Assembly: GCF_014645235.1 (NCBI RefSeq)
Contig: NZ_BMLM01000001.1
Coordinates: 372,001-436,000, forward strand
Source of the DNA: Agrococcus terreus
GTDB lineage: Bacteria > Actinomycetota > Actinomycetes > Actinomycetales > Microbacteriaceae
DNA length: 64,000 nucleotides
Reading direction: 5' to 3'
In this document: one piece after another, positions 1 through 64,000 of the stretch
Layout of the letters: every line of letters starts with the position of its first letter
Numbering within the stretch: position 1 is the stretch's first letter
Made by a program: the position numbers and the translations under genes
Notes under the pieces: model-generated
The model's database searches: none
What the model was told of the DNA's origin: nothing
The model's input: the letters and a program-made list of their open reading frames with translations, nothing else

Positions 1-245
1 GGGTGCTCGCTGCGCTCGATGTAGCCGAGCGACTCGAGGTGCTGCAGCGTCTTCACCATGCTCGGCGGCTTCACGCCCTCGAGCGCGGCGATGCGCGCGA
101 GCGTGGGCTCCTCGAGCTGCTGCATGGTGCCGAGCGCCGACAGGTGGTGGATCGCGAGGTTCTCGTCGAGGTGCTCGCGGCGCATCCGGCGCTGCAGGCG
201 CACGAGCGCGACGCGGAGGGAGTCGGCGAGCGCGATCGTGGGCAT
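1..245 (-). CDS. MarR-family transcriptional regulator (partial, C-terminal part outside window)
   Basis: The visible 81 residues read MPTIALADSLRVALVRLQRR and onward to a winged-helix segment with ARIAALEGVKPPSMVKTLQ (recognition helix) and LESLGYIERSEHP (start of the wing). This matches the N-terminal two thirds of MarR proteins: dimerisation helix, then helix-turn-helix. The ATG at 245 is preceded by TAGGCT and a 6-base gap, which fits a leaderless transcript starting at the ATG. The gene runs off the left edge, so its ligand cannot be guessed. It is a free-standing regulator divergent from nothing visible; the next gene, at 337-858, lies upstream of it on the same strand. Confidence 0.85.
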   Translation of the reverse strand, partial: MPTIALADSLRVALVRLQRRMRREHLDENLAIHHLSALGTMQQLEEPTLARIAALEGVKPPSMVKTLQHLESLGYIERSEH

Positions 246-295
246 GCCATTAGCCTACCGAACGATCTGACAGCGGTCGAGGATGCGCGCAGACG

Positions 296-328
296 GCAGC
301 GCCCCCGCCGATCGGGCGGGGGCGCTGC
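296..328 (-). terminator. Strong GC hairpin, terminator after the gene at 337-858
   Basis: Perfect 14-bp arms (296-309 and 315-328, GCAGCGCCCCCGCC and its complement) enclose a 5-base loop. The hairpin lies just after the stop codon of the minus-strand gene at 337-858. There is no clear T-run, as is common in very GC-rich actinobacteria. Confidence 0.75.
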
Positions 329-336
329 GGGTGGGG

Positions 337-858
337 TCAGTCGTTCGAGCCGGCGCTCGGCGCTGATGCGGCCGAGGGCGGCGACGCGGGCGACGTGGGC
401 GAGGCGGGCGATGCCGGGGAGGCGGGCGAGTCGGCCGGAACCGGGGCGGGTGCCGGCGCCGGTGCGGGCCGCGGCGACGGCGCGGACTGGACGGCCGGGG
501 CCGGGGCCGGGGCGCGCGCGGGCGCCGGTGCCGGTCGCGCCGAGGGGGCGGAGGCGCTCTGCTGCGCGCTGCCCGCCGGCGCGGCGGCCGGGCTCGGGGC
601 CGAGGCGTGCGACGCGGCCGTGGCGGCCGAGGGCGACGCGGTGGGCGAGGGCGCCGAGACGATCGAGGCGTGGTCCTGGCCCGCCTTGATGTGCACGGTG
701 CCGCGGTCGAGCACGTCGCCGCGCAGGTGGGCGGCGTCGACGACGCGGCCTTCCGAGTCGCGCAGCTCGACCGCGTTCGCGACGCTGGCGGCGCTGGCGG
801 CGATCGCGCCGAGGCCGAGGGCTCCGAGGGTGCCGACGGCGATCCACTTCGTGTGCAT
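337..858 (-). CDS. Small exported or membrane-anchored Ala/Pro-rich protein, paralogue of the next gene
   Basis: Product of 173 aa with no enzyme motif. Residues 4-27 form one hydrophobic segment (IAVGTLGALGLGAIAASAAS) that could be a signal peptide or a single anchor. A short conserved block follows (ANAVELRDSEGRVV ... HLRGDVL), and the rest is low-complexity Ala/Pro/Ser, as in wall-spanning or secreted tails. The ATG at 858 is chosen because AGGAGG lies 6 bases before it; the more upstream in-frame ATG overlaps that site. The block after the hydrophobic segment is shared with the neighbouring gene at 984-1361 (pattern ANAxxxxDxxGRxVxxxxLRGxV), so the two are paralogues. The upstream three-repeat element suggests control by the adjacent two-component system. 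Function is not recognised. Confidence 0.7.
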   Translation of the reverse strand: MHTKWIAVGTLGALGLGAIAASAASVANAVELRDSEGRVVDAAHLRGDVLDRGTVHIKAGQDHASIVSAPSPTASPSAATAASHASAPSPAAAPAGSAQQSASAPSARPAPAPARAPAPAPAVQSAPSPRPAPAPAPAPVPADSPASPASPASPTSPASPPSAASAPSAGSND

Positions 859-924
859 GGTGTTCCTCCTGGTGGTGGTGTTCATCGGTCGGCTTCCGAC
901 CTGGTACCACCGTCCCGCTCCGGT

Positions 925-951
925 GTGAGGTGCTGAGGAGGCCCCGGTGAG
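925..951 (-). promoter_or_regulatory. Three 11-bp-spaced CTCAC-like repeats upstream of the exported protein gene
   Basis: On the minus strand the repeats CTCAC, CTCCT and CTCAC begin exactly 11 bp apart (plus-strand 947-951, 936-940, 925-929). The last repeat ends 10 bp before a candidate -10 GACGGT (909-914). The same spacing and wording precede the gene at 984-1361. Direct repeats at 11-bp intervals close to the -35 region are the classical binding pattern of PhoB/OmpR-type response regulators, one of which is encoded at 4458-5117. Binding itself is inference. Confidence 0.55.
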
Positions 952-970
952 AGCGCTCTCACCGGGGCCT
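939..970 (-). terminator. Perfect 32-bp palindrome after the gene at 984-1361
   Basis: The 16-bp arms are perfectly complementary with no loop (centre GAGC|GCTC between 954 and 955). It follows the stop codon of the minus-strand gene at 984-1361, so it can act as terminator. It also overlaps the three-repeat element of the next gene downstream and contains GTGAG-N6-CTCAC, so it may double as an operator. Confidence 0.55.
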
Positions 971-983
971 CGAGACGTGCGGA

Positions 984-1361
984 TCAGCCGTTGGACGCGG
1001 CCGACCAGCCGGATGCGGAGCCGTCGGGAGCGACGGGCGCGGGCGGCGCGACGGGCTGCGGCGCGGGCGCCGGGGCCGCAGCGGGTGCGCTCGGGGCGCT
1101 CGCCGCGGGCGGGGGCGTGGCGCTCGGCGTGGTCGAGCCGGCCGCGGCCTTGGGTTCGAGCTGCGCCTGCTCGCCCTGCCCCTGCACCTGCGCCTGCTGC
1201 GCGTCGGCCGCGACCTCGCCGCGGAGCTCGACGCCGGCGACGGTGCGGCCGGCCGCGTCGTGCACGGTCATGGCGTTCGCGATGCCCATGGCGCCGATCG
1301 CGATCGCGCCGATGCTGAGGGCGCCTGCCGCGCCCGCGATGATCCACTGCTTCCGCTCCAT
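984..1361 (-). CDS. Small exported or membrane-anchored Ala/Pro-rich protein, second paralogue
   Basis: Product of 125 aa. Residues 5-30 are hydrophobic (IIAGAAGALSIGAIAIGAMG), followed by ANAMTVHDAAGRTVAGVELR and GEV, the same short block found in the neighbour at 337-858. The remainder is Gln-rich, then Ala/Pro-rich and disordered. The ATG at 1361 sits 6 bases after GAGGCT, so it probably has a leaderless mRNA; a longer reading frame upstream lacks a ribosome site. The gene lies between its paralogue and a phosphotransferase-fold gene. The three-repeat box at 1384-1410 ends 10 bp before the -10, as for the paralogue. Possible roles are an envelope stress effector or a regulatory exported peptide; nothing in the sequence decides this. 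Confidence 0.68.
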   Translation of the reverse strand: MERKQWIIAGAAGALSIGAIAIGAMGIANAMTVHDAAGRTVAGVELRGEVAADAQQAQVQGQGEQAQLEPKAAAGSTTPSATPPPAASAPSAPAAAPAPAPQPVAPPAPVAPDGSASGWSAASNG

Positions 1362-1383
1362 GGCCCCAGCCTCGCGACCGCGC

Positions 1384-1410
1384 GTGAGCGCGCGAGGAGG
1401 GCCGGGTGAG
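1384..1410 (-). promoter_or_regulatory. Three 11-bp-spaced CTCAC-like repeats, second copy
   Basis: On the minus strand CTCAC (1406-1410), CTCCT (1395-1399) and CTCAC (1384-1388) are spaced by exactly 11 bp. The 10 bases from 1374 to 1383 then lead to the -10 GAGGCT at 1368-1373 and the ATG at 1361. Layout and spacing match the copy at 925-951. This is a proposed response-regulator site. Confidence 0.55.
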
Positions 1411-1452
1411 AGGACTCTCATGCAGCGCGGGTCGCCCCGGATCGTCAGCGGG

Positions 1453-2769
1453 TCACGTCGCGCCCTCGCGTCGTGCCGCGCCGCGCCCGGCCGCCCTCGC
1501 CGCCTCTTCTCGGCCCAGCACGGCGGCGCCGAGCCCGAGCTGGGCGGCCGCGACGCGGAGCTCGCCGCGCTCGACCGGCGCGAGCGCGTGCGCGAGCACG
1601 TGCACGGCGAGGCGGTGCGCGAGGCGGGTGCGCTCGGCGCCTCCGCTGGCAGTCTCTCCGCTGGCGGTCTCTCCGCCCTGCGGGGCGGGCCCGAGCCAGC
1701 GACCGGCCGCCTCGCCGAGGATCCGGCGGTAGCCGCGCGCGCGGTCCGGGTCGTCCGCGAGCCCGATCGAGGCGACGAGGTGTCCGAGCAGCGCCGCCCG
1801 GTCGTCGACCGGGTCGCCGAGGCCGGCCGTGTCGACGTCGATGAGGCCCGTCACGGCGCTCGCGCCGTCGACGAACAGCTGGCCGACGTGGAGGTCGCCG
1901 TGCACGGTGCGGAGCTCGGCAGCCGGCACCTCGAGCGCCGCGGGGTCGGCGGCGTCGATGCCCGCCTCGAGCGCGCCGAGCGCCGCACGGGCGGCCGCCG
2001 CCTCGCCGCCGGGCGCGCCGTCGAGCGCCGCGCGCAGCCGCTCGCGGTACCAGCCGTCGCGGAGCGCGAGGGAGTCGCGCGCGGCCCGCCCGGTGTCCAC
2101 GCGGCCCATCGCCGCCTGCAGCGCCTCCACCGAGTCGAGCAGCCGCGCGGGGTCGACGGCGTCGAGGCGGGCGGTCACGGGCTCGCCCGCCGCCGCCTCG
2201 GTGAGCACGATGCCGAGCGCCGACCATCCGGTGATCGCCGGCACGGGGATGCCGCCGCCGCGGAGCGCCTCCTGCAGGTCGACGATCGTCGCGGCCGCGT
2301 CGGGCCGCACGACCTTGAGGTACGTCTCGCGCTCGCCCGCGCGCATCCGGAGCATCGCGCGCTTGCCGGGCCGGTAGACCAGCAGCTCGGGCGCCCGATC
2401 GACGGTGACGCCGAGGCGCGCGAGCAGCGCCGCGGCCGCGTCGGGGAAGCTCGCGGCGGCGAGCGCGGGCAGGCGCGGATCGGCCGGGTGCAGCCAGATG
2501 CGCGCCTGGGGCGCCGCGGGGTCGCCGAGCACGAGGCCCGACTCCTCGGGCACCGGACGCCCGGAGGTGTCGACGTACCAGTAGCGGGTCTGCGCCCTCG
2601 CCTCCTCGAAGCCGGCCGTCGTCTCCTCGAAGCCGGTCAACGCGCCGGCGCCGTACGGCTCGCGGCTCAGCACCCGCAGCTCGCCCTCGAGCGCGTCGCC
2701 CAGCGCATCGCGCAGCAGCCGCTCCTCGGGGGATGCGGCGGGCGCCTCGGCGGCGTCGATCGTCTCCAC
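1453..2769 (-). CDS. Phosphotransferase family protein (aminoglycoside/choline kinase-like fold)
   Basis: Product of 438 aa. The catalytic loop VHGDLHVGQLF (HGDLH at residues 290-294) and metal-binding segment LIDVDTAGLGDP (310-321) are typical of the APH/CotH-like kinase fold. A nucleotide-lobe stretch YRPGKRAMLRMR ... YLKVVRP lies around 132-156. The GTG start is supported by TGGGAT six bases upstream, which implies a leaderless transcript. A clear paralogue lies at 7025-8140 with the same HGDLH-GQLF and IDVDTAGLGDP motifs. Substrate is unknown: the family includes antibiotic kinases but also many small-metabolite kinases. There is no sign of a mobile resistance cassette. Confidence 0.75.
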   Translation of the reverse strand: METIDAAEAPAASPEERLLRDALGDALEGELRVLSREPYGAGALTGFEETTAGFEEARAQTRYWYVDTSGRPVPEESGLVLGDPAAPQARIWLHPADPRLPALAAASFPDAAAALLARLGVTVDRAPELLVYRPGKRAMLRMRAGERETYLKVVRPDAAATIVDLQEALRGGGIPVPAITGWSALGIVLTEAAAGEPVTARLDAVDPARLLDSVEALQAAMGRVDTGRAARDSLALRDGWYRERLRAALDGAPGGEAAAARAALGALEAGIDAADPAALEVPAAELRTVHGDLHVGQLFVDGASAVTGLIDVDTAGLGDPVDDRAALLGHLVASIGLADDPDRARGYRRILGEAAGRWLGPAPQGGETASGETASGGAERTRLAHRLAVHVLAHALAPVERGELRVAAAQLGLGAAVLGREEAARAAGRGAARREGAT

Positions 2770-2809
2770 GCACCGATCCCACCAGAGGCGCGGCCGGCGC
2801 GGGGCGAAC

Positions 2810-2836
2810 GTGAGGCTTCTCTCACACAGCCGTCAC
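2810..2836 (+). promoter_or_regulatory. CTCAC/GTCAC repeat pair upstream of the histidine kinase gene
   Basis: CTCAC at 2821-2825 and GTCAC at 2832-2836 are 11 bp apart, and GTGAG at 2810-2814 completes a GTGAG-N6-CTCAC inverted repeat also seen at 947-962 and 1406-1420. The -10 TGGGAT (2854-2859) lies 17 bp after the second repeat, so the geometry differs from the two exported-protein promoters. Possible autoregulation. Confidence 0.4.
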
Positions 2837-2865
2837 GACGCGCCAGGGTCTGGTGGGATGGCCCC

Positions 2866-4473
2866 ATGACCGCCGCCCCTCGATCGCGCCTGCGCACCTG
2901 GACGGTGCGCTCGCGGATCGTGGGCCTCCTCACCCTCCTCAGCTTCGTGGGCCTGTTCGTGGCGGGCGGCGTCGCCTATGTCGTCGAGCGCGAGCGCGTG
3001 CTCGCGCAGATCGACGCGAACCTCGGTGCGGCGCTCGAGTCGGCGAGCATCACGGTCGCGAACGCCGAGGAGCCGTGGGAGTCGGAGGAGGCCGCGCTCG
3101 GGTCGATCGTGCAGCGGCTCGCGCCCGACGACAACACCGGCACGCTCGGCATCATCGACGGGGCGCCCTTCTGGCAGCCGTTCATCCCGCCCGACGTGCC
3201 GCTCGAGCGGCTGCCGGGCTTCGTCGACCGCGTCGTCGCCGAGACCGCCGACGGCGAGATCGTGGTCGGCACGTACGCGAGCGACGACGAGACGGTGCGC
3301 TACCTCGCGGCGCCCGTGACCATCGGCGAGCCCGACCCGGAGGCGCCGAACTCGGCGATCTTCGTCACCGGCTACGACGTGCAGGCCGAGCTCGCGGAGT
3401 TCGACGCCGCCGCCCGCATCTTCACGGTCGTGGCCGTCGTCGTCACGATCGTCATCTTCCTCGTGGGCCTGCTCGTCTCGGGCCTGCTGCTGCGGCCGGT
3501 GCGCCGCATCCGCGAGGTCGCCGAGCGCTCCTCCGAGCAGAGCCTCAGCGAGCGCGTGCCGGTCACGGGCCGCGACGACGTCTCGCAGCTCGCCGAGACC
3601 GTCAACCGCATGCTCGACCGGCTCGGCGGCTCCCTCGACGCCCAGCGACAGCTGCTGCAGGACGTCGGCCACGAGCTGAAGACACCCATCACGATCGTGC
3701 GCGGCCACCTCGAGCTCGTCGACCCGACGGATGCGCGCGACGTCGAGGAGACGCGGGCGCTCGCGATCGACGAGCTCGACCGGATGGCGCGGCTCGTCGA
3801 CGACATCCGCGCGGCCGCGCGCCTGCGCGAGCCCGACGCGTTCGCGATCGTCGAGACCGACGTCGCCGTGCTCGTCGAGCAGATCGCGCAGAAGGCGCGC
3901 GCCATCGAGGGCGCCGACATCGACGACGCGGTGCGCACCGACGACGTGCTCGCGCGCATGGACCCCGACCGCATCACGCAGGCGATGCTCCAGCTCATCG
4001 CCAACGCGGTGCGGCACGCGCGGGGGCCGATCACGATCGGCTCGCGCGTGCGCGGCGCCGACCTCGAGCTGTTCGTGCTCGACCGCGGTCCCGGGGTGCC
4101 GGATGCGCTGAAGGCGGTGATCTTCGACCGCTTCCGCCGCGGCGCCGCCGAGGGCCGCGGCGACGGCGGCTCGGGCCTCGGGCTCGCGATCGTCGCGCTC
4201 ATCGCCGAGCAGCACGGCGGCACCGCGGCGGTCGTCGACGCCGGAGGCGGCTCGGAGTTCCAGATCGTGCTCCCGCGCGCGGTCGTCGGCGCCGACGACG
4301 ACGACCAGCCGACGTGGGTGGCGGCGCTCGCCGAGCCCGCGCCGCCGTCGGCGATCGCCGATCCCGTGGCCCCGCCCGCGACCGCCGACCCCGCGGCGCG
4401 CGCACCGCATCCCCACGACCCGCGCGCCGCGGCGCGCACCGACGCAGAGGAGCCCGGATGGCATCGATCCTGA
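2866..4473 (+). CDS. Sensor histidine kinase (HAMP-HisKA-HATPase)
   Basis: Product of 535 aa. TM1 is at about 17-40 and TM2 at about 185-209, enclosing an extracytoplasmic sensor region of about 145 residues. A HAMP linker follows (about 210-260, LRPVRRIREVAERSS). The phosphoacceptor box is DVGHELKTP with His269. ATPase boxes are QLIANAVRHA, DRGPGVP and GSGLGLAIV. The last 65 residues are a Pro/Ala/Asp tail overlapping the regulator gene by 16 bp. The ATG at 2866 is 6 bases after TGGGAT, so the mRNA is probably leaderless. It pairs with the regulator at 4458-5117. The signal sensed is not evident, although adjacency to two small exported proteins suggests an envelope cue. Confidence 0.9.
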   Translation: MTAAPRSRLRTWTVRSRIVGLLTLLSFVGLFVAGGVAYVVERERVLAQIDANLGAALESASITVANAEEPWESEEAALGSIVQRLAPDDNTGTLGIIDGAPFWQPFIPPDVPLERLPGFVDRVVAETADGEIVVGTYASDDETVRYLAAPVTIGEPDPEAPNSAIFVTGYDVQAELAEFDAAARIFTVVAVVVTIVIFLVGLLVSGLLLRPVRRIREVAERSSEQSLSERVPVTGRDDVSQLAETVNRMLDRLGGSLDAQRQLLQDVGHELKTPITIVRGHLELVDPTDARDVEETRALAIDELDRMARLVDDIRAAARLREPDAFAIVETDVAVLVEQIAQKARAIEGADIDDAVRTDDVLARMDPDRITQAMLQLIANAVRHARGPITIGSRVRGADLELFVLDRGPGVPDALKAVIFDRFRRGAAEGRGDGGSGLGLAIVALIAEQHGGTAAVVDAGGGSEFQIVLPRAVVGADDDDQPTWVAALAEPAPPSAIADPVAPPATADPAARAPHPHDPRAAARTDAEEPGWHRS

Positions 4474-5117
4474 TCGCCGAGGACGAGGCGCGCATCGCCG
4501 CGTTCGTCGAGAAGGGGCTCGCCGCCGCGGGCTTCTCGACCCGCGTCGCCGCGACCGGCCGCGACGCGCTCGACCTCGCGCTCACGGACGAGTTCGACCT
4601 CCTCGTGCTCGACATCGGGCTGCCGGGCATGGACGGCTTCGAGGTGCTGTCGCAGCTCCGCGGCTCCGGCTCGGCGATGCCGGTCATCATCCTCACCGCG
4701 CGCGGCGGCGGCGCCGACACCGTCGCGGGGCTCGAGGGCGGCGCCGACGACTACATGGCCAAGCCCTTCCGCTTCGACGAGCTGCTCGCGCGCATCCGGC
4801 TGCGGATGCAGTCGAGCGCCGCGGGCCAGGGCACCGCCGAGCTGTCGCACCGCGGGCTCGACCTCGACGTGCGCACCCGGCGCGCCCGCATCGACGGCCG
4901 CGAGGTCGACCTCTCGGGCCGCGAGTTCGCGCTCGCCGAGGAGCTCATCCGCCACGCCGGGCAGGTGCTCTCGCGCGAGCAGCTGCTGAGCCGCGTGTGG
5001 GGCTACGACTTCGATCCGGGCTCGAACGTCGTCGACGTCTACGTGCGCTACCTGCGCAACAAGCTGGGCGCCGACCGCATCGAGACGGTGCGGGGGATGG
5101 GCTACCGGCTCGTGTGA
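4458..5117 (+). CDS. OmpR/PhoB-family response regulator
   Basis: Product of 219 aa. The receiver domain has the acidic pocket (AEDE), phosphoacceptor Asp52 in LVLDIGLPGMDG, and the conserved Lys in DDYMAKPFRFDELLAR. The C-terminal winged helix includes LSGREFALAEEL, WGYDFDPGSNVVDVYVRYLR and ETVRGMGYRLV, as in OmpR/PhoB proteins. The ATG at 4458 has AGAGGAG upstream and overlaps the kinase stop by 16 bp, so the two are translationally coupled. Proteins of this type bind direct repeats with 11-bp spacing, which are present upstream of the genes at 337-858, 984-1361 and 2866-4473. Confidence 0.93.
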   Translation: MASILIAEDEARIAAFVEKGLAAAGFSTRVAATGRDALDLALTDEFDLLVLDIGLPGMDGFEVLSQLRGSGSAMPVIILTARGGGADTVAGLEGGADDYMAKPFRFDELLARIRLRMQSSAAGQGTAELSHRGLDLDVRTRRARIDGREVDLSGREFALAEELIRHAGQVLSREQLLSRVWGYDFDPGSNVVDVYVRYLRNKLGADRIETVRGMGYRLV

Positions 5118-5133
5118 GGCGGGCGCCGCAGGA

Positions 5134-5541
5134 TCACGCCGGCAGCAGCTCGGCGACGAGCGCCCGGATGCGCGCCTCGATGTCGTCGCGGATCGGCCGC
5201 ACCGCCTCGATGCCCTGGCCGGCGGGGTCCTCGAGCGCCCAGTCCTCGTAGCGCTTCCCTGGGAAGATCGGGCAGGCGTCGCCGCAGCCCATCGTGATGA
5301 CCACGTCGGACTCCCGCACGGCGTCGACCGTGAGCACCTTCGGCTGCTCGCCGGCGATGTCGATGTCGCGCTCGGCCATCGCCGCGACCGCGACGGGGTT
5401 GATCTGCTCGGCGGGCAGGGAGCCCGCGGAGCGCACCTCGATGCGCTCGCCGCCGATCGCGCGCAGGAAGCCGGCTGCCATCTGGGAGCGGCCCGCGTTG
5501 TGCACGCAGACGAACAGGACGGTGGGGACGGGCTCGGGCAT
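5134..5541 (-). CDS. arsC: Arsenate reductase, low-molecular-weight phosphatase type
   Basis: Product of 135 aa. The P-loop VCVHNAGRS (Cys12-X5-Arg18) is the anion-binding catalytic loop of LMW-phosphatase-type arsenate reductases. MGCGDACP supplies Cys86 and Cys90, and a DPAG segment supplies the general acid. It reduces arsenate to arsenite in the cytoplasm; in actinobacteria such enzymes use thioredoxin or mycothiol/mycoredoxin, and which one applies cannot be told here. The start at 5541 has CGAGGAG upstream. It lies downstream of the micropeptide gene at 5625-5699 and divergent to arsR, which probably represses both. No arsenite efflux gene is in the window. Confidence 0.9.
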   Translation of the reverse strand: MPEPVPTVLFVCVHNAGRSQMAAGFLRAIGGERIEVRSAGSLPAEQINPVAVAAMAERDIDIAGEQPKVLTVDAVRESDVVITMGCGDACPIFPGKRYEDWALEDPAGQGIEAVRPIRDDIEARIRALVAELLPA

Positions 5542-5585
5542 GGCTCCTCGTTCCGGGGCGATGGTCGGTCGTGGTGGGATGGGCT

Positions 5586-5616
5586 GGGCGCTCCCGGATC
5601 CATCCCGGGAGCGCCC
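5586..5616 (-). terminator. Hairpin between the ars micropeptide and arsC
   Basis: Perfect 12-bp arms (GGGCGCTCCCGG at 5586-5597, complement at 5605-5616) enclose a 7-base loop. Placed between the micropeptide stop and arsC, it could end a short transcript or act as a partial terminator that sets the ratio of micropeptide to ArsC. No run of T follows. Confidence 0.55.
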
Positions 5617-5624
5617 GCTCGTGG

Positions 5625-5699
5625 TCAGCAGCAGCAGCTGTCGTCGGCGAGCTCGGCGGGGCAGCCCAGCTCTGCGCAGATCGTGTCGGCGTCCATCAT
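5625..5699 (-). CDS. 24-residue Cys-tailed micropeptide in the arsenic locus
   Basis: A 24-aa reading frame begins MMDADTICAELGC and ends ADDSCCC. It has five cysteines, three of them consecutive at the C terminus. GGAGGAGGG lies directly before the double ATG, and the second ATG (5696) gives a better spacing than the first. It sits immediately behind the ArsR operator region and ahead of arsC on the same strand, so it should be the first gene of the arsenic-induced transcript. The Cys pattern could bind arsenite or another soft metal. I do not recognise a described family; function is inference from Cys content and position. Confidence 0.55.
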   Translation of the reverse strand: MMDADTICAELGCPAELADDSCCC

Positions 5700-5709
5700 C
5701 CCTCCTCCC

Positions 5710-5760
5710 ATCGATGTCTGTCGATGTGGAGTCTGCCTCGACCCATCGACGGATGTCAAT
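5710..5760 (+). promoter_or_regulatory. Probable ArsR operators in the arsR / micropeptide divergent region
   Basis: Two imperfect dyads are seen. ATCGA-N6-TCGAT is at 5710-5725 and ATCGAC-N4-GTCAAT at 5745-5760. They occupy the gap between arsR (start 5782) and the divergent micropeptide/arsC transcript, where an ArsR repressor would need to sit to control both directions. The region is locally AT-richer than its surroundings. Confidence 0.55.
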
Positions 5761-5781
5761 ACGAGTGGCATGATGGTGGCC

Positions 5782-6129
5782 ATGACGATGACCGAGGCGC
5801 CCCTCCCGCAGCTCGAGGCCTGCTGCTCGCCGGTCACGCGCGAGGTGCTCGACGTCGGCGCGGCCGACGAGCTCGCCCGCACCCTCAAGGCGCTCGCCGA
5901 CCCCGCCCGGCTCCGGCTGCTGTCGATGATCGGCGCGCACGAGGACGCGGAGGCGTGCGTGTGCGACCTCACCGATCCGCTCGGCCTCTCGCAGCCCACG
6001 GTCTCGCACCACCTGAAGGTGCTGACCGAGGCCGGGTTCCTCACGCGGTCCACCCGGGGCCGGTGGGCGTACTACCGCCTCGTCGACGGCGCGCTCGCGC
6101 AGGTCGGCGGGCTGCTCGCCGCGCCCTGA
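5782..6129 (+). CDS. arsR: ArsR/SmtB-family metalloregulatory repressor
   Basis: Product of 115 aa. The winged helix includes LARTLKALADPARLRLLSMI, a metal-binding helix with ACVCDL (Cys59, Cys61; the classical ELCVCDL arsenic site), the recognition helix LSQPTVSHHLKVLTEAG, and a wing ending GRWAYYRL. An additional Cys-Cys pair (14-15) near the N terminus is not part of the classical site and might form a third ligand. Start choice is uncertain: in-frame ATGs also occur at 5770 and 5773. The protein should release DNA on binding As(III) or Sb(III) and derepress arsC and the micropeptide. Confidence 0.88.
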   Translation: MTMTEAPLPQLEACCSPVTREVLDVGAADELARTLKALADPARLRLLSMIGAHEDAEACVCDLTDPLGLSQPTVSHHLKVLTEAGFLTRSTRGRWAYYRLVDGALAQVGGLLAAP

Positions 6130-6137
6130 CGTCGAGC

Positions 6138-6218
6138 GGCGCCCGGACGCCGTGCACGCGACGAGGCGCCCGGACGCCGTGCACGCGACGAGGCGGTCGG
6201 ACGCCGCGCACGCGACGA
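6138..6218. repeat. Three tandem 27-bp repeats after arsR
   Basis: Units start at 6138, 6165 and 6192; the first two are nearly identical and the third differs at a few bases. The unit contains GGACGCC, TGCACGCGAC and GAGG. It is non-coding, lies directly after the arsR stop codon and runs into the terminator hairpin. There are no spacers of independent sequence, so this is a simple tandem array. Confidence 0.8.
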
Positions 6219-6247
6219 GGCGCCGCCCCTCTCGGGTGCGGCGCCTC
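6217..6247. terminator. Bidirectional hairpin between arsR and the convergent exported-protein gene
   Basis: Arms GAGGCGCCGC (6217-6226) and GCGGCGCCTC (6238-6247) enclose an 11-base loop. The position between convergent stop codons (6129 plus, 6285 minus) fits a shared terminator. Confidence 0.65.
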
Positions 6248-6284
6248 GCGGTGCAGCCGGTCGTGGCCGGCGGAGCGTTGAGGG

Positions 6285-6812
6285 TCAGCGGTTCAGGATG
6301 CCGCCGAGGTCGAGGCCGAGCGAGCCGTCCTCGCCCTCGCCCACGACCACGAGGCCGAGGTCGAGCGAGTCGCTCTCGTCGTCGGCGCCCACGTGGGTGC
6401 CGGCCTGGAGGCTCTCGTCCTCGGTCACGGCGACGGCCTCGCCGCCGGCGTGCACGCCGTCCTCGGTGGCGGCGGCCTCAGCGCCGGCGCCCGCGGCGAT
6501 GTCGTCCGTCGCGGCGCCCGCGCCGGCGGCGGTGCTCACGCCGTCGTCGTTCGCCTGCGCACCGGCGACGGCGTCGATGTCGACGTCCTCGGTCTGCACG
6601 CCCGTGTCGCTCCAGACGTCGAGCGAGTCGTCGGTGGTGCTGACGCCGAGGTCGGTGCCCACCGAGTCGCCGTCCTCGCCCTGGAGCCAGAGGCCGGTCT
6701 TGAGGTCGAGGCCCTCGTCCTCCGCGGCGTTCGCGGCGAAGCCGCCGGTGACGGCGAGGCCGAGGCCCATGAGGCCGGCCGTGGTGATCGTGAGCGTGGT
6801 GCGCTTCTGCAT
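6285..6812 (-). CDS. Acidic exported protein of unknown function
   Basis: Product of 175 aa. Residues 1-30 form a signal peptide (MQKRTTLTITTAGLMGLGLA, then AANAAED as likely cleavage site). The mature part is strongly acidic and rich in Asp, Gly, Ala and Thr, with internal similarity between segments such as TDLGVSTTDDSLDVWSDTGV and AVTEDESLQAGTHV, and it ends LDLGGILNR. No catalytic motif is visible. AAAGGGAACAGC precedes the ATG at 6812, giving a good ribosome site. It may be a secreted calcium-binding or surface-coating protein, but that is only suggested by composition. The 212 bases between this start and the next gene hold its leader and promoter; nothing else was seen. Confidence 0.7.
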   Translation of the reverse strand: MQKRTTLTITTAGLMGLGLAVTGGFAANAAEDEGLDLKTGLWLQGEDGDSVGTDLGVSTTDDSLDVWSDTGVQTEDVDIDAVAGAQANDDGVSTAAGAGAATDDIAAGAGAEAAATEDGVHAGGEAVAVTEDESLQAGTHVGADDESDSLDLGLVVVGEGEDGSLGLDLGGILNR

Positions 6813-7024
6813 GCTGTTCCCTTTCGTCGGTGTCACGACCGGCCCCTGTGCGGTGCCTGCCGTGGCAGCTTCGGCGTTTCCGGGAGTGCTTCGGGAGGCC
6901 TGCGGCGGACGGATTGGGCGCGAAGGCGCCGACGGGCGATCCTGCCGCGCGAGCGCTGGGGTGTCGATGTCGGATCGTGCGGCGGATCCCGGGCGTGTCG
7001 GGCCGAGCCGGCGGTCGGGTCGGC

Positions 7025-8140
7025 TCAGCGCCCGACGCGGTCGCGCACGAGCTCCCGCGCGCGGTCGACGAGGCGGTGCGCCGCCTCGGGGCTGCGCTCG
7101 GCGGCGCGGATGCCGTGCGCCAGCAGGTGCAGGCTCGTGAGCGCCGTCGCGTGCGGGTCGCGCAACCAGCGCTCGCCGGCCTCGGCGGCGATGCCCTCGA
7201 GCACCGCCGCGTCGCCGTCGCGCCCCGCGGCGGCGTTGCGCGCGGCGCTCGCGAGCGCGTGGCCGACGAAGGCGGCGGCGTCGTCGGCCGGGTCGCCGAG
7301 GCCGGCGGTGTCGACGTCGATGACGCTCGAGACTCGCGGTCCGGTGAAGAAGAGCTGGCCGATGTGGAGGTCGCCGTGCACGCTGCGGGGTGGACCGATG
7401 CGCCGCACGTGCGGCGCGAGCGCCGGCAGCAGCTCGGCGACCTCGCCGCGGCGGTCCGGCAGCGCCGCGGCGATGCGCTCGAGGTGCCACTCGAGCCGGG
7501 TGCCGACCGAGGCGCGCGCGATGCGGGTGGTGTCGACCGCGAGGAAGCGCTCCCGGAGGTCGTCGACGGCGTCGAGCAGCGCATCCGGGCTCGTGCGCGC
7601 GGCGGCGACGGGCCCCGCCGTGCCCTCGGCGTCGGGCACGACCACGATGCCGGCGGGCGACCAGTGCACCACCTCGGGGGCGGGCACGTCCGCGGCGCGG
7701 CAGGCGTCGTGGATGTCGACGAGGCTCTCCGCCTCGCTCGGCCGCACGACCTTCACGAACAGGTGCACGCCGTGCTGCGTGAGCCGCACGACCGCGCGGC
7801 GGCCAGGCCGGTAGGCGAGCACCCGCGCCTCGATCTCGCCGCTCGTCCCGGCCGCGGCCGCGATGCGCGCGAGCTTCACGGGGTCGACCGCTGTGCGGAG
7901 CGAGGGGAGGCGAGGATCGAGCGGGTGCCGCCAGATGCGGGCCACGAGGCCCTCGGTGCCGCGCACGACGAAGCCCGTCTCGCGCGGCACGGCCTGGCGG
8001 GAGGTGTCGACGAACCACTCGCCGGCATTCTCGCCGGCGTCGACGGTGAAGCGCGCGATGCTGCCCTCGCCGAACGGCTCCACCGCGACGAGGCGACCGG
8101 CCTCGCCGATCGCCCGCTCCAGCAGCCTGGCCTCCTGCAC
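7025..8140 (-). CDS. Phosphotransferase family protein, paralogue of the gene at 1453-2769
   Basis: Product of 371 aa. The HGDLHIGQLF catalytic loop is at residues 255-264 and VIDVDTAGLGDPADD follows near 273-287, as in APH-fold kinases. The glycine-rich N-lobe segment LAYRPGRRAVVRL is near 108-120. A longer reading frame begins at GTG 8188, but AGGA lies 8 bases ahead of GTG 8140 and the extra 16 residues look like non-coding sequence, so 8140 is preferred. Two such paralogues within 6 kb with nearly identical motifs imply a local duplication. Substrate unknown. Confidence 0.72.
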   Translation of the reverse strand: MQEARLLERAIGEAGRLVAVEPFGEGSIARFTVDAGENAGEWFVDTSRQAVPRETGFVVRGTEGLVARIWRHPLDPRLPSLRTAVDPVKLARIAAAAGTSGEIEARVLAYRPGRRAVVRLTQHGVHLFVKVVRPSEAESLVDIHDACRAADVPAPEVVHWSPAGIVVVPDAEGTAGPVAAARTSPDALLDAVDDLRERFLAVDTTRIARASVGTRLEWHLERIAAALPDRRGEVAELLPALAPHVRRIGPPRSVHGDLHIGQLFFTGPRVSSVIDVDTAGLGDPADDAAAFVGHALASAARNAAAGRDGDAAVLEGIAAEAGERWLRDPHATALTSLHLLAHGIRAAERSPEAAHRLVDRARELVRDRVGR

Positions 8141-8205
8141 GTGTCCATCCTGACAGGGGTTCCGCTTCACGGCGAGGGTTCTGCTCACAGGTTCCCTGCC
8201 GCCAC

Positions 8206-8398
8206 CCGCTGGTCGAGGAGGCTGCGCCCGCAGGGCGCTGCCGTCTCGAGACCATCCGCAGCGTGGTGGTCTCGAGACGCGGCCGCCTGCGTCGGCAGCT
8301 CCTCGACCAGCGGGGAGGGCGGCAGCTCCTCGACCAGCGGGGAGGGCGGCAGCTCCTCGACCAGCGGGGAGGGCGGCAGCTCCTCGACCAGCGGGGGC
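8206..8398. repeat. Dispersed palindromic repeat plus four tandem 27-bp units
   Basis: The block opens with CCGCTGGTCGAGGAG and the complementary GTCTCGAGACC, then the same element inverted (GTGGTCTCGAGACGC ... GCAGCTCCTCGACCAGCGG). The end of the second element is then amplified: units beginning GGCAGCTCCTCGACCAGCGG start at 8294, 8321, 8348 and 8375, period 27 bp. Related elements occur at 12090, 17192, 21811, 24903, 25144 and 29670. Confidence 0.85.
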
Positions 8399-8407
8399 GG
8401 GAGGGGC

Positions 8408-8887
8408 TCAGCGCGGCGGCTCGGGCGCGTCGCGGCAGTCGTCGAGCAGGCGCGAGCGCAGCGGGCCGAAGACCCGGTCGAGCACGGCGAGCGCCTCGTC
8501 GTCGAGCCCCCCGAGGAACAGCTCCTCGACGTGCCGCGCGTGCACGGGCCGCGCTGTGCGCAGCCGCGTCCGGCCGGCGCCCGTCAGCACCGCGTCCGTG
8601 CCCCGCCGGTCGGCCGCGCTCGCCTCGCGCGCCACGAGCCCATCGCGCTCGAGCGCGCCGATCCGATACGTGAGCCGGCCGGGCGCGAACGCGAGCTGCC
8701 GCGCGAGGTCGCCCATGCGCATCCGGCAACCCTCGGCCTCCGAGAGCACGAGCAGCACGTTGAAGTCGCCGAGGTCGAGCCCGGTCGCCGTCTTCATGCG
8801 GCGCTCCAGCTCGTTCTCGAGCAGGCGCGAGCCCTCGAAGTACCCGCGCCACGCCCGTGGCGCCAGGCGCTCCGAGGGCGCGCTCAC
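8408..8887 (-). CDS. MarR-family transcriptional regulator
   Basis: Product of 159 aa with GTG start. The winged-helix core is MRMGDLARQLAFAPGRLTYR and IGALERDGLVAREASAADRRGTDAVLTGAGR; the DRRGT wing is typical of MarR proteins. It overlaps the FMN-reductase stop by 4 bases (GTGA), so it is co-transcribed with the reductase and monooxygenase genes at 8884-10703. It likely represses that operon through the AT-rich TTCAAATTCGAA site near 10744, though the ligand is unknown. Confidence 0.87.
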   Translation of the reverse strand: MSAPSERLAPRAWRGYFEGSRLLENELERRMKTATGLDLGDFNVLLVLSEAEGCRMRMGDLARQLAFAPGRLTYRIGALERDGLVAREASAADRRGTDAVLTGAGRTRLRTARPVHARHVEELFLGGLDDEALAVLDRVFGPLRSRLLDDCRDAPEPPR

Positions 8888-9501
8888 GCGTGTCCCAGCA
8901 GCTGCTCGAACGACTGGAAGGCGCCGCCCTCCACGTCGAAGGGATCCGCCTCGCGTCGGCGGGGGAGGGCCGTCATGAGGTCGGCGAGCTCCTTGCCCTC
9001 GCGCGCGATCCGGCGGTCGAGGCCCGAGTCGGCGCCCCAGTCCTCGCTCGCGGCGAAGACGCCCGTCGGCACGACCTGCGCCTTGAGGTAGGCGAACATC
9101 GGCCGCATCGCGGTGTCCATCACCATCGAGTGGCGGGCGGATCCGCCGGTCGCGGCGAGCGCCGTCGGGATCGAGGCGAGCTGGCCCTCCTCGATGCCGT
9201 CGAAGAACGACTTGAACAGGCCCGAGTACGACATGTTGAACGTCGGCGTCACGGCGATGATCGCGTCGGCGTCGATGACCTCGCGGATCGCGGCAGACAG
9301 CGCCTCGGTGGCGTTGTGGGTGACCATGTGCGCCGCGATGTCCTGCGCGAGCGGCCGCAGCACCACATCCACCGCCTCGGCGTGCGCGCCGCAGTCGGCG
9401 AGCGCCTGGAGGGTCGCGTCGCGCAGCCGGTCGGCGAGCAGCTTCGTGCTCGACGGCTCGCCGAGGCCGGCGGAGACGACCGCGATGCGCACCGGGGTCA
9501 T
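8884..9501 (-). CDS. NADPH-dependent FMN reductase (CE1759-like)
   Basis: Product of 205 aa with a flavodoxin-like fold. It starts VRIAVVSAGLGEPSSTKLLA, the phosphate-binding loop of the NADPH-dependent FMN reductase family, followed by IIAVTPTFNMSYSGLFKSFF and LAATGGSARHS. Such proteins supply reduced FMN to a luciferase-like monooxygenase. The ATG at 9501 overlaps the monooxygenase stop by 4 bases (ATGA), and its own stop overlaps the MarR start, so the three genes form one tightly coupled operon. Confidence 0.87.
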   Translation of the reverse strand: MTPVRIAVVSAGLGEPSSTKLLADRLRDATLQALADCGAHAEAVDVVLRPLAQDIAAHMVTHNATEALSAAIREVIDADAIIAVTPTFNMSYSGLFKSFFDGIEEGQLASIPTALAATGGSARHSMVMDTAMRPMFAYLKAQVVPTGVFAASEDWGADSGLDRRIAREGKELADLMTALPRRREADPFDVEGGAFQSFEQLLGHA

Positions 9502-10703
9502 CGCTCGCCCGCCTGGCGGGCGATCGCGGCGCCCGTGTCGAAGTCGTCGCGGAGGCCCTGCTCGCTCGGGGCGGCGTCGGCGCGGCGCGGCGCGCCCTGC
9601 TCGCCTCCCTGCGTGCCGTCGGCGATCGCCTGGGCGACGCGCGCGGCGTGCGTGGGCGCGTCCGGGACGCCCGCCTGGCGCACGCTGTCGAACTCGCGGC
9701 GCAGCACCGGCACGACCTCCGTGCCGAGGATCTCGATCTGCTCGAGCACCTCCTCGAGCGGCAGGCCCGCGTGGTCGACGAGGAACATCTGGCGCTGGTA
9801 GTCGCCGGCGTAGTCGCGGAACGCGAGCGTCTTCTCGATCACCTGCTCGGGCGTGCCGACGGTGAGCGGCGTCATCTGCTCGAAGTCCTCGAGGCTCGGG
9901 CCGTGGCCGTAGACCGGCGCGACGTCGAAGAACGGGCGGAAGCGCTCCTTGGCCTCGCGCTCGGTCGACTTCATGAAGATCTGCCCGCCGAGGCCGACGA
10001 TCGCCTCCTCGGGCGCGCCGTGGCCGTAGTGCGCGAAGCGCGAGCGGTACAGGCGCACCATGCGCTCGGTGTGCTCCTTGTTCCAGAAGATGTTGTTGTG
10101 GAAGAAGCCGTCGCCGTAGAAGGCGGCCTGCTCGGCGATCTGCGGCGAGCGGATCGAGCCGTGCCACACGAACGGGGGCACGCCGTCGAGCGGCGCGGGC
10201 GTCGACGTGTAGCCGGTGAGCGGCGTGCGGTGCTTGCCGGTCCAGTTGACGACCGGCTCGCGCCACAGCTTGTGCAGCAGCGAGTAGTGCTCGATGGCGA
10301 GCTCGATGCCGTCGCGGATGTCCTTGCCGAACCACGGGTAGACGGGGCCGGTGTTGCCGCGGCCGAGCGTGAGGTCGACGCGGCCGCCCGAGAGGTGCTG
10401 CAGCATCGCGTAGTCCTCGGCGATCTTCACCGGGTCGTTCGTGGTGATGAGCGTCGTGGCGGTCGAGAGGATGAGCCGCTCGGTGCGCGCGGCGATGTAG
10501 CCGAGCGTCGTGGTCGGGCTCGAGGAGAAGAACGGCGGGTTGTGGTGCTCGCCGGCGGCGAAGACGTCGAGGCCGACCTCCTCGGCCTTCTCGGCCATCG
10601 CGATCCAGCCGCGGATGCGCTCGTGCTCGGTGGGCGTCCTGCCCGTGGTGGGGTCCTGGGTGAGGTCGCTCACCGAGAAGATCCCGAACTGCATGCTGCT
10701 CAT
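9498..10703 (-). CDS. LLM-class FMN-dependent monooxygenase (CE1758-like)
   Basis: Product of 401 aa with a TIM-barrel fold. Typical segments are FGIFSVSDLTQDPTTGRTPT, VGLDVFAAGEHHNPPF, LSTATTLITTNDPVKIAEDY and VDLTLGRGNTGPVYPWFG. It uses FMNH2, presumably from the reductase encoded just downstream, to oxidise an unknown substrate. The ATG at 10703 is chosen because GAGGGAGAC precedes it and homologues begin with this segment; the longer frame upstream has no support. It is first of the three-gene operon under the AT-rich operator. Confidence 0.9.
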   Translation of the reverse strand: MSSMQFGIFSVSDLTQDPTTGRTPTEHERIRGWIAMAEKAEEVGLDVFAAGEHHNPPFFSSSPTTTLGYIAARTERLILSTATTLITTNDPVKIAEDYAMLQHLSGGRVDLTLGRGNTGPVYPWFGKDIRDGIELAIEHYSLLHKLWREPVVNWTGKHRTPLTGYTSTPAPLDGVPPFVWHGSIRSPQIAEQAAFYGDGFFHNNIFWNKEHTERMVRLYRSRFAHYGHGAPEEAIVGLGGQIFMKSTEREAKERFRPFFDVAPVYGHGPSLEDFEQMTPLTVGTPEQVIEKTLAFRDYAGDYQRQMFLVDHAGLPLEEVLEQIEILGTEVVPVLRREFDSVRQAGVPDAPTHAARVAQAIADGTQGGEQGAPRRADAAPSEQGLRDDFDTGAAIARQAGER

Positions 10704-10740
10704 CGCCGTCTCCCTCTGCGGCTCCCGCCGCGGATCCAAT

Positions 10741-10760
10741 TCTTTCAAATTCGAACGATC
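10741..10760. promoter_or_regulatory. AT-rich dyad upstream of the monooxygenase operon
   Basis: TTCAAATTCGAA (10744-10755), close to a perfect dyad, lies 41 bases upstream of the start at 10703. It is one of the few AT-rich spots in the window and is well placed as operator for the MarR protein encoded at the end of the operon. Confidence 0.5.
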
Positions 10761-10915
10761 AGTGCAACGCCGGATCCGCGGATGCATTCCCATGGTGCGC
10801 GGGGAACCTGCGAGGTCGCGCAATCGCGGGCGGATGCGGCGGCCGACGGGACGCGGTGACGCTCGATGACGGACGCGTGCGGGCGCGCCCCCGGCCCGCG
10901 GGTAGCGTCGAGCGC

Positions 10916-12100
10916 ATGACCGGCAGCGAGCGCGCCCACGATGCGGAGGTGGCCGTCGTCGGCCTCGGGGCGATCGGCTCGAGCGCCCTCTGGCAGCTCG
11001 CCGCGCGAGGCGTCGACGTCGTCGGCGTCGAGCAGCACGAGCCCGGCCACGACCAGGGCGGCTCGACCGGCCGCACCCGGCTCTTCCGCGTCGCGTGCCT
11101 CGAGCATCCGGGCCTGGCGCCCATCGCGCGCCGCTCGCGCGAGCTGTTCCGCGAGCTCGAGGCGTCGAGCGGCGAGGAGCTGCTGCTCGAGAGCGGCGGC
11201 ATCATGATCGGGCAGCCCGGCAGCCGCATCATCGAGGGCACCCTCGCGACCGCGCGCGAGCACGGCCTGCCGGTCGAGCGGCTCGACGACGCCGAGGTCG
11301 CGCGCCGCCTGCCCGCCCACGCGGTGCTCGACGAGGGCGACGTGGGGCTGTGGGATCCGGAGGCCGGCGTCGCCCGGCCCGAGGCGACGATCGTCGCCGC
11401 CGTCGAGGCGGCGCGGGCGGCGGGCGCGCGGGTGCGGACCGGCGAGCGGGTGCTCGCGATCGAGCCGGACGATGAGGGCGTGACGGTGCGGCTGGCCTCG
11501 GGCGACCTGCGCGTCGCGCGCGTCGTGGTGGCAGCCGGGCCGTGGATCGCGCAGCTCGTGCCCTCGGCGCCGGTGGTGCCGCACCGGGTGGTGCAGACGT
11601 GGTTCCGGCCGAAGGAGGGGCGCGACGCCGGCATCGAGCGGCTGCCGGTGTTCATCCGCTCGGTGCCCGGGCTGGCGGGCGAGCCGCGCTGGATCTGGGG
11701 GCACGGCGCGCTGCCGGGCGACCTCGTGAAGGTGGGCGGCGAGTTCGACGGGCCGTTCGATCCCGACGATCCCGATGCCATCGACCGCGGGCTGCACGTC
11801 GGCGAGACCGACGACATCCGCGACCAGGTGGCGGCGACGTTCCCCGACCTCGAGCCGGAGCCGGCCGCGTGGACGACGTGCATCATGGCGCACACGCCCG
11901 ACGGGCAGTTCCTCGTGGGGCGGGCGGATGCGGCGGGCCGCGTCGTCGTGGCGGGCGGCTGCTCGGGCCACTCGTTCAAGCACGCGCCCGCGCTCGGCGA
12001 GCTCGCGGCGCAGGCGGCGGTGGGCGAGTCGCCCGCGACCGATGTCGCCTTCCTCGACCCCCGGCGCTTCGAGCACCTCGTCCCCTCCACCGCTGGTTGA
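10916..12100 (+). CDS. solA: FAD-dependent amine oxidase, N-methyl-L-tryptophan oxidase/sarcosine oxidase type
   Basis: Product of 394 aa. The FAD Rossmann segment is VAVVGLGAIGSSALWQLAAR, followed by HDQGGSTGRTRLFR, which resembles the flavin-contact loop of monomeric sarcosine oxidase/SolA. The C-terminal CSGHSFKHAPALGE is the second FAD contact. Monomeric family members bind FAD covalently through a Cys of a KxCxY-type motif near the C terminus; here CIMAHTPDGQFLVG aligns with that region. TAGCGT precedes the ATG at 10916 by 7 bases, so the mRNA is leaderless. The final residues and the stop (STAG-stop) come from a dispersed repeat (CCGCTGGTTGA), so the original C terminus may have been altered. 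Confidence 0.82.
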   Translation: MTGSERAHDAEVAVVGLGAIGSSALWQLAARGVDVVGVEQHEPGHDQGGSTGRTRLFRVACLEHPGLAPIARRSRELFRELEASSGEELLLESGGIMIGQPGSRIIEGTLATAREHGLPVERLDDAEVARRLPAHAVLDEGDVGLWDPEAGVARPEATIVAAVEAARAAGARVRTGERVLAIEPDDEGVTVRLASGDLRVARVVVAAGPWIAQLVPSAPVVPHRVVQTWFRPKEGRDAGIERLPVFIRSVPGLAGEPRWIWGHGALPGDLVKVGGEFDGPFDPDDPDAIDRGLHVGETDDIRDQVAATFPDLEPEPAAWTTCIMAHTPDGQFLVGRADAAGRVVVAGGCSGHSFKHAPALGELAAQAAVGESPATDVAFLDPRRFEHLVPSTAG

Positions 12101-12356
12101 GCCGCTCCGCCGCCCCCGCTCGCTGGCTGAGCCGCTCCGCCGCCGCCCCACCCGCTGGTTGAGCCGCTCCGCCGCCGCAGGCGGCGGAGCGTGTCGAAAC
12201 CACAGCCCGGCGAGCGGCTCCCGCGCTGGTGGTCTCGAGACGCGGCCGGCTGCGCCGGCAGCTCCTCGAAACCACCAGCCCGGCGAGCGGCTCCCGCGCT
12301 GGTGGTCTCGAGACGCGGCCGGCTGCGCCGGCAGCTCCTCGACCAGCGGACCGGCG
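12090..12356. repeat. Cluster of dispersed palindromic repeats between solA and an MFS gene
   Basis: Three copies of CGCTGG(T/C)TGAGCCGCTCC begin near 12090, 12119 and 12151, the last followed by its inverted mate GGCGGAGCGTGTCGAAACC. Two copies of a unit of about 72 bp follow (12194 and 12266), each with CGCTGGTGGTCTCGAGACGC and GGCAGCTCCTCGA. The cluster fills most of the 369-base gap before the next gene. The last 110 bases hold the promoter and SD (GAGAGGA) of the MFS gene at 12470, with TAGCCT near 12413 as a candidate -10. Confidence 0.85.
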
Positions 12357-12469
12357 ACCAGCGGGGTCGTCGGGGGACAACCCCGCCCGACGGGCGTCGA
12401 GCGCACAGGAGTAGCCTCGCCCATCGCCCGCACGACGCATCCGCGTCGACGACGAGAGGACGGTGCACC

Positions 12470-13987
12470 ATGGTCACGAGCGCAGCAGGCTCGACGCAGC
12501 ACGGCGACGACGCCGGCGGCCGCAGGCTCGAGGTCGACGACGTCATCGTCGTGCAGACCCGGCGCGTCCGCACCGCCATCAGCGGCACGGTCGTCGGCAA
12601 CTTCATGGAGTGGTTCGACTTCGGCATCTACGGCTACCTCGCCGTCACCATGACCGCCGTGTTCACCGCGGGCCTCGACGAGGGCGTGGGCCTGCTCGTC
12701 GTGCTCTTCGGCTTCGCGATCTCGTTCCTCGTGCGCCCGCTCGGCGGCCTGGTGCTCGGCCCGCTCGGCGACCGCATCGGCCGCCAGAAGGTGCTGTTCC
12801 TGACGATGGCGATGATGGCGATCGCCACGGCGCTCATCGGCCTCCTGCCCTCGAGCGCGCAGATCGGCGCGTGGGCCATCGTGCCGCTCTACCTGCTGAA
12901 GATGGTGCAGGGCTTCTCGACCGGCGGCGAGTACGCCGGCGCCACGACCTACGTGTCGGAGTTCAGCCCCGACCGCTCGCGCGGCTTCTGGTCGTCGTGG
13001 CTCGACGTGGGCTCGTACGTCGGCTTCGCCGCCGGCGCGTCCGTCGTCGCCGCGACCACCGCGATCACGCAGTCCGTCTCGGGCCCGGACGCGATGGTCG
13101 AGTACGGCTGGCGCATCCCGTTCCTCATCGCGATCCCGCTCGGCGCCGTCGCGATCTACTTCCGCCTCCGCATCCCCGAGACGCCCGCGTACGAGCAGGC
13201 GCAGGGCGCCGAGGAGGAGCACCAGCGCGACGCCGACGACCCGCTCGCGCGCCACGGGATCCTCGGCATCTTCCGCTACCACTGGCGCCCGATCCTCATC
13301 GGCATCGCGCTCGTCGCCGCCACGAACACCGCCGGCTACGCGCTCACGAGCTACATGCCCACGTACCTCGAGGAGACGGTCGGCCTCGACAGCATCGCGG
13401 CGGCGATCGTCACCGTGCCGGTGCTGCTCGTGATGTCGGCGTGCCTGCCGCTCATCGGCCGCCTCTCCGACCGCATCGGCCGGCGCCCGGTCTACGGCAT
13501 CGCGGTCGTCTCGACGCTCGTGCTCATGATCCCGGCCTTCGCGATCATGCAGATGGGGCAGCTGTGGGCCGTGGTCGTGGCGCTGTGCATGGTGGCGATC
13601 CCGGTCGGCTTCTACGTGGCGATCTCGGCCTCGGCGCTGCCGGCGCTCTTCCCGACCGCGTCGCGCTTCGGCGCCATGGCGATCGCCTACAACCTGGCCG
13701 TCTCGCTCTTCGGCGGCACGACGCCGCTGTTCAGCGAGGCGCTCATCCAGGCCACGGGCAACACCTTCATGCCGGCGTTCTACATCATGTTCTTCGCGCT
13801 GCTCGGCGGCATCGCGCTGCTGACGATGCCGGAGTCGGCCAAGCGCCCGCTCGTCGGCTCGGTGCCGACGGTCGAGACGCGGCAGGAGGCGGAGGAGCTC
13901 GTCGAGGGGCAGGACGACAACCCGTACCTCGACACCGCATCCATGCCGCTGCTCGGCGCGGGAGCGAGCCGGGGCGACGCCTCCTAG
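12470..13987 (+). CDS. MFS transporter, metabolite:H+ symporter (ProP-like) family
   Basis: Product of 505 aa with 12 predicted membrane segments. GNFMEWFDFGIYGYLA at the first helix, GDRIGRQKVL in loop 2-3 and GFSTGGEYAGATTY in helix 5 are hallmarks of the MHS branch that includes ProP (proline/betaine), KgtP and ShiA. After a variable N terminus, most positions match the transporter at 15559-17133, so these are local duplicates. SD GAGAGGA precedes the ATG. The C-terminal tail (VEGQDDNPYLDTASMP) is cytoplasmic. Substrate may be an organic acid or compatible solute; the sequence does not decide. Confidence 0.86.
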   Translation: MVTSAAGSTQHGDDAGGRRLEVDDVIVVQTRRVRTAISGTVVGNFMEWFDFGIYGYLAVTMTAVFTAGLDEGVGLLVVLFGFAISFLVRPLGGLVLGPLGDRIGRQKVLFLTMAMMAIATALIGLLPSSAQIGAWAIVPLYLLKMVQGFSTGGEYAGATTYVSEFSPDRSRGFWSSWLDVGSYVGFAAGASVVAATTAITQSVSGPDAMVEYGWRIPFLIAIPLGAVAIYFRLRIPETPAYEQAQGAEEEHQRDADDPLARHGILGIFRYHWRPILIGIALVAATNTAGYALTSYMPTYLEETVGLDSIAAAIVTVPVLLVMSACLPLIGRLSDRIGRRPVYGIAVVSTLVLMIPAFAIMQMGQLWAVVVALCMVAIPVGFYVAISASALPALFPTASRFGAMAIAYNLAVSLFGGTTPLFSEALIQATGNTFMPAFYIMFFALLGGIALLTMPESAKRPLVGSVPTVETRQEAEELVEGQDDNPYLDTASMPLLGAGASRGDAS

Positions 13988-13999
13988 GCGCGGCCCGGT

Positions 14000-15313
14000 C
14001 TAGCAGGTGGGCGGCGCCTCGACCTCTGGGCCGCCGTCCGCCTCGCCGCCCGGCTCCGCCGGCGCCGTCACCTCCTGCGCCGTGTCCGCGCGGGCGTGCT
14101 GCGCGCGGCTGAGCAGGATGAAGGGCACGGCGAGGGCCGAGAGCGCGCCGCTCACGAGCAGCGACGCGCCGTAGCCGCCGAGGTCGGCGGTGCGGCCGAG
14201 CACCGGCTGGAAGGCGGTCGAGCCGGCCCCGCCGAGCAGCGAGTCGAACGAGAGCACCGTCGCGCGCTGCTTCGAGGGGATGAGGTCGTTGAGGTAGGCG
14301 CGGCGCACCGGGTCGTCGATGGCCGACATGACGCCCCACAGCGCCACGAGCACGACCGCGATCCAGAACGACTGCACGACGCCCAGCAGCACGAGCACGA
14401 GGGCGCTCGTGACGGCGGCGAGCAGGATCGTGGAGGTGCGGCGCGGGAACCAGCGGCGCACGAGCGGCGCGAGCGCACCGCCGAGCATCGCCGCGCCCGA
14501 CAGCAGCGCGGCCGCGAGGCCGGCGATCGAGTACGCCGACTCGTCGCCCCACAGCTGCAGCAGGTGCGGCTGCAGCGCGTAGAAGACGTAGAAGCCGACG
14601 CCGGCCGTGAAGGGGCTCGCGAGCAGCAGCCAGCGCACGGGCGCGCTGCGCATGCCGTGCCGCCACGACTCGCGCAGCACCGTGCGGGTGGCGCGGATCG
14701 GCCCCTCGCTGCGGTCGGGCGAGAAGCCGAGGTCGCGCATGAGCGCCGCGGCGACGCCGATCATCGCCACGAGGATCGCAGCGCGCACGAGCATCGGCGC
14801 GCCGAGGTCGACGAGCTGCGCCAGCACGCCGCCCGCCACCGAGCCGGCGAGCATCGCGCCGCCGCCGACGATCTGCGCGCGCCCGAACACCTGCTCGAGG
14901 CTGCCGCGGAAGCCCGTGGCCTCCAGCGCATCCACGAGCCACGCGTCGACCGCGCCGGTGAAGAACGTGAAGCCGAGGCCCAGCAGCGCCGACACCACCG
15001 CCCACGCGGCGAAGGGCGCCTCCCACACCCACAGCAGCCAGTAGAGCGCCGTCGTGAGCGCGAGCGTCGCCGAGCCCAGCAGGTAGGAGGCTCGGCGGCC
15101 GAGGGTGTCGGCGACGACGCCGGTGGGGATCTCGAACACGAGCACGCCCACCGTGTAGAACGCGTTGGCCGCGAACGCCTCGAAGTTCGTGAGCCCCGCG
15201 TCGAGCAGGAACAGGGTGTTGATGCCCCAGATGAACGACGCGGCGAGCGTGTTGCCGAGCACGAGCACGAGGTAGGTGCGCTGCACCCTCGCCGGGCTCG
15301 GGAGGCCGCTCAT
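14000..15313 (-). CDS. MFS transporter of a different branch
   Basis: Product of 437 aa with about 12 TM helices and the MFS loop motif GVVADTLGRRASYLLG between TM2 and TM3. The N-terminal half starts ARVQRTYLVLVLGNTLAASF. A Pro/Glu-rich hydrophilic tail ends in GPEVEAPPTC. It is not similar to the two flanking ProP-like transporters and is encoded on the opposite strand between them. The ATG at 15313 is chosen where membrane protein sequence begins; the longer upstream frame is Arg-rich and lacks sense. Transport substrate unknown; drug efflux is possible. Confidence 0.8.
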   Translation of the reverse strand: MSGLPSPARVQRTYLVLVLGNTLAASFIWGINTLFLLDAGLTNFEAFAANAFYTVGVLVFEIPTGVVADTLGRRASYLLGSATLALTTALYWLLWVWEAPFAAWAVVSALLGLGFTFFTGAVDAWLVDALEATGFRGSLEQVFGRAQIVGGGAMLAGSVAGGVLAQLVDLGAPMLVRAAILVAMIGVAAALMRDLGFSPDRSEGPIRATRTVLRESWRHGMRSAPVRWLLLASPFTAGVGFYVFYALQPHLLQLWGDESAYSIAGLAAALLSGAAMLGGALAPLVRRWFPRRTSTILLAAVTSALVLVLLGVVQSFWIAVVLVALWGVMSAIDDPVRRAYLNDLIPSKQRATVLSFDSLLGGAGSTAFQPVLGRTADLGGYGASLLVSGALSALAVPFILLSRAQHARADTAQEVTAPAEPGGEADGGPEVEAPPTC

Positions 15314-15395
15314 CGCCGCTCGGATCGCCGCATGGATGCATCGTGACAGATCCGTGACCTTCGGGGCAGGGCCGTCGTGCCGGCACCTCACTACC

Positions 15396-15440
15396 CGCGC
15401 GCGCTCGCGTGCGCACGCACGCGCACGCGACGCGCACGCG
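15396..15440. other. Alternating purine-pyrimidine GC tract (possible Z-DNA)
   Basis: About 45 bases of nearly pure CG/CA alternation (e.g. CGTGCGCACGCACGCGCACG) lie between two divergent MFS genes. Such tracts can adopt Z-DNA under negative supercoiling. The rest of this 245-base gap holds the two promoters and an AT-richer stretch near 15446-15500; no gene is seen in it. Confidence 0.45.
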
Positions 15441-15558
15441 ATAGCGAACCCACCTCCGAACCACTCATCAGACATCTCGCTACCGTCATCGATCGCCGCT
15501 GGCGGGCACCTCCGTGCGCCCGGCGGCCGTGGCCTGATACGCAACAGAGAGACGATCC

Positions 15559-17133
15559 ATGCCCAGCAGCACACCGCCCGCGCGCGACCGCGGCGCCGCT
15601 CCCACCACCGACACCGGCGAGATGCGCCGGCTCGAGGTCGACGACGTCATCGTCGTGAAGACCTCGAAGGTCCGGAAGGCGATCAGCGGCACCGTCGTCG
15701 GCAACTTCATGGAGTGGTTCGACTTCGGCATCTACGGCTACCTCGCCGTGACGATGACCGCCGTCTTCACCGCGGGCATGGACGACGGCCTCGGCCTGCT
15801 CGTCGTGCTGCTCGGCTTCGCCATCTCGTTCCTCGTGCGGCCCCTCGGCGGGCTCGTGCTCGGGCCGCTCGGCGACCGGATCGGGCGCCAGAAGGTGCTC
15901 TTCGTCACGATGGCGATGATGGCGCTCGCGACGGCGATGATCGGCCTGCTGCCGACCGCGGCGCAGATCGGCGCCTGGGCGATCCTGCCGCTCTACCTGC
16001 TGAAGATGGTGCAGGGCTTCTCGACCGGCGGCGAGTACGCCGGCGCGTCGACCTACGTCACCGAGTTCTCGCCCGACCGCTCGCGCGGGTTCTGGGCCTC
16101 GTGGCTCGACGTCGGCTCGTACGTCGGCTTCGCCGCGGGTGCCTCGGTCGTGGCCGTCACGACCCTCATCACGGAGTCGGTCTCCGGCCCGGGCGCGATG
16201 ATCGAGTACGGCTGGCGCATCCCGTTCCTCGTCGCGATCCCGCTCGGCGCGGTCGCGATCTGGTTCCGCCTCCGCATCCCCGAGACGCCCGCGTACGAGC
16301 AGGCGCAGCAGATCGAGCAGGCCGAGGCCTCCGACGCCGACGACCCGCTGGCCCGCCACGGCATCCTCGGCACGATCCGCCACCACTGGCGCGTCATGCT
16401 CATCGCCGCCGCGATCGTCGCGGCCACGAACACCGCCGGCTACGCGCTCACGAGCTACATGCCCACGTACCTCGAGCAGACGGTCGGCACGACCAACCTG
16501 TTCGCGGCGCTCGTCACCGTGCCCGTGCTGATCGGGATGTCGGCCCTCCTGCCGGTGTTCGGGCGCCTCTCGGACCGGGTCGGCCGCAAGCCGCTGTACA
16601 TCGCGGCCGTCACGTCGACGCTCGTGCTCATGGTGCCGGCGTTCTGGCTCATGCAGCAGGGCGAGATCTGGACGGTCGTCGTGGCGCTCTGCCTCGTCGC
16701 GCTGCCGGTGGCGCTCTGGGTCGCGCCGTCGACGTCGGCGCTGCCGGCGCTGTTCCCGACGGCGACCCGCTTCGGCGCGATGGGCATCGCGTTCAACATC
16801 TCGGTGTCGCTCTTCGGCGGCACGACGCCGCTGTTCAGCGAGGCGCTCATCCAGCTGACCGGCAACACGTACATGCCGGCGTTCTACATCATGTTCTTCT
16901 CGGTGCTCGCTGGCCTCGCGCTGCTGACGATGCCGGAGTCGGCCAAGCGCCCGCTCGTCGGCTCGGTGCCGACGGTCGAGACGCGCGAGGAGGCCGTGGC
17001 GCTCGTCGAGGGCCAGGACGACAACCCGTTCCTCGACACCTCGTCGATGCCGCTCGCCGACCTCGACGTCGTGCGCGAGGCGGAGCGGATCCGCGACGAG
17101 GCCGCGGACGGGGAGCCGGCCGGCGCCCGCTGA
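15559..17133 (+). CDS. MFS transporter, ProP-like, duplicate of the gene at 12470-13987
   Basis: Product of 524 aa with 12 TM helices. It shares RRLEVDDVIVV, GNFMEWFDFGIYGYLA, GDRIGRQKVLF, GFSTGGEYAGAS and the tail VEGQDDNPFLDTSSMP with its paralogue, differing mainly at the N terminus, around the central loop (AQQIEQAEASDADDPLARHG) and by a longer C-terminal tail. The ATG at 15559 follows AGAGAGACG. The two copies presumably transport related substrates. Retention of both suggests specialisation or different regulation. Confidence 0.86.
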   Translation: MPSSTPPARDRGAAPTTDTGEMRRLEVDDVIVVKTSKVRKAISGTVVGNFMEWFDFGIYGYLAVTMTAVFTAGMDDGLGLLVVLLGFAISFLVRPLGGLVLGPLGDRIGRQKVLFVTMAMMALATAMIGLLPTAAQIGAWAILPLYLLKMVQGFSTGGEYAGASTYVTEFSPDRSRGFWASWLDVGSYVGFAAGASVVAVTTLITESVSGPGAMIEYGWRIPFLVAIPLGAVAIWFRLRIPETPAYEQAQQIEQAEASDADDPLARHGILGTIRHHWRVMLIAAAIVAATNTAGYALTSYMPTYLEQTVGTTNLFAALVTVPVLIGMSALLPVFGRLSDRVGRKPLYIAAVTSTLVLMVPAFWLMQQGEIWTVVVALCLVALPVALWVAPSTSALPALFPTATRFGAMGIAFNISVSLFGGTTPLFSEALIQLTGNTYMPAFYIMFFSVLAGLALLTMPESAKRPLVGSVPTVETREEAVALVEGQDDNPFLDTSSMPLADLDVVREAERIRDEAADGEPAGAR

Positions 17134-17147
17134 GCTGCGCCCTGCAC

Positions 17148-17184
17148 GACGGAGGCCGACCCGATCGCCGGGTCGGCCTCCGTC
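17148..17184 (+). terminator. Terminator hairpin of the MFS gene
   Basis: Perfect 15-bp arms (17148-17162, GACGGAGGCCGACCC; 17170-17184 complement) with a 7-base loop lie 15 bases after the stop. A dispersed repeat follows at once. Confidence 0.8.
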
Positions 17185-17191
17185 GTCCGTT

Positions 17192-17320
17192 CCGCTGGTC
17201 GAGGAGCGCGCGGCCGGAGGCCGCACGCGTCTCGAGACCACCTGCTCGGCGAGCCGCCCGCGATGCAGGGGTCTCGACTCGCTCGGCCGCCTGCGGCGGC
17301 GGAGCGGCTCGACCGGCGGG
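17192..17320. repeat. Dispersed palindromic repeat pair
   Basis: One element begins CCGCTGGTCGAGGAGCGCGC and closes CTCGAGACCACC near 17241. A second, of the other subfamily, runs GTCTCGACTCGCTCGGCC ... GCGGAGCGGCTCGACCGGCG (17271-17320). Both sit between convergent genes, just short of the uracil permease stop at 17331. Confidence 0.8.
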
Positions 17321-17330
17321 TGGCTCCGGC

Positions 17331-18635
17331 TCAGCCCGCCGTCGCCGCCGGCGGCGCGTGGTCCTCGCGGGGCGCCGGCCCACGGCCGCCGCGCAGCCGC
17401 TCGAGCCCGCCCATGAGGTGGTAGATCACGAGCGTCGCGACGGTGCCGAGCACGATGCCCTCGAACACGAGCTCGCCGGCCGTGAGCGTGTAGTTCGCGA
17501 TGGCGACGATGAGGCCGACGCCCGCCGCGAACTGGTGCTTCGGCACCGAGAAGTCGACGCGGTTCTCGATCCAGATGCGCACGCCGATGATGCCGATGAG
17601 GCCGTACAGCGCGGTCGTGACGCCGCCGAGGACGCCCGCCGGCACGGCGAAGATGATCGCGCCGACCTTCGGGCTGAGCGCGAGCAGGATCGCGGTGATC
17701 GCAGCCACCCAGTAGGCGGCGGTCGAGAAGACGCGCGTGGCGCTCATGACGCCGATGTTCTCGCCGTACGTGGTGGTGGCCGAGCCGCCGAAGAGGCCGG
17801 CGAGCATCGTGGCGCCGCCGTCGGCGATGAGCGCGCGGCCGGCGAGCGGGTCGAGGTCGCGGTCGATGAGCTGGCCGACGCCCTTCACGTGGCCGAGGTT
17901 CTCGGCGATGAGGGGCAGCACGACCGGCACGAACAGCAGGAGCGAGGGCAGCAGCGCCGGGTCGAACGACGGCGTCTGGAAGTCGGGCAGGCCGATGAGC
18001 GGCGCGGCCTCGACCTTCGTCCAGTCGACCTTCTGCTGCAGCGCGGCCACGACGTAGCCGACCACGACGCCGACGAGGATCGCGAGGCGGCCGATGAGGC
18101 CGCGGAAGAGCACGGCGGTGAGGATGATCGCGCCGAGCGTGATGATCGACAGCAGGGGGTCCTCCTCGAAGTTCCCCTTGGCGGCCGGCGCGAGGTTGAA
18201 GCCGATGAGCGCGACGATCGTGCCCGAGACGACGGGCGGCATGACCGCCGAGATCCAGCGGGTGCCCGCGAAGTGCACGATGACGCCGACGAGCGCGAGC
18301 AGCGCGCCGACGAGCACGATGCCCGCGAGCGCGAAGCCCTGGCCGCCCATCGTGGTCGCGGCGGCGACGGGCGCAAGGAACGCGAACGAGGAGCCGAGGT
18401 AGCTCGGCAGGCGGTTGCCGGTGATGAGCAGGAACAGGATCGTGCCGAGCCCTGAGAACAGCAGCGTCGTCGAGGGCGGGAAGCCGGTGATGATCGGCAC
18501 GAGGAACGTCGCGCCGAACATGGCGACGACGTGCTGCATGCCGAGGCCGATGGTGCGGCCCCAGCCGAGCCGCTCCTCGGGGAGCACGATCTCGGTCGCG
18601 GTCAGGTCGGATGCGTCGCGGCGGCGCCAGGGCAT
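17331..18635 (-). CDS. NCS2-family nucleobase:cation symporter, uracil permease type
   Basis: Product of 434 aa with 14 hydrophobic segments. GMQHVVAMFGATFLVPIITG at the N terminus and SATTTYGENIGVMSATRV in the middle are the signature stretches of UraA/PyrP-type uracil permeases (the G-E-N-I-G motif of the substrate-site helix). It imports uracil or a similar pyrimidine with H+. The ATG at 18635 is preceded by CGAGGAG. It is a single-gene unit; no pyrimidine salvage gene adjoins it. A dispersed repeat ends about 10 bases after the stop. Confidence 0.85.
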   Translation of the reverse strand: MPWRRRDASDLTATEIVLPEERLGWGRTIGLGMQHVVAMFGATFLVPIITGFPPSTTLLFSGLGTILFLLITGNRLPSYLGSSFAFLAPVAAATTMGGQGFALAGIVLVGALLALVGVIVHFAGTRWISAVMPPVVSGTIVALIGFNLAPAAKGNFEEDPLLSIITLGAIILTAVLFRGLIGRLAILVGVVVGYVVAALQQKVDWTKVEAAPLIGLPDFQTPSFDPALLPSLLLFVPVVLPLIAENLGHVKGVGQLIDRDLDPLAGRALIADGGATMLAGLFGGSATTTYGENIGVMSATRVFSTAAYWVAAITAILLALSPKVGAIIFAVPAGVLGGVTTALYGLIGIIGVRIWIENRVDFSVPKHQFAAGVGLIVAIANYTLTAGELVFEGIVLGTVATLVIYHLMGGLERLRGGRGPAPREDHAPPAATAG

Positions 18636-18738
18636 GCTGCTCCTCGGGGAGGGGGCTGGGGAGGCGCGGCCGACGTCGGCCGCTCCCCGGATCGTACTGC
18701 CGCGCACGACCGCGCCGACGCCGCGGCGGGCGCCCGGC

Positions 18739-19230
18739 TCAGCCCGCGAGCTCCTCGCGCGCGGCCGCGAGCACGACCTCGTCGCCGCATCCGGCCGCGA
18801 AGCCCGCGATGCGCGCGCGGATCTCGCGGCCGAGCACGCGCTGCCCGATCGGCTCGGCGATCCGGCGCAGCCACGCCGGCCGCACCGTGTACGTGTACTT
18901 CCAGGTGGCGAGGGTGCCGTCGACCCCGTCGCGCGCGCGGGGCGCGAACCGCCAGCCGCCGCCGAACCGCTCGAGGAACCACGGCCCGCGCAGCATGGTC
19001 ATGCCCACCGAGGTCGGCGGCCGGAAGGAGGCGTACTCGCTGAGCATCGACAGGCCCAGCCGGGTGCGCGTCACGGTGCGCACGCCCTTCGCCGCCCGCT
19101 CGGCGCCGACGAAGCGCTGCGCGCTGATGAACGGGTCCCAGCGGAGCCGCACCGCGCCGTGCGTCTGCGAGACGGCGAACGCGAGCTCGGGCGGGATCGG
19201 CACCCACGTCTCGGCGACGACCTGCGGCAT
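18739..19230 (-). CDS. SRPBCC-fold protein (polyketide cyclase/START-like)
   Basis: Product of 163 aa. It begins VVAETWVPIPPELAFAVSQT, the first strand and helix of the SRPBCC fold, and has WKYTYTVRPAWLRRIAEPIG near the C-terminal helix that closes the hydrophobic pocket. Family members bind small hydrophobic ligands; activity here is unknown. GATGCT lies 6 bases before the ATG, so it probably has a leaderless mRNA. It is downstream of the hydrolase at 19303-20187 on the same strand, but the gap is about 70 bases and carries its own promoter. Confidence 0.72.
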   Translation of the reverse strand: MPQVVAETWVPIPPELAFAVSQTHGAVRLRWDPFISAQRFVGAERAAKGVRTVTRTRLGLSMLSEYASFRPPTSVGMTMLRGPWFLERFGGGWRFAPRARDGVDGTLATWKYTYTVRPAWLRRIAEPIGQRVLGREIRARIAGFAAGCGDEVVLAAAREELAG

Positions 19231-19302
19231 GCCGCCAGCATCGCACGGGGTCCCTCAGTGCCGGTCTCCCTCAGTGCCGGTCTCCCTCAGCGCCGGCCTC
19301 GC

Positions 19303-20187
19303 TCAGCGCGCCGCGGTGAGCGAGCGCACGGCGGCCGCCACCGCTTCCGGCCGGTCGTGCGCGAGGTAGTGGCCCGCACCCTCCGCCGTCGTCACCTGCA
19401 GGTCCTCGGCGGTGCCGCGCCACGGCCCGAGCGCCGACTCGGTCATGACGGGGTCGTCGCCCGCGAGCACGATGCGCGTCGGCACCGCGAGGTGCCGGCC
19501 GTCCCACGGGCCCTTCGGCATCTCGGCCATGCCCGGCAGGATCAGCTGCCGGTACACCGCCGAGAGCGCCCGGGCCCGGCTCGGGTCGCGCCAGGGCGCG
19601 AGGAATGCCTCCCGCTCGGCGGCCGAGAACGGCCGGTCGGGGTGGTCGAGCATCCAGCGCACGACGCGCTGCCGGCCGCGCGCGGCCGACCGCGGCCCGA
19701 TGCCGGGCGCCGCGAGCACCGGCTGGAACCACAGCTGCCACATGTGGGGCACCATCGCGGCGCTCGGCCGGGTCCAGGGGTGCGGGGCGCCGACGGCGAC
19801 GAGGCCCGCGAGCCGCTCGGGGTGGTCGAAGGCGATCCGCCAGGCGAGGAAGAGGCTGTAGTCGTGGGCGACGAGGACGACCGGCCCGACATAGAGCGCG
19901 TCGAGGATCGCGAGCACGTCGGCGGTCTGGGTGGCGGCGTCGTAGCCGCCCTGCGGCGCTGAGGTCCAGCCGCAGCCGCGCAGGTCGGGCGCGATCGCGC
20001 TGTGGTCGCGGGCGAGGTCGGGGAGCACGCGGTGCCACTCGAACCAGTGCTGGGGCGAGCCGTGCAGCAGCACGACGGGCGGGCCGTCGCCCGCCTCGGC
20101 GACGTGCACGTCGAGGTCGCCGGCGCGGATCCGGCGGTGCGAGGCGCCTGCCACCTCGGGCATGGGCGCCGTGGTCGGGGCTTCCAT
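19303..20187 (-). CDS. Alpha/beta hydrolase, epoxide hydrolase/haloalkane dehalogenase-like
   Basis: Product of 294 aa. The oxyanion segment is LLHGSPQHWFEW, and LVAHDYSLFLAW has Asp in the nucleophile place, as in epoxide hydrolases (HDWG type) rather than Ser. PDLRGCGWTSAP precedes it, and the late Asp and His appear in LAGDDPVMTES and AEGAGHYLAHDRPE. The usual Gly-Ala after the nucleophile Asp-Trp is replaced by Tyr-Ser, which is unusual. TACCGT is 6 bases before the ATG and overlaps the perfect operator at 20198-20213, so the divergently encoded TetR protein very likely represses this gene. Confidence 0.8.
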   Translation of the reverse strand: MEAPTTAPMPEVAGASHRRIRAGDLDVHVAEAGDGPPVVLLHGSPQHWFEWHRVLPDLARDHSAIAPDLRGCGWTSAPQGGYDAATQTADVLAILDALYVGPVVLVAHDYSLFLAWRIAFDHPERLAGLVAVGAPHPWTRPSAAMVPHMWQLWFQPVLAAPGIGPRSAARGRQRVVRWMLDHPDRPFSAAEREAFLAPWRDPSRARALSAVYRQLILPGMAEMPKGPWDGRHLAVPTRIVLAGDDPVMTESALGPWRGTAEDLQVTTAEGAGHYLAHDRPEAVAAAVRSLTAAR

Positions 20188-20197
20188 GGCCGCACGG

Positions 20198-20213
20198 TAC
20201 TACGATCGTAGTA
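20198..20213. promoter_or_regulatory. Perfect 16-bp palindrome, TetR operator
   Basis: TACTACGATCGTAGTA is a perfect dyad that begins 11 bp before the hydrolase ATG and overlaps its -10 (TACCGT on the minus strand, 20194-20199). It lies between the hydrolase and the divergent TetR gene. Binding by that TetR would block hydrolase transcription. Confidence 0.75.
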
Positions 20214-20309
20214 ACGCGTCCAGGGGCGGATCCTGCCGGGTCGGCACAGGGACGGCGGACCGATCGGCGGACGGAGGGGCGGATGCGCGGGCGGCCTATC
20301 GTGGAGCGC

Positions 20310-20849
20310 GTGAGCACTCGCGATCGCGCGATCCGGGCGGCCGTCGAGCTGCTCGGCACCGAGGGCGCGCACGCGCTCACGCACCGACGCGTCGACGACC
20401 GCGCTGGCCTCCCCGCCGGTTCGACCTCCAACCACTTCCGCACCCGCGCGGCGCTCGTCGACGGCGCGGCCGACGGCATCGTCGGGCCCGAGCTGCGCGG
20501 GCTCGAGGCGGCCGTGCACCCCGCGGATGCGGCCGAGCTCGTGGAGCAGCTCGCCGCGCTCGTCGAGCAGCTGACGGGGCCGATGCGGGTGGCGACGACC
20601 GCGCGGCACGTGCTGTTCCTCGAGGCCACGCACGACGCGCGCGTGCGCGAGCGGCTGAGCGCCGACCGCCCCGCCTACGTCGCGGGCGTCGCCGCGGTGC
20701 TCGAGCGGCTCGGCGCGGCCGAGCCCCGGGTGGCGGCCGAGGCGCTCGCGGCGACCTGCGAGGGCATCATCCTGCACCGCATCGCGCGCGGCGACGACTC
20801 CGACCCGCGCCCCGTGCTCGCCGTCGCCGTGCGGGGCGCGCTGGGCTGA
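20310..20849 (+). CDS. TetR-family repressor
   Basis: Product of 179 aa. The helix-turn-helix is RDRAIRAAVELLGTEGAHAL, THRRVDDRAGLPAGSTSNHF; the rest is a helical ligand domain. The start GTG at 20310 is preferred over ATG at 20283 because TATCGT lies 7 bases before it, giving a leaderless message, and because family members start just before the first helix. It is divergent from the alpha/beta hydrolase at 19303-20187 with a perfect palindrome in between. The ligand may be a substrate of that hydrolase. Confidence 0.85.
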   Translation: MSTRDRAIRAAVELLGTEGAHALTHRRVDDRAGLPAGSTSNHFRTRAALVDGAADGIVGPELRGLEAAVHPADAAELVEQLAALVEQLTGPMRVATTARHVLFLEATHDARVRERLSADRPAYVAGVAAVLERLGAAEPRVAAEALAATCEGIILHRIARGDDSDPRPVLAVAVRGALG

Positions 20850-20922
20850 CCGCGCGCGGATGCTCGCGTCCGCCCGCGCCGCGGCCCCGGATCGGGCAGG
20901 AGCCGCGGCGTAGAGTGGCGCC

Positions 20923-21795
20923 GTGCAGATCACCGCCCTCCGCGACGAGTCGACCTTCGTCGACCTGCAGGGCGTGACGATCCACGAGTACCGCTGGAAG
21001 CCGGGCCGGCCCAAGGGCGCGATCCTGCTCGCGCACGGCCTCGGCGAGCACGCGCTCCGCTGGGAGCACGTCGCGCAGCGGCTCGTGAACGCGGGCTACG
21101 CGGTGCACGCCATCGATCAGCGCGGCCACGGCGCCACCGGCATCGAGCAGCACGGCGGCGACCTCGCGAAGCTCGGCAGGCTCGGGCCTGGCGGGATGCG
21201 CGCCGTCGTCGGCGACCTCGTCACGGCGCTGAAGCGCATGCGCGGCGCCCACCCGGGCCTCCCGGTGGGGCTGCTCGGCCACTCGTGGGGGTCGCTGTCG
21301 ACGCAGATCCTGCTCGACCGGCACTCCGAGCTCGTCGACGCCGTCGTGCTCTCGGGCACCGCGCTGCGGCTGCCGGGCTCGATGAACGCCGGCGACCTCA
21401 ACGCCCGCCACGCGCACCTCGGCGGCACCGGCTACGAGTGGCTCTCGCGCGACCAGGCCGTCGTCGACGCGTTCGTCGCCGATCCGCTCACCTTCCCCGC
21501 GAAGGTGCTGCAGCTGTTCGGGCCGATCGAGGGCGCGCGGCTGTTCGGCGTGCCCTCGCGGCTCGCGCATCCGATCCCGCTGCTCATCGTCGGCGGCTCC
21601 GACGACACCCTCGGCGGCCCGCGCTCCATGCGCCGGCTCGCCGACATGTACCGGCGCCGCGGCGGCCTCGACGACGTGACGGTCACCGTCTACCCGGGCG
21701 CGCGCCACGAGATCGTGAACGAGATCAACCGCGCGAAGGTGCTCGACGACCTCGTCGAGTGGTTCGACGCCCGCCTCGTCCCCACCCAGCAGTAG
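20923..21795 (+). CDS. Alpha/beta hydrolase, monoacylglycerol lipase-like
   Basis: Product of 290 aa. The lid-type lipase fold has LLAHGLGEHALRW (oxyanion region), AIDQRGHGATG, the nucleophile elbow GLLGHSWGSLS, the acid in VGGSDDTLGG, and the late His in PGARHEIVNE, as in monoglyceride lipases. TAGAGT is 6 bases before the GTG start, so leaderless. It stands alone between tetR and lplA. Substrate may be monoacylglycerol or another ester; assignment to lipase rather than general esterase is inference. Confidence 0.82.
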   Translation: MQITALRDESTFVDLQGVTIHEYRWKPGRPKGAILLAHGLGEHALRWEHVAQRLVNAGYAVHAIDQRGHGATGIEQHGGDLAKLGRLGPGGMRAVVGDLVTALKRMRGAHPGLPVGLLGHSWGSLSTQILLDRHSELVDAVVLSGTALRLPGSMNAGDLNARHAHLGGTGYEWLSRDQAVVDAFVADPLTFPAKVLQLFGPIEGARLFGVPSRLAHPIPLLIVGGSDDTLGGPRSMRRLADMYRRRGGLDDVTVTVYPGARHEIVNEINRAKVLDDLVEWFDARLVPTQQ

Positions 21796-21810
21796 AGCGG
21801 CCCCTCTCCG

Positions 21811-21858
21811 CCGGTCGAGCCGGACGGCGGCGCAGCCGCCGCCCGAGTCGAGACGACC
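21811..21858. repeat. Dispersed palindromic repeat (diverged copy)
   Basis: CCGGTCGAGCCGGACGGCGG ... GCCCGAGTCGAGACGAC is a diverged form of the GGTCGAGGAG/CTCGAGACC family. It lies 15 bases after the hydrolase stop. Confidence 0.6.
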
Positions 21859-21901
21859 CTGCGCAACTGCAGCGGGCCGGCGGCCGACGTAGGCTGGCCC
21901 C

Positions 21902-22951
21902 ATGCACGGCGAGTACAAGGTCCCCGGCGGCAAGCTCGTGGTCGTCGACCTCGAGGAGCAGGACGGCCGCATCGCCGGCTTCCGCCTCGCGGGCGACTTC
22001 TTCCTCGAGCCCGACGAGGCGCTCGGCGCCATCGACGCCGCCGTCGAGGGCCTCCCCACCTCCTCCACCGCCGCCGAGATCGCCGCCGCGATCCGCGCCG
22101 CCCTCCCCGAGGACGCCGTGCTGCTCGGCTTCACGCCCGAGGCGGTCGGCGTCGCGATCCGCCGCTCGCTCCAGCACGCCCGCTCGTTCGCCGACTACGA
22201 GTGGACGATCATCGACGACGAGCCGCGCCTGCCCATCCAGCACGTCGCGCTCGACGAGGTGCTCACGCAGGAGGTCGGCGCCGGCCGGCGCGGGCCGACG
22301 CTGCGCTTCTGGAACCTCTCGGGCCCCGCCGTCTACATCGGCTCGTTCCAGAGCTACCGCAACGAGGTCGACCCCGGGAACGCCGCGAAGCACGGCATCC
22401 CGGTGCTCCGCCGCATCACGGGCGGCGGGGCGATGTTCTCGGAGCCCGACAACGCCATCACCTACTCGCTGTACGTGCCGGGCGACCTCGTGCAGGGCAT
22501 GAGCTTCCAGGACTCCTACGCGTTCCTCGACGCGTGGGTGATCGAGGCGCTCAAGGGCCTCGGGATCGAAGCGTACTACGCGCCGCTCAACGACATCACC
22601 TCCGCGAAGGGCAAGATCGGCGGCGCCGCGCAGAAGCGCCTCGCGGGCGGCGCTGTGCTGCACCACGCGACCATGTCGTACGACATCGACGCCGACAAGA
22701 TGACCGAGGTGCTGCGCATCGGCAAGGAGAAGCTGAGCGACAAGGGCACGACGAGCGCGAAGAAGCGCGTCGACCCGCTGCGCTCGCAGACCGGCATGAC
22801 GAAGGCCGACGTGCAGGAGGCCCTCAAGGGCACCTTCCGCCGGCTCTACGGCGGCGCCGACGGCGCGCTCACCGACGCCGAGCTCGCCGCGGCCGACGAC
22901 CTCATCCTCACGAAGTTCGACACGGAGGCCTGGCTGCACCGCGTCCCCTGA
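21902..22951 (+). CDS. lplA: Lipoate-protein ligase A family protein with N-terminal accessory domain
   Basis: Product of 349 aa. Residues 1-90 (GEYKVPGGKLVVVDLEEQDG ... EPDEALGAID) match the small accessory domain that in E. coli LplA is C-terminal. The catalytic domain follows with LNEVLTQEV-like start, GSFQSYRNEV, RRITGGGAMFSEPDNAITYS (lipoate-adenylate loop) and KIGGAAQKRL (the catalytic Lys). It attaches lipoate to E2 and GcvH lipoyl domains. TAGGCT is 6 bases before the ATG (leaderless). Domain order is reversed relative to E. coli and seems complete. Confidence 0.87.
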   Translation: MHGEYKVPGGKLVVVDLEEQDGRIAGFRLAGDFFLEPDEALGAIDAAVEGLPTSSTAAEIAAAIRAALPEDAVLLGFTPEAVGVAIRRSLQHARSFADYEWTIIDDEPRLPIQHVALDEVLTQEVGAGRRGPTLRFWNLSGPAVYIGSFQSYRNEVDPGNAAKHGIPVLRRITGGGAMFSEPDNAITYSLYVPGDLVQGMSFQDSYAFLDAWVIEALKGLGIEAYYAPLNDITSAKGKIGGAAQKRLAGGAVLHHATMSYDIDADKMTEVLRIGKEKLSDKGTTSAKKRVDPLRSQTGMTKADVQEALKGTFRRLYGGADGALTDAELAAADDLILTKFDTEAWLHRVP

Positions 22952-22957
22952 CCTCGG

Positions 22958-22988
22958 CCGTGACGCGCGCGACACGAGCGCGTCACGG
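22958..22988 (+). terminator. Terminator hairpin after lplA
   Basis: Arms CCGTGACGCGC (22958-22968) and GCGCGTCACGG (22978-22988) enclose a 9-base loop, just after the stop of lplA. Confidence 0.7.
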
Positions 22989-23009
22989 AATCGCGGCATC
23001 CTGGGAGGC

Positions 23010-23642
23010 ATGTCGCAGCCCATCACCGTCGCGATCGAGCGCCGCATCGATCCGTCGCTCCACCTGTACGCCCGCACCTGGCTCCAGCAGGGCATCGACC
23101 TCGCCTCCACCCGGCCCGGCTTCCTCGGCGCCGGCTGGGTCGAGGAGGCGCCGGGCAGCGACACCTGGCACATGCTCTACCGCTTCGACGACGCGGACCG
23201 CCTGGCCGAGTGGGAGGACTCCGAGGAGCGCCGCCGCTGGCTCGACGCCGGCGCCGCGTTCGCGCACGAGGCGCGCGTCGAGCGCCGCACCGGCATCGAG
23301 GGATGGTTCGACGCGGTCGAGGGCGTGACGCTCCCGGGCGAGCAGGTGCAGATCCGGGTGGAGGAGCCGGCCCCGCCGCGCTGGAAGCAGGCGGTCACCG
23401 TGTGGGTGGCGTTCTTCCCGATGAACCTGCTCACCACGTGGCTGCTCTCGTTCATCCCCGGCTTCGCCGAGCTGCCGCTGTGGCTGCGGCTGCTCATCGC
23501 CACGCTGCTGCTCACCCCGGTGATGGTCGGCTGGGTGCTGCCGTTCGTCACGCGGCTCTTCCGCCCGTGGCTGCGGCGGGGCATCGCGCCGCACGAGGCC
23601 GCGCCGGACCGGGATCCGGACTCACAGCATCCCGACGCCTGA
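23010..23642 (+). CDS. Antibiotic-biosynthesis-monooxygenase-domain protein with two membrane helices
   Basis: Product of 210 aa. Residues 1-100 form an ABM-type ferredoxin-like domain (VAIERRIDPSLHLYARTWLQ ... FLGAGWVEEAPGSDTWHMLY). About residues 125-185 contain two hydrophobic helices (VTVWVAFFPMNLLTTWLLSF and LLIATLLLTPVMVGWVLPF). This ABM plus two-TM layout is common in bacterial proteins of unknown function. The ATG is preceded by GGGAGG. It is not part of a biosynthetic cluster, so a housekeeping or haem-related role is more likely than antibiotic synthesis. Confidence 0.75.
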   Translation: MSQPITVAIERRIDPSLHLYARTWLQQGIDLASTRPGFLGAGWVEEAPGSDTWHMLYRFDDADRLAEWEDSEERRRWLDAGAAFAHEARVERRTGIEGWFDAVEGVTLPGEQVQIRVEEPAPPRWKQAVTVWVAFFPMNLLTTWLLSFIPGFAELPLWLRLLIATLLLTPVMVGWVLPFVTRLFRPWLRRGIAPHEAAPDRDPDSQHPDA

Positions 23643-23664
23643 CCTGCTTACGATCTGAGGCCTG

Positions 23665-24543
23665 ATGGACTTCTCACTCGAATTCACGCCCGATCTCATC
23701 GCGATCTTCCTCACGCTGTTCGTGCTCGAGATCGTGCTCGGCGTGGACAACGTCATCTTCATCTCGATCCTCGCCTCGAAGCTCCCCGAGGAGCAGCAGG
23801 CGAAGGCCCGCACCCTTGGCCTCACGCTCGCGATGGGCATGCGCGTGCTCCTCGTGCTGCTCGCGGGCTGGATCATCACGCTCGACGAGGACCTCTTCGA
23901 GGTGTTCGGCATGGGCTTCTCGGGCCGCGAGCTCGTGCTCATCGCGGGCGGTGGCTTCCTGCTCTACAAGGCCGTGCACGAGATCCACCTGAAGCTCGAG
24001 GGCGAGGAGGAGCACGGCGCCTCGGCGGTGCGCGCGACGTTCGGCGCGGTGCTCGCGCAGATCCTGCTCATGGACCTCGTCTTCTCGCTCGACTCGGTCA
24101 TCACGGCCGTCGGCATGACGAGCAACATGGTCGTCATCATCGCCGCCGTCGTCATCTCGTTCGGCATCCTGCTGTTCGCCGCGAAGTACATCTTCGAGTT
24201 CGTGAACCGCCACCCCACGGTGAAGATGCTGGCGCTCTCGTTCCTGCTGCTCATCGGCGTCTTCCTCGTGGCGGAGGGCTTCGGCATCCACATCGAGAAG
24301 GCCCTCATCTACGGCCCGATGGCGTTCGCGGTGCTCGTCGAGGTGCTCAACCTCGCGTACGCGCGCAACCGTGCCAAGCGCAAGGGCAAGCAGCAGGCCG
24401 AGCCGGTGAAGCTGCACGACACGATGCACGAGACGAAGCGGCCCGTGGCGGCCGGCCAGGCGGCGCCCGCCGCCGGCGCCGACGTCGCCGCGCCCGAGGT
24501 GCCGGGGGCCGACCAGCCGCCGCGCCCCGGCGACACCCCGTAG
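23665..24543 (+). CDS. TerC-family integral membrane protein
   Basis: Product of 292 aa. Nine hydrophobic segments with the two TerC signature repeats: LEIVLGVDNVIFISILASKL near the N terminus and LMDLVFSLDSVITAVGMTSN around residue 140, whose acidic residues in the membrane probably coordinate a metal. TerC/Alx proteins export Mn2+ or assist cotranslational metal loading of exported enzymes. The C-terminal 55 residues are disordered (Ala/Pro-rich). GAGG lies upstream of the ATG. It stands alone, without other ter genes, so tellurite resistance is not implied. No Mn riboswitch was seen. Confidence 0.88.
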   Translation: MDFSLEFTPDLIAIFLTLFVLEIVLGVDNVIFISILASKLPEEQQAKARTLGLTLAMGMRVLLVLLAGWIITLDEDLFEVFGMGFSGRELVLIAGGGFLLYKAVHEIHLKLEGEEEHGASAVRATFGAVLAQILLMDLVFSLDSVITAVGMTSNMVVIIAAVVISFGILLFAAKYIFEFVNRHPTVKMLALSFLLLIGVFLVAEGFGIHIEKALIYGPMAFAVLVEVLNLAYARNRAKRKGKQQAEPVKLHDTMHETKRPVAAGQAAPAAGADVAAPEVPGADQPPRPGDTP

Positions 24544-24605
24544 CGGAGCCCTCCGCGAGCGGCGTCGGCCTTGTCGGCCGGCGCCGCTCCGGCTTGGATG
24601 GGAGC

Positions 24606-24896
24606 ATGAGCGACCACCAGCACGTCGTCGTGGGCGACGACACCGACCGCGGCCGCTACGAGGCGCACATCGGCGATCGGCTCGCCGGCGTGCTCTCCTA
24701 CGTCGACGACGAGCGCGGCCGCGTGCTGCAGCACACCGTCGTCGGCGAGGCGTACGGCGGGCACGGCGTGGGCAGCGCGCTCGCGGCGTTCGCGATGGCG
24801 GATGCGCGGGAGGCCGGTCGCCGCATCGTGCCGCAGTGCACGTTCGTGCAGGGCTGGCTGCAGAAGCACCCGGAGCACGGCGACCTCGTCGCCTGA
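24606..24896 (+). CDS. Small GNAT-fold N-acetyltransferase (YjdJ/DUF-type)
   Basis: Product of 96 aa. It starts GRYEAHIGDRLAGVLSYVDD and has the acetyl-CoA loop VGEAYGGHGVGSALAAFAM, followed by PQCTFVQGWLQKHPEHGDLV. This short single-domain layout matches the family of minimal GNATs of about 90-100 aa. ATG at 24606 was chosen; four more residues are possible from an earlier ATG at 24594. Acceptor unknown. Confidence 0.82.
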   Translation: MSDHQHVVVGDDTDRGRYEAHIGDRLAGVLSYVDDERGRVLQHTVVGEAYGGHGVGSALAAFAMADAREAGRRIVPQCTFVQGWLQKHPEHGDLVA

Positions 24897-24902
24897 CCTC
24901 TC

Positions 24903-24953
24903 GCCGCTGGTCGAGGAGCACGCCGCCGGAGGCGGCGCGCGTCTCGAGACCAC
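24903..24953. repeat. Dispersed palindromic repeat
   Basis: CCGCTGGTCGAGGAGCACGC to GCGTCTCGAGACCACT, a full copy of the gene-end repeat, lies between the GNAT gene and tRNA-Gly. Confidence 0.8.
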
Positions 24954-24999
24954 TCCCCAGCCAGTTGGCGTACGATGATCCCGGCCGCATCGCGGCTGC

Positions 25000-25070
25000 G
25001 CGGATGTAGTTCAATGGCAGAACTTCAGCTTCCCAAGCTGATAGCGCGGGTTCGATTCCCGTCATCCGCT
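25000..25070 (+). tRNA. tRNA-Gly (CCC anticodon)
   Basis: A 71-nt cloverleaf. Acceptor GCGGATG pairs with CATCCGC, the D-arm is GTTCAATGGCAGAAC, the anticodon loop TTCCCAA gives CCC, and the T-loop is GGTTCGATTCC. The CCA end is not encoded. It is the only tRNA in this part of the window. TACGAT near 24970 is a plausible -10 about 25 bases upstream. Confidence 0.95.
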
Positions 25071-25075
25071 CTCTC

Positions 25076-25098
25076 AGGCCCGGTCCCAGACCGGGCCT
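25076..25098 (+). terminator. Terminator of tRNA-Gly
   Basis: Arms AGGCCCGGTC (25076-25085) and GACCGGGCCT (25089-25098) with a 3-base loop start 6 bases after the tRNA. Confidence 0.8.
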
Positions 25099-25109
25099 TC
25101 GTCCGCTCC

Positions 25110-25124
25110 TGACGGGAATCGAAC
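25110..25124 (-). other. Inverted 15-base copy of the tRNA-Gly T-arm
   Basis: TGACGGGAATCGAAC is the exact reverse complement of tRNA positions 25050-25064. Lying 40 bases after the tRNA and next to a decayed gene, it may be a leftover of an integrated element or of a second, inverted tRNA copy. It could also pair with the tRNA precursor. Confidence 0.5.
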
Positions 25125-25163
25125 AGACGAGCGGCCTTCGGCCGCGCTGGTCGAGGGCTCCGC

Positions 25164-25327
25164 GCCGACCACGACGCCCGCCCGCACTACCAGCGCAACG
25201 ACTACCTCGGCTGGTTCGCCCGTGCCGCGACGAGACGCGCCAGCAGCGCATCCGGCAGATGCTCGACGAGCTCCGCGAGGGCGGCGTCTCCGTGCCCATG
25301 CCGCACGCCCCGTCCCGCCGGCGCTAG
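25164..25327 (+). pseudogene. Decayed C-terminal fragment of a YdeI/OmpD-associated-like gene
   Basis: In one frame 25164-25225 reads DHDARPHYQRNDYLGWFARA; a shift by one base then continues DETRQQRIRQMLDELREGG and VSVPMPHAPSRRR to TAG 25325-25327. The two parts make a single sensible C terminus of the YdeI-type family (a W...A(K/R)...ETR..RI..ML..L pattern), so a frameshift is evident. The 5' part of the gene is missing: a fragment of the dispersed repeat (GCGCTGGTCGAGG, 25144-25156) is found at the break. Assignment rests on motif memory only. Confidence 0.55.
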
Positions 25328-25812
25328 TCGGTCCCCGGCACCTCGAGCGGCTGCAGCACGCCCGCCTGCAGCCACAGCATCGGCGCGACGACGGCGAGCG
25401 TCGCGCACAGCAGCAGCGCGATCACGACGACGACGTACTGGATCCGTCGCCGCCCGGCCGAGATGCGCCGGAAGCCCCATGCGATCGGGATGCCCACGAG
25501 CGACACCATGAGCGCGACAGTCGGCGCCACCCAGTGCGGCACGCATGCCAGCACCGCCAGCAGCGAGACGCCGATCGCGACCGGCAGGATCGACGGCTCG
25601 CGCCGGGCGCCCGCCGGGTCCTCGGGCGGCGCCTCCCACGGCAGCTCCGGCACGGGCACGCCCGACACGGGCTCGACCATCCGCCGCTCGCGCGGCCCGC
25701 GCACCCACGCGGACGCCTCCGAGCGCGGCTCCGCCCGCGGCGCCTCGCGCGGCCGCGACCCGGGCCGCGCCCAGCGCGAGTCGCCGCGCCCCTCGCCCGA
25801 CTCGTCCGCCAT
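25324..25812 (-). CDS. Membrane protein with Arg/Pro-rich N terminus
   Basis: Product of 162 aa. Residues 1-70 are hydrophilic (ADESGEGRGDSRWARPGSRP), and residues 75-155 hold about three hydrophobic segments: ILPVAIGVSLLAVLACVPHW, VALMVSLVGIPIAWGF and VVVVIALLLCATLAVVAPML. The ATG at 25812 is the first after the large palindrome. Its stop overlaps that of the decayed gene on the other strand. No family recognised; it may be a DUF-type envelope protein. Confidence 0.6.
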   Translation of the reverse strand: MADESGEGRGDSRWARPGSRPREAPRAEPRSEASAWVRGPRERRMVEPVSGVPVPELPWEAPPEDPAGARREPSILPVAIGVSLLAVLACVPHWVAPTVALMVSLVGIPIAWGFRRISAGRRRIQYVVVVIALLLCATLAVVAPMLWLQAGVLQPLEVPGTD

Positions 25813-25850
25813 GCCCTCATCGTCCCACCCGCGCCTCCGCGCCTCCCGCC

Positions 25851-25911
25851 GCACATGTGCAGGGAACGGTCGTCCTGGAGGTCTCAGGACGGCCATTCCC
25901 TGCACATCTGC
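25851..25911. repeat. Long palindrome, copy 1 (GCACATGTGCAGG type)
   Basis: 27-bp arms (25851-25877 and 25885-25911) pair with three mismatches around a 7-base loop. Outer parts read GCACATGTGCAGGGAA and TTCCCTGCACATCTGC. A homologous palindrome occurs at 62468-62532. It lies downstream of the transporter gene at 26000-26914 and may serve as its terminator or be a mobile palindromic unit. Confidence 0.75.
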
Positions 25912-25999
25912 GCCCGGATGGCGAGCGGCCGGCGGCCGGGCCGGGAGGGCGAGACGGACGAGCGCGGAGCGGGCGCAGGTCGGGAGAGGTCGGAGGGTC

Positions 26000-26914
26000 C
26001 TACGGCAGCGGCGGCAGCTGCCCGGTCGTGGGCGGCGGCTCGCGCCGCGCTCGCGCCGCCGAGAGCGCGACGCCCACGGATGCCGCGATCACGAGCGCCA
26101 GCGCCAGCAGGTCGAGCCCGCCGAGCGCCTCGCCCAGCACCAGCAGCCCGAAGATGCCGGCGGCGGCCGGCTCCATCGCCATGAGGATCCCGAACACGCG
26201 CGTGGGCACGCGCCGCAGCGCCAGCAGCTCGAGCCCGTACGCGATCGCGCTCGAGAGCATCGCGATGCCGAACGCGGGCAGCAGCACCGACGGGTCGGCG
26301 AGCGTCGACGAGATCGCGCCAGCGGCGCCGAAGGGCGCGACCACGACGGCCGCCACGACGAGCGCCCCCGCGAGCCCGCCCATCCCGGGCACCCGCTGCC
26401 CGACCGCCGCCGACGAGAGGATGTAGAGCGCCCAGAACCCGCCCGCGCCGAGCGCGAGCAGCACGCCCACCGGGTCGAGGTCGCCGCCGACCGCCTGCGC
26501 GCCGATGACGCCCACGCCGATCGCCGCGAGGCCCACCCACGCGACGTCGACGAGCCGTCGCGACTGCACGAGCGCGAGCACGAGCGGGCCGATCAGCTCG
26601 AGCGTCACGGCGAGCGCGATCGGGATGCGCGGCAGCGACAGGTAGAAGAGCAGGTTCATGCCCGCGAGTGTCACGCCGAGGGCGAGCACCGCGCGCCACG
26701 CGCCGGCGTCCCAGGAGCGGATGCGCGGCCGCGCCACGAGCAGCATGACGGCCGCCGCGAAGACCAGCCGCAGCAGCGTCAGGCCCGCGGGGTCGATGCG
26801 GTCGAAGACGGTCTTCGCGATCGAGCCGCCCAGCTGCACCGACGAGATCGCGCACACCACGAGCAGCACGCCGACGACCATGCCGCCGGGGGAGAGGCGG
26901 GGGATGCGCGGCAC
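26000..26914 (-). CDS. DMT/EamA-family exporter (RhtA-like)
   Basis: Product of 304 aa with ten TM segments in two EamA repeats: residues about 10-140 with LLRLVFAAAVMLLVARP, and about 150-290 with FGILMAMEPAAAGIFGLLVL. The latter is the typical end-of-family segment (M-x-x-E-P) of RhtA-type amino-acid and drug/metabolite exporters. The GTG start at 26914 is supported by TACGCT 6 bases upstream (leaderless). It likely exports a small metabolite such as an amino acid, but substrate is not known. Confidence 0.82.
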   Translation of the reverse strand: MPRIPRLSPGGMVVGVLLVVCAISSVQLGGSIAKTVFDRIDPAGLTLLRLVFAAAVMLLVARPRIRSWDAGAWRAVLALGVTLAGMNLLFYLSLPRIPIALAVTLELIGPLVLALVQSRRLVDVAWVGLAAIGVGVIGAQAVGGDLDPVGVLLALGAGGFWALYILSSAAVGQRVPGMGGLAGALVVAAVVVAPFGAAGAISSTLADPSVLLPAFGIAMLSSAIAYGLELLALRRVPTRVFGILMAMEPAAAGIFGLLVLGEALGGLDLLALALVIAASVGVALSAARARREPPPTTGQLPPLP

Positions 26915-27051
26915 CCGTCCAGCGTAGGCGCGCGCGGGTGACGCACCGGAGGCGGGCCCGGCGCGGGCGGCGGCCGGTGCCGCACCGGATGGTCACCGCG
27001 CGTTCGCCGAGTCGTCGAGGACTCCTCGCGTCCCGGCCCTATGCTCGCGCC

Positions 27052-28101
27052 ATGACCACCACGCCGCCGGCGCCCGACGGCGCCCCGGAGCCGGTCCCGG
27101 CTGGCCCGGCGTTCGTCGATCCGCTCGCCGGCCGGCCCGAGCCGCCGGCGCTCGACGCGGGCGGCATCGTGGTGCGCGACGTGCGCCGCAGCTTCGGCCA
27201 GGTGCACGCCGTGCGGAGCATGACCTTCCACGCGCGCCCGGGCGAGGTGACCGCCCTCATCGGCCCGAACGGCGCGGGCAAGACGACGCTGCTGCTCATG
27301 CTCGCGTCGCTCCTCGCGCCCGACACGGGCGACATCCGCATCCACGGCGCCGACCCGGTGCGCGACCCGCACGGCGTGCGGCGCGCGATGGGCTGGATGC
27401 CCGACGTGCTCGGCACGTGGCGCACGCTCACGCCCCGGCAGATCCTCACGACGGTCGGCCGCCTCCACGGCATGCGCGCCGCCGAGGCCCGGGCACGCGC
27501 CGACGAGCTCATCGTCGTCGCTCGGCTCGACGAGCTCGCGAACCGCGCGAGCCGCGTGCTCTCGCGCGGCCAGCAGCAGCGGCTCGGCCTCGCCCGCGCG
27601 CTCGTGCACCGCCCGAGCGTGCTGCTGCTCGACGAGCCCGCGGCGGGCCTCGACCCCACCTCGCGCCTGCAGCTGCGCGGCCTGCTCCGCGACTTCGCCG
27701 CCGAGGGCGGCACCGTGCTCGTCTCGAGCCACGACCTGTCGGAGCTCGACGAGATGGCCGACGACGCCGTGTTCGTCGACCGCGGCGAGGTCGTCGGCGC
27801 CGAGCGCATCGTGCTCGCCCGCCAGGCCGCGCGCGAGTGGCGCATCCGCGCGCTCGACCCGCGGCGCCTCACGCTCGAGCTCTCGCGCATCGGCGTCGCC
27901 TTCGACCGCGTGCGCACCGTCGGCGACTCCGCCTTCGTCGCGCTCGACCGCGACGAGCACGCCGCCGAGATCCTCGCCAGGCTCGTCGGCGCGGGCGTGC
28001 CGATCATCCACTTCGCGCCGGCCGTCGGCGAGATCGAGCGCACGTACCTCGGCCTCGCGGGCGACGCCCCGGGCGCGCACCGAGCGGGAGGACGCGCATG
28101 A
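27052..28101 (+). CDS. ABC transporter ATP-binding protein
   Basis: Product of 349 aa. Walker A GPNGAGKTT is at 71-79, signature LSRGQQQRL near 167, Walker B VLLLDEPAAGLDP near 190, and the switch His in SSHDLSELDEM. A proline-rich 35-residue N-terminal extension and a C-terminal region of about 100 residues resemble exporters of the CcmA/YhaQ type. The ATG follows TATGCT by 6 bases (leaderless). It overlaps the permease gene by 4 bases (ATGA) and so forms a two-gene exporter with it. Confidence 0.9.
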   Translation: MTTTPPAPDGAPEPVPAGPAFVDPLAGRPEPPALDAGGIVVRDVRRSFGQVHAVRSMTFHARPGEVTALIGPNGAGKTTLLLMLASLLAPDTGDIRIHGADPVRDPHGVRRAMGWMPDVLGTWRTLTPRQILTTVGRLHGMRAAEARARADELIVVARLDELANRASRVLSRGQQQRLGLARALVHRPSVLLLDEPAAGLDPTSRLQLRGLLRDFAAEGGTVLVSSHDLSELDEMADDAVFVDRGEVVGAERIVLARQAAREWRIRALDPRRLTLELSRIGVAFDRVRTVGDSAFVALDRDEHAAEILARLVGAGVPIIHFAPAVGEIERTYLGLAGDAPGAHRAGGRA

Positions 28102-29147
28102 GCGCCTGGTTCCGGATGCTCCGGGTCGTCGTCGGGCTCGAGCTCGCGCAGCGCGTGCGCTCGGTCGCCTGGTACGTCCTGCTCGGCATCGTCGCGGTCG
28201 TCGTCGGCGGCATCGTCGTCATCCTCTTCGTCTCGCTGTCGGGCTGGCAGCAGGACATCGGCGGCGCGATCTTCTCGACGACGATCTTCCTCGTCATGCT
28301 CGTCACCTCGCTCGTGACGCCCGCGCTCAGTGGCGGCGCGATCAACGGCGACCGGGATGCGGGGGTGTTGGCGTCCACGCAGGTCACGCAGGTGACGTCG
28401 ATGCAGCTCGTGCTCGGCAAGGTGCTCGCGGCCTGGATCGCGTCGCTCGGCTTCCTCGCGGTGTGCGTGCCGTTCATGATCGGGTCGGCGCTGCTGGGCG
28501 GGCTGCGCCTCGAGGCCGTGGCGCTCAGCATCCCCATCCTCGTGCTCGAGATCGGCGTCGTCTCCGCGATCGGCGTGGGGCTCTCGGGCGTCATCCGCAA
28601 GCCGATCCTGTCGACGGTGGTCAGCTACCTCGTGGTCGCCACGCTCAGCGTCGGCACGCTCATCGGCTTCGGCGTGGGCGCGGTCGCCGCCACCGAGGAG
28701 CAGCAGTGGCCCGACATCGCGTGGGAGTACGACGAGGACGCCGCCGGCGTCACGGAGCGCTGCATCGAGACGGGGACCACCTACCCGCAGACGGTGCAGC
28801 GCTACGACCGGGTGTGGCTCTTCCTCGCCGCGAACCCGTACGTGATCGTCGCCGACGCCATCCCGCCGAGCTTCGACCAGTACGGCTATCCGGACGACCT
28901 GTTCGGCCAGATCGCGTTCGGCGTGCGCCAGGCGCAGATCCCGCAGGAGCCGACGACGTGCGCCGACTTCTCGTCGAGCTGGGAGCCGGACGCCGACCAG
29001 GGCCGAGAGGTCTTCGAGTCGACCGTGCCGAGCTGGTTCGCGGGGCTGGCCCTGCACCTGGCGCTCGCCGCCGCGGCGGTGTGGGGCGCGGTCGCGACGA
29101 CGCGCACGCCGGCGCGGACGCTGGCGCCGGGCAGCCGGATCGCCTGA
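28098..29147 (+). CDS. ABC-2-type transporter permease
   Basis: Product of 349 aa. About six TM segments: residues 20-45, 55-85 (with GGAINGDRDAGVLASTQVTQ next, the typical ABC-2 NRxxG-like motif), 115-140, 145-165, 175-205 and 315-335. A large extracellular loop lies between TM5 and TM6 and contains two Cys. It pairs with the ATPase encoded upstream; the two start/stop codons overlap. Exported substrate unknown. Confidence 0.87.
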   Translation: MSAWFRMLRVVVGLELAQRVRSVAWYVLLGIVAVVVGGIVVILFVSLSGWQQDIGGAIFSTTIFLVMLVTSLVTPALSGGAINGDRDAGVLASTQVTQVTSMQLVLGKVLAAWIASLGFLAVCVPFMIGSALLGGLRLEAVALSIPILVLEIGVVSAIGVGLSGVIRKPILSTVVSYLVVATLSVGTLIGFGVGAVAATEEQQWPDIAWEYDEDAAGVTERCIETGTTYPQTVQRYDRVWLFLAANPYVIVADAIPPSFDQYGYPDDLFGQIAFGVRQAQIPQEPTTCADFSSSWEPDADQGREVFESTVPSWFAGLALHLALAAAAVWGAVATTRTPARTLAPGSRIA

Positions 29148-29187
29148 CCGGGGCGACGTCGGCGGTGTCGGCGGGCAGGATGGGGGC

Positions 29188-29664
29188 ATGACGACCCTCC
29201 CCGCCCGCGCCGCCGGCATCCAGCAGCGGCTCCACGAGCTCGGCATCGACCGCGAGGTCATCCGCTTCGACGAGGGCACCCACACCGCGAAGGCGGCCGC
29301 GGCCGCGCTCGGCATCGAGGTGGGCGCGATCGCGAACTCGCTGATCTTCTGGATGGCGGATGCGCCGCTGCTCGTGATGACGAGCGGGCGGCACCGCGTC
29401 GACCTCGAGCGGCTCGCCGCCGACCTCGGCGCCGGGCCGATCGTGCGGGCGACGCCCGAGCAGGTGCGCGCGGCCACCGGCCAGGTGATCGGCGGCGTCT
29501 CGCCGCTGGGCCACCCGGCGCCGATCCGCACGATCGTCGACGTGGCGCTGCGCGACTACCCGCTGCTGTCGGCGGCTGCCGGCACGGCCGACACGGTCTT
29601 CATGCTCAGCTACGAGGAGCTGGTGCGCATCACGGGCGGCGAGGAGCGCGTCGTCGGCGACTGA
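29188..29664 (+). CDS. ybaK: YbaK/EbsC-type aminoacyl-tRNA deacylase
   Basis: Product of 158 aa. The fold segments HTAKAAAAALGIEVGAIANS, LLVMTSGRHRVDLERLAADL, ATPEQVRAATGQVIGGVSPL and GHPAPIRTIVDVAL are those of the YbaK/ProX editing family (conserved Lys in the first, GxxSP and D). Such proteins hydrolyse mischarged Cys-tRNAPro or related aminoacyl-tRNAs. It follows the ABC exporter by 40 bases and may be read from its own promoter. Precise tRNA specificity cannot be told. Confidence 0.86.
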   Translation: MTTLPARAAGIQQRLHELGIDREVIRFDEGTHTAKAAAAALGIEVGAIANSLIFWMADAPLLVMTSGRHRVDLERLAADLGAGPIVRATPEQVRAATGQVIGGVSPLGHPAPIRTIVDVALRDYPLLSAAAGTADTVFMLSYEELVRITGGEERVVGD

Positions 29665-29669
29665 GCCCC

Positions 29670-29791
29670 CCGCTGGTCGAGGAGCTGCCGGCGCAGCCGG
29701 CCGCGTCTCGAGACCACCCGCGCGGCGAGCACCTCGCCATGCTGCGGTTTCGACACGCTCGGCCGCCTGCGGCGGCGGAGCGGCTCAACTG
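29670..29791. repeat. Dispersed palindromic repeats, two subfamilies in tandem
   Basis: The first copy is CCGCTGGTCGAGGAGCTGCC ... CCGCGTCTCGAGACCACC (29670-29718). The second is GGTTTCGACACGCTCGG ... GGCGGAGCGGCTCAACTGG (29745-29791). The second overlaps the 3' end of the methyltransferase gene and contributes its TGA stop (29785-29787). Confidence 0.85.
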
Positions 29792-30558
29792 GAGGAGCGC
29801 CGCCCCACCGCGAACACCCGCCGGAACGGCAGCACGACCCGCCCCTCCGCGTCCGCCGGGTACGCCTCCCGCAGTCGCGCCTTGAATCGCTCCTCGAACA
29901 CGGGCCGCAGCGCATCCGGCAGCGCCTCGAGCACCGGCCGCGCGCCTGTGCCGCGCACCCACTCGAACACGGCGTCCGGTCCTTCGAGCACGTGCAGGTA
30001 CGTCGTCTCCCACGCGTCCACCTCGAGACCGAGGTCGCTGAGCGCGCGCAGGTAGGTGGCCGCGTCGTGCGCGTCCGGCCGCGCTGCGCGGCCGGTGTGC
30101 GCGACGAACTCGGGCTCGGCGGCCACCTCGTCGCGGAGCACGTGGCTGGGCTCGGCGAAGTTCCCGGGCACCTGCATCGCGAACCAGCCGCCTGGCGCGA
30201 GCGCCTCGACGAGCCGCGGCAGCAGCGCGAGGTGGTCGGGGATCCACTGCAGCGCGGCGTTCGTGACCAGCACGTCGACCGGATGCTCGGGCCGCCACTC
30301 GCGCGCGTCGGCCAGCGTCCACCGCACGCCGCCGATCGCGGCCGCGCGCTCCAGCATCTCGGCTGAGCTGTCGACGCCCTCGACGTGCGCGCCGGGCCAG
30401 CGCTCGGCGAGCAGGCGGGTGAGGGTGCCGGGGCCGCAGCCGAGGTCGACGACGCGCTCCGGCGCCTCCGCCCCGACGCGCGCGACGAGCTCGACGAACG
30501 GCCTCGCCCGCTCGTCGCCGTAGACGAGGTACTGCGTCGGATCCCAGCGGTGCGCCAT
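29785..30558 (-). CDS. tam: Trans-aconitate 2-methyltransferase
   Basis: Product of 257 aa. The SAM-binding loop ERVVDLGCGPGTLTRLLAER is near residues 35-54, and the family-typical start HRWDPTQYLVYGDERARPF, the VTNAALQWIPDH core and the FAMQVPGNFAEPSH stretch match Tam. It methylates trans-aconitate, an inhibitor of aconitase formed spontaneously from cis-aconitate. The ATG at 30558 is preceded by GGGAGG. The palindrome TATCTTGACGTCAAGATA 14 bases further upstream resembles MarR-type operators; in Streptomyces the MarR protein TamR controls tam. The stop codon lies inside a dispersed repeat. Confidence 0.87.
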   Translation of the reverse strand: MAHRWDPTQYLVYGDERARPFVELVARVGAEAPERVVDLGCGPGTLTRLLAERWPGAHVEGVDSSAEMLERAAAIGGVRWTLADAREWRPEHPVDVLVTNAALQWIPDHLALLPRLVEALAPGGWFAMQVPGNFAEPSHVLRDEVAAEPEFVAHTGRAARPDAHDAATYLRALSDLGLEVDAWETTYLHVLEGPDAVFEWVRGTGARPVLEALPDALRPVFEERFKARLREAYPADAEGRVVLPFRRVFAVGRRSSS

Positions 30559-30571
30559 GGCGCCTCCCAAG

Positions 30572-30589
30572 TATCTTGACGTCAAGATA
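30572..30589. promoter_or_regulatory. Perfect 18-bp palindrome upstream of tam (MarR/TamR-type operator)
   Basis: TATCTTGACGTCAAGATA is a perfect dyad located between tam (start 30558, minus) and glgX (start 30695, plus). The form matches sites bound by MarR proteins such as TamR of Streptomyces. No MarR gene adjoins it here, so the regulator must be encoded elsewhere. Confidence 0.7.
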
Positions 30590-30694
30590 TCTGCCCGGCA
30601 AGCGACCGGCAAGGTGCCGGCGCCACGGTCGCCGCGCGGCGGGCACACAGCGGAACGCAATGTCCGCGAAACGCCGCTCCGTAGAGTGGGCCGG

Positions 30695-33049
<2,355 letters not shown>

Positions 33050-33092
33050 GCCCGCGCCGCCACCCGAACAGCACCGAGCGAAGGAGCCATCC

Positions 33093-35438
33093 GTGCACGC
33101 GCCGAGGAGCACGTACCGCCTGCAGATCAGCGAGGACTTCACCCTCCACGACGCGGCCGCGCGGCTCGAGGCGCTGCACGACCTCGGGGTCGACTGGGTC
33201 TACCTCTCGCCCATCCTCGAGGCGGAGCCCGGCTCGAACCACGGCTACGACGTCGTCTCGCACGAGCGCATCGACCCCGCGAGGGGCGGCCGCGAGGGGC
33301 TGGATGCGGTGGCCGCCGAGGCGCGCAGGCTCGGCATGGGCGTGCTCGTCGACATCGTGCCGAACCACGTGGGCGTCGCGACCCCCGAGCACAACCGGTG
33401 GTGGTGGGAGCTGCTGCGCGACGGCCGCGACGGCGCGCGGGCCGAGGCCTTCGACGTCGACTGGGATGCGGGCGACGGGAAGCTGCTGCTGCCCATCGTC
33501 GGCGACGACGACTGGTCGGAGGACGGCACGGTCGGCCACCTGGAGCTCGAGGAGCCGGAGGCCGGCGGCGAGCCGGCGCTGCGCTACTGGGACACCCGGC
33601 TGCCCGTCGCGCCCGGCACGGGCGAGGGCACCGCGCAGGAGGTGCTCGAGCGCCAGCACTATCGGCTCGTCCACTGGCAGCAGGGCGACGACCGCCTGAA
33701 CTACCGCCGCTTCTTCGCCGTCACGACGCTCGCGGCGGTCCGCGTCGAGCTGCCCGAGGTGTTCGACGCGACCCACGCGGAGATCGGCCGCTGGTTCGAC
33801 GAGCGGCTCGTGCAGGGCCTCCGCGTCGACCACCCCGACGGCCTCCGCGACCCCGCTGGGTACCTCGACGACCTCGACCGGCTCACGGGCGGCGCGTTCG
33901 TGCTCGTCGAGAAGATCCTCGAGCCGGGGGAGGAGCTGCCGCGCTGGGCGACGGCCGGCACCACCGGCTACGACACGCTCGGCCTCATCGACCGGGTGCT
34001 CACCGACGGTTCGGCCGCCGAGGCGCTCGACGACCTCGACGCGCGGCTGCGCGGCGAGCCGGTCGACTGGCACGAGCTCACCCACCGCACGAAGCGGAGG
34101 ATCGCCGACGGCATCCTCCGCGCCGAGGTGCTGCGCCTCGAGCGCGAGGTGCGCGCGGCGGATGCGTGGGGCGACGCGGGCGCGCCCGCCGACGCCGCCG
34201 ACGCGATCGCCGAGCTGCTCGCGTGCTTCCCCGTCTACCGCTCCTACCTGCCCGAGGGCCTCGAGCACCTCGGCGCCGCCGCCGAGCGCGCCAAGCAGCA
34301 CCGGCCCGACCTCGCCGAGACGATCGACGCGCTGCTGCCCGTGCTCGGCAACGCCCGCCAGGATGCCGCGCTCCGCTTCCAGCAGACGAGCGGCATGGTG
34401 ATGGCGAAGGGCGTCGAGGACACCGCCTTCTACCGGTACTCGCGCCTCACGAGCCTCAACGAGGTCGGCGGCGACCCCGACGTCTTCGACGTCACGGTCC
34501 ACGACTTCCACACCGCGATGGGCCGCCGGCAGGCGGAGTGGCCGCACGCGATGAACGCGCTCTCGACGCACGACACGAAGCGCGGCGAGGACGTGCGCGC
34601 CCGCATCACCACCATCTCCGAGCTCCCCGGCTCGTGGGAGGCGCTGCTCGATCGCCTGCTCGTGTTCGCCCCCCACCGCGGCAGGGCGTTCGCGAACCTG
34701 CTGCTGCAGGCGGTCGTGGGCGCCTGGCCCGCGAGCGAGGAGCGGCTGCTCGCCTACATGGAGAAGGCGGCGCGCGAGGCGGACGCCATCACGCACTGGA
34801 CGGATCCCGACGAGCGCTACGAGCGGCATCTCGCCGAGCTCGTGCGGCACGTCGCCGCCGAGCCCGCGAAGGGCGACGTCGAGGCGTTCCTCGCCGAGAC
34901 CGAGGCGGGCTTCCGCGCCAACGTGCTCGCGGCGAAGCTGCTGAACCTCACCATCCCCGGCTTCCCGGACGTCTACCAGGGCTCGGAGGCGCTCGAGCAG
35001 TCGCTCGTCGACCCCGACAACCGCCGCCCGGTCGACTGGGCGCGCATGGATGCGCTGCGCGAGGCCGCGCGCGAGCCGATCGCCGAGGGGTGGGACCTCG
35101 AGGTCGCCAAGGTGCGGCTCGTGCGCGAGGCGCTGCGGCTGCGGCGCGAGCACCCGGAGCGCTTCGAGCGGTACGAGCCCGTGCGGGCGTCCGGCGAGGC
35201 CGAGGACCACGTGGTCGCGTTCGACCGCGGCGGGGTCGTCGCGGTCGCGACGCGCCTGCCGATCGCGCTTGCCGCGCGCGGCGGCTGGGGCGGCACGACG
35301 CTGCACCTGCCGCCCCGCGGCGACGACGCCGTGCGCTGGCGCGACCTGCTCACCGGCCGCGAGGTCGACGGCGGCGAGGCGCGGCTGGCCGACCTGCTCT
35401 CGACCCTGCCGGTCGCGCTGCTCACCGTCGTCGACTGA
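33093..35438 (+). CDS. treY: Maltooligosyl trehalose synthase TreY
   Basis: Product of 781 aa, a usual length for TreY. It starts APRSTYRLQISEDFTLHDAA, the conserved TreY N terminus, followed by SPILEAEPGSNHGYD, VDIVPNHVG, GLRVDHPDGLRDP (catalytic Asp), FVLVEKILEPGE (catalytic Glu) and NALSTHDTKRGED. It converts the reducing-end alpha-1,4 link of maltodextrin to alpha,alpha-1,1. The GTG start at 33093 has GAAGGAG upstream. It works with TreZ (36080) and, through glycogen debranching, with GlgX (30695). Confidence 0.93.
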   Translation: MHAPRSTYRLQISEDFTLHDAAARLEALHDLGVDWVYLSPILEAEPGSNHGYDVVSHERIDPARGGREGLDAVAAEARRLGMGVLVDIVPNHVGVATPEHNRWWWELLRDGRDGARAEAFDVDWDAGDGKLLLPIVGDDDWSEDGTVGHLELEEPEAGGEPALRYWDTRLPVAPGTGEGTAQEVLERQHYRLVHWQQGDDRLNYRRFFAVTTLAAVRVELPEVFDATHAEIGRWFDERLVQGLRVDHPDGLRDPAGYLDDLDRLTGGAFVLVEKILEPGEELPRWATAGTTGYDTLGLIDRVLTDGSAAEALDDLDARLRGEPVDWHELTHRTKRRIADGILRAEVLRLEREVRAADAWGDAGAPADAADAIAELLACFPVYRSYLPEGLEHLGAAAERAKQHRPDLAETIDALLPVLGNARQDAALRFQQTSGMVMAKGVEDTAFYRYSRLTSLNEVGGDPDVFDVTVHDFHTAMGRRQAEWPHAMNALSTHDTKRGEDVRARITTISELPGSWEALLDRLLVFAPHRGRAFANLLLQAVVGAWPASEERLLAYMEKAAREADAITHWTDPDERYERHLAELVRHVAAEPAKGDVEAFLAETEAGFRANVLAAKLLNLTIPGFPDVYQGSEALEQSLVDPDNRRPVDWARMDALREAAREPIAEGWDLEVAKVRLVREALRLRREHPERFERYEPVRASGEAEDHVVAFDRGGVVAVATRLPIALAARGGWGGTTLHLPPRGDDAVRWRDLLTGREVDGGEARLADLLSTLPVALLTVVD

Positions 35439-35538
35439 CGGCGGGGGACGCGGCCCCAGGGCTGGTGCACGGCTCGCGCTCGGCGCCCCCCGGCCGGATC
35501 GGCGGCGATCGTGCAGGATCCGCGCCTATCGTCCATCC

Positions 35539-36006
35539 ATGAGCTCCACCCCCACCCCGCCGGCGTTCGACGACCACGAGAAGGGGACCGCCTGGACGGC
35601 GGTCGTCGGCCTCGTGCTCCTCTGGGGCGCCTTCATCGCCGTGGCCTACTTCTCGACGCTCCTCAGCCTCTGGTTCCTCGCGACCCTCGACGCGGGCGCC
35701 GAGCTCGGCCCGGGCGACATCATGATCAGCGTCGCCTCGGGCGTCGTGCCGCTCGCGCTCGGCCTCATCGTGCTCGTGTGCGCGAGCCTCCGCCAGCGCT
35801 GGGCGCGCTGGGTCGCGGTCGTGGCCGGCATCGGCCTGGGCGCGCTCGGCCTGTTCCTCCTGTGGTCCTGGTCGTCGGAGGCGCTGCAGACGGTGCTCAT
35901 GGGCGGCGCCGCGCTCGTCGGCGGCATCCTGCTCGCGCTCCCCACCCGCGGCCGCTGGCACCGGCCGCGCCGCGGGCAGCCGGCGCCGCAGCCGCTGCCC
36001 GTCTGA
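35539..36006 (+). CDS. Four-helix membrane protein of unknown function inside the trehalose block
   Basis: Product of 155 aa with hydrophobic segments at about 20-50, 65-85, 90-115 and 120-135 and a short basic tail (RGRWHRPRRGQPAPQ). The ATG at 35539 follows TATCGT by 6 bases, so it has its own leaderless promoter. It lies between treY and treZ on the same strand. No family recognised. A role linked to trehalose is only suggested by position. Confidence 0.65.
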   Translation: MSSTPTPPAFDDHEKGTAWTAVVGLVLLWGAFIAVAYFSTLLSLWFLATLDAGAELGPGDIMISVASGVVPLALGLIVLVCASLRQRWARWVAVVAGIGLGALGLFLLWSWSSEALQTVLMGGAALVGGILLALPTRGRWHRPRRGQPAPQPLPV

Positions 36007-36079
36007 TCGTCCGGCGCGCCCCGGCGGGCGGGCCGGCCATCCTCAGGTCGTCCCCCGCCTGCCCTGCGAGGATCGCCGC

Positions 36080-37813
36080 ATGACCGAGCAGCACGAGTAC
36101 CGGGTGTGGGCGCCGCTGGCGTCGAGGATGCGCGTCGTCGCCGGCGACGAGACCGTCGAGATGGAGTCGGCCGGCGGCGGCTGGTGGCACGCGCACGCGC
36201 CGCTCGCCGACTACGGCTTCCAGATCGACGACGACGACGCGATCCGGCCGGATCCCGCCTCCCGCCACCAGCCGAACGGCGTGCATGAGCGCAGCCGCGT
36301 GTTCGACCCGCTCGCGCACGACTGGCAGGACGGCGCGTGGACTGGCCGCCCGATCGCCGGCGGCGTGCTCTACGAGCTGCACGTCGGCACCTTCACGCCC
36401 GAGGGCACGCTCGACGCGGCCGCCGAGCGCTTCGAGCACCTCCGCTCGATCGGCGTCACGCACGTCGAGCTGCTGCCCGTCAACGGCTTCAACGGCACGC
36501 ACAACTGGGGCTACGACGGCGTCGCCTGGTACGCGGTGCACGAGGGCTACGGCGGCCCCGCCGCCTACCAGCGCTTCGTCGACGCCGCCCACGCCGCCGG
36601 CCTCGCGGTCGTGCAGGACGTCGTGCACAACCACCTCGGTCCCTCCGGCAACTACCTGCCGCTGTTCGGCCCGTACCTCTCGAGCGAGGGGCGCTCCACC
36701 TGGGGCGAGCACGTGAACCTCGCCGAGCCGGAGGTGCGCCGCTTCATCCTCGACGACGTGCAGATGTGGTTCCGCGACATGCACGTCGACGCGCTGCGGC
36801 TCGACGCGGTCCACGCGCTCGTCGACGAGTCGGAGGTCCACATCCTCGAGGAGATGGCGATCGAGACCGCGGCGCTCGCGGCCCACCTCGGCCGCCCGCT
36901 CGAGCTCATCGCCGAGAGCGACCTGAACGACGCGAAGCTCATCACGCCGCGCGAGTCGGGCGGCTACGGGCTCGACGCCCAGTGGTCGGACGACTTCCAC
37001 CACGGCGTGCACGTCGCGCTCACGCGCGAGACCGAGGGCTACTACGCCGACTTCGAGCCGCTCGCGGCGCTCGCGAAGACGCTCGAGCGGGGCTTCTTCC
37101 ACGACGGCACCTACTCGTCGTTCCGCGGCAAGGACCACGGCCGGCCGATCGACCTCGAGCACGCGCTCACGTGGCGGCTCGTGGTGAGCGCCCAGAACCA
37201 CGACCAGATCGGCAACCGCGCCCGCGGCGACCGCATCACCGAGGCGCTCGACGAGTCGCAGCTGCTGTGCGCGGCGCTGCTCCTCTACGCGGGCCCGTTC
37301 ACGCCGATGCTGTTCCAGGGCGAGGAGTGGGGCGCGTCGACGCCGTTCCAGTTCTTCACCTCGCACCCCGAGGAGGAACTGGGCCGCCTCACCGCCGAGG
37401 GACGGCTCGAGGAGTTCCGCGAGATGGGGTGGGACGCCTCGGTCGTGCCCGACCCGCAGGACCCCGAGACATTCCGGCGGTCGAAGCTCGACTGGGCGGA
37501 GGCCGGCGACGGCGAGCACGCGCGCATCCTCGACGGCTACCGGCGCCTCGCGACCCTGCGGCGCGAGCTGCCCGCGCTCACCGATCCGGCCTACACGGCC
37601 AACGAGGTGAGCGCCGACGAGGACACCCGCGTGCTGCGGCTCGTGCGCCGCGCGGGCCGCGACGACGCGGTGGAGGTCGTGCTCAACCTCGGCGACGCGG
37701 CGCAGCAGGTGCCGGTCACGAAGGAGCGGCTGCGCTTCACGACGCATCCCGACGTCGCCGTCGCCGACGGCGCCGTCTCCCTCCCGCCCGGCAGCGGCGC
37801 CCTCCTCGACTGA
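36080..37813 (+). CDS. treZ: Malto-oligosyltrehalose trehalohydrolase TreZ
   Basis: Product of 577 aa. An N-terminal beta-domain (YRVWAPLASRMRVVAGDE) is followed by a GH13 barrel with LYELHVGTFTPEGTLDAA, VVQDVVHNHLGPSGNYLP, VDALRLDAVHALVDES (catalytic Asp), PLELIAESDLND (catalytic Glu) and VVSAQNHDQIGNRARGDR (third Asp). It releases trehalose from maltooligosyl-trehalose made by TreY. The ATG follows GAGGAT by 6 bases. The C terminus ends in a typical beta-sandwich. Confidence 0.93.
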   Translation: MTEQHEYRVWAPLASRMRVVAGDETVEMESAGGGWWHAHAPLADYGFQIDDDDAIRPDPASRHQPNGVHERSRVFDPLAHDWQDGAWTGRPIAGGVLYELHVGTFTPEGTLDAAAERFEHLRSIGVTHVELLPVNGFNGTHNWGYDGVAWYAVHEGYGGPAAYQRFVDAAHAAGLAVVQDVVHNHLGPSGNYLPLFGPYLSSEGRSTWGEHVNLAEPEVRRFILDDVQMWFRDMHVDALRLDAVHALVDESEVHILEEMAIETAALAAHLGRPLELIAESDLNDAKLITPRESGGYGLDAQWSDDFHHGVHVALTRETEGYYADFEPLAALAKTLERGFFHDGTYSSFRGKDHGRPIDLEHALTWRLVVSAQNHDQIGNRARGDRITEALDESQLLCAALLLYAGPFTPMLFQGEEWGASTPFQFFTSHPEEELGRLTAEGRLEEFREMGWDASVVPDPQDPETFRRSKLDWAEAGDGEHARILDGYRRLATLRRELPALTDPAYTANEVSADEDTRVLRLVRRAGRDDAVEVVLNLGDAAQQVPVTKERLRFTTHPDVAVADGAVSLPPGSGALLD

Positions 37814-37831
37814 CCCCCGCCCGCCGCCCCT

Positions 37832-37900
37832 GGTCTCAACCGGGCCAGTGGTCGGCCGAGGGGATAGTGCCCTCGGCCGACCACTGAACCGGTTGAGATC
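37832..37900. terminator. Long near-perfect hairpin after treZ
   Basis: 31-bp arms (37832-37862, 37870-37900) pair except for three positions around a 7-base loop; core AGTGGTCGGCCGAGGG. It lies between treZ and the next gene and would be a strong terminator. The length and loop style resemble the palindromes at 25851 and 62468, though the sequence differs, so it may be a palindromic element that was recruited. Confidence 0.7.
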
Positions 37901-37929
37901 GCAGGCGGCGGCGCGGGTAGCGTTGCCGC

Positions 37930-38946
37930 GTGGACACCGTCGGCGACCTCCCCTTCCCCGTCCGGGGCTTCCTGCAGACGCGCCGCGGCGCGATCGTCGA
38001 GGTCGCGCTCTCGCAGGAGCCGATCGGCCCGACCCGCGCCTACCTGCGCGTGCCCGAGGGCGCGGGCGAGCTGCGCGCGGGCCTCTGGAGCACCGAGGTC
38101 GCGGCGCTCCTCGACGACGAGGTCGAGGCGGGCTGGATCGTCACGACCGTGCTCGTGCCCGAGGAGCCGGATGCGGCCGTCCGCCGCGATGCGGTCATCG
38201 ACCCCGGATACGACTGGGAGGAGACCGACCTCGTGCTCGCCGAGGTGCGCGAGGACCTCGAGCCCGACGGCCCGGCGCCGGACGCGGAGGGCGAGATCGA
38301 TCCGTTCGGCCTCTGGGCGCTCGACGACGAGGGCCGCGCCTTCGTCGTCGCCGGCGGCCTCGACGACGAGAGCGGCCTGCTCTGGCTGCACCCCGCATCC
38401 GACTACGGCCGCGCCCTGCACCCTGGCGTCTACGACGCCGAGCCGACGGGGGATGCGGATGCCGCGGCCGCGCTCGAGGCGACGGGCGTGCAGGAGCTGC
38501 AGGTCTACCTCTACGACGGCCATCCCGACGAGCCCTGCGGGGTCTGGCGGATCGGCAGCCGGGCCGCGCTCGAGGCCGAGGCGGCGAAGGCCGGATCGGG
38601 AGCGCTGCCGCCGTTCGACCCCACCGACTGGCTGCGCTGGCTCGTGCCGGCAGGCGGCGACCCGGTGCCGGTCGTGGCGCACGGCGCCGCCGATGGCCGC
38701 TCGCTGACCTTCGACGTGCTCGGCGCGCACCCGCCAGCCTGGGCGGCGGGCCGCTCGGTGACGGCGCCCGGGCCGCGGCCCGGCCAGTCGCACGCCGAGC
38801 GGCGCGAGGTGCCGCTGTCGGCGAAGCCGATCGGCGAGCTGCGCTCGGGCAACCCGCGCATCCGCAAGCGCCCGCCGGCGCCCGTGGGCCGGTTCGTGCT
38901 CGAGGCCGAGGGCTGGATGCCCGAGGGCTGGGCGCGGCTGGGCTGA
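37930..38946 (+). CDS. Conserved-looking protein of unknown function, acidic
   Basis: Product of 338 aa. No signal peptide or membrane helix. The first 100 residues read like a beta-rich domain (FLQTRRGAIVEVALSQEPIG, TRAYLRVPEGAGELRAGL), the middle includes acidic stretches, and the C-terminal 50 residues are basic and Pro-rich. It ends GWMPEGWARLG. TAGCGT is 6 bases before the GTG start (leaderless). I do not recognise a family. Position between treZ and a convergent regulator gives no functional hint. Confidence 0.65.
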   Translation: MDTVGDLPFPVRGFLQTRRGAIVEVALSQEPIGPTRAYLRVPEGAGELRAGLWSTEVAALLDDEVEAGWIVTTVLVPEEPDAAVRRDAVIDPGYDWEETDLVLAEVREDLEPDGPAPDAEGEIDPFGLWALDDEGRAFVVAGGLDDESGLLWLHPASDYGRALHPGVYDAEPTGDADAAAALEATGVQELQVYLYDGHPDEPCGVWRIGSRAALEAEAAKAGSGALPPFDPTDWLRWLVPAGGDPVPVVAHGAADGRSLTFDVLGAHPPAWAAGRSVTAPGPRPGQSHAERREVPLSAKPIGELRSGNPRIRKRPPAPVGRFVLEAEGWMPEGWARLG

Positions 38947-38975
38947 CCGCGGAGCACACGCGAGCCAGAGGTGCC

Positions 38976-39021
38976 CGCGCGGATGACGGGTGCTGGTGCA
39001 CCGGCACCGCTCGTCCGCGCG
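38976..39021. terminator. Large imperfect palindrome between convergent genes
   Basis: 23-bp arms without a loop (CGCGCGGATGACGGGTGCTG and its partner CCGCTCGTCCGCGCG) pair with about four mismatches. It lies between the stop at 38946 (plus) and the stop at 39051 (minus) and could end both transcripts. Confidence 0.55.
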
Positions 39022-39050
39022 AGCACCGCTCGGCGGCCGCGGCGAGGGCG

Positions 39051-40037
39051 TCAGCCGACGGGCACGGCCTCCGCGTCCTCGAGGTCGCATGCGAAGCGGC
39101 GGCGGTAGGCGGAGGGCGTCGTGCCGAGCTGCCGCTGGAAGTGGTGCCGCAGCAGCGCCGCCGTGCCGAAGCCCGACTGCTGGGCGACGACGTCGAGCGA
39201 GAGGTCGGTCGCCTCGAGCAGCTGTCGCGCGCGCTGCACGCGCTGGCCGGTGAGCCACGCGAGCGGCGTCGTGCCGAGCTCCTCGCGGAAGCGGCGAGCG
39301 AAGGTGCGCTCCGAGAGCATCGCGCGGCGCGCGAGCGAGGCGATGGTGTGGTCCTCGTCGAGCCGCTCGGCCGCCCAGTGCAGCACGGGCGCGAGCGTCT
39401 CGGCCCGCTGCTCGGCGACGGGGCCGACGGCGTACTGCGACTGCCCGCCGTCGCGGCGCGGCGGCACGACCATGCCGCGCGCGATCACCGCGGCGGCGCG
39501 GGCGCCGAAGAGCACCGAGACGAGGTGCAGGGATGCGTCGATCGCCGCGGCGGTGCCGGCGCTCGTGACGACGCGGCCGTCCTCGACGAAGATCGCGTCG
39601 GCGTCCACCTCGATGGTCGGGAAGTCGCGCGCGAGCCGGTCGGTGTGGCGCCAGTGGGTGGTGGCGCGGCGGCCGTCGAGGAGGCCCGCCTTCGCCGCCA
39701 CGAACGCGCCGGTGCAGAGGGTGAGGATCCAGGCCCCGCGGGCGTGCGCGCGGCGGAGGGCGTCGATCGCCCCGACGTGGCAGTCGCGGCCGGCGCAGTC
39801 GGTGTAGGCGGGCACGACCACGATGTCGGCCTCGTCGACGAACGAGAGGTCGTGCTGCACGAGCAGGTCGGCGCCGCCGGGGTAGTCGAGCGCGATGCGG
39901 CCAGGCACGGGCGCGACGATCCGGTAGTCGAAGCGCGGCACGCCCCGGTCGGAGCGGTCGTCGCCGAAGACCTCCGCGGCGACGCCGAGCTCGAAGGGGT
40001 TCACCCCGTCGTCGACGATGACGGCGACCTTGTGCAT
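39051..40037 (-). CDS. GlxA-type transcriptional regulator (DJ-1/PfpI plus AraC domains)
   Basis: Product of 328 aa. Residues 1-190 form an amidase-like DJ-1/PfpI domain (VAVIVDDGVNPFELGVAAEV, WILTLCTGAFVAAKAGLLDG with the Cys elbow), and the C-terminal 95 residues form an AraC HTH pair (IASLARRAMLSERTFARRFR and LDVVAQQSGFGTAALLRHHF). Such GlxA/ArgR-type proteins activate amino-acid or quaternary-amine catabolism genes. The ATG at 40037 has GAGGAGGAG upstream. The dyad ATCCTGCCACTCGTGGCAGG at 40111-40132 lies 74 bases ahead of it, toward the divergent small membrane gene. Confidence 0.88.
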   Translation of the reverse strand: MHKVAVIVDDGVNPFELGVAAEVFGDDRSDRGVPRFDYRIVAPVPGRIALDYPGGADLLVQHDLSFVDEADIVVVPAYTDCAGRDCHVGAIDALRRAHARGAWILTLCTGAFVAAKAGLLDGRRATTHWRHTDRLARDFPTIEVDADAIFVEDGRVVTSAGTAAAIDASLHLVSVLFGARAAAVIARGMVVPPRRDGGQSQYAVGPVAEQRAETLAPVLHWAAERLDEDHTIASLARRAMLSERTFARRFREELGTTPLAWLTGQRVQRARQLLEATDLSLDVVAQQSGFGTAALLRHHFQRQLGTTPSAYRRRFACDLEDAEAVPVG

Positions 40038-40110
40038 GGCTCCTCCTCGTGCCGGCGCGGGATCCGGCGGCCGTTCGAGCCGCTTGGCGGGATCTTGCCG
40101 AGCGTTGTCC

Positions 40111-40132
40111 ATCCTGCCACTCGTGGCAGGAT
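40111..40132. promoter_or_regulatory. 22-bp dyad between the GlxA-type regulator and a small membrane gene
   Basis: ATCCTGCCAC-TC-GTGGCAGGAT, perfect 10-bp arms. Another CCTGCCA half-site lies at 40151 just before the downstream ATG. Probable operator of the adjacent AraC-type regulator or its partner gene. Confidence 0.55.
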
Positions 40133-40156
40133 CTCCACAAGAGGAGAGTTCCTGCC

Positions 40157-40450
40157 ATGGACACGATCTGGCTCCTCATCATCGCCCCGCTGGTGATCCT
40201 CGCGATCATCGCCACCGTCGGCGCCCTCGTGGGCGAGCGCGCGCCGAGCGTCCCGGTCGACCCGTGGCGCCTCCGAGGTCTCCGCGACCGGCACGAGGTC
40301 GCCGAGCTCGACCGCCTCGAGCGGGAGCGCGCCCGCGCGATCCTCGAGGCGCAGCTCGAGCACGAGCTCGACGCCCCCGGCGACGGCCCCGCGCCGGCCT
40401 CCCTCCAGCCGCGCGGCCACCGCGCGGCGCCCCGCACCCGCACCGCCTGA
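40157..40450 (+). CDS. Small single-pass membrane protein
   Basis: Product of 97 aa. Residues 4-25 form one helix (IWLLIIAPLVILAIIATVGA), followed by a charged segment likely to form a coiled coil (RDRHEVAELDRLERERARAI) and a basic tail. GAGGAG precedes the ATG. It is divergent from the GlxA-type regulator across the dyad at 40111-40132. No family recognised. Confidence 0.65.
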   Translation: MDTIWLLIIAPLVILAIIATVGALVGERAPSVPVDPWRLRGLRDRHEVAELDRLERERARAILEAQLEHELDAPGDGPAPASLQPRGHRAAPRTRTA

Positions 40451-40476
40451 GCGCAGCAGCGCTCGAGCCCGATCCG

Positions 40477-40515
40477 GCGACCGCGCCCCGGCCCACGTGG
40501 CCGGGGCGCGGTCGC
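40477..40515 (+). terminator. Strong hairpin after the small membrane gene
   Basis: 17-bp perfect arms (40477-40493, 40499-40515; GCGACCGCGCCCCGGCC and complement) with a 5-base loop. Confidence 0.8.
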
Positions 40516-40553
40516 GCGCGGAGGAGGCCCGCGCGACCGGTAGCGTGCGATGC

Positions 40554-42011
40554 ATGCGCCTCGCCGACGCCCGACTGCTGGACGGATCCCTCGTCGACAT
40601 CGACCTCGCGGGCGAGGCGATCGCCCGCGTGAGCCCCGCGGGCAGCACGCCGAGCGCGGGGGAGCGCGTCGCCCTCGACGGCGCCCCGGTCGTGCCCGGC
40701 CTGTGGGATGCGCACACCCACATGGCGCAGTGGGCGCTGTTCCGCGCCCGCCCGTCGGTGCTCGAGGCGCCGACCGCGGCCGCCGCGGCGCTCCTCGCGC
40801 GCGAGGCCGCCGCCGCCCACCCCGGCCCCGGTCCGCTCGTGCTCGTGGGCATGCGCGACGGCCTGTGGCCCGACGCGCCGACCGCGGCGCTGCTCGACGC
40901 CGCCACCGGCGACGTGCCCACCCTCGTCGTCTCGAGCGACGTCCACTCGTCGTGGCCGAACACCGCCATGGCGCGGCTGCTCGGCCGCGAGCCCGCCGAT
41001 GCGCTCTTCCGCGAGGAGGAGGCCTTCGACGTGCTCACCCTCGTCGACCGGATGCTCGAGAGGGCAGCCGTCGACCGGCTCGTCGTCGATGCGCTCGCCG
41101 CGGCCGCGTCGCGCGGGGTCGTCGGCGTCGTCGACCTCGACTTCGACGACGCGGTCGGCGCATGGCTGCGTGGCACGCGCCGCACGCCGGCCCGCGTGCG
41201 CGCCGGCGTCTACCCCGCGGGTCTCGAGCTGCTCGCCGAGCGGGGCCTCCGGGGCGGGGATGCGCTCGCCGGCCGTGCGCAGGTCGGCCCGTTCAAGGTC
41301 ATCACCGACGGCTCGCTCGGCACCCGCACGGCCTGGACCGCCGAGCCGTACGGCCACGACCACGCCTCGCACGGCGTCGTCAACGTCGGCGGCGAGGAGC
41401 TCGACCGGCTGCTCGTCCGCGCGGGCGAGCTCGGCCTCGACGCCGCGATCCACGCGATCGGCGACGCCGCGGTCACGGCGGCGATCGATGCGCTCGAGCG
41501 CACCGGCCGCGGCGGCCGCATCGAGCACGCGCAGCTCGTCGTCGCCGCCGACGTGCCGCGCATGGCCCGCGCGGGCATCGTCGCCTCGGTGCAGCCCGAG
41601 CACGCGCTCGACGACCGCGAGCTCACGGGTGCGCTGTGGGCCGACCGCTCGCACGACGCCTACCGCCTGCGCTCCCTCCTCGACGCGGGCGTCGCGCTGT
41701 CGCTCGGCTCCGACGCGCCCGTCACGCCGCTCGACCCGTGGCTCGCGATCTCGACCGCCGTCACGCGCACGCGCGGCGACGAGCGCCCGTGGCAGCCGGA
41801 GGAGGCGATCGGCCTCCAGGAGGCGGTGGCGGCGAGCGCCCCGACCACCATCCGCGCCGGCCAGCCCGCCGACCTCGCCGTGCTCGACGCAGCGCCGCCG
41901 ACCGCCGACGAGGTCGCCGACGGGCCCAACGCGGCGGCGGCCCGCCTGCGCGCCATGCCCGTGCGCGCCACGCTCATCGCGGGCGAGGCGGTCTTCGGCA
42001 CGCTCGGCTGA
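40554..42011 (+). CDS. Amidohydrolase family 3 protein (YtcJ-like)
   Basis: Product of 485 aa. Metal ligands appear in VVPGLWDAHTHMAQWALF (HTH), the middle FKVITDGSLGTRTAWTAEPY (the Lys region and DGSLG motif typical of YtcJ-like proteins), AIHAIGDAAV (His), RIEHAQLV (His) and LGSDAPVTPLDPWLAI (Asp). These enzymes deacylate N-acyl compounds or hydrolyse amides. TAGCGT is 7 bases before the ATG (leaderless). Substrate not known. Confidence 0.85.
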   Translation: MRLADARLLDGSLVDIDLAGEAIARVSPAGSTPSAGERVALDGAPVVPGLWDAHTHMAQWALFRARPSVLEAPTAAAAALLAREAAAAHPGPGPLVLVGMRDGLWPDAPTAALLDAATGDVPTLVVSSDVHSSWPNTAMARLLGREPADALFREEEAFDVLTLVDRMLERAAVDRLVVDALAAAASRGVVGVVDLDFDDAVGAWLRGTRRTPARVRAGVYPAGLELLAERGLRGGDALAGRAQVGPFKVITDGSLGTRTAWTAEPYGHDHASHGVVNVGGEELDRLLVRAGELGLDAAIHAIGDAAVTAAIDALERTGRGGRIEHAQLVVAADVPRMARAGIVASVQPEHALDDRELTGALWADRSHDAYRLRSLLDAGVALSLGSDAPVTPLDPWLAISTAVTRTRGDERPWQPEEAIGLQEAVAASAPTTIRAGQPADLAVLDAAPPTADEVADGPNAAAARLRAMPVRATLIAGEAVFGTLG

Positions 42012-42219
42012 CGCAGCGGGCGGCCCGCCGCCCGCGCGTCCCAGTCGCATCCGACAGCCGATCCGGCGCCGCGTTGTGGATGCGCCACAACCGCGACCGG
42101 AGCGTCGCGAGCCCCGGTCGTGCGCCCGCGCAACGTCCGCGCGGCCCGTCGTGGACGGTCGTACCGTCAGGGTGGACGACCGCCGGCGCGCCCGGCGACG
42201 AGAGCATCGAGGGGGATCC

Positions 42220-44475
42220 GTGACCGACCGCACCGAAGCCAAGCCCACGCGCAAGGCCCGCGCGGCCCGCCGCGCGACGCGCGGCGCATCGACGCGAGGT
42301 GCCGTGCCGCGCCAGCACGGCAAGGTCGACGTCGACTGGCTCGGCCGCGACCTGCTCGGCACCTGGGCCGAGCGCCGCCTCGCCGCCCGCGCCAAGGTCG
42401 CCGACCCGCGCTACCAGCGTCAGGACGACCTCACCGTGGCCGAGCACCGCGAGCGCGTCCTCGGCCAGCTGCGGATGCTCGTCGACGACGGCGCCGTGCT
42501 CGCCGCCTTCCCGACCCGGCTCGGCGGCGGCGACGACCACGGCGGCAACATCGCGGGCTTCGAGGAGCTCGTGCTCGCCGACCCGAGCCTGCAGATCAAG
42601 TCGGGCGTGCAGTACGGCCTCTTCGGCGCGGCGGTGCTGCACCTGGGCACCCAGCACCACCACGACACGTTCCTGCCGCCGATCATGCGCTTCGAGATCC
42701 CGGGCGCGTTCGCGATGACCGAGACGGGCCACGGCTCCGACGTCGCCTCGATCGGCACGACGGCCACGTACGACGCCGAGACCGAGGAGTTCGTCATCCA
42801 CACGCCGTTCCGCGGCGCCTGGAAGGACTACCTCGGCAACGCCGCCCTCCACGGCCGCGACGCCGTCGTGTTCGCGAAGCTCGTCACGCGGGGCATCGAC
42901 CACGGCGTGCACGCCTTCTACGTCCCCATCCGCGACGAGCAGGGGCAGCACCTGCCGGGCGTCGGCTCCGAGGACGACGGCGTCAAGGGCGGCCTCAACG
43001 GCATCGACAACGGCCGCCTCCACTTCGACCACGTGCGCATCCCGCGCACGAACCTCCTGAACCGCTACGGCGACGTCGCCCCCGACGGCACCTACTCGAG
43101 CCCCATCGAGAGCCCCGGCCGACGCTTCTTCACCATGCTCGGCACGCTCGTGCAGGGCCGCGTCTCGCTCGACGGCGCCGCCGCCCGCGCGCAGCAGGCG
43201 GCGCTCGCGATCGCCATCCGCTACGGCACCGAGCGGCGCCAGTTCACCGCCTCGAGCGACGTGCAGGAGGAGGTGCTGCTCGACTACCGCCGGCACCAGC
43301 GGCGCCTGTTCACCCGCCTCGCGAAGGCGTACGCCCAGACCTACGCGCACGAGATCCTGCTCACGAAGTTCGACGGCGTCTTCTCCGGCGCGACCGACAC
43401 CCCCGAGGAGCGCGAGGACCTCGAGACGCTCGCGGCGGGCCTGAAGTCGCTCTCGACCTGGCAGGCGCTCGACACGATCCAGGAGGCGCGCGAGGCCTGC
43501 GGCGGCGCGGGCTTCCTCGCCGAGAACCGGCTGGTGCAGCTGCGCGCCGACCTCGACGTCTACGTCACCTTCGAGGGCGACAACACCGTGCTCCTCCAGC
43601 TCGTCGGCAAGCGCCTGCTCGGCGACTTCGCGAAGTCGTTCAAGGGCGCCTCGAAGGCCGACGTCGCGCGCTTCGCCGCCGACCAGTTCTTCGACCGCGC
43701 GCAGACCCTGACGGGCCTCCGCGGCCTCTCGCAGGACGTGCGCGACCTCGGCCGGGTGCAGAACGCGTCGATCGCGCTGCGCGACCGCGAGGTGCAGCGC
43801 GAGCTGCTCGAGGACCGCGTCTCGACGATGGTCGCCGAGATCGCTGGCCGCCTCCGCCACGCGCCGAAGGCGCAGGCGAAGGCCGCCGCGGCGTTCAACG
43901 ACGAGCAGCACGAGCTCATCGAGGCCGCGCGCGCCTGGGCGGAGCTGCAGCAGTACGACGCGCTCGACGCGGCCGTGCAGCGGATGCCGGAGCCGACGAA
44001 GAAGGTCATGACGCACGTGCGCGACCTCTTCGCGCTCACGATCATCGAGGAGCACGCCGCCTGGCACCTCGAGCACGGCCGCCTCTCGGGCGCCCGCTCG
44101 CGCGCCGTGACCTCCACGATCGAGCGGCTGCTGCAGAAGCTGCGCCCGCACGCGCTCGACCTCGTCGCCGCCTTCGGCCTCGAGGACGAGCACCTGCGCT
44201 CGAGGATCGCCTCGGGCGCCGAGGGCCGCCGCCAGGCGGAGGCGATGGCGCACTACGAGGCGCTGCGCGCCTCCGGCGAGATGCCCGTGCCCGAGAAGCA
44301 GGCGGGCGCCCGCCGCGGCACCCCCGCGCCGGCCGTGCCGGAGTCGAAGGCCGCACCGCTCCCGCCCGAGGCGATCGCGCACGTCGAGCACGAGGGTGCC
44401 CCGGAGGAGCCGGCCGACGGTGCCGCCTCGGCCCCCGCCGCGACCGATGAGGACGCCCTGGCCGAGTCGCGCTGA
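42220..44475 (+). CDS. Acyl-CoA dehydrogenase/oxidase family protein
   Basis: Product of 751 aa, long for an acyl-CoA dehydrogenase and closer to acyl-CoA oxidases. The flavin-binding ACAD core includes GAFAMTETGHGSDVASIGTT, NGIDNGRLHFDHVRIPRTNL, FFTMLGTLVQGRVSLDGAAA and EARACGGAGFLAENR-like EACGGAGFLAENRL, then FEGDNTVLLQLVGKRLL. The C-terminal helical half resembles oxidases. The first 25 residues are Arg/Ala/Thr-rich and the last 90 are disordered. The GTG start at 42220 has GAGGGGGA upstream. It would oxidise fatty acyl-CoA in beta-oxidation; oxidase versus dehydrogenase cannot be settled. Confidence 0.86.
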   Translation: MTDRTEAKPTRKARAARRATRGASTRGAVPRQHGKVDVDWLGRDLLGTWAERRLAARAKVADPRYQRQDDLTVAEHRERVLGQLRMLVDDGAVLAAFPTRLGGGDDHGGNIAGFEELVLADPSLQIKSGVQYGLFGAAVLHLGTQHHHDTFLPPIMRFEIPGAFAMTETGHGSDVASIGTTATYDAETEEFVIHTPFRGAWKDYLGNAALHGRDAVVFAKLVTRGIDHGVHAFYVPIRDEQGQHLPGVGSEDDGVKGGLNGIDNGRLHFDHVRIPRTNLLNRYGDVAPDGTYSSPIESPGRRFFTMLGTLVQGRVSLDGAAARAQQAALAIAIRYGTERRQFTASSDVQEEVLLDYRRHQRRLFTRLAKAYAQTYAHEILLTKFDGVFSGATDTPEEREDLETLAAGLKSLSTWQALDTIQEAREACGGAGFLAENRLVQLRADLDVYVTFEGDNTVLLQLVGKRLLGDFAKSFKGASKADVARFAADQFFDRAQTLTGLRGLSQDVRDLGRVQNASIALRDREVQRELLEDRVSTMVAEIAGRLRHAPKAQAKAAAAFNDEQHELIEAARAWAELQQYDALDAAVQRMPEPTKKVMTHVRDLFALTIIEEHAAWHLEHGRLSGARSRAVTSTIERLLQKLRPHALDLVAAFGLEDEHLRSRIASGAEGRRQAEAMAHYEALRASGEMPVPEKQAGARRGTPAPAVPESKAAPLPPEAIAHVEHEGAPEEPADGAASAPAATDEDALAESR

Positions 44476-44485
44476 CGCTGGAGAC

Positions 44486-44517
44486 GAGGGAGCCGCCGGT
44501 CCGCCGGCGGCTCCCTC
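44486..44517 (+). terminator. Terminator of the acyl-CoA dehydrogenase/oxidase gene
   Basis: 14-bp perfect arms (GAGGGAGCCGCCGG and complement) with a 4-base loop lie 11 bases after the stop. Confidence 0.8.
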
Positions 44518-44581
44518 CGTCGTCCTGCCGGCGCGCCGCATCCATCGCCCATCCACAGGCCCGCATGCCCCGAACCGCATT

Positions 44582-44596
44582 GCGTACGCCATACGC
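44582..44596. promoter_or_regulatory. Short dyad and promoter upstream of the desaturase gene
   Basis: GCGTA-CGCCA-TACGC forms a dyad 73 bases upstream of the desaturase ATG, within an AT-richer stretch that includes TACGCT as candidate -10 (44592-44597). A repressor bound here would block the promoter. The remaining leader to 44669 includes the SD GAGAGG. Confidence 0.45.
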
Positions 44597-44668
44597 TAAG
44601 AGAGTCCGGGGTCGGTGCTGACCGATCGACCTGACGGTCCAGCCGTCCCCGAGGCCGAGAGGTTCGAC

Positions 44669-45751
44669 ATGACCACCACGATGACCGCAGGACCCCTGCG
44701 CTCCACCATCCGCCGCTCCGAGGAGGAGCGCCGCGCCGACTTCCGCGTCGTCGCGAAGGCCGTCCGCGACGCCGGCCTGCTCGAGCGGACGGTCGGCTTC
44801 TACGCCTGGCTGCTCGCGGGCCTCGGCGTCGCCCTCGTGGCGCTGCTCGTCGGCTCCGCGCTACTCGGCGAGAGCTGGTGGCAGCTCGCGATCGCCGCAG
44901 GCCTCGGCGTCGTGCTCACGCAGGTCTCGTTCGTCGCGCACGAGGCCTCCCACCGGCAGGTGCTGCGCTCCGGCCCCGCGAACGACCGGCTCGGCCGCAT
45001 CCTCGCCGCGGGCGTCGTCGGCATCAGCCACCAGTGGTGGATGTCGAAGCACTCGCGCCACCACGCGAACCCCAACCAGATCGGTCGCGATCCCGACATC
45101 GAGATCGACACCATCCACTTCCTGCCCTCGGACGCCAAGCGGTCGAAGGGCGCGCTGCGCTGGATCGTGCGCCGCCAGGGCTGGCTCTTCTTCCCGCTGC
45201 TCACGCTCGAGGGCCTCAACCTGCACGTGCTGTCGATCCGGACGCTGCTCGAGCGTCGGCCCGTCGAGGGCCGCTGGATCGAGCTGGGCATGATCGCCGC
45301 GCGCTTCGCGGCGCTCGGCACCTTCCTGCTGCTCGTGATGCCGTGGTGGATGGCGCTCGCCTTCCTCGGCGTGCAGCTCGCGGTGTTCGGCGTCGGGATG
45401 GGCGCCTCCTTCGCGCCCAACCACAAGGGCATGCCGACCGTCTCGCGCGACGCGCGGCTGGACTTCTTCACGAAGCAGGTGCGCACGTCCCGCAACATCC
45501 GCGGCTGGGGCATGAGCGCGCTCATGGGCGGCCTCAACTACCAGGTCGAGCACCACCTCTTCCCCAACATGGCGCGCCCGCACCTCAAGGCGGCGAGCGC
45601 GATCGTGCAGGCGCACTGCCGCACCCACGGCATCCCCTACACCGAGACGGGCCTCGTGGGCGCGTACGCTTCCGTCGTGCGCCACCTCAACCGCGTCGGC
45701 CTCGCCGCGCGCGACCCGTTCGACTGCCCCATGCTGGCCGCGCGCCGGTGA
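44669..45751 (+). CDS. Membrane fatty acid desaturase
   Basis: Product of 360 aa. The three His boxes of acyl desaturases are HEASH (91-95), HSRHH (128-132) and QVEHH (292-296, in NYQVEHHLFPNM), binding the di-iron centre. Membrane helices are at about 43-65, 70-90, 105-120, 205-228 and 230-250. It inserts double bonds in fatty acyl chains of membrane lipids, often induced by cold. SD GAGAGG is upstream of the ATG. PlsC follows 40 bases later on the same strand, so a joint lipid role is likely. Confidence 0.92.
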   Translation: MTTTMTAGPLRSTIRRSEEERRADFRVVAKAVRDAGLLERTVGFYAWLLAGLGVALVALLVGSALLGESWWQLAIAAGLGVVLTQVSFVAHEASHRQVLRSGPANDRLGRILAAGVVGISHQWWMSKHSRHHANPNQIGRDPDIEIDTIHFLPSDAKRSKGALRWIVRRQGWLFFPLLTLEGLNLHVLSIRTLLERRPVEGRWIELGMIAARFAALGTFLLLVMPWWMALAFLGVQLAVFGVGMGASFAPNHKGMPTVSRDARLDFFTKQVRTSRNIRGWGMSALMGGLNYQVEHHLFPNMARPHLKAASAIVQAHCRTHGIPYTETGLVGAYASVVRHLNRVGLAARDPFDCPMLAARR

Positions 45752-45791
45752 GCGGGCGGCGAGCGAGCGGCAGTCCGACCGGCGGCCGCGG

Positions 45792-46412
45792 ATGAGCGGG
45801 CGCCAGCCGATCCGCCACGCGATCGCGCAGCTGCACTGGCGGCTGAGCCCGTGGCGGCTCGTGCGCGAGCAGCCGGCGTCCGAAGGACCGCGGCTGCTCA
45901 TCGGGGCGCCACACACGTCGAACCGCGACTTCGTGCTCATGCTCGCGATCGCCTGGGACGCGCGCCTGCCGGTGCGCTGGCTGGGCAAGCGCCAGCTCTT
46001 CCGCGCCCCGTTCGGCGGCATCATGCGCGCGCTCGGCGGCATCCCCGTCGACCGCGACGACCCCGCGGGGCTCGTCGAACGCGTCGTCGCCCAGGCCCGC
46101 CGCGACCCGCGCGCCGCGATCGTCGTCACCCCCGACGGTACTCGCCGCTCCAAGGGCTGGCGCTCCGGCTTCTACCGGATCGCGCTCGACGCCGACCTGC
46201 CGGTGACGCTCGGCTTCGTCGACGCGACGACGCACACGGCGGGGCTCGGCCCCACCATCCGGCTCACGGGCGACGTGCCGGCCGACATGGATCGCATCCG
46301 CGCCTTCTACGCCGACAAGGCGGGCATCCTGCCCGAGCACCGCACCGAGCCCCGGCTCGCCGACGAGGCGGGCCTCGCGGCGCGGCTCGCCGAGGAGCGC
46401 TCGCGCGGCTGA
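45792..46412 (+). CDS. PlsC-like 1-acylglycerol-3-phosphate acyltransferase
   Basis: Product of 206 aa. The acyltransferase box HTSNRD (41-46) is the HX4D motif, followed by FGGIMRALGGIPVDRD, VVTPDGTRRSKGWRSGF (equivalent to the EGTR block, here PDGTR) and TAGLGPTIRLTGD. It acylates lysophosphatidate or related lipids and is small compared with E. coli PlsC (245 aa). The start could be at 45792 only; no SD is strong. It follows the desaturase by 40 bases. The PDGT variation may indicate different acceptor use. Confidence 0.8.
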   Translation: MSGRQPIRHAIAQLHWRLSPWRLVREQPASEGPRLLIGAPHTSNRDFVLMLAIAWDARLPVRWLGKRQLFRAPFGGIMRALGGIPVDRDDPAGLVERVVAQARRDPRAAIVVTPDGTRRSKGWRSGFYRIALDADLPVTLGFVDATTHTAGLGPTIRLTGDVPADMDRIRAFYADKAGILPEHRTEPRLADEAGLAARLAEERSRG

Positions 46413-46497
46413 GCGCCGCCCGCTCGTGCGACGACCCTCGCGCGATCCTGGGCCCGCGCCTCCTGGCGCCCCCGGGCCCGCGGTGCGACCATGAGGC

Positions 46498-46944
46498 ATG
46501 GACGACAGCCCGGTGCACGACATCAGCGAGGACGAGTGCCTCAAGCTGCTCGCCGCGTTCGACATGGGCCGGATCGCGTTCCGGCTCGGCGACGAGCTCG
46601 AGATGCTGCCGGTGCACTACCACGCGAGCGGCCGCGCGATCACGGTGGCCACCGCTCCCGGCACGCGCCTGGCGGCCGGCCTCCTGGCGAGCGACCTGCT
46701 GCTCGAGATCGACCACATCGGGGTGAAGGAGGCCTGGAGCGTGGTCGCGCGCGGGCGGGCGCGGCTCGTCCAGGAGCCGGAGGAGCTCGCCGAGGCGGAG
46801 GCGCTGCCCATCCACCCGCTCATCCACGCCGAGCGGCGGCAGTTCCTGCGCATCCCCATCGACCGCGTCACCGGCCGCCGCTTCCACCGCCTGCCGGAGC
46901 AGCCGGCCTCGGTCGTCTCGTCCGCCGCCGCAGACGAGGGCTGA
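46498..46944 (+). CDS. Pyridoxamine 5'-phosphate oxidase-like FMN-binding protein
   Basis: Product of 148 aa. The split-barrel pattern starts [20 protein letters not shown], then [40 protein letters not shown] and [17 protein letters not shown]. It matches the DUF/PNPOx-like flavin or F420-binding proteins common in actinobacteria (TIGR F420 or haem-binding group). Cofactor unclear. It has its own promoter: GACCAT 5 bases before the ATG at 46498. Confidence 0.82.
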
Positions 46945-46969
46945 GCCCTCACGCCGGTGCGTCGGCGCC

Positions 46970-47440
46970 TCAGCCTCCCTGCGCCGACATGCCGCCGCCC
47001 GCGGGGACGCGGGTGATGCGGCGTCCGTCGATGCGGGAGGCCGCCCAGAGCAGGAAGGCGACGAGCGCGGGGTCGAGCGGCCGGTCGGCGTCGAGGCCGG
47101 GCCGGTAGCGCCACGGGCCGTGCGGCGCGATGCGCCCGATGCGCTCGCCCTCGTGCTCGAGGTCGAAGCACAGCGCGCCGAACAGGCTCGTGGTGCGCAC
47201 GAGGTCGAGCTCGCCGAGCGCGGTCGCGAGCGAGCGACGGGCGGGCCACAGCCGCCGGTCGTCGAGGCGCAGCGCTCCGCCGTCCTCGCCGGCGGCCACG
47301 AGCGCGTCCCGCTCGGTGCGCAGGGTCCAGCGCACGCCGTCGACCTCGAAGGCCGCCTCGCGGCCCCAGAAGCCCCGCTCGGTGAGCGCGACAGCCTCGC
47401 CGTCGCGGCGCAGCGCGCCGTCCTCCCACCGGAACTCCAT
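46970..47440 (-). CDS. Protein of unknown function, beta-rich
   Basis: Product of 156 aa. Sequence [38 protein letters not shown] and [20 protein letters not shown] suggests a small all-beta protein, and [20 protein letters not shown] a single C-terminal helix. TAGCGT is 6 bases ahead of the ATG at 47440 (leaderless). No recognised family. It is convergent with the PNPOx-like gene. Confidence 0.65.
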
Positions 47441-47533
47441 GGCCGCACGCTAGGCGCGGGTGCTGGGAAGCCGCGGAATGCGCTCCCGCGCCCGCCCGTT
47501 GCATCCAGCGGGGCGAGAACGAGGAGCGACGCG

Positions 47534-48220
47534 GTGCAGGAGCAGCTGGTGCAGGAGCAGGCGGAGGCCGTCGACGGCCGTCCGCTCGATGCGCTCGCGA
47601 TCGGCATCCTGGGCGCCGGCAAGCTGGGCCTCGTGCTCGCCCGCCACGCGCTGCGCGCCGGGCACCGCACGCTGCTCGCCGGCTCCGGCAGCCCCGCGCG
47701 GCTGCGCCTCATCGTGCAGCACCTCGCGCCGGGGGCCGAGGCGATGACCGCGGCCGAGGTCGCCGCGGCCGCCGACGTCGCGATCCTCGCGCTGCCCCTC
47801 GGCGAGCACGAGCGGCTGCCCGTCGACGCGCTGCGAGGCACGCTCGTCGTCGACGCCATGAACTACTGGTGGGAGACCGACGGCGTGCGCCCCGAGCTCG
47901 ACGACCCCGAGCATCCGACGAGCGGCATCGTGCAGGCGATGCTGCCCCAGTCGCGGGTCGTCAAGGCGTTCAACCACATGGGCTACCACGACCTGGCCGA
48001 CCACCCGCGATCCCGCGGGCACGTCGACCGCCGCGCGATCGCCGTCGCGGGCGACGATCCCGCCGATGTCGCGCTCGTGGCGCGGCTCGTCGACGAGTTC
48101 GGCTTCGATCCCGTCCTGCTCGACTCGCTCGCCGACGGCCTCCGCCTCCAGCCCGGCCATCCCGCCTTCGGCGCGAACGAGGACGCGGCGACGCTCCGCC
48201 GCCTCGTCGGCCTCGGCTGA
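47534..48220 (+). CDS. NADP-dependent F420 reductase-like oxidoreductase
   Basis: Product of 228 aa. A Rossmann loop [20 protein letters not shown] lies at about 21-40, then [51 protein letters not shown] (typical of F420-dependent NADP reductases, KAFN) and [20 protein letters not shown]. Members reduce F420 or act on imines and ketones with NADPH. GTG at 47534 has GAGGAG upstream; the first 18 residues (Gln/Glu-rich) may be dispensable. Whether F420 is used is unclear. Confidence 0.8.
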
Positions 48221-48261
48221 CGCCGCGCCCGCCGTCGGTGGCGGCTGGGAGGATGGTCGGC

Positions 48262-49299
48262 ATGCGTGCCCTCGTCCTCGACGCCGTCCGCGGCGTGCCC
48301 GAAGTCCGCGACGTCCCCGAGCCCGTCGCGCCGGACGGCGGCGTCGTCGTCGCGGTGGAGGCGACGGGCCTGTGCCGCAGCGACTGGCACGCGTGGGCCG
48401 GCCACGAGGACATCGCCTGGCCGCACGTGCCCGGCCACGAGCTCGCCGGCGCGATCGCGGCGGTGGGCGCCGGGGTCGAGCGCCGGCGCATCGGCGACCG
48501 CGTGACGGTGCCGTTCGTCTGCGGCTGCGGCCGCTGCGAGCACTGCCTCGCCGGCGACGCGCAGGTGTGCCCCGACCAGGAGCAGCCCGGCTTCACCCAC
48601 TGGGGGTCCTTCGCCGAGCGGGTCGCGCTGCACGCGGCCGACGCGAACCTCGTCGCCATCCCCGACGGGATCGACGCCGCGACCGCCGCGAGCCTCGGAT
48701 GCCGCTTCGCGACCGCCTACCGGGCGCTCGTCGGCCGCGCGCGCGTGCAGCCGGGGGAGCGGGTGGTCGTCGTCGGCGCAGGCGGCGTGGGCCTCAGCGC
48801 GGTGATGATCGCGCGGGCGCTCGGCGCCGTGCCGATCGCCATCGACCGCAACCCCGAGGCGCTGCTGCTCGCCGCCGAGCTGGGCGCCGAGCACGCGATC
48901 CTCGCCGACGGCCGCGACGTGCCCGCCGAGGTCGCCGCGCTCACGGGCGGCGGCGCGCACGTCGCCGTCGACGCGGTCGGCAGCGAGCGGACCGCGGCGG
49001 ATGCGGTGCTGAGCCTGCGCCGTCGCGGCCGGCACGTGCAGATCGGCCTGCTGCCGGCGGCCGAGGGCCATCCGCGCATCCCGATGGACCGCGTCATCGC
49101 GTGGGAGCTCGACCTGCTCGGCAGTCACGGCATGGCGGCCGCCGACTACCCGGGCATGCTCGAGCTCGTCGCGTCGGGCGCGCTGCAGCCGCAGCGGCTC
49201 GTGCGCCGCACCGTCGGCCTCGACGACGCGGGGCTGCTGCTGCCGGAGGTCGACCGCTCGACGCTCGCCGGCATCACGATGATCGACCCGCGCCGCTGA
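48262..49299 (+). CDS. Zinc-dependent alcohol dehydrogenase
   Basis: Product of 345 aa of the MDR family. The catalytic Zn site uses Cys38 (GLCRSDWHAW), His59-Glu60 (VPGHELAG) and a later Cys (LGCRFATAYRAL); structural Zn cysteines are C89, C92, C95 and C103 in CGCGRCEHCLAGDAQVC. The Rossmann loop is VVVVGAGGVGLSAVMIARAL. The overall pattern fits NAD(P)-dependent dehydrogenases of the Adh/threonine-dehydrogenase type. GAGGAT precedes the ATG by 7 bases. It follows the F420/NADP-type reductase by 41 bases and both may be redox partners, but that is inference. Confidence 0.88.
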   Translation: MRALVLDAVRGVPEVRDVPEPVAPDGGVVVAVEATGLCRSDWHAWAGHEDIAWPHVPGHELAGAIAAVGAGVERRRIGDRVTVPFVCGCGRCEHCLAGDAQVCPDQEQPGFTHWGSFAERVALHAADANLVAIPDGIDAATAASLGCRFATAYRALVGRARVQPGERVVVVGAGGVGLSAVMIARALGAVPIAIDRNPEALLLAAELGAEHAILADGRDVPAEVAALTGGGAHVAVDAVGSERTAADAVLSLRRRGRHVQIGLLPAAEGHPRIPMDRVIAWELDLLGSHGMAAADYPGMLELVASGALQPQRLVRRTVGLDDAGLLLPEVDRSTLAGITMIDPRR

Positions 49300-49332
49300 G
49301 CCTCGGTCGGTCCGGACGCGCCGGAGCGCGCC

Positions 49333-49815
49333 TCACGAGACCGGGATGCCCTGCCGGGCCGCGGCGACGAGGATCTCGCGCCACGTGGATCGGGTGCCGA
49401 AGGCGGCGCACGAGTGCGTCGAGCCGCGGTGCGCCACGAACGCGCCGCCCCACGGCGACCCCTCCGGGTAGTCGACGCGCAGGCAGTCGCCGTCGTGGCG
49501 CACGCGAGCGCCCGCGATGAGGGTGAGCCCGCCGTCCTCCTCGACGCGCACGAGCGCGTCGTCGCGGCCCCGCGGGGGCCAGGTGTGCAGCTGCTCGCCG
49601 TCGGCGCCCGTGATCACGTGGGGGAGCAGGTGCCCGGGCGGCTCGCCGCAGCGCCGGCCGCGCCGGTCGGTCTCCTCGCAGCGCGGTGCGGGCGGCGCCG
49701 CCGGCGGCTTCACCGCCTCATGCCGCCGCACCCGCAGGTGCCGCGCCCGCGCGCGCCCGTGCTGCGCGGGCGCCTCGTCGGCGCCGTGGCCCAGCAGCTC
49801 CCGCATCGTCAGCAT
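49333..49815 (-). CDS. Protein of unknown function with Cys/His features
   Basis: Product of 160 aa. The N terminus reads LTMRELLGHGADEAPAQHGR, followed by a basic segment and CEETDRRGRRCGEPPGH, which holds two Cys. The C-terminal half is a small domain (RVEEDGGLTLIAGARVRHDG, HSCAAFGTRSTWREILVAAA). GAGGGGGCGACG precedes the ATG at 49815. No family recognised. The 180-base gap to the next gene holds its promoter region; nothing else was seen. Confidence 0.6.
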   Translation of the reverse strand: MLTMRELLGHGADEAPAQHGRARARHLRVRRHEAVKPPAAPPAPRCEETDRRGRRCGEPPGHLLPHVITGADGEQLHTWPPRGRDDALVRVEEDGGLTLIAGARVRHDGDCLRVDYPEGSPWGGAFVAHRGSTHSCAAFGTRSTWREILVAAARQGIPVS

Positions 49816-49996
49816 CGTCGCCCCCTCGATTCCGGACGATGTTACGGATGCAGTGCGAGGGTGACGCCAGCGTCGGCTCAAGGGGGCGCGAGCGTCGCGC
49901 GAGGCATCGCCGCCGGGCTTGCGTGCGCCTGCTCGGCGCTCGAGCGGATGCCGTCCGGCGCGATCGCGGGATGAGAGGGCGCTGGCGGGCGGCGGC

Positions 49997-50479
49997 TCAC
50001 GCCGCCGCGACGCCGTCGGTCCCGAGCGCCGTGAGCCCATGCAGGAGCCGCGACGCGGCCACGCCCGGCTCGACGTCGGTCAGGCTTGCGGCCTGGGCGA
50101 GCGTCAGGCCGGCGAGCACGAGCGCGATCGCGCGGCGCTCGTCGTCGCCGAGCGCCGCGAGCCGGTGCGGTTCGACGGCCCGTGCGGTCGACGAGGCCGA
50201 TGGTGCCCGCCCGAGGCTGCTCGAGTGCGCCGCGACGTGCTCGAGCGTGACCGCGAGCAGCCATGGCAGCGCGTCGTCGCGCGTCGGGTCGAAGCTCCGC
50301 GCCCGGGTCCACGCGGTCACGTACGCATCGCGGACGATCGCCTCGGCGGCCGCGGCGTCGTCGACGAGCCGGTGGACGAGCCCCAGGATGGCGCCGCTCG
50401 TGGCGCCGCAGAGGTCGCCGAACGCCACCTGGTCCCCGTGCGCCGCCTTGACGAGGGCGAGGTCATGGGAGGGGCGCAT
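49997..50479 (-). CDS. ECF sigma factor-like protein, degenerate
   Basis: Product of 160 aa. The region-2 pattern is DLALVKAAHGDQVAFGDLCG, ILGLVHRLVDDAAAAEAIVRDAYVTAW, which matches sigma-70 region 2 of SigK-type ECF sigma factors. The C-terminal block ALGDDERRAIALVLAGLTLA, QAASLTDVEPGVAASRLLHG resembles sigma region 4. The region 4 helix is poorly conserved and the linker is short. ATG at 50479 is taken; a longer frame reads into the tRNA cluster. It may be a functional alternative sigma factor, or a non-binding relative. Confidence 0.65.
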   Translation of the reverse strand: MRPSHDLALVKAAHGDQVAFGDLCGATSGAILGLVHRLVDDAAAAEAIVRDAYVTAWTRARSFDPTRDDALPWLLAVTLEHVAAHSSSLGRAPSASSTARAVEPHRLAALGDDERRAIALVLAGLTLAQAASLTDVEPGVAASRLLHGLTALGTDGVAAA

Positions 50480-50569
50480 GGCTCGACGGTCGCGGACCGC
50501 CCGATGCGGGAGCCACGTGCAGGCTGATCGATCACCCTGCATCCGCCGTGAGGATGCCCCGTGAACGAC

Positions 50570-50595
50570 GAAGCCCCCGCTGCTGCGGGGGCTTC
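50570..50595 (-). terminator. Terminator of the tRNA cluster
   Basis: Arms GAAGCCCCCGC (50570-50580) and GCGGGGGCTTC (50585-50595) with a 4-base loop lie just after the last tRNA. Confidence 0.85.
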
Positions 50596-50601
50596 CGATG
50601 G

Positions 50602-50674
50602 TGGCTCCGACGGGCGTCGATCCCGTGACCTCACGATTTTCAGTCGTGCGCTCTACCAACTGAGCTACAGAGCC
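50602..50674 (-). tRNA. tRNA-Phe (GAA)
   Basis: A 73-nt cloverleaf on the minus strand. Acceptor GGCTCTG pairs with CGGAGCC, the D-arm is GCTCAGTTGGTAGAGC, the anticodon loop CTGAAAA gives GAA, and the T-arm has GGGATCGACGCCC. CCA is encoded at 50599-50601. Confidence 0.95.
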
Positions 50675-50701
50675 AGGCGACTCGCGCCGCCGCTTGCACA
50701 A

Positions 50702-50723
50702 GGCCCGCTCTCTCGAGCGGGCC
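50702..50723. other. Hairpin between tRNA-Asp and tRNA-Phe
   Basis: 9-bp perfect arms GGCCCGCTC/GAGCGGGCC with a 4-base loop, within the spacer of the tRNA cluster. It may guide processing of the joint precursor or act as a weak terminator. Confidence 0.5.
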
Positions 50724-50733
50724 AGGGCAATGG

Positions 50734-50808
50734 CGACCCTGACGGGACTTGAACCCGCGACCTCCGCCGTGACAGGGCGGCGCGCTAACCAAACTGCGCT
50801 ACAGGGCC
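50734..50808 (-). tRNA. tRNA-Asp (GTC)
   Basis: A 75-nt cloverleaf on the minus strand. Acceptor GGCCCTG pairs with CAGGGTC, the anticodon loop CTGTCAC gives GTC, the T-arm is GCGGGTTCAAGTCCCGT, and the discriminator G is typical for Asp. CCA is encoded at 50731-50733. Confidence 0.95.
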
Positions 50809-50850
50809 ATTCGTCGGTAGACCCATCGTACAGAACCGAATCCGCTGTGG

Positions 50851-50923
50851 TGACCCCAACGGGATTCGAACCCGTGCTGCCGCCGTGAAAGGGCGGTGTC
50901 CTAGGCCGCTAAACGATGGGGCC
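50851..50923 (-). tRNA. tRNA-Glu (TTC)
   Basis: A 73-nt cloverleaf on the minus strand. Acceptor GGCCCCA pairs with TGGGGTC, the anticodon loop CTTTCAC gives TTC, and the T-arm is CGGGTTCGAATCCCG. CCA is encoded at 50848-50850. It is first of the Glu-Asp-Phe cluster. Confidence 0.95.
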
Positions 50924-51123
50924 ATGTGCCGGAGCTCATGACTACCGAGGAGAGACGATACAGGGCGCAGGGGTGCGCCTGCAAATCGAGGCCGCCCTCG
51001 GCCGACGCGCGGCGGGTCGCGGCCGCGATGGCGGTGCACGGACCCCGTTCGTGCGCCGTGCCTCAGCGGTCGCTTGGTCGCGGCTGGGCGACACGCCAGG
51101 AAGCCCAGGCTCTCCTCAGAACC

Positions 51124-51152
51124 TTCATGCGGGACATGAACCTTGCTACCGT
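51124..51152 (+). promoter_or_regulatory. Dyad and -10 of the M23 peptidase gene
   Basis: TTCATGCGGGACATGAA (51124-51140, arms TTCATG/CATGAA) sits at the -35 place of TACCGT (51147-51152). The dyad is a likely activator or repressor site. The leader then runs about 65 bases to the SD and ATG. The rest of the 302-base gap from 50924 shows no gene or known riboswitch; the first part holds the tRNA promoter on the other strand. Confidence 0.5.
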
Positions 51153-51225
51153 GGTCGGGATCGCGTCGGCCCTGCCGAGCCGCGGGTTCGAGAGGCGGGG
51201 TCACGATCCGCCGGACGGGGAAGCG

Positions 51226-52638
51226 ATGAGCACGCAGGACGAGCGGCGACGCGCGAGCAGCGCGGGCGCCCGCCTCCGACGCATCGTCGCGACTGCGGCC
51301 GCGACCCTCGCGCTCGTGGGCGGCCTCGTCGTGCCGGGCGTGCCCCGTGCCGAGGCGGTCGACGAGTACGGCTTCCCGACCTGGGCCGAGGTCGAGGCCG
51401 CGCGCTCGAACGCCGCGGCGAAGGACCGCCAGATCGAGGAGATCCGCGGGCTCATCGGCCGGCTCGAGACCGAGCTCACCAACGCCCGTGCCCTCGCCGA
51501 CCAGCGCGCCGCCGAGGCCGTCGAGGCGCAGCGCCGCTACGACGAGGCCGTCGCCGTCGCCGAGCGGCTCCAGCAGCAGGCCGACGAGGCGTCAGCGCGC
51601 GCGATCGACTCCGAGCGCGCCGCCGGCCAGCTCGCCGCGCAGCTCGCCCGCTCGGGCGGCACGGGCGACATGAGCGCCGAGCTCTTCGCCAACCCCGGCT
51701 CCGCCGACTCCTGGCTCTACCGGCTCGACGTGATGGATCGCGTCGCCGGCACCGCCGACACGCTCTACCAGCAGGCGCAGCGCGACGCGAACACCGCGCA
51801 GGCGCTGCAGGACCAGGCCTCCGTCGCCCGCGAGGCGCTCCTCGAGCTCAAGCAGGCCGCCGACGCCGCCTACGAGGCGGCTGTCGCCGCGTCGGCCGCC
51901 GCCGAGGCCGCCGTGCAGCGCGAGCAGGAGCACCGCGTCGAGCTGGAGGCGCAGCTCGCCGTGCTCGTCGAGAACCGCCGCGCGACCGAGGCCGACTACC
52001 AGGCCGGCCAGCGCCACCGCGCATGGCTGGCCGAGCAGGAGCGCCTGCGCCGCGAGCGCGAGGCGCGCGAGCGCGAGGAAGCGCGCCAGCGCGCCCTCGC
52101 CGAGCAGCGCGCCCGCGAGGCCGCAGCGGCCGCAGCGGCCGCGCAGCAGAACCAGGGCGGCGGCGGAGGCTCGAGCGGTGGCGGCGGAGGTGGCGGCGGC
52201 TCCGTGCCGGTCGCGCCTCCCGCCTCGAGCGGCTGGCAGACGCCGCACTACGGCCGCTTCACGTCGGGCTACGGCTGGCGCTGGGACCCGGTGGGCTCGC
52301 TCGGCTACAAGCTCCACGGCGGCATCGACATCGCCGCGGGCTGCGGCACCCCGATCTACGCGGCGGCGGCCGGCACGGTGACGCTCCGCTCGCGCGACAT
52401 CTACGGCGCCAACATGCTCTACATCAGCCACGGCGGCGGCGTGCAGACGGAGTACTACCACATGATCCGTCCGGCGTCCGTGGCGCCGGGGCAGAGGGTC
52501 GCGGCGGGCCAGGTCGTCGGCTACGAGGGCCGCACCGGGCACGCGACCGGCTGCCACCTGCACTTCCAGATCCGGCAGGGCGGCTCGCTGGTCAACCCGG
52601 AGGCGTTCCTGAACGCGCGCGGCGTCGGCCTGCGCTGA
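51226..52638 (+). CDS. Exported M23-family peptidase with coiled coil
   Basis: Product of 470 aa. Signal peptide at about 15-44 (ATAAATLALVGGLVVPGV). A long coiled coil of about 250 residues (EVEAARSNAAAKDRQIEEIR; heptads rich in Ala/Glu) and a Gly/Ser linker at about 311-326 precede the peptidase domain at 337-470, with Zn ligands in HGGIDIAAG (His364, Asp368) and HLHF (His444, His446). This EnvC/NlpD-like layout cleaves peptidoglycan crosslinks during division or wall growth. The ATG at 51226 has GGGGAAG; an upstream frame is not supported. Confidence 0.9.
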   Translation: MSTQDERRRASSAGARLRRIVATAAATLALVGGLVVPGVPRAEAVDEYGFPTWAEVEAARSNAAAKDRQIEEIRGLIGRLETELTNARALADQRAAEAVEAQRRYDEAVAVAERLQQQADEASARAIDSERAAGQLAAQLARSGGTGDMSAELFANPGSADSWLYRLDVMDRVAGTADTLYQQAQRDANTAQALQDQASVAREALLELKQAADAAYEAAVAASAAAEAAVQREQEHRVELEAQLAVLVENRRATEADYQAGQRHRAWLAEQERLRREREAREREEARQRALAEQRAREAAAAAAAAQQNQGGGGGSSGGGGGGGGSVPVAPPASSGWQTPHYGRFTSGYGWRWDPVGSLGYKLHGGIDIAAGCGTPIYAAAAGTVTLRSRDIYGANMLYISHGGGVQTEYYHMIRPASVAPGQRVAAGQVVGYEGRTGHATGCHLHFQIRQGGSLVNPEAFLNARGVGLR

Positions 52639-52661
52639 CGCCCCGCTCCGCCCGCGCATGC

Positions 52662-52695
52662 GAGAGGGGGCGCACCGTGCGGTGCGCCCCCTCTC
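52662..52695. terminator. Bidirectional terminator between the M23 gene and ppa
   Basis: Perfect 15-bp arms GAGAGGGGGCGCACC / GGTGCGCCCCCTCTC with a 4-base loop lie between convergent stop codons. Confidence 0.85.
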
Positions 52696-52713
52696 GAGCT
52701 GTGTGCGGAGCCG

Positions 52714-53253
52714 TCAGTCCTGGCGGCCCGGCTGCGGCGCCTCGACCGAGCCGTCGCCCTGGTCGTGGCCGGCGGCCTTGAACGCGTCGAAGCCGGCCTG
52801 CACGGTGGCCTCGGCCGCGGCCTTGCCCTCCCAGCCGCCGAGCTTGGCCCACTTGCCGGGCTCGAGGTCCTTGTAGTGCAGGAAGAAGTGCTCGATCTCG
52901 TTCCGCAGCTGCTGCGGGACGTCCTCGATCTCCTGGATGTGCGCCCAGCGCGGGTCCTTCTCGAGGACGCAGATGACCTTGGTGTCGATGCCGCCGTCGT
53001 CCTCCATGTTGAGCTGGCCGACGGGGCGGACCTTGACGAACACGCCCGGCGGCACCGGGTGGTCCAGCAGGACGAGCGCGTCGACGGGGTCGCCGTCGAG
53101 GCCCAGGGTCTCGTCGAAGAAGCCGTAGTCGGTCGGGTAGACGAACGTCGTGAAGAGCACCCGGTCGAGGTAGACGCGGCCGGTCTCGTGGTCGACCTCG
53201 TACTTGTTGCGGCTCCCCTTCGGGATCTCGATGACGACGTCGTAGGCGGCCAA
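52714..53253 (-). CDS. ppa: Inorganic pyrophosphatase, family I
   Basis: Product of 179 aa. It contains [40 protein letters not shown] and [19 protein letters not shown]; the last carries the DxDPxD metal motif of soluble family I pyrophosphatases (signature D-G-D-P-V-D). [12 protein letters not shown] follows. It hydrolyses PPi to drive biosynthesis. The start is probably the TTG at 53253, because AAGGAG lies 7 bases before it; an ATG 36 bases upstream (53289) would place that SD inside the coding sequence. The tail beyond residue 165 is short and acidic. Confidence 0.9.
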
Positions 53254-53300
53254 GATCGGCTCCTTCTCGGTGGGGTGCGGAATCGGCATAAGGTTACTTC

Positions 53301-54293
53301 ATGCCCGAGAGCGACCGTCGTCCGCGCCTGACGCCGGCCGTCGCCGACGTGCGGCGGGCCGTGCGCGAGGCGATCGACGACGTCCCGGAGGGCGCGCTCG
53401 TGCTCGTCGCCCTCTCCGGCGGCCCCGACTCCCTCGCCCTCGCGGCGGCCGCCGCCTTCGAGGCGGAGCGCGCCGGCGTGCGCGCGGGCGCCGTCGTCGT
53501 CGACCACGGCCTCCAGCCCGGCAGCGGCGACGCCGCCGAGCGCGCGGCCGCCCAGGCGCGCGCGCTCGGGCTCGACCCCGTGCGCGTCGTGCCGGTGCAG
53601 GTCTCGCCGGAGGGCAGCCCGGAGGCGGCCGCCCGCCAGGCGCGCTACGCGGCGCTGCTGCAGGTGCGCAAGCAGGAGGGCGCCGCGGCGGTGCTGCTCG
53701 GCCACACCCTCGACGACCAGGCCGAGACGGTGCTGCTGGGCCTCGCCCGCGGCTCCGGGCCCGAGAGCCTCTGGGGCATGCACCCGCGCATCGGCTTCCT
53801 CCGCCGCCCGCTGCTGCAGGTGCGCCGCGCGACGACGCACCAGGCGTGCCGCGACCTCGGCGTCGAGCCGTGGCACGACCCCCACAACGACGACGACCGC
53901 TTCCTGCGCGTGCGCGTGCGGCACCAGGTGCTGCCGAAGCTCGACGAGGTGCTCGGCGGCGGCGTCGCGCTCGCCCTCACCCGCACCGCCGACACGCTCC
54001 GCGAGGACGCCGAGGCCCTCGCGCACTTCGCGCAGGAGCAGGTGGTCGACCTGGTCGAGCACGCCGAGGGCGGCCTCTCGCTCGACGTGGGCGGCCTCGA
54101 GTCGAACCCGCCGGCGCTGCGCCAGCGCATCATCCGCCTGGCGGTGCAGAGCGAGTTCCACACGGCGCTCTCGCGGCAGCAGACGCTCGAGGTCTCGCGG
54201 CTCGTCACGGACTGGCACGGCCAGGGCCCGATCCACCTACCGGGCATCCGCGTGACGCGCGAGGGTCGCAGGCTCGTCTTCGTCGCCGCCTGA
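53301..54293 (+). CDS. tilS: tRNA(Ile)-lysidine synthase
   Basis: Product of 330 aa. The PP-loop ATP site SGGPDS is at residues 39-44, followed by VVDHGLQPGSGDAAERAAAQ, LGHTLDDQAETVLLGLARGSG and IGFLRRPLLQVRRATTHQAC, all typical of TilS N-terminal domains. It places lysine on C34 of tRNA-Ile(CAU), changing AUG to AUA reading. The actinobacterial length of about 330 aa is seen. TAAGGT is 6 bases before the ATG at 53301, so a leaderless promoter is shared with the divergent ppa region. Confidence 0.92.
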   Translation: MPESDRRPRLTPAVADVRRAVREAIDDVPEGALVLVALSGGPDSLALAAAAAFEAERAGVRAGAVVVDHGLQPGSGDAAERAAAQARALGLDPVRVVPVQVSPEGSPEAAARQARYAALLQVRKQEGAAAVLLGHTLDDQAETVLLGLARGSGPESLWGMHPRIGFLRRPLLQVRRATTHQACRDLGVEPWHDPHNDDDRFLRVRVRHQVLPKLDEVLGGGVALALTRTADTLREDAEALAHFAQEQVVDLVEHAEGGLSLDVGGLESNPPALRQRIIRLAVQSEFHTALSRQQTLEVSRLVTDWHGQGPIHLPGIRVTREGRRLVFVAA

Positions 54294-54518
54294 GCGGCGT
54301 AGGCGCCGTCGCCCGGCGTTCCGGACCGCTCGCCGCGGCATCGTTGCGGAACCGTGATCCGTCCCCCAGCGGCTGTCGATGCGGCCTTCGCGGCGGTGCG
54401 CTTCGATGGTGAGGAAGCATCGTGATCGAACCGTGACCGGCAGGGCGCGACGAATCCATCGGGACCGGACATGTCGGGATGCCTGGATGCGTCCGCATCC
54501 GCCGAGAGAGGATCCCCG

Positions 54519-55247
54519 ATGCCCGTCCGCCGACCTGTCGCCCCGCTTGCGCCGCTGCTCGCCGCCACCCTCGTGCTCGCCGGTTGCGCGGCAGCCGCGG
54601 ACGAGCCTGCGCCCACCGCACCCGCGCCGTCGGAACCTCCGCAGAGCTCGCCCGCCCCGACCTCCGAGCCGACCCCGACGACGGTGCCCACCGCCTCCGA
54701 CCCGGGTGACCCCACGGCCGGCTGGCAGGACGTCGAGCTGGCCGGGGGCGACGTGCGCTGGCGCATGCCCGACGCCTGGAGCCTGGAGCCCGAGCTCGAT
54801 GGTCCCGAAGACCTCTCCGGCATCGTCGTCGACGGTGCCGGCACCCCGATGCTGACCTACGGCGCCGTGCGCGATGGCCAGTACGCCACCGACTTCTCGC
54901 CCTGCGAGCGCCCGGACGGCGTCGAGGTGCTCGGCAGCGAGCGGCTCGAGGGGCTGGCGTCCGAGGCGGGCAGCCTCGTGGTCGTCGCGGTGCCCACCGA
55001 CCGCGGTGTCCTGCTGCACGCGGGCATCTCGGAGCTCGACCCCGAGGCCGCGTGCGAGCCGGGGATCCTCGCGATCTACCCCGAGTCGCTCCCGTACTCC
55101 TTCGTGCGGCTCGACCTCGTCGACGACGCGGGCGACATGGCGCCGCGCTTCGACTCGATGGCATCCGCGCGCGCGTACCTCGAGACCGATGAGTTCACCG
55201 CCATCCGCGAGGTGCTGCGGACCGCCGCGATCGGCGACGAGCGATGA
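54519..55247 (+). CDS. Lipoprotein of unknown function (family member 1)
   Basis: Product of 242 aa. The lipobox LVLAGC ends at Cys23, followed by a Thr/Pro/Ser-rich linker to about residue 65 and a globular domain with two or more Cys: WQDVELAGGDVRWRMPDAWS ... PCERPDGVEVLGSERL ... AACEPGILAIYPE ... AYLETDEFTAIREVLRTA. The same end pattern (T-x-E-F/Y..IR/M..L) occurs in the lipoproteins at 55244-56023 and 56879-57622. ATG with GAGAGAGGA upstream. It overlaps the next gene by 4 bases. Likely anchored to the outer face of the cytoplasmic membrane. Confidence 0.78.
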   Translation: MPVRRPVAPLAPLLAATLVLAGCAAAADEPAPTAPAPSEPPQSSPAPTSEPTPTTVPTASDPGDPTAGWQDVELAGGDVRWRMPDAWSLEPELDGPEDLSGIVVDGAGTPMLTYGAVRDGQYATDFSPCERPDGVEVLGSERLEGLASEAGSLVVVAVPTDRGVLLHAGISELDPEAACEPGILAIYPESLPYSFVRLDLVDDAGDMAPRFDSMASARAYLETDEFTAIREVLRTAAIGDER

Positions 55248-56023
55248 GCGGGCGGAGGTCGAGCGCCCGAGCGATGCCCGTGGTCGCGGCCGCGCTCGCC
55301 GCCCTCCTGCTCGCCGGCTGCGCCGCGCCGTCGGCGCCCGCGGAGCCCAGCGGCGAGGCACCGGCGCCGACCGCGACGAGCGCGGCGCCGGCGCCCCAGC
55401 CGACCGAGACCGCGGATCCGCGCGCCGGTTGGCGCACGATCGAGACGCAGGACGGCCTCTTCCGCTGGCAGATCCCCGCCGACTGGACCGTGGTCGACGA
55501 GAGCTTCGAGGCGGAGGACGACCTGGGCTGGGTCAACCAGCTGACCGTCGTGAGCGAGTTGGGGCAGGACCTGGCGTTCTTCGGCAGCGCCTCCTACGGA
55601 GACCGCGGCGGCATCTGCGCGTCGCCCGACGACCCGGGCCTGGTCGACGCGGAGGGCTTCGTCCCGGCACTGGTCCACGACGACGAGCTGGTCGAGCTCG
55701 GCGAGGGTCTGCTCGGGATGGACCTCGAGCCGGTGGAGGGCGCGCGCCTGGTGGCGCACACGCGCACGTCCGACGACGAGTCGTTCGTGTTCTACGCCGG
55801 CTTCACGATGTACCCGATGCGGGAGGACGCCGTGCCGTGCCTGCAGTACTCAGATGTCGCCGTGCCCGATGGCTACCCGCAGACCTCGTTCGGCACGACG
55901 CACGCACCGGCGCTGTGGCAGGTCGAGTCGTACGAGCAGGGCGAGGCGTACACCGAGACCGAGGAGTACAGCGAGCTCATGGACATGTTCCGATCGCTCG
56001 AGCTGACGGGGGCGCACCGATGA
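55244..56023 (+). CDS. Lipoprotein of unknown function (family member 2)
   Basis: Product of 259 aa. Lipobox LLLAGC (Cys26), a Pro/Ala/Thr linker, then a domain with WRTIETQDGLFRWQIPADWT, GDRGGICASPDDPGLV, TSDDESFVFYAGFTMYP and EAYTETEEYSELMDMFRSLE. It starts with ATGA overlap on the first lipoprotein gene, so the pair is co-transcribed. It shares the DW...CxxP...(E/D)-x-(F/Y) plan with members 1 and 3, suggesting duplication and divergence. No binding or catalytic motif is recognised. Confidence 0.78.
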   Translation: MSGRRSSARAMPVVAAALAALLLAGCAAPSAPAEPSGEAPAPTATSAAPAPQPTETADPRAGWRTIETQDGLFRWQIPADWTVVDESFEAEDDLGWVNQLTVVSELGQDLAFFGSASYGDRGGICASPDDPGLVDAEGFVPALVHDDELVELGEGLLGMDLEPVEGARLVAHTRTSDDESFVFYAGFTMYPMREDAVPCLQYSDVAVPDGYPQTSFGTTHAPALWQVESYEQGEAYTETEEYSELMDMFRSLELTGAHR

Positions 56024-56069
56024 GGGACGCCTCGACGCCGTCGTCCTCGTCCGCCGCGATGGACGCGCG

Positions 56070-56141
56070 ATGGACGCGCTCGGCATCTTCGCGATGCTCC
56101 ACCTCATGGGCATCCCGGCCCCCGTCCTCCCCGAGGACTGA
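56070..56141 (+). CDS. Possible 23-residue hydrophobic peptide or relic
   Basis: The frame MDALGIFAMLHLMGIPAPVL PED ends at TGA 56139-56141. Upstream in the same frame the sequence reads DEGRLDAVVLVRRDGR without a start codon, so it could be the tail of a decayed reading frame following the second lipoprotein. Evidence for expression is absent and there is no good SD. Reported at low confidence as something odd in the 223-base gap before hpt. Confidence 0.2.
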   Translation: MDALGIFAMLHLMGIPAPVLPED

Positions 56142-56246
56142 CGCCGGGTGAGACGCCGGGGCGTGCGCGGAGCACCGCGCGCGCCCCGTGCAGGCGCCGG
56201 TAGGTTGGTCGCACCGCCGCCGATCCGTCACGCCCCAGGAGCGCCC

Positions 56247-56798
56247 ATGGACTTCCGCCACGTCGAGGCCGACCTCTCGAAGACCCTCGTCACCGAGGAG
56301 GAGCTGCACGCGAAGCTCGACGAGCTCGCGCGCCAGATCGAGGACGACTACGAGGGGCTCGACCTGCTGCTGGTGGGCGTGCTCCGCGGTGCCGTGATGG
56401 TGATGGCCGACCTCTCGCGCGCGCTGAACCGCCACATCGAGATGGACTGGATGGCCGTCTCGTCCTACGGCTCGGGCACCGTCTCGTCGGGCGTCGTCCG
56501 CATCCTCAAGGACCTCGACACCGACCTCACGGGCCGCCACGTGCTCATCGTCGAGGACATCATCGACTCCGGCCTCACGCTCTCGTGGCTCAAGGGCAAC
56601 CTCGAGTCGCGCGGCGCCGCCTCGGTCGAGATCTGCACGATGCTCCGCAAGCCCGACGCGCTCAAGGTCGAGGTCGACGTCAAGTACTGCGGCTTCGACA
56701 TCCCCAACGAGTTCGTCATCGGCTACGGCCTCGACTACGCGGAGCAGTACCGCAACCTGCGCGGCATCGGCGTGCTCGCGCCGCACGTCTACGAGTGA
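56247..56798 (+). CDS. hpt: Hypoxanthine phosphoribosyltransferase
   Basis: Product of 183 aa. The PRPP-binding loop is VLIVEDIIDSGLTL (EDIIDSG at 103-109), preceded by LLLVGVLRGAVMVMADLSRA and MAVSSYGSGTVSSGVV and followed by KYCGFDIPNEFVIGYGLDYA. It salvages hypoxanthine (and guanine) to IMP/GMP. The ATG is preceded by CCAGGAG, and TAGGTT near 56202 is the candidate -10. In many actinobacteria hpt lies between tilS and ftsH, as here; the two lipoproteins intervene. Confidence 0.94.
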   Translation: MDFRHVEADLSKTLVTEEELHAKLDELARQIEDDYEGLDLLLVGVLRGAVMVMADLSRALNRHIEMDWMAVSSYGSGTVSSGVVRILKDLDTDLTGRHVLIVEDIIDSGLTLSWLKGNLESRGAASVEICTMLRKPDALKVEVDVKYCGFDIPNEFVIGYGLDYAEQYRNLRGIGVLAPHVYE

Positions 56799-56878
56799 CG
56801 CCCCGATCGTGACGCGATCGTGATCGCGCGTCGCCGGCTCTCGGCGAGCGCGGGGGACGGTCGCGGCATGATGGAGGG

Positions 56879-57622
56879 GTGGACAGGACCGGCCGAACGA
56901 TCGCAGCCCTCGCGCTGAGCGTCGCGGCCGTCGCGCTCGTCGGATGCTCGCAGGGCCCAGCGCCCTCGCCCGGCCCGTCGATCCCGCCCGGCATCACCGC
57001 GCCGCCGCCCACGCCCGTGGGCGAGCCGGAGCCCGAGCCGGCACCAGAGCCTGAGTCGTCGCTCCCTGCCGAGATCGCGGGCGTCGACACCAGTGGCTGG
57101 ACCCAGGTCGCCGTGCCGAGCGGCGCCGCGACGTTCCGCATCCCTCCCGACTGGAGCACGGCCGAGCAGGCCGACGGCCTCGCGGTGCTGCGCGCCGACG
57201 GCGAGCGGCAGCTCGCGCTCGTCGAGGGCGCGAGCCGCGGCGACGGCCGCTGCGTCGACGGCGCCGGCACGGCGGTGTCGTGGCGCACGCTGCCGCTCGA
57301 GCGGCAGCCGGTGCAGGTGCCGGGCGCGAGCGGCGAGATCGCCTTCGGCGCGGTCGCGCTGCAGCTCGGCGGGCAGTGGATCGTCAGCGTCGGGCTGCTC
57401 CCGAACGCCGAGGCCCAGAGCCCGCGCTGCCCGATCGCGAACGTCGTCGACACGTCGGAGGGCGCGATCAGCTTCGCCTCCGAGGTCCTGCCGACCGGAT
57501 CCGGCCCGGGCGCCCCCTGGGCGGTCGGCTCGCTCGAGGCCGCGCAGGGCTACGTCGGCACCGAGGAGTTCGCCACGATCCGCGCGATCCTCATGTCGCT
57601 CGAGCTGCTCCCGCAGGGCTGA
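56879..57622 (+). CDS. Lipoprotein of unknown function (family member 3)
   Basis: Product of 247 aa. Lipobox VALVGC (Cys23), a long Pro/Glu linker to residue 60, then WTQVAVPSGAATFRIPPDWS, DGRCVDGAGTAVSW, SPRCPIANVVDTSEG and GYVGTEEFATIRAILMSLEL. Two Cys are in similar places to members 1 and 2. CATGAT lies 6 bases before the GTG (leaderless). It sits between hpt and ftsH. Three relatives flanking hpt suggest a local family with roles at the envelope; function unknown. Confidence 0.78.
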   Translation: MDRTGRTIAALALSVAAVALVGCSQGPAPSPGPSIPPGITAPPPTPVGEPEPEPAPEPESSLPAEIAGVDTSGWTQVAVPSGAATFRIPPDWSTAEQADGLAVLRADGERQLALVEGASRGDGRCVDGAGTAVSWRTLPLERQPVQVPGASGEIAFGAVALQLGGQWIVSVGLLPNAEAQSPRCPIANVVDTSEGAISFASEVLPTGSGPGAPWAVGSLEAAQGYVGTEEFATIRAILMSLELLPQG

Positions 57623-57745
57623 CCCGCCAGCCCGATCCCGGCTGCGCCTGGGCGCTTCCACAGGCTCCGGCGCCCACAGCGAACAGCGCGCTGGCGCCCG
57701 GCTCACGGCGGCTAGCCTGGACGCATCCCGACCCAGAAGGGCGTC

Positions 57746-59700
<1,955 letters not shown>

Positions 59701-59701
<1 letters not shown>

Positions 59702-60267
59702 TGGCGGTCGACCGGCAGCGCGTCGAGGCCGCGGTCCGCGAGCTGCTGGCCGCGATCGGCGACGACCCGTCGCGCCCCGGCCTCGCCGAGACGCCGCGCC
59801 GGGTCGCCGCCGCCTACGAGGAGTACTTCGCAGGTGTCGGCGCCGACCCCGCCGAGCACCTCGACTCGGAGGGCCTCGCGGGCGAGACGGGCGAGCTCGT
59901 GCTGCTGCGCGACATCGAGTTCCGCTCGATGTGCGAGCACCACCTGCTGCCGTTCACCGGCGTGGCGCATGTCGCGTACCTGCCGAGCGACCGCATCGTC
60001 GGCCTCGGCCGCATCCCGCGCGTGGTCGAGACGGTCGCCTCGCGGCCGCAGATCCAGGAGCGGCTCACCGACGAGATCGCCGACGCCCTCGTCGCGGGCC
60101 TCGCGCCGCGCGGCGTGCTCGTGGTGGTGGAGGCCGGCCACGGCTGCGTCGCCGCCCGCGGCGCCCGCCAGGCGCGCTCGTCGACCGTCACGGTCGCGAG
60201 CCGGGGCACGCTCGCGGAGCCGATCGAGCGCGCCGAGATCATGGCGCTCATCGGGGAGCGCCGATGA
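59701..60267 (+). CDS. folE: GTP cyclohydrolase I
   Basis: Product of 188 aa. Typical stretches are GLAETPRRVAAAYEEYFAGV, RDIEFRSMCEHHLLPFTGVA (Zn and active-site Cys/His), YLPSDRIVGLGRIPRVVE and GHGCVAARGARQARSSTVTV (second Zn Cys and the catalytic region). It forms dihydroneopterin triphosphate from GTP, the first step of folate synthesis. The ATG shares its A with the stop of ftsH (TGATG), so translation is coupled. Confidence 0.95.
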
Positions 60268-61454
60268 CCGCGGCCGGCGTGGAGGTGTGGGGCATCCTCA
60301 ACGTGACGCCCGACTCCTTCAGCGACGGCGGCCGCTACGTCGACGCGGGCGCAGCGATCGCGCACGCGCGGCGGATGCGTGCCCAGGGCGCCGACGTCAT
60401 CGACATCGGCGGCGAGTCGACGCGGCCCGGCGCGACGCCGATCCCGCCGGAGGAGGAGCAGGCGCGCATCCTGCCCGTCGTCGCCGAGCTCGTGCGCGAG
60501 GGCATCCGCGTCTCGGTCGACACGATCCACGCCTCCACCGCCCGCGCCGCGGTCGAGGCGGGCGCCGAGATCGTCAACGACGTCACGGCCGGCGAGCACG
60601 ACCCCGAGATGCTCCGGACGGTCGCCGAGAGCGGCGCGCGCATCGTGCTCATGCACTCGCGCGGCATCGACGTCACGCAGGACACCCACTACGACGACGT
60701 CGTCGCCGAGGTCGCCGAGCACCTCGCCGCGCGAGCCGAGGCGGCGGAGGCGGCGGGCATCGACCGCGACCGCATCATGATCGACCCGGGCTTCGGGTTC
60801 TCGAAGGACGCCGCAGCCAACTGGCGCCTGCTCGCGGGCCTCCGCGCCCTCACGGGGGCGTGGCTGCCGATCCTCGCGGGCACGAGCCGCAAGCGCTTCC
60901 TCGGCGAGCTGCTGCCCGAGGGTGCGCGCGTGCAGGAGCGCGACGTGCCCACGGCCGTCACCGGCGTGCTCGCCGCGCAGCACGGCGCCTCGGCGCTGCG
61001 GGTGCACGACGTGGCCTCGACCGTCGCCGCGCTGCGCGCCTACGGCGCGATGGTCGCCGCGGCCGACGAGCTGCCGCACCCCGACCTCGACCACGGCTCC
61101 ATCCGCCTCGAGGGCGTGCGGGCGTTCGGCCACCACGGCGTGCTCGCCGAGGAGCGGCGCGAGGGCCAGGAGTTCCTGGTCGACGTCGACCTCTCGGTCG
61201 CGATCGGCCGCGCTGCCCGCTCCGACCGCGTCGCCGACACCGTGCACTACGGCGAGCTCGCGCAGCGCATCGTCGCCGCCGTCGAGCGCGACCCCGTCGA
61301 CCTCATCGAGACGCTCGCGAAGCGCCTCGTCGACCTGTGCCTCGAGCATCCGCTCGTCGACTCCGCGTTCGTCACCGTGCACAAGCCGAGCGCCCCCGTC
61401 GGCGTGCCCTTCGGCGACGTCTCGGTGTCGCTGAGCGGGAGCCGCGAGCGGTGA
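60264..61454 (+). CDS. folP: Dihydropteroate synthase fused to dihydroneopterin aldolase
   Basis: Product of 396 aa. Residues 1-265 are a dihydropteroate synthase: VWGILNVTPDSFSDGGRYVD, VIDIGGESTRPGATPIPPEE, IMIDPGFGFSKDAAANWRLL, LAGTSRKRFLGELL and the final RVHD. Residues 279-392 are a dihydroneopterin aldolase: IRLEGVRAFGHHGVLAEERR, EFLVDVDLSVAIGRAARSDR, DTVHYGELAQRIVAAVERDP, ALIETLAKRLVD-like LIETLAKRLVDLCL and VHKPSAPVGVPFGDVSVSL. No stop or internal SD separates the parts, so one polypeptide should carry both steps. It overlaps folE by ATGA and folK by GTGA. Confidence 0.9.
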   Translation: MTAAGVEVWGILNVTPDSFSDGGRYVDAGAAIAHARRMRAQGADVIDIGGESTRPGATPIPPEEEQARILPVVAELVREGIRVSVDTIHASTARAAVEAGAEIVNDVTAGEHDPEMLRTVAESGARIVLMHSRGIDVTQDTHYDDVVAEVAEHLAARAEAAEAAGIDRDRIMIDPGFGFSKDAAANWRLLAGLRALTGAWLPILAGTSRKRFLGELLPEGARVQERDVPTAVTGVLAAQHGASALRVHDVASTVAALRAYGAMVAAADELPHPDLDHGSIRLEGVRAFGHHGVLAEERREGQEFLVDVDLSVAIGRAARSDRVADTVHYGELAQRIVAAVERDPVDLIETLAKRLVDLCLEHPLVDSAFVTVHKPSAPVGVPFGDVSVSLSGSRER

Positions 61455-61951
61455 GGCTCATGGCCGAGCACCGCGCGGTGCTCTCGCTCGGCTCGAACCT
61501 CGGCGACCGCGTCGCGACCCTCGACGCCGCCGTCCGCGCCCTCGACGCGATCGACGGCATCCGCGTGCTCGAGCGCTCGAGCACTTGGGAGTCGCCGTCC
61601 TGGCATCCCGACGGCGAGGGGCTCTCGCCGGACTACGCGAACATCGTGGTCATCGTCGGCACGGTGCTCGCCGCCGACGACCTGCTCGACGCGCTCCACG
61701 CGGTCGAGGACGCGCTCGGCCGCGTGCGCGAGGAGCGGTTCGGCAGCCGGACGATCGACATCGACGTCGTCGCCATCGGCCAGCTCGTGCACGCGAGCGA
61801 CGATCTGATCGTGCCGCACCCGCGCGCGCACGAGCGGCAGTTCGTGCTGCAGCCCTGGCTCGAGCTCGATCCTCGCGCGTCGCTCCCGGGCCACGGGCCG
61901 ATCGCCGAGCTGGCGGAGTACGCGGACGGAGACGCCTGGAGGCTCGCGTGA
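61451..61951 (+). CDS. folK: HPPK, 6-hydroxymethyl-7,8-dihydropterin pyrophosphokinase
   Basis: Product of 166 aa if started at the overlapping GTG (61451), or 163 aa from ATG 61460. Sequence AVLSLGSNLGDRVATLDAAV is the HPPK N terminus; RERFGSRTIDIDVVAIG is the metal-binding signature (D-I-D), and LIVPHPRAHERQFVLQPWLE follows. It transfers pyrophosphate to hydroxymethyl-dihydropterin for DHPS. The GTGA overlap with folP favours the first start. Confidence 0.92.
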   Translation: MRLMAEHRAVLSLGSNLGDRVATLDAAVRALDAIDGIRVLERSSTWESPSWHPDGEGLSPDYANIVVIVGTVLAADDLLDALHAVEDALGRVREERFGSRTIDIDVVAIGQLVHASDDLIVPHPRAHERQFVLQPWLELDPRASLPGHGPIAELAEYADGDAWRLA

Positions 61952-62427
61952 AGCGGACGACCGCGACGGCGCTCGTCGCCGCGGCGCTCATCGGCGGCGG
62001 GGCGGTGTGGATGCTCGAGGCGTCGCTCGTCATGAGCGGCCGCGTCGCGATCGTGCCGCCGCTCACGCTCGGCCCCGCGCTCGCCGTGCTCGCGGGCGCG
62101 CTGCTCCTCATCGCCTGGCCGGTGCGGCAGGCGGCGCGCGGCAAGCGACGCATCGACGACCGCCACGCGACGGGCGTGCTGGGCCTGGCCAAGGCATCCG
62201 CCCTCGTCGGCGCGCTGCTGCTCGGCGCCGCGCTCGGCGCGCTCGCGTTCTTCGCCTCGCGCGCGGTCGTCGCCGGCGACGCGGTGCTCGCGCTCGCGCT
62301 CGTGGCCGGCGGCTCGCTGCTGCAGCTCGTGGCCGGGCTCGTGGCCGAGCACTGGTGCGTGCTGCCGCCCGACGACGAGGACGACGCCCGCGCCCGCGGC
62401 GCCGAGCCGACGCCCTCCGCCGGCTGA
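61948..62427 (+). CDS. DUF3180-type membrane protein
   Basis: Product of 159 aa with four hydrophobic segments at about 6-24, 35-58, 80-102 and 110-133 and an acidic tail (PPDDEDDARARGAEP). The gene order folK then a four-TM protein of this size is typical of actinobacteria (DUF3180). The GTG start overlaps folK by four bases (GTGA). It ends the folate operon; a long palindrome follows at 62468. Confidence 0.8.
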   Translation: MKRTTATALVAAALIGGGAVWMLEASLVMSGRVAIVPPLTLGPALAVLAGALLLIAWPVRQAARGKRRIDDRHATGVLGLAKASALVGALLLGAALGALAFFASRAVVAGDAVLALALVAGGSLLQLVAGLVAEHWCVLPPDDEDDARARGAEPTPSAG

Positions 62428-62467
62428 CCGCCTCTGCCCGCACCGCCCCCACGCACGCCGGTGCGAC

Positions 62468-62532
62468 CCGCACATGTGCAGGAAGGGGTTGCTCTGAGCG
62501 CGTCAGAACGGCCGGTTCCTGCACATGTGCGG
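62468..62532. repeat. Long palindrome, copy 2 (GCACATGTGCAGG type), between convergent genes
   Basis: 30-bp arms (62468-62497, 62503-62532), outer 17 bp perfect (CCGCACATGTGCAGGAA and complement), inner part with about six mismatches, 5-base loop. Homologous to the palindrome at 25851-25911. Here it lies between convergent stop codons and may act as terminator for both. Confidence 0.75.
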
Positions 62533-62561
62533 CCGCGGCGCGATCGCTGGCGCTCGGCGGC

Positions 62562-63554
62562 CTACCTCTCGGGCGCGGGCTCGAAGCCCGTCATCGACTG
62601 CTCGTCGAAGGCTGCGCGGATCTCCTCGACGCCGTCCCAGTTGACGTAGACGACCGACTGGCTGCCCTCCATGCCGGTGCCGAGCGTCGGCATCGTGAAG
62701 GTGCGGATGTCCGAGGAGTCCAGCTGCGCGATGCTCGGGGCGAGCCCCAGCACGAACGGCAGCGAGAACGTGTCCGACGTCGCGATGTACGGCGAGATCG
62801 ATGCGAAGAGGTCGGCCATGCGGTCGGGGTTCGTGAGGTTCTCGCGTGTCATGAGCTGGTCGAACGCGCCGCGCAGGAACGCGCGCTGGTTGTAGACGCG
62901 CTGGTAGTCGCCGTCCGAGAAGGGGTACCGGGCGCGCACGTAGATGAGCGCCTCCTCGCCCTCGACCGTGATGTCGCCCGCCGGGTAGTCGTAGCCGTGG
63001 TACGAGAAGGCGATGTCGTTGCGGAGGGTCACGCCGCCGAGCTCCGTGGTGAGGTTCTCGAACCCGTCGAAGTCGATGATGGCCACGTGGTCGACCCGCT
63101 GGTCGATGATGCCCTCCACCGTCTGCACCATCAGCGGCACGCCGCCCAGCGACAGCGCCGCGTTGACCTTCGACATGCCGTGGCCGGGGATCTCCACCCA
63201 GGAGTCGCGCATGATCGACATGATCTGCACGGTGCCGCGGTCCGGGGGGATGTGCGCCACGAGGATCGTGTCGGCGCGGTCGCCGAGACCGGTGAGCAGC
63301 GACCCGTCCTGCGCCCGCGAGTCGCTGCCGAGCAGGAGCACGTTGACGGCGTCGGCGGACTCCGGGTTCTCGGTGGGGCGGAGCGACTCCTCGGGGAAGG
63401 CGGTCTCGATCGCCTCGACCTGGTCCACCGAGGGGGCGATCCGCAGGAAGTACCAGCCGATGGCGGCGAGGAGGGCCAGCACGACGACGCCGACGACGCC
63501 CGCCGAGATCCAACGGCCGACGTGCTTCTTGCGCTTGGGGGTCTCGACGCTCAC
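62562..63554 (-). CDS. LytR-CpsA-Psr family wall-polymer transferase
   Basis: Product of 330 aa. One TM at about 15-38 (WISAGVVGVVVLALLAAIGW) is followed by the LCP domain: AVNVLLLGSDSRAQDGSLLT, DRADTILVAHIPPDRGTVQI, MSIMRDSWVEIPGHGMSKVN, VDHVAIIDFDGFENL, ALIYVRARYPFSDGDYQRVY. LCP enzymes attach teichoic acids or arabinogalactan-like glycans to peptidoglycan. The GTG at 63554 follows GATGCT by 6 bases (leaderless). No wall-polymer genes adjoin it. Confidence 0.87.
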   Translation of the reverse strand: MSVETPKRKKHVGRWISAGVVGVVVLALLAAIGWYFLRIAPSVDQVEAIETAFPEESLRPTENPESADAVNVLLLGSDSRAQDGSLLTGLGDRADTILVAHIPPDRGTVQIMSIMRDSWVEIPGHGMSKVNAALSLGGVPLMVQTVEGIIDQRVDHVAIIDFDGFENLTTELGGVTLRNDIAFSYHGYDYPAGDITVEGEEALIYVRARYPFSDGDYQRVYNQRAFLRGAFDQLMTRENLTNPDRMADLFASISPYIATSDTFSLPFVLGLAPSIAQLDSSDIRTFTMPTLGTGMEGSQSVVYVNWDGVEEIRAAFDEQSMTGFEPAPER

Positions 63555-63671
63555 GCCGCCAGCATCCCACAGCCGCCTGGCGCGCCCCGTGCTCCCAGGC
63601 CCGAGCACTAGCCTGGGACGCGGCCGTCGGGCACCGGCCCGCACGGCTCCGCCGCACAGCTTGGAGGCACC

Positions 63672-64000
63672 GTGAGCGAGCGCCTGGACGTCACCGGGGC
63701 ATGGCAGCGCATCAGCATGCGCTACGCCTGGGTCGAGTCGATCGGCGGTGTCATCACCTGGGCGGTGATCGGCGTCGGCGCGACCGTGCCGCTCTGGTTC
63801 GTCTTCGACGGCGACCTGCCGCTGTGGGCGTGGCTGCCGGCCGTCGGCGCCGCGGTGCTCGCGGTCGTCGGCGTGGTGTTCGCCTTCCTGCGGACGCGCA
63901 CCATCGGCTGGCTCGAGCGCGGCGACGACCTCCTCGTGCGCCGCGGCATGCTCTTCCGCCGCTTCGTGGCGGTGCCGTACGGCCGCATGCAGGTGGTCGA
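63672..64000 (+). CDS. PH-domain (YdbS-like) membrane protein, partial
   Basis: The first 109 residues are seen before the window ends. Two TM helices (VITWAVIGVGATVPLWFVF and LPAVGAAVLAVVGVVFAFL) are followed by TIGWLERGDDLLVRRGMLFR and AVPYGRMQVV, the start of a bacterial PH domain (bPH2/DUF304). The GTG start has TTGGAGG upstream, and TAGCCT near 63609 is a candidate -10. Such proteins act at the membrane. In actinobacteria a second PH-domain gene often follows. Confidence 0.85.
   Translation, partial: MSERLDVTGAWQRISMRYAWVESIGGVITWAVIGVGATVPLWFVFDGDLPLWAWLPAVGAAVLAVVGVVFAFLRTRTIGWLERGDDLLVRRGMLFRRFVAVPYGRMQVV

Follow-up and report, generated by a model that had tools for sequence, protein, structure and literature searches.

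Bacterial metallothioneins, among them SmtA/BmtA and the mycobacterial MymT, are short, cysteine-rich proteins under the control of a metal-responsive repressor, and ArsD, an arsenic metallochaperone of about 120 amino acids, is an ars operon product that carries vicinal cysteine pairs and works with ArsA. Cysteine codons can also serve regulation, and polycysteine leaderless short open reading frames (sORFs) are described as attenuators that regulate operons in mycobacteria (Canestrari et al., 2020, described in an excerpt of PMC9094748). In the ars1 operon of Bacillus CDB3, a transcription-attenuating hairpin located between ars genes lowers distal expression, according to the available part of that report (PMC4562236). 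According to the abstract of a 2025 paper, genes for intracellular sequestration have not been found within the ars operon (PMC12093948).

Within the window, by which we mean the whole 64,000-nt stretch of Agrococcus terreus DNA analysed here, the minus strand at 5625-5699 encodes MMDADTICAELGCPAELADDSCCC followed by a TGA stop, a frame of 24 residues with five cysteines and a C-terminal SCCC. An initial annotation had drawn attention to this frame and to its strong Shine-Dalgarno (SD) sequence; the observation is confirmed, as translation bears out the frame and the SD sequence adjoins it (Table 1). The start is probably the second ATG (5696), giving a product of 23 residues, because this codon has the better SD spacing and agrees with the starts of relatives. 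The frame had further been placed first on a transcript shared with arsC and divergent from arsR. The arsR gene is indeed divergent and arsC lies downstream on the same strand, while the peptide-first order is a reading of the locus anatomy and should be taken as probable. The top NCBIfam matches of arsC are arsenate reductases, all under their curated cut-offs. Read by eye from the upstream sequence, a computed sigma-70 site having been set aside, the putative micropeptide promoter is flanked by two operator-like repeats, and a GC hairpin past the stop is a possible leaky terminator; since it stands between the micropeptide and arsC, arsC may be made by read-through alone.

Table 1. Features of the arsenic locus, in positions of the window.
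Feature	Position	Strand	Remark
Cys-rich micropeptide ORF MDADTICAELGCPAELADDSCCC, stop included	5625..5696	-	relatives; codon test in other subgroups
Alternative micropeptide start, one codon further upstream	5699	-	
Micropeptide SD GGAGGAGGG, directly 5' of the ORF	5700..5708	-	score 6/6
Operator-like palindrome CATCGATGTCTGTCGATG, touching the micropeptide SD	5709..5726	.	putative ArsR site
-10 element CAGACT	5730..5735	-	predicted by eye
Second operator-like repeat, over the -35 element; minus strand ATTGACATCCGTCGATG	5744..5760	.	predicted by eye
-35 element TTGACA	5754..5759	-	predicted; 18 nt from -10
GC hairpin GGGCGCTCCCGGGATGGATCCGGGAGCGCCC, 13 bp	5586..5616	-	8 nt past stop; without U-tract
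arsC, arsenate reductase, low-molecular-weight phosphatase fold (LMWPc)	5134..5541	-	downstream of micropeptide
arsC SD AGGAG	5544..5548	-	
arsR, ArsR/SmtB repressor with LEACCSPVTRE thiol motif	5773..6129 (start may be 5770)	+	divergent

Like the metallothioneins, the micropeptide and the relatives described below are short and rich in cysteine (4-10 in 17-27 residues in 30 of 30 peptides), appear to be repressor-controlled and would sequester a thiophilic ion; unlike them, they are half the length or less and belong to an ArsR arsenic unit. They share with ArsD a place in the ars unit and vicinal cysteine pairs, but ArsD is far longer and works with ArsA. Neither a metallothionein model nor an ArsD domain matched among the 20 of 24 micropeptide members that were scanned, the other four being too short, and the same 20 yielded only two weak matches, to keratin in Pfam (E 0.16) and to a sorting domain in NCBIfam (E 0.064). 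Rfam covariance models run on window positions 5100-6200 gave three matches, all under the gathering score, and no known RNA leader. Across Pfam, NCBIfam, PDB and Rfam no family fits, in agreement with the initial annotation, whose author knew of none described. A cysteine-rich micropeptide of ars operons was likewise not found in the titles and abstract openings of open-licence literature, and the main text of a survey of ars genes (PMC6205960) contains neither 'small protein' nor 'peptide'. As for the mycobacterial polycysteine sORFs, to the extent that the excerpt describes them, the likeness lies in an unannotated actinobacterial short ORF rich in cysteine codons that heads an operon; the micropeptide appears to differ from those leaderless frames in its strong SD, a presumably short 5' UTR, selection on residues other than cysteine, its ars context and its occurrence in loci that lack arsC. 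The CDB3 ars1 hairpin resembles ours in lying within an ars operon, as ours does between micropeptide and arsC, but it stands between arsC and arsD and has a U-tract, and the available part of that report describes no micropeptide (PMC4562236).

The initial annotation would have been refuted by a frame that is not conserved in related ars loci, or by substitutions that do not spare cysteine; instead, the frame recurs in the genus and beyond it, and its cysteines are preserved. Homologues at E < 0.1 occur in 8 of 24 Agrococcus genomes, that of the window counted, and the carriers include Agrococcus pavilionensis, A. lahaulensis, A. baldri and two further Agrococcus; a pattern scan of the named genomes retained 5 loci from 46 matches. 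Three more Agrococcus genomes had matches solely above E 1, which we judged to be chance. The eight peptides start with MD, MN or ME, preceded in two by an extra M, and have CxELGCPxEL and a Cys tail in common. Of the 30 Agrococcus arsC loci retrieved, seven have the micropeptide, all of them divergent from an ArsR bearing ACCSP/ACCAP, and 23 are without it; the eighth carrier (G021, locus L007) has no arsC behind the micropeptide. An excerpt of PMC6196244 places arsC and arsR of A. pavilionensis on a 32-kb plasmid, and the 30.6-kb contig of that strain that carries the micropeptide (L072) is probably that plasmid. In another Agrococcus (G015, L092), the arsR belongs to the peptide clade, the micropeptide and its promoter have apparently been deleted, and the match to arsC there is truncated and overlaps the start of arsR.

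We surveyed 90 arsR loci of Microbacteriaceae, namely the 30 best arsR matches and the next 60, reading the strand divergent from arsR for ORFs of 14-40 codons with at least four cysteines and at least five of six SD matches. These criteria were set after the first 30 loci had been seen and while the subsequent 60 were still unseen. A micropeptide (17-27 aa, 4-10 Cys, CC end) was present at 26 of the 90 loci, 14 among the first 30 and 12 among the 60 unseen; within the 90, a few genomes contribute a second locus, and L131 and L133 are identical in ArsR and peptide. The opposite strand was positive at 1 of 90, 40 dinucleotide shuffles gave a mean of 0.05 of 90 with a maximum of 1, and background windows gave 5 of 2242. 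A match at L140 (SD 3 of 6) was judged to be chance. The SD matches at five or six of six positions at all 26 family loci; in 25 of them the distance between the micropeptide start and the extrapolated start of arsR is 72-90 nt, and in one it is 153 nt. Further examples are MNECCDPTVCPPGSEEYCGPGCC, MNGCCDPEEGCCEPGCC and MGCCDTTECQPLPDGSCPPDCC. The 30 peptides that we collected (29 distinct) all end in CC. With 13 genus codes of the family, an orphan copy in G173 counted, and one case outside the order, the reach of the micropeptide is wider than had been proposed.

Cysteines form the most conserved columns across 24 divergent members, C5 being invariant and C18, C22 and C23 present in at least 90% of rows. 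The codons evolve as protein in three subgroups: pooled Nei-Gojobori estimates of pN/pS were 0.23 for six LPDG peptides, 0.21 for four CCDPEEGCC peptides and 0.20 for seven CCDP peptides, the last restricted to the aligned ends. As a wrong-frame control, the LPDG group read in frame +1 gave 1.99; this control was not computable for the CCDPEEGCC group. The Agrococcus subgroup with G173 is uninformative, with a pN/pS of 0.89, few synonymous changes and variable non-Cys residues, and it cannot tell constraint on protein from constraint on DNA because synonymous change is rare there. G173, which belongs to another genus, does differ synonymously at codons for conserved Leu, Cys and Pro residues.

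The putative regulatory signals of the window recur at most other loci. A palindrome of the ATYGA-N6-TCRAT type lies no more than 60 nt upstream of 28 of the 30 peptides, and TTGAC[AG] no more than 110 nt upstream of 27. The palindrome is likewise present at 62 of 64 peptide-less arsR loci, as expected of an ArsR operator, and we infer that it is an ArsR site. A hairpin with 9 or more pairs, starting within 28 nt of the stop, occurs at 25 of 30 peptide loci, against 3.45 expected from shuffles, and begins 2-19 nt after the CC(C)-stop; at two loci with an aquaporin gene it falls inside the aquaporin frame.

The first gene after the micropeptide is arsC at 19 of 26 loci and an aquaporin followed by arsC at two; at the remaining 5 of 26, none of the genes sought was found. 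At the 64 peptide-less loci the first gene is arsC (23), a FAD-dependent oxidoreductase (20), acr3 (16) or another gene (5), so that the micropeptide occurs at 19 of 42 arsC-first loci and at 0 of the 36 in which acr3 or the FAD oxidoreductase comes first. Among arsC-first loci, the arsC match starts 51-166 nt from the arsR anchor (one at 434) without the micropeptide and 182-372 nt with it, as though the micropeptide gene had been gained or dropped in one piece. The two aquaporin loci (L112, L169) have arsR, micropeptide, aquaporin and arsC in series, at about 80-840 nt past the peptide start, with Pfam MIP in both; L112 is a possible fusion, with MIP and arsenate-reductase domains in one open frame. 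At L086, L121 and L007, the next gene that could be recognised lies on the opposite strand, whereas another gene follows in the same direction at L132 (short-chain dehydrogenase) and L091 (CsoR-type repressor). In the latter (G097), the gene for this metal-sensing repressor stands in the place of arsC. The orphan in G173 (L017, about 1500-3078, minus strand) keeps promoter, micropeptide and hairpin intact; no arsR or arsC match is left there at E 0.001, and by eye arsC is reduced to its C-terminal end. The gene upstream of this orphan was first considered a transposase, which we rejected, as Pfam identifies a flavin monooxygenase. FAD-dependent oxidoreductase genes stand divergent from the same type of arsR at, for example, L129, L130 and L166 and the plasmid loci L241 and L317.

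Outside the family the micropeptide is nearly absent. A 24-peptide profile, itself insensitive, gave 9 matches at E <=0.01 in 214 family genomes, eight beside an arsR of the family search from which the 90 loci were drawn and one being the G173 orphan. A first profile, run on 398 genomes of the family, matched 97 of them at E <=1, of which seven, all below E 0.001, were taken as real: five Agrococcus, G173 and G109. Inspection of nine of the next loci (L019-L027) found no comparable ORF. In 396 genomes of the order, the sole confident profile match was the window's own copy, five others at E 0.01-0.05 being taken as chance, and none of 62 arsR loci of the order outside the family has a micropeptide. 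At the level of the class, there was one clear case in 59 arsR loci, ten further loci belonging to the family and not being counted among the 59; another (L209) passed the numeric cut-off but was judged to be chance. The clear case (L215 in G885, outside the order) is MDDCCDDTCTTEDCGTSCC, divergent and 217 nt from the arsR anchor, and is followed by a transposase (Pfam DUF772); it possibly represents an independent origin. A tblastn search of plasmids with one peptide query gave a single weak, irrelevant match. Divergent ORFs with at least three cysteines in five Microbacteriaceae plasmid arsR regions included no family-like peptide, and the annotated neighbour of arsR there, where one exists, is ACR3 or an oxidoreductase that binds FAD or NAD(P). 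On a tree of arsR, built from few columns and with many weakly supported forks, the peptide label needs 7 changes against 22.8 when shuffled (0 of 500 as low), suggesting that the micropeptide travels with its arsR.

The reading that we favour, and hold to be rather probable, is that the micropeptide belongs to the ArsR regulon and is an ArsR-induced, As(III)-binding miniature thiol sink or shuttle. In its favour are the survey counts against their controls, the conserved cysteines, the low pN/pS of three subgroups, the operator-like sites, the neighbouring genes, the orphan that keeps promoter, micropeptide and hairpin, the many carriers without Acr3 and the agreement with arsR phylogeny. ArsR would occupy both operator repeats, the one overlapping the -35 element and the one beside the micropeptide ribosome-binding site, and its removal by As(III) would let the micropeptide be translated first and in the largest amount. 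With its 17-27 residues, its three to five Cys groups and a CC end, the peptide could hold As(III) by three thiols, and its benefit would lie in buffering arsenite inside the cell, including that produced by the ArsC of the next gene. If the hairpin past the stop terminates most transcripts, then, as we propose, the micropeptide would be in excess over ArsC. Against a thiol sink stand the pN/pS of 0.89 in the Agrococcus subgroup, the 23 arsC-first loci that go without the micropeptide and its near absence outside Microbacteriaceae. The functional interpretation of the initial annotation, which had suggested As(III) capture, delivery to a pump or protection of ArsC, is partly supported; a conserved, Cys-preserving micropeptide in an ArsR-type arsenic unit is borne out, and As(III) capture is a candidate role. 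If arsenite is bound by the peptides, sequestration is after all encoded in ars operons and was overlooked because the genes fall under the size limits of annotation. The peptides would then rank among the shortest genetically encoded ones that bind a metalloid, with a natural sequence variety of use for biosensors and remediation. We suggest more tentatively that they form a new class, 'micro-arsenothioneins', the first arsenite-sequestering product of ars operons, by which Microbacteriaceae would tolerate As(III) through thiol trapping, in many species without an Acr3 pump.

The strong link to arsC would equally fit a role specific to ArsC. As a partner of ArsC or an arsenite chaperone and not a sink, the micropeptide might serve ArsC, ArsR or a transporter as a thiol donor, a carrier of a resolving cysteine or a hand-over peptide, and the presence of arsC in 21 of 26 peptide operons, the presence of the micropeptide at 19 of 42 arsC-first loci against none of 36 headed by acr3 or the oxidoreductase, and the two loci where aquaporin and arsC both follow all point that way. 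Protection of ArsC cannot be the sole role, however, since 5 of 26 peptide loci have no arsC in the stretch fetched behind the micropeptide; the orphan copy lacks it too, the 23 arsC-first loci without a peptide do without such help, and the large variation in length (17-27 aa) and spacing is unlike that of a fitted protein partner. On balance we consider a partnership of this kind unlikely.

A regulatory alternative treats the frame as a Cys-codon leader (uORF): as arsenite depletes thiols, Cys-tRNA would run short, and ribosomes stalled at the terminal Cys codons would hold the hairpin open, giving RNA polymerase or ribosomes access to arsC, the peptide itself being inert. The anatomy is right at the 25 of 30 loci where a CC(C)-stop is followed by the hairpin, and this is the best-motivated of regulatory alternatives because such sORFs regulate operons in mycobacteria, as the excerpt citing Canestrari et al. 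(2020) reports (PMC9094748). Of the seven loci where the fetched stretch contains no working arsC behind the micropeptide (the five of 26, L007 and L017), six nevertheless retain the hairpin and L121 has none, so the hairpin seems to be part of the micropeptide gene. Three of these seven have their next recognised gene on the opposite strand, although a leader role may still apply at L132 and L091, where a gene follows in the same direction. Conversely, L084, L106 and L127 have arsC next and no such hairpin. Cysteines are distributed throughout the peptide, non-Cys residues are conserved (CPPEL, LPDGSC, CCDP), and synonymous change occurs at Cys and other codons; these features, like the loci without arsC, tell against a leader, which we consider improbable. 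That the frame is a chance ORF within a conserved regulatory region, as its size below annotation limits, the many spurious frames of GC-rich DNA and the Agrococcus pN/pS might suggest, is largely contradicted by the survey controls, by conservation of frame and cysteines across 13 genus codes and by the low pN/pS (0.20-0.23) of the other subgroups, and we give it hardly any credence.

Delivery to an efflux pump, as the initial annotation had also entertained, is not favoured. No acr3 was found near the micropeptide at the 26 peptide loci (1.5-3.5 kb fetched), and no Acr3 over the curated cut-off was found in the window's genome (99.95% complete), G011 or G022. Among the 31 peptide-bearing genomes checked, 24 are without an Acr3 over the cut-off, two of the 24 being under 90% complete, and outside Agrococcus the count with one is 2 of 23. 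Within Agrococcus, the one genus for which the Acr3 frequency of peptide-less genomes is known, 5 of 8 genomes with the micropeptide and 8 of 16 without it have an Acr3 over the cut-off; given this lack of association, and with acr3 nearby at only 12 of 48 long peptide-less loci, we do not claim that the micropeptide is a general substitute for efflux. ArsB was checked in Agrococcus only. Elsewhere in the window's genome, a distant ArsB-superfamily protein passes the low Pfam ArsB cut-off; it falls far under the NCBIfam ArsB cut-offs, and a citrate transporter model (CitMHS) scores higher.

Two further features of the window were seen by eye. Short direct repeats lie in the intergenic regions at 6130-6220 and 8310-8400, and the minus strand at 6285-6812, between arsR and a phosphotransferase-like gene, encodes an acidic, Ala/Asp-rich protein of secreted appearance.
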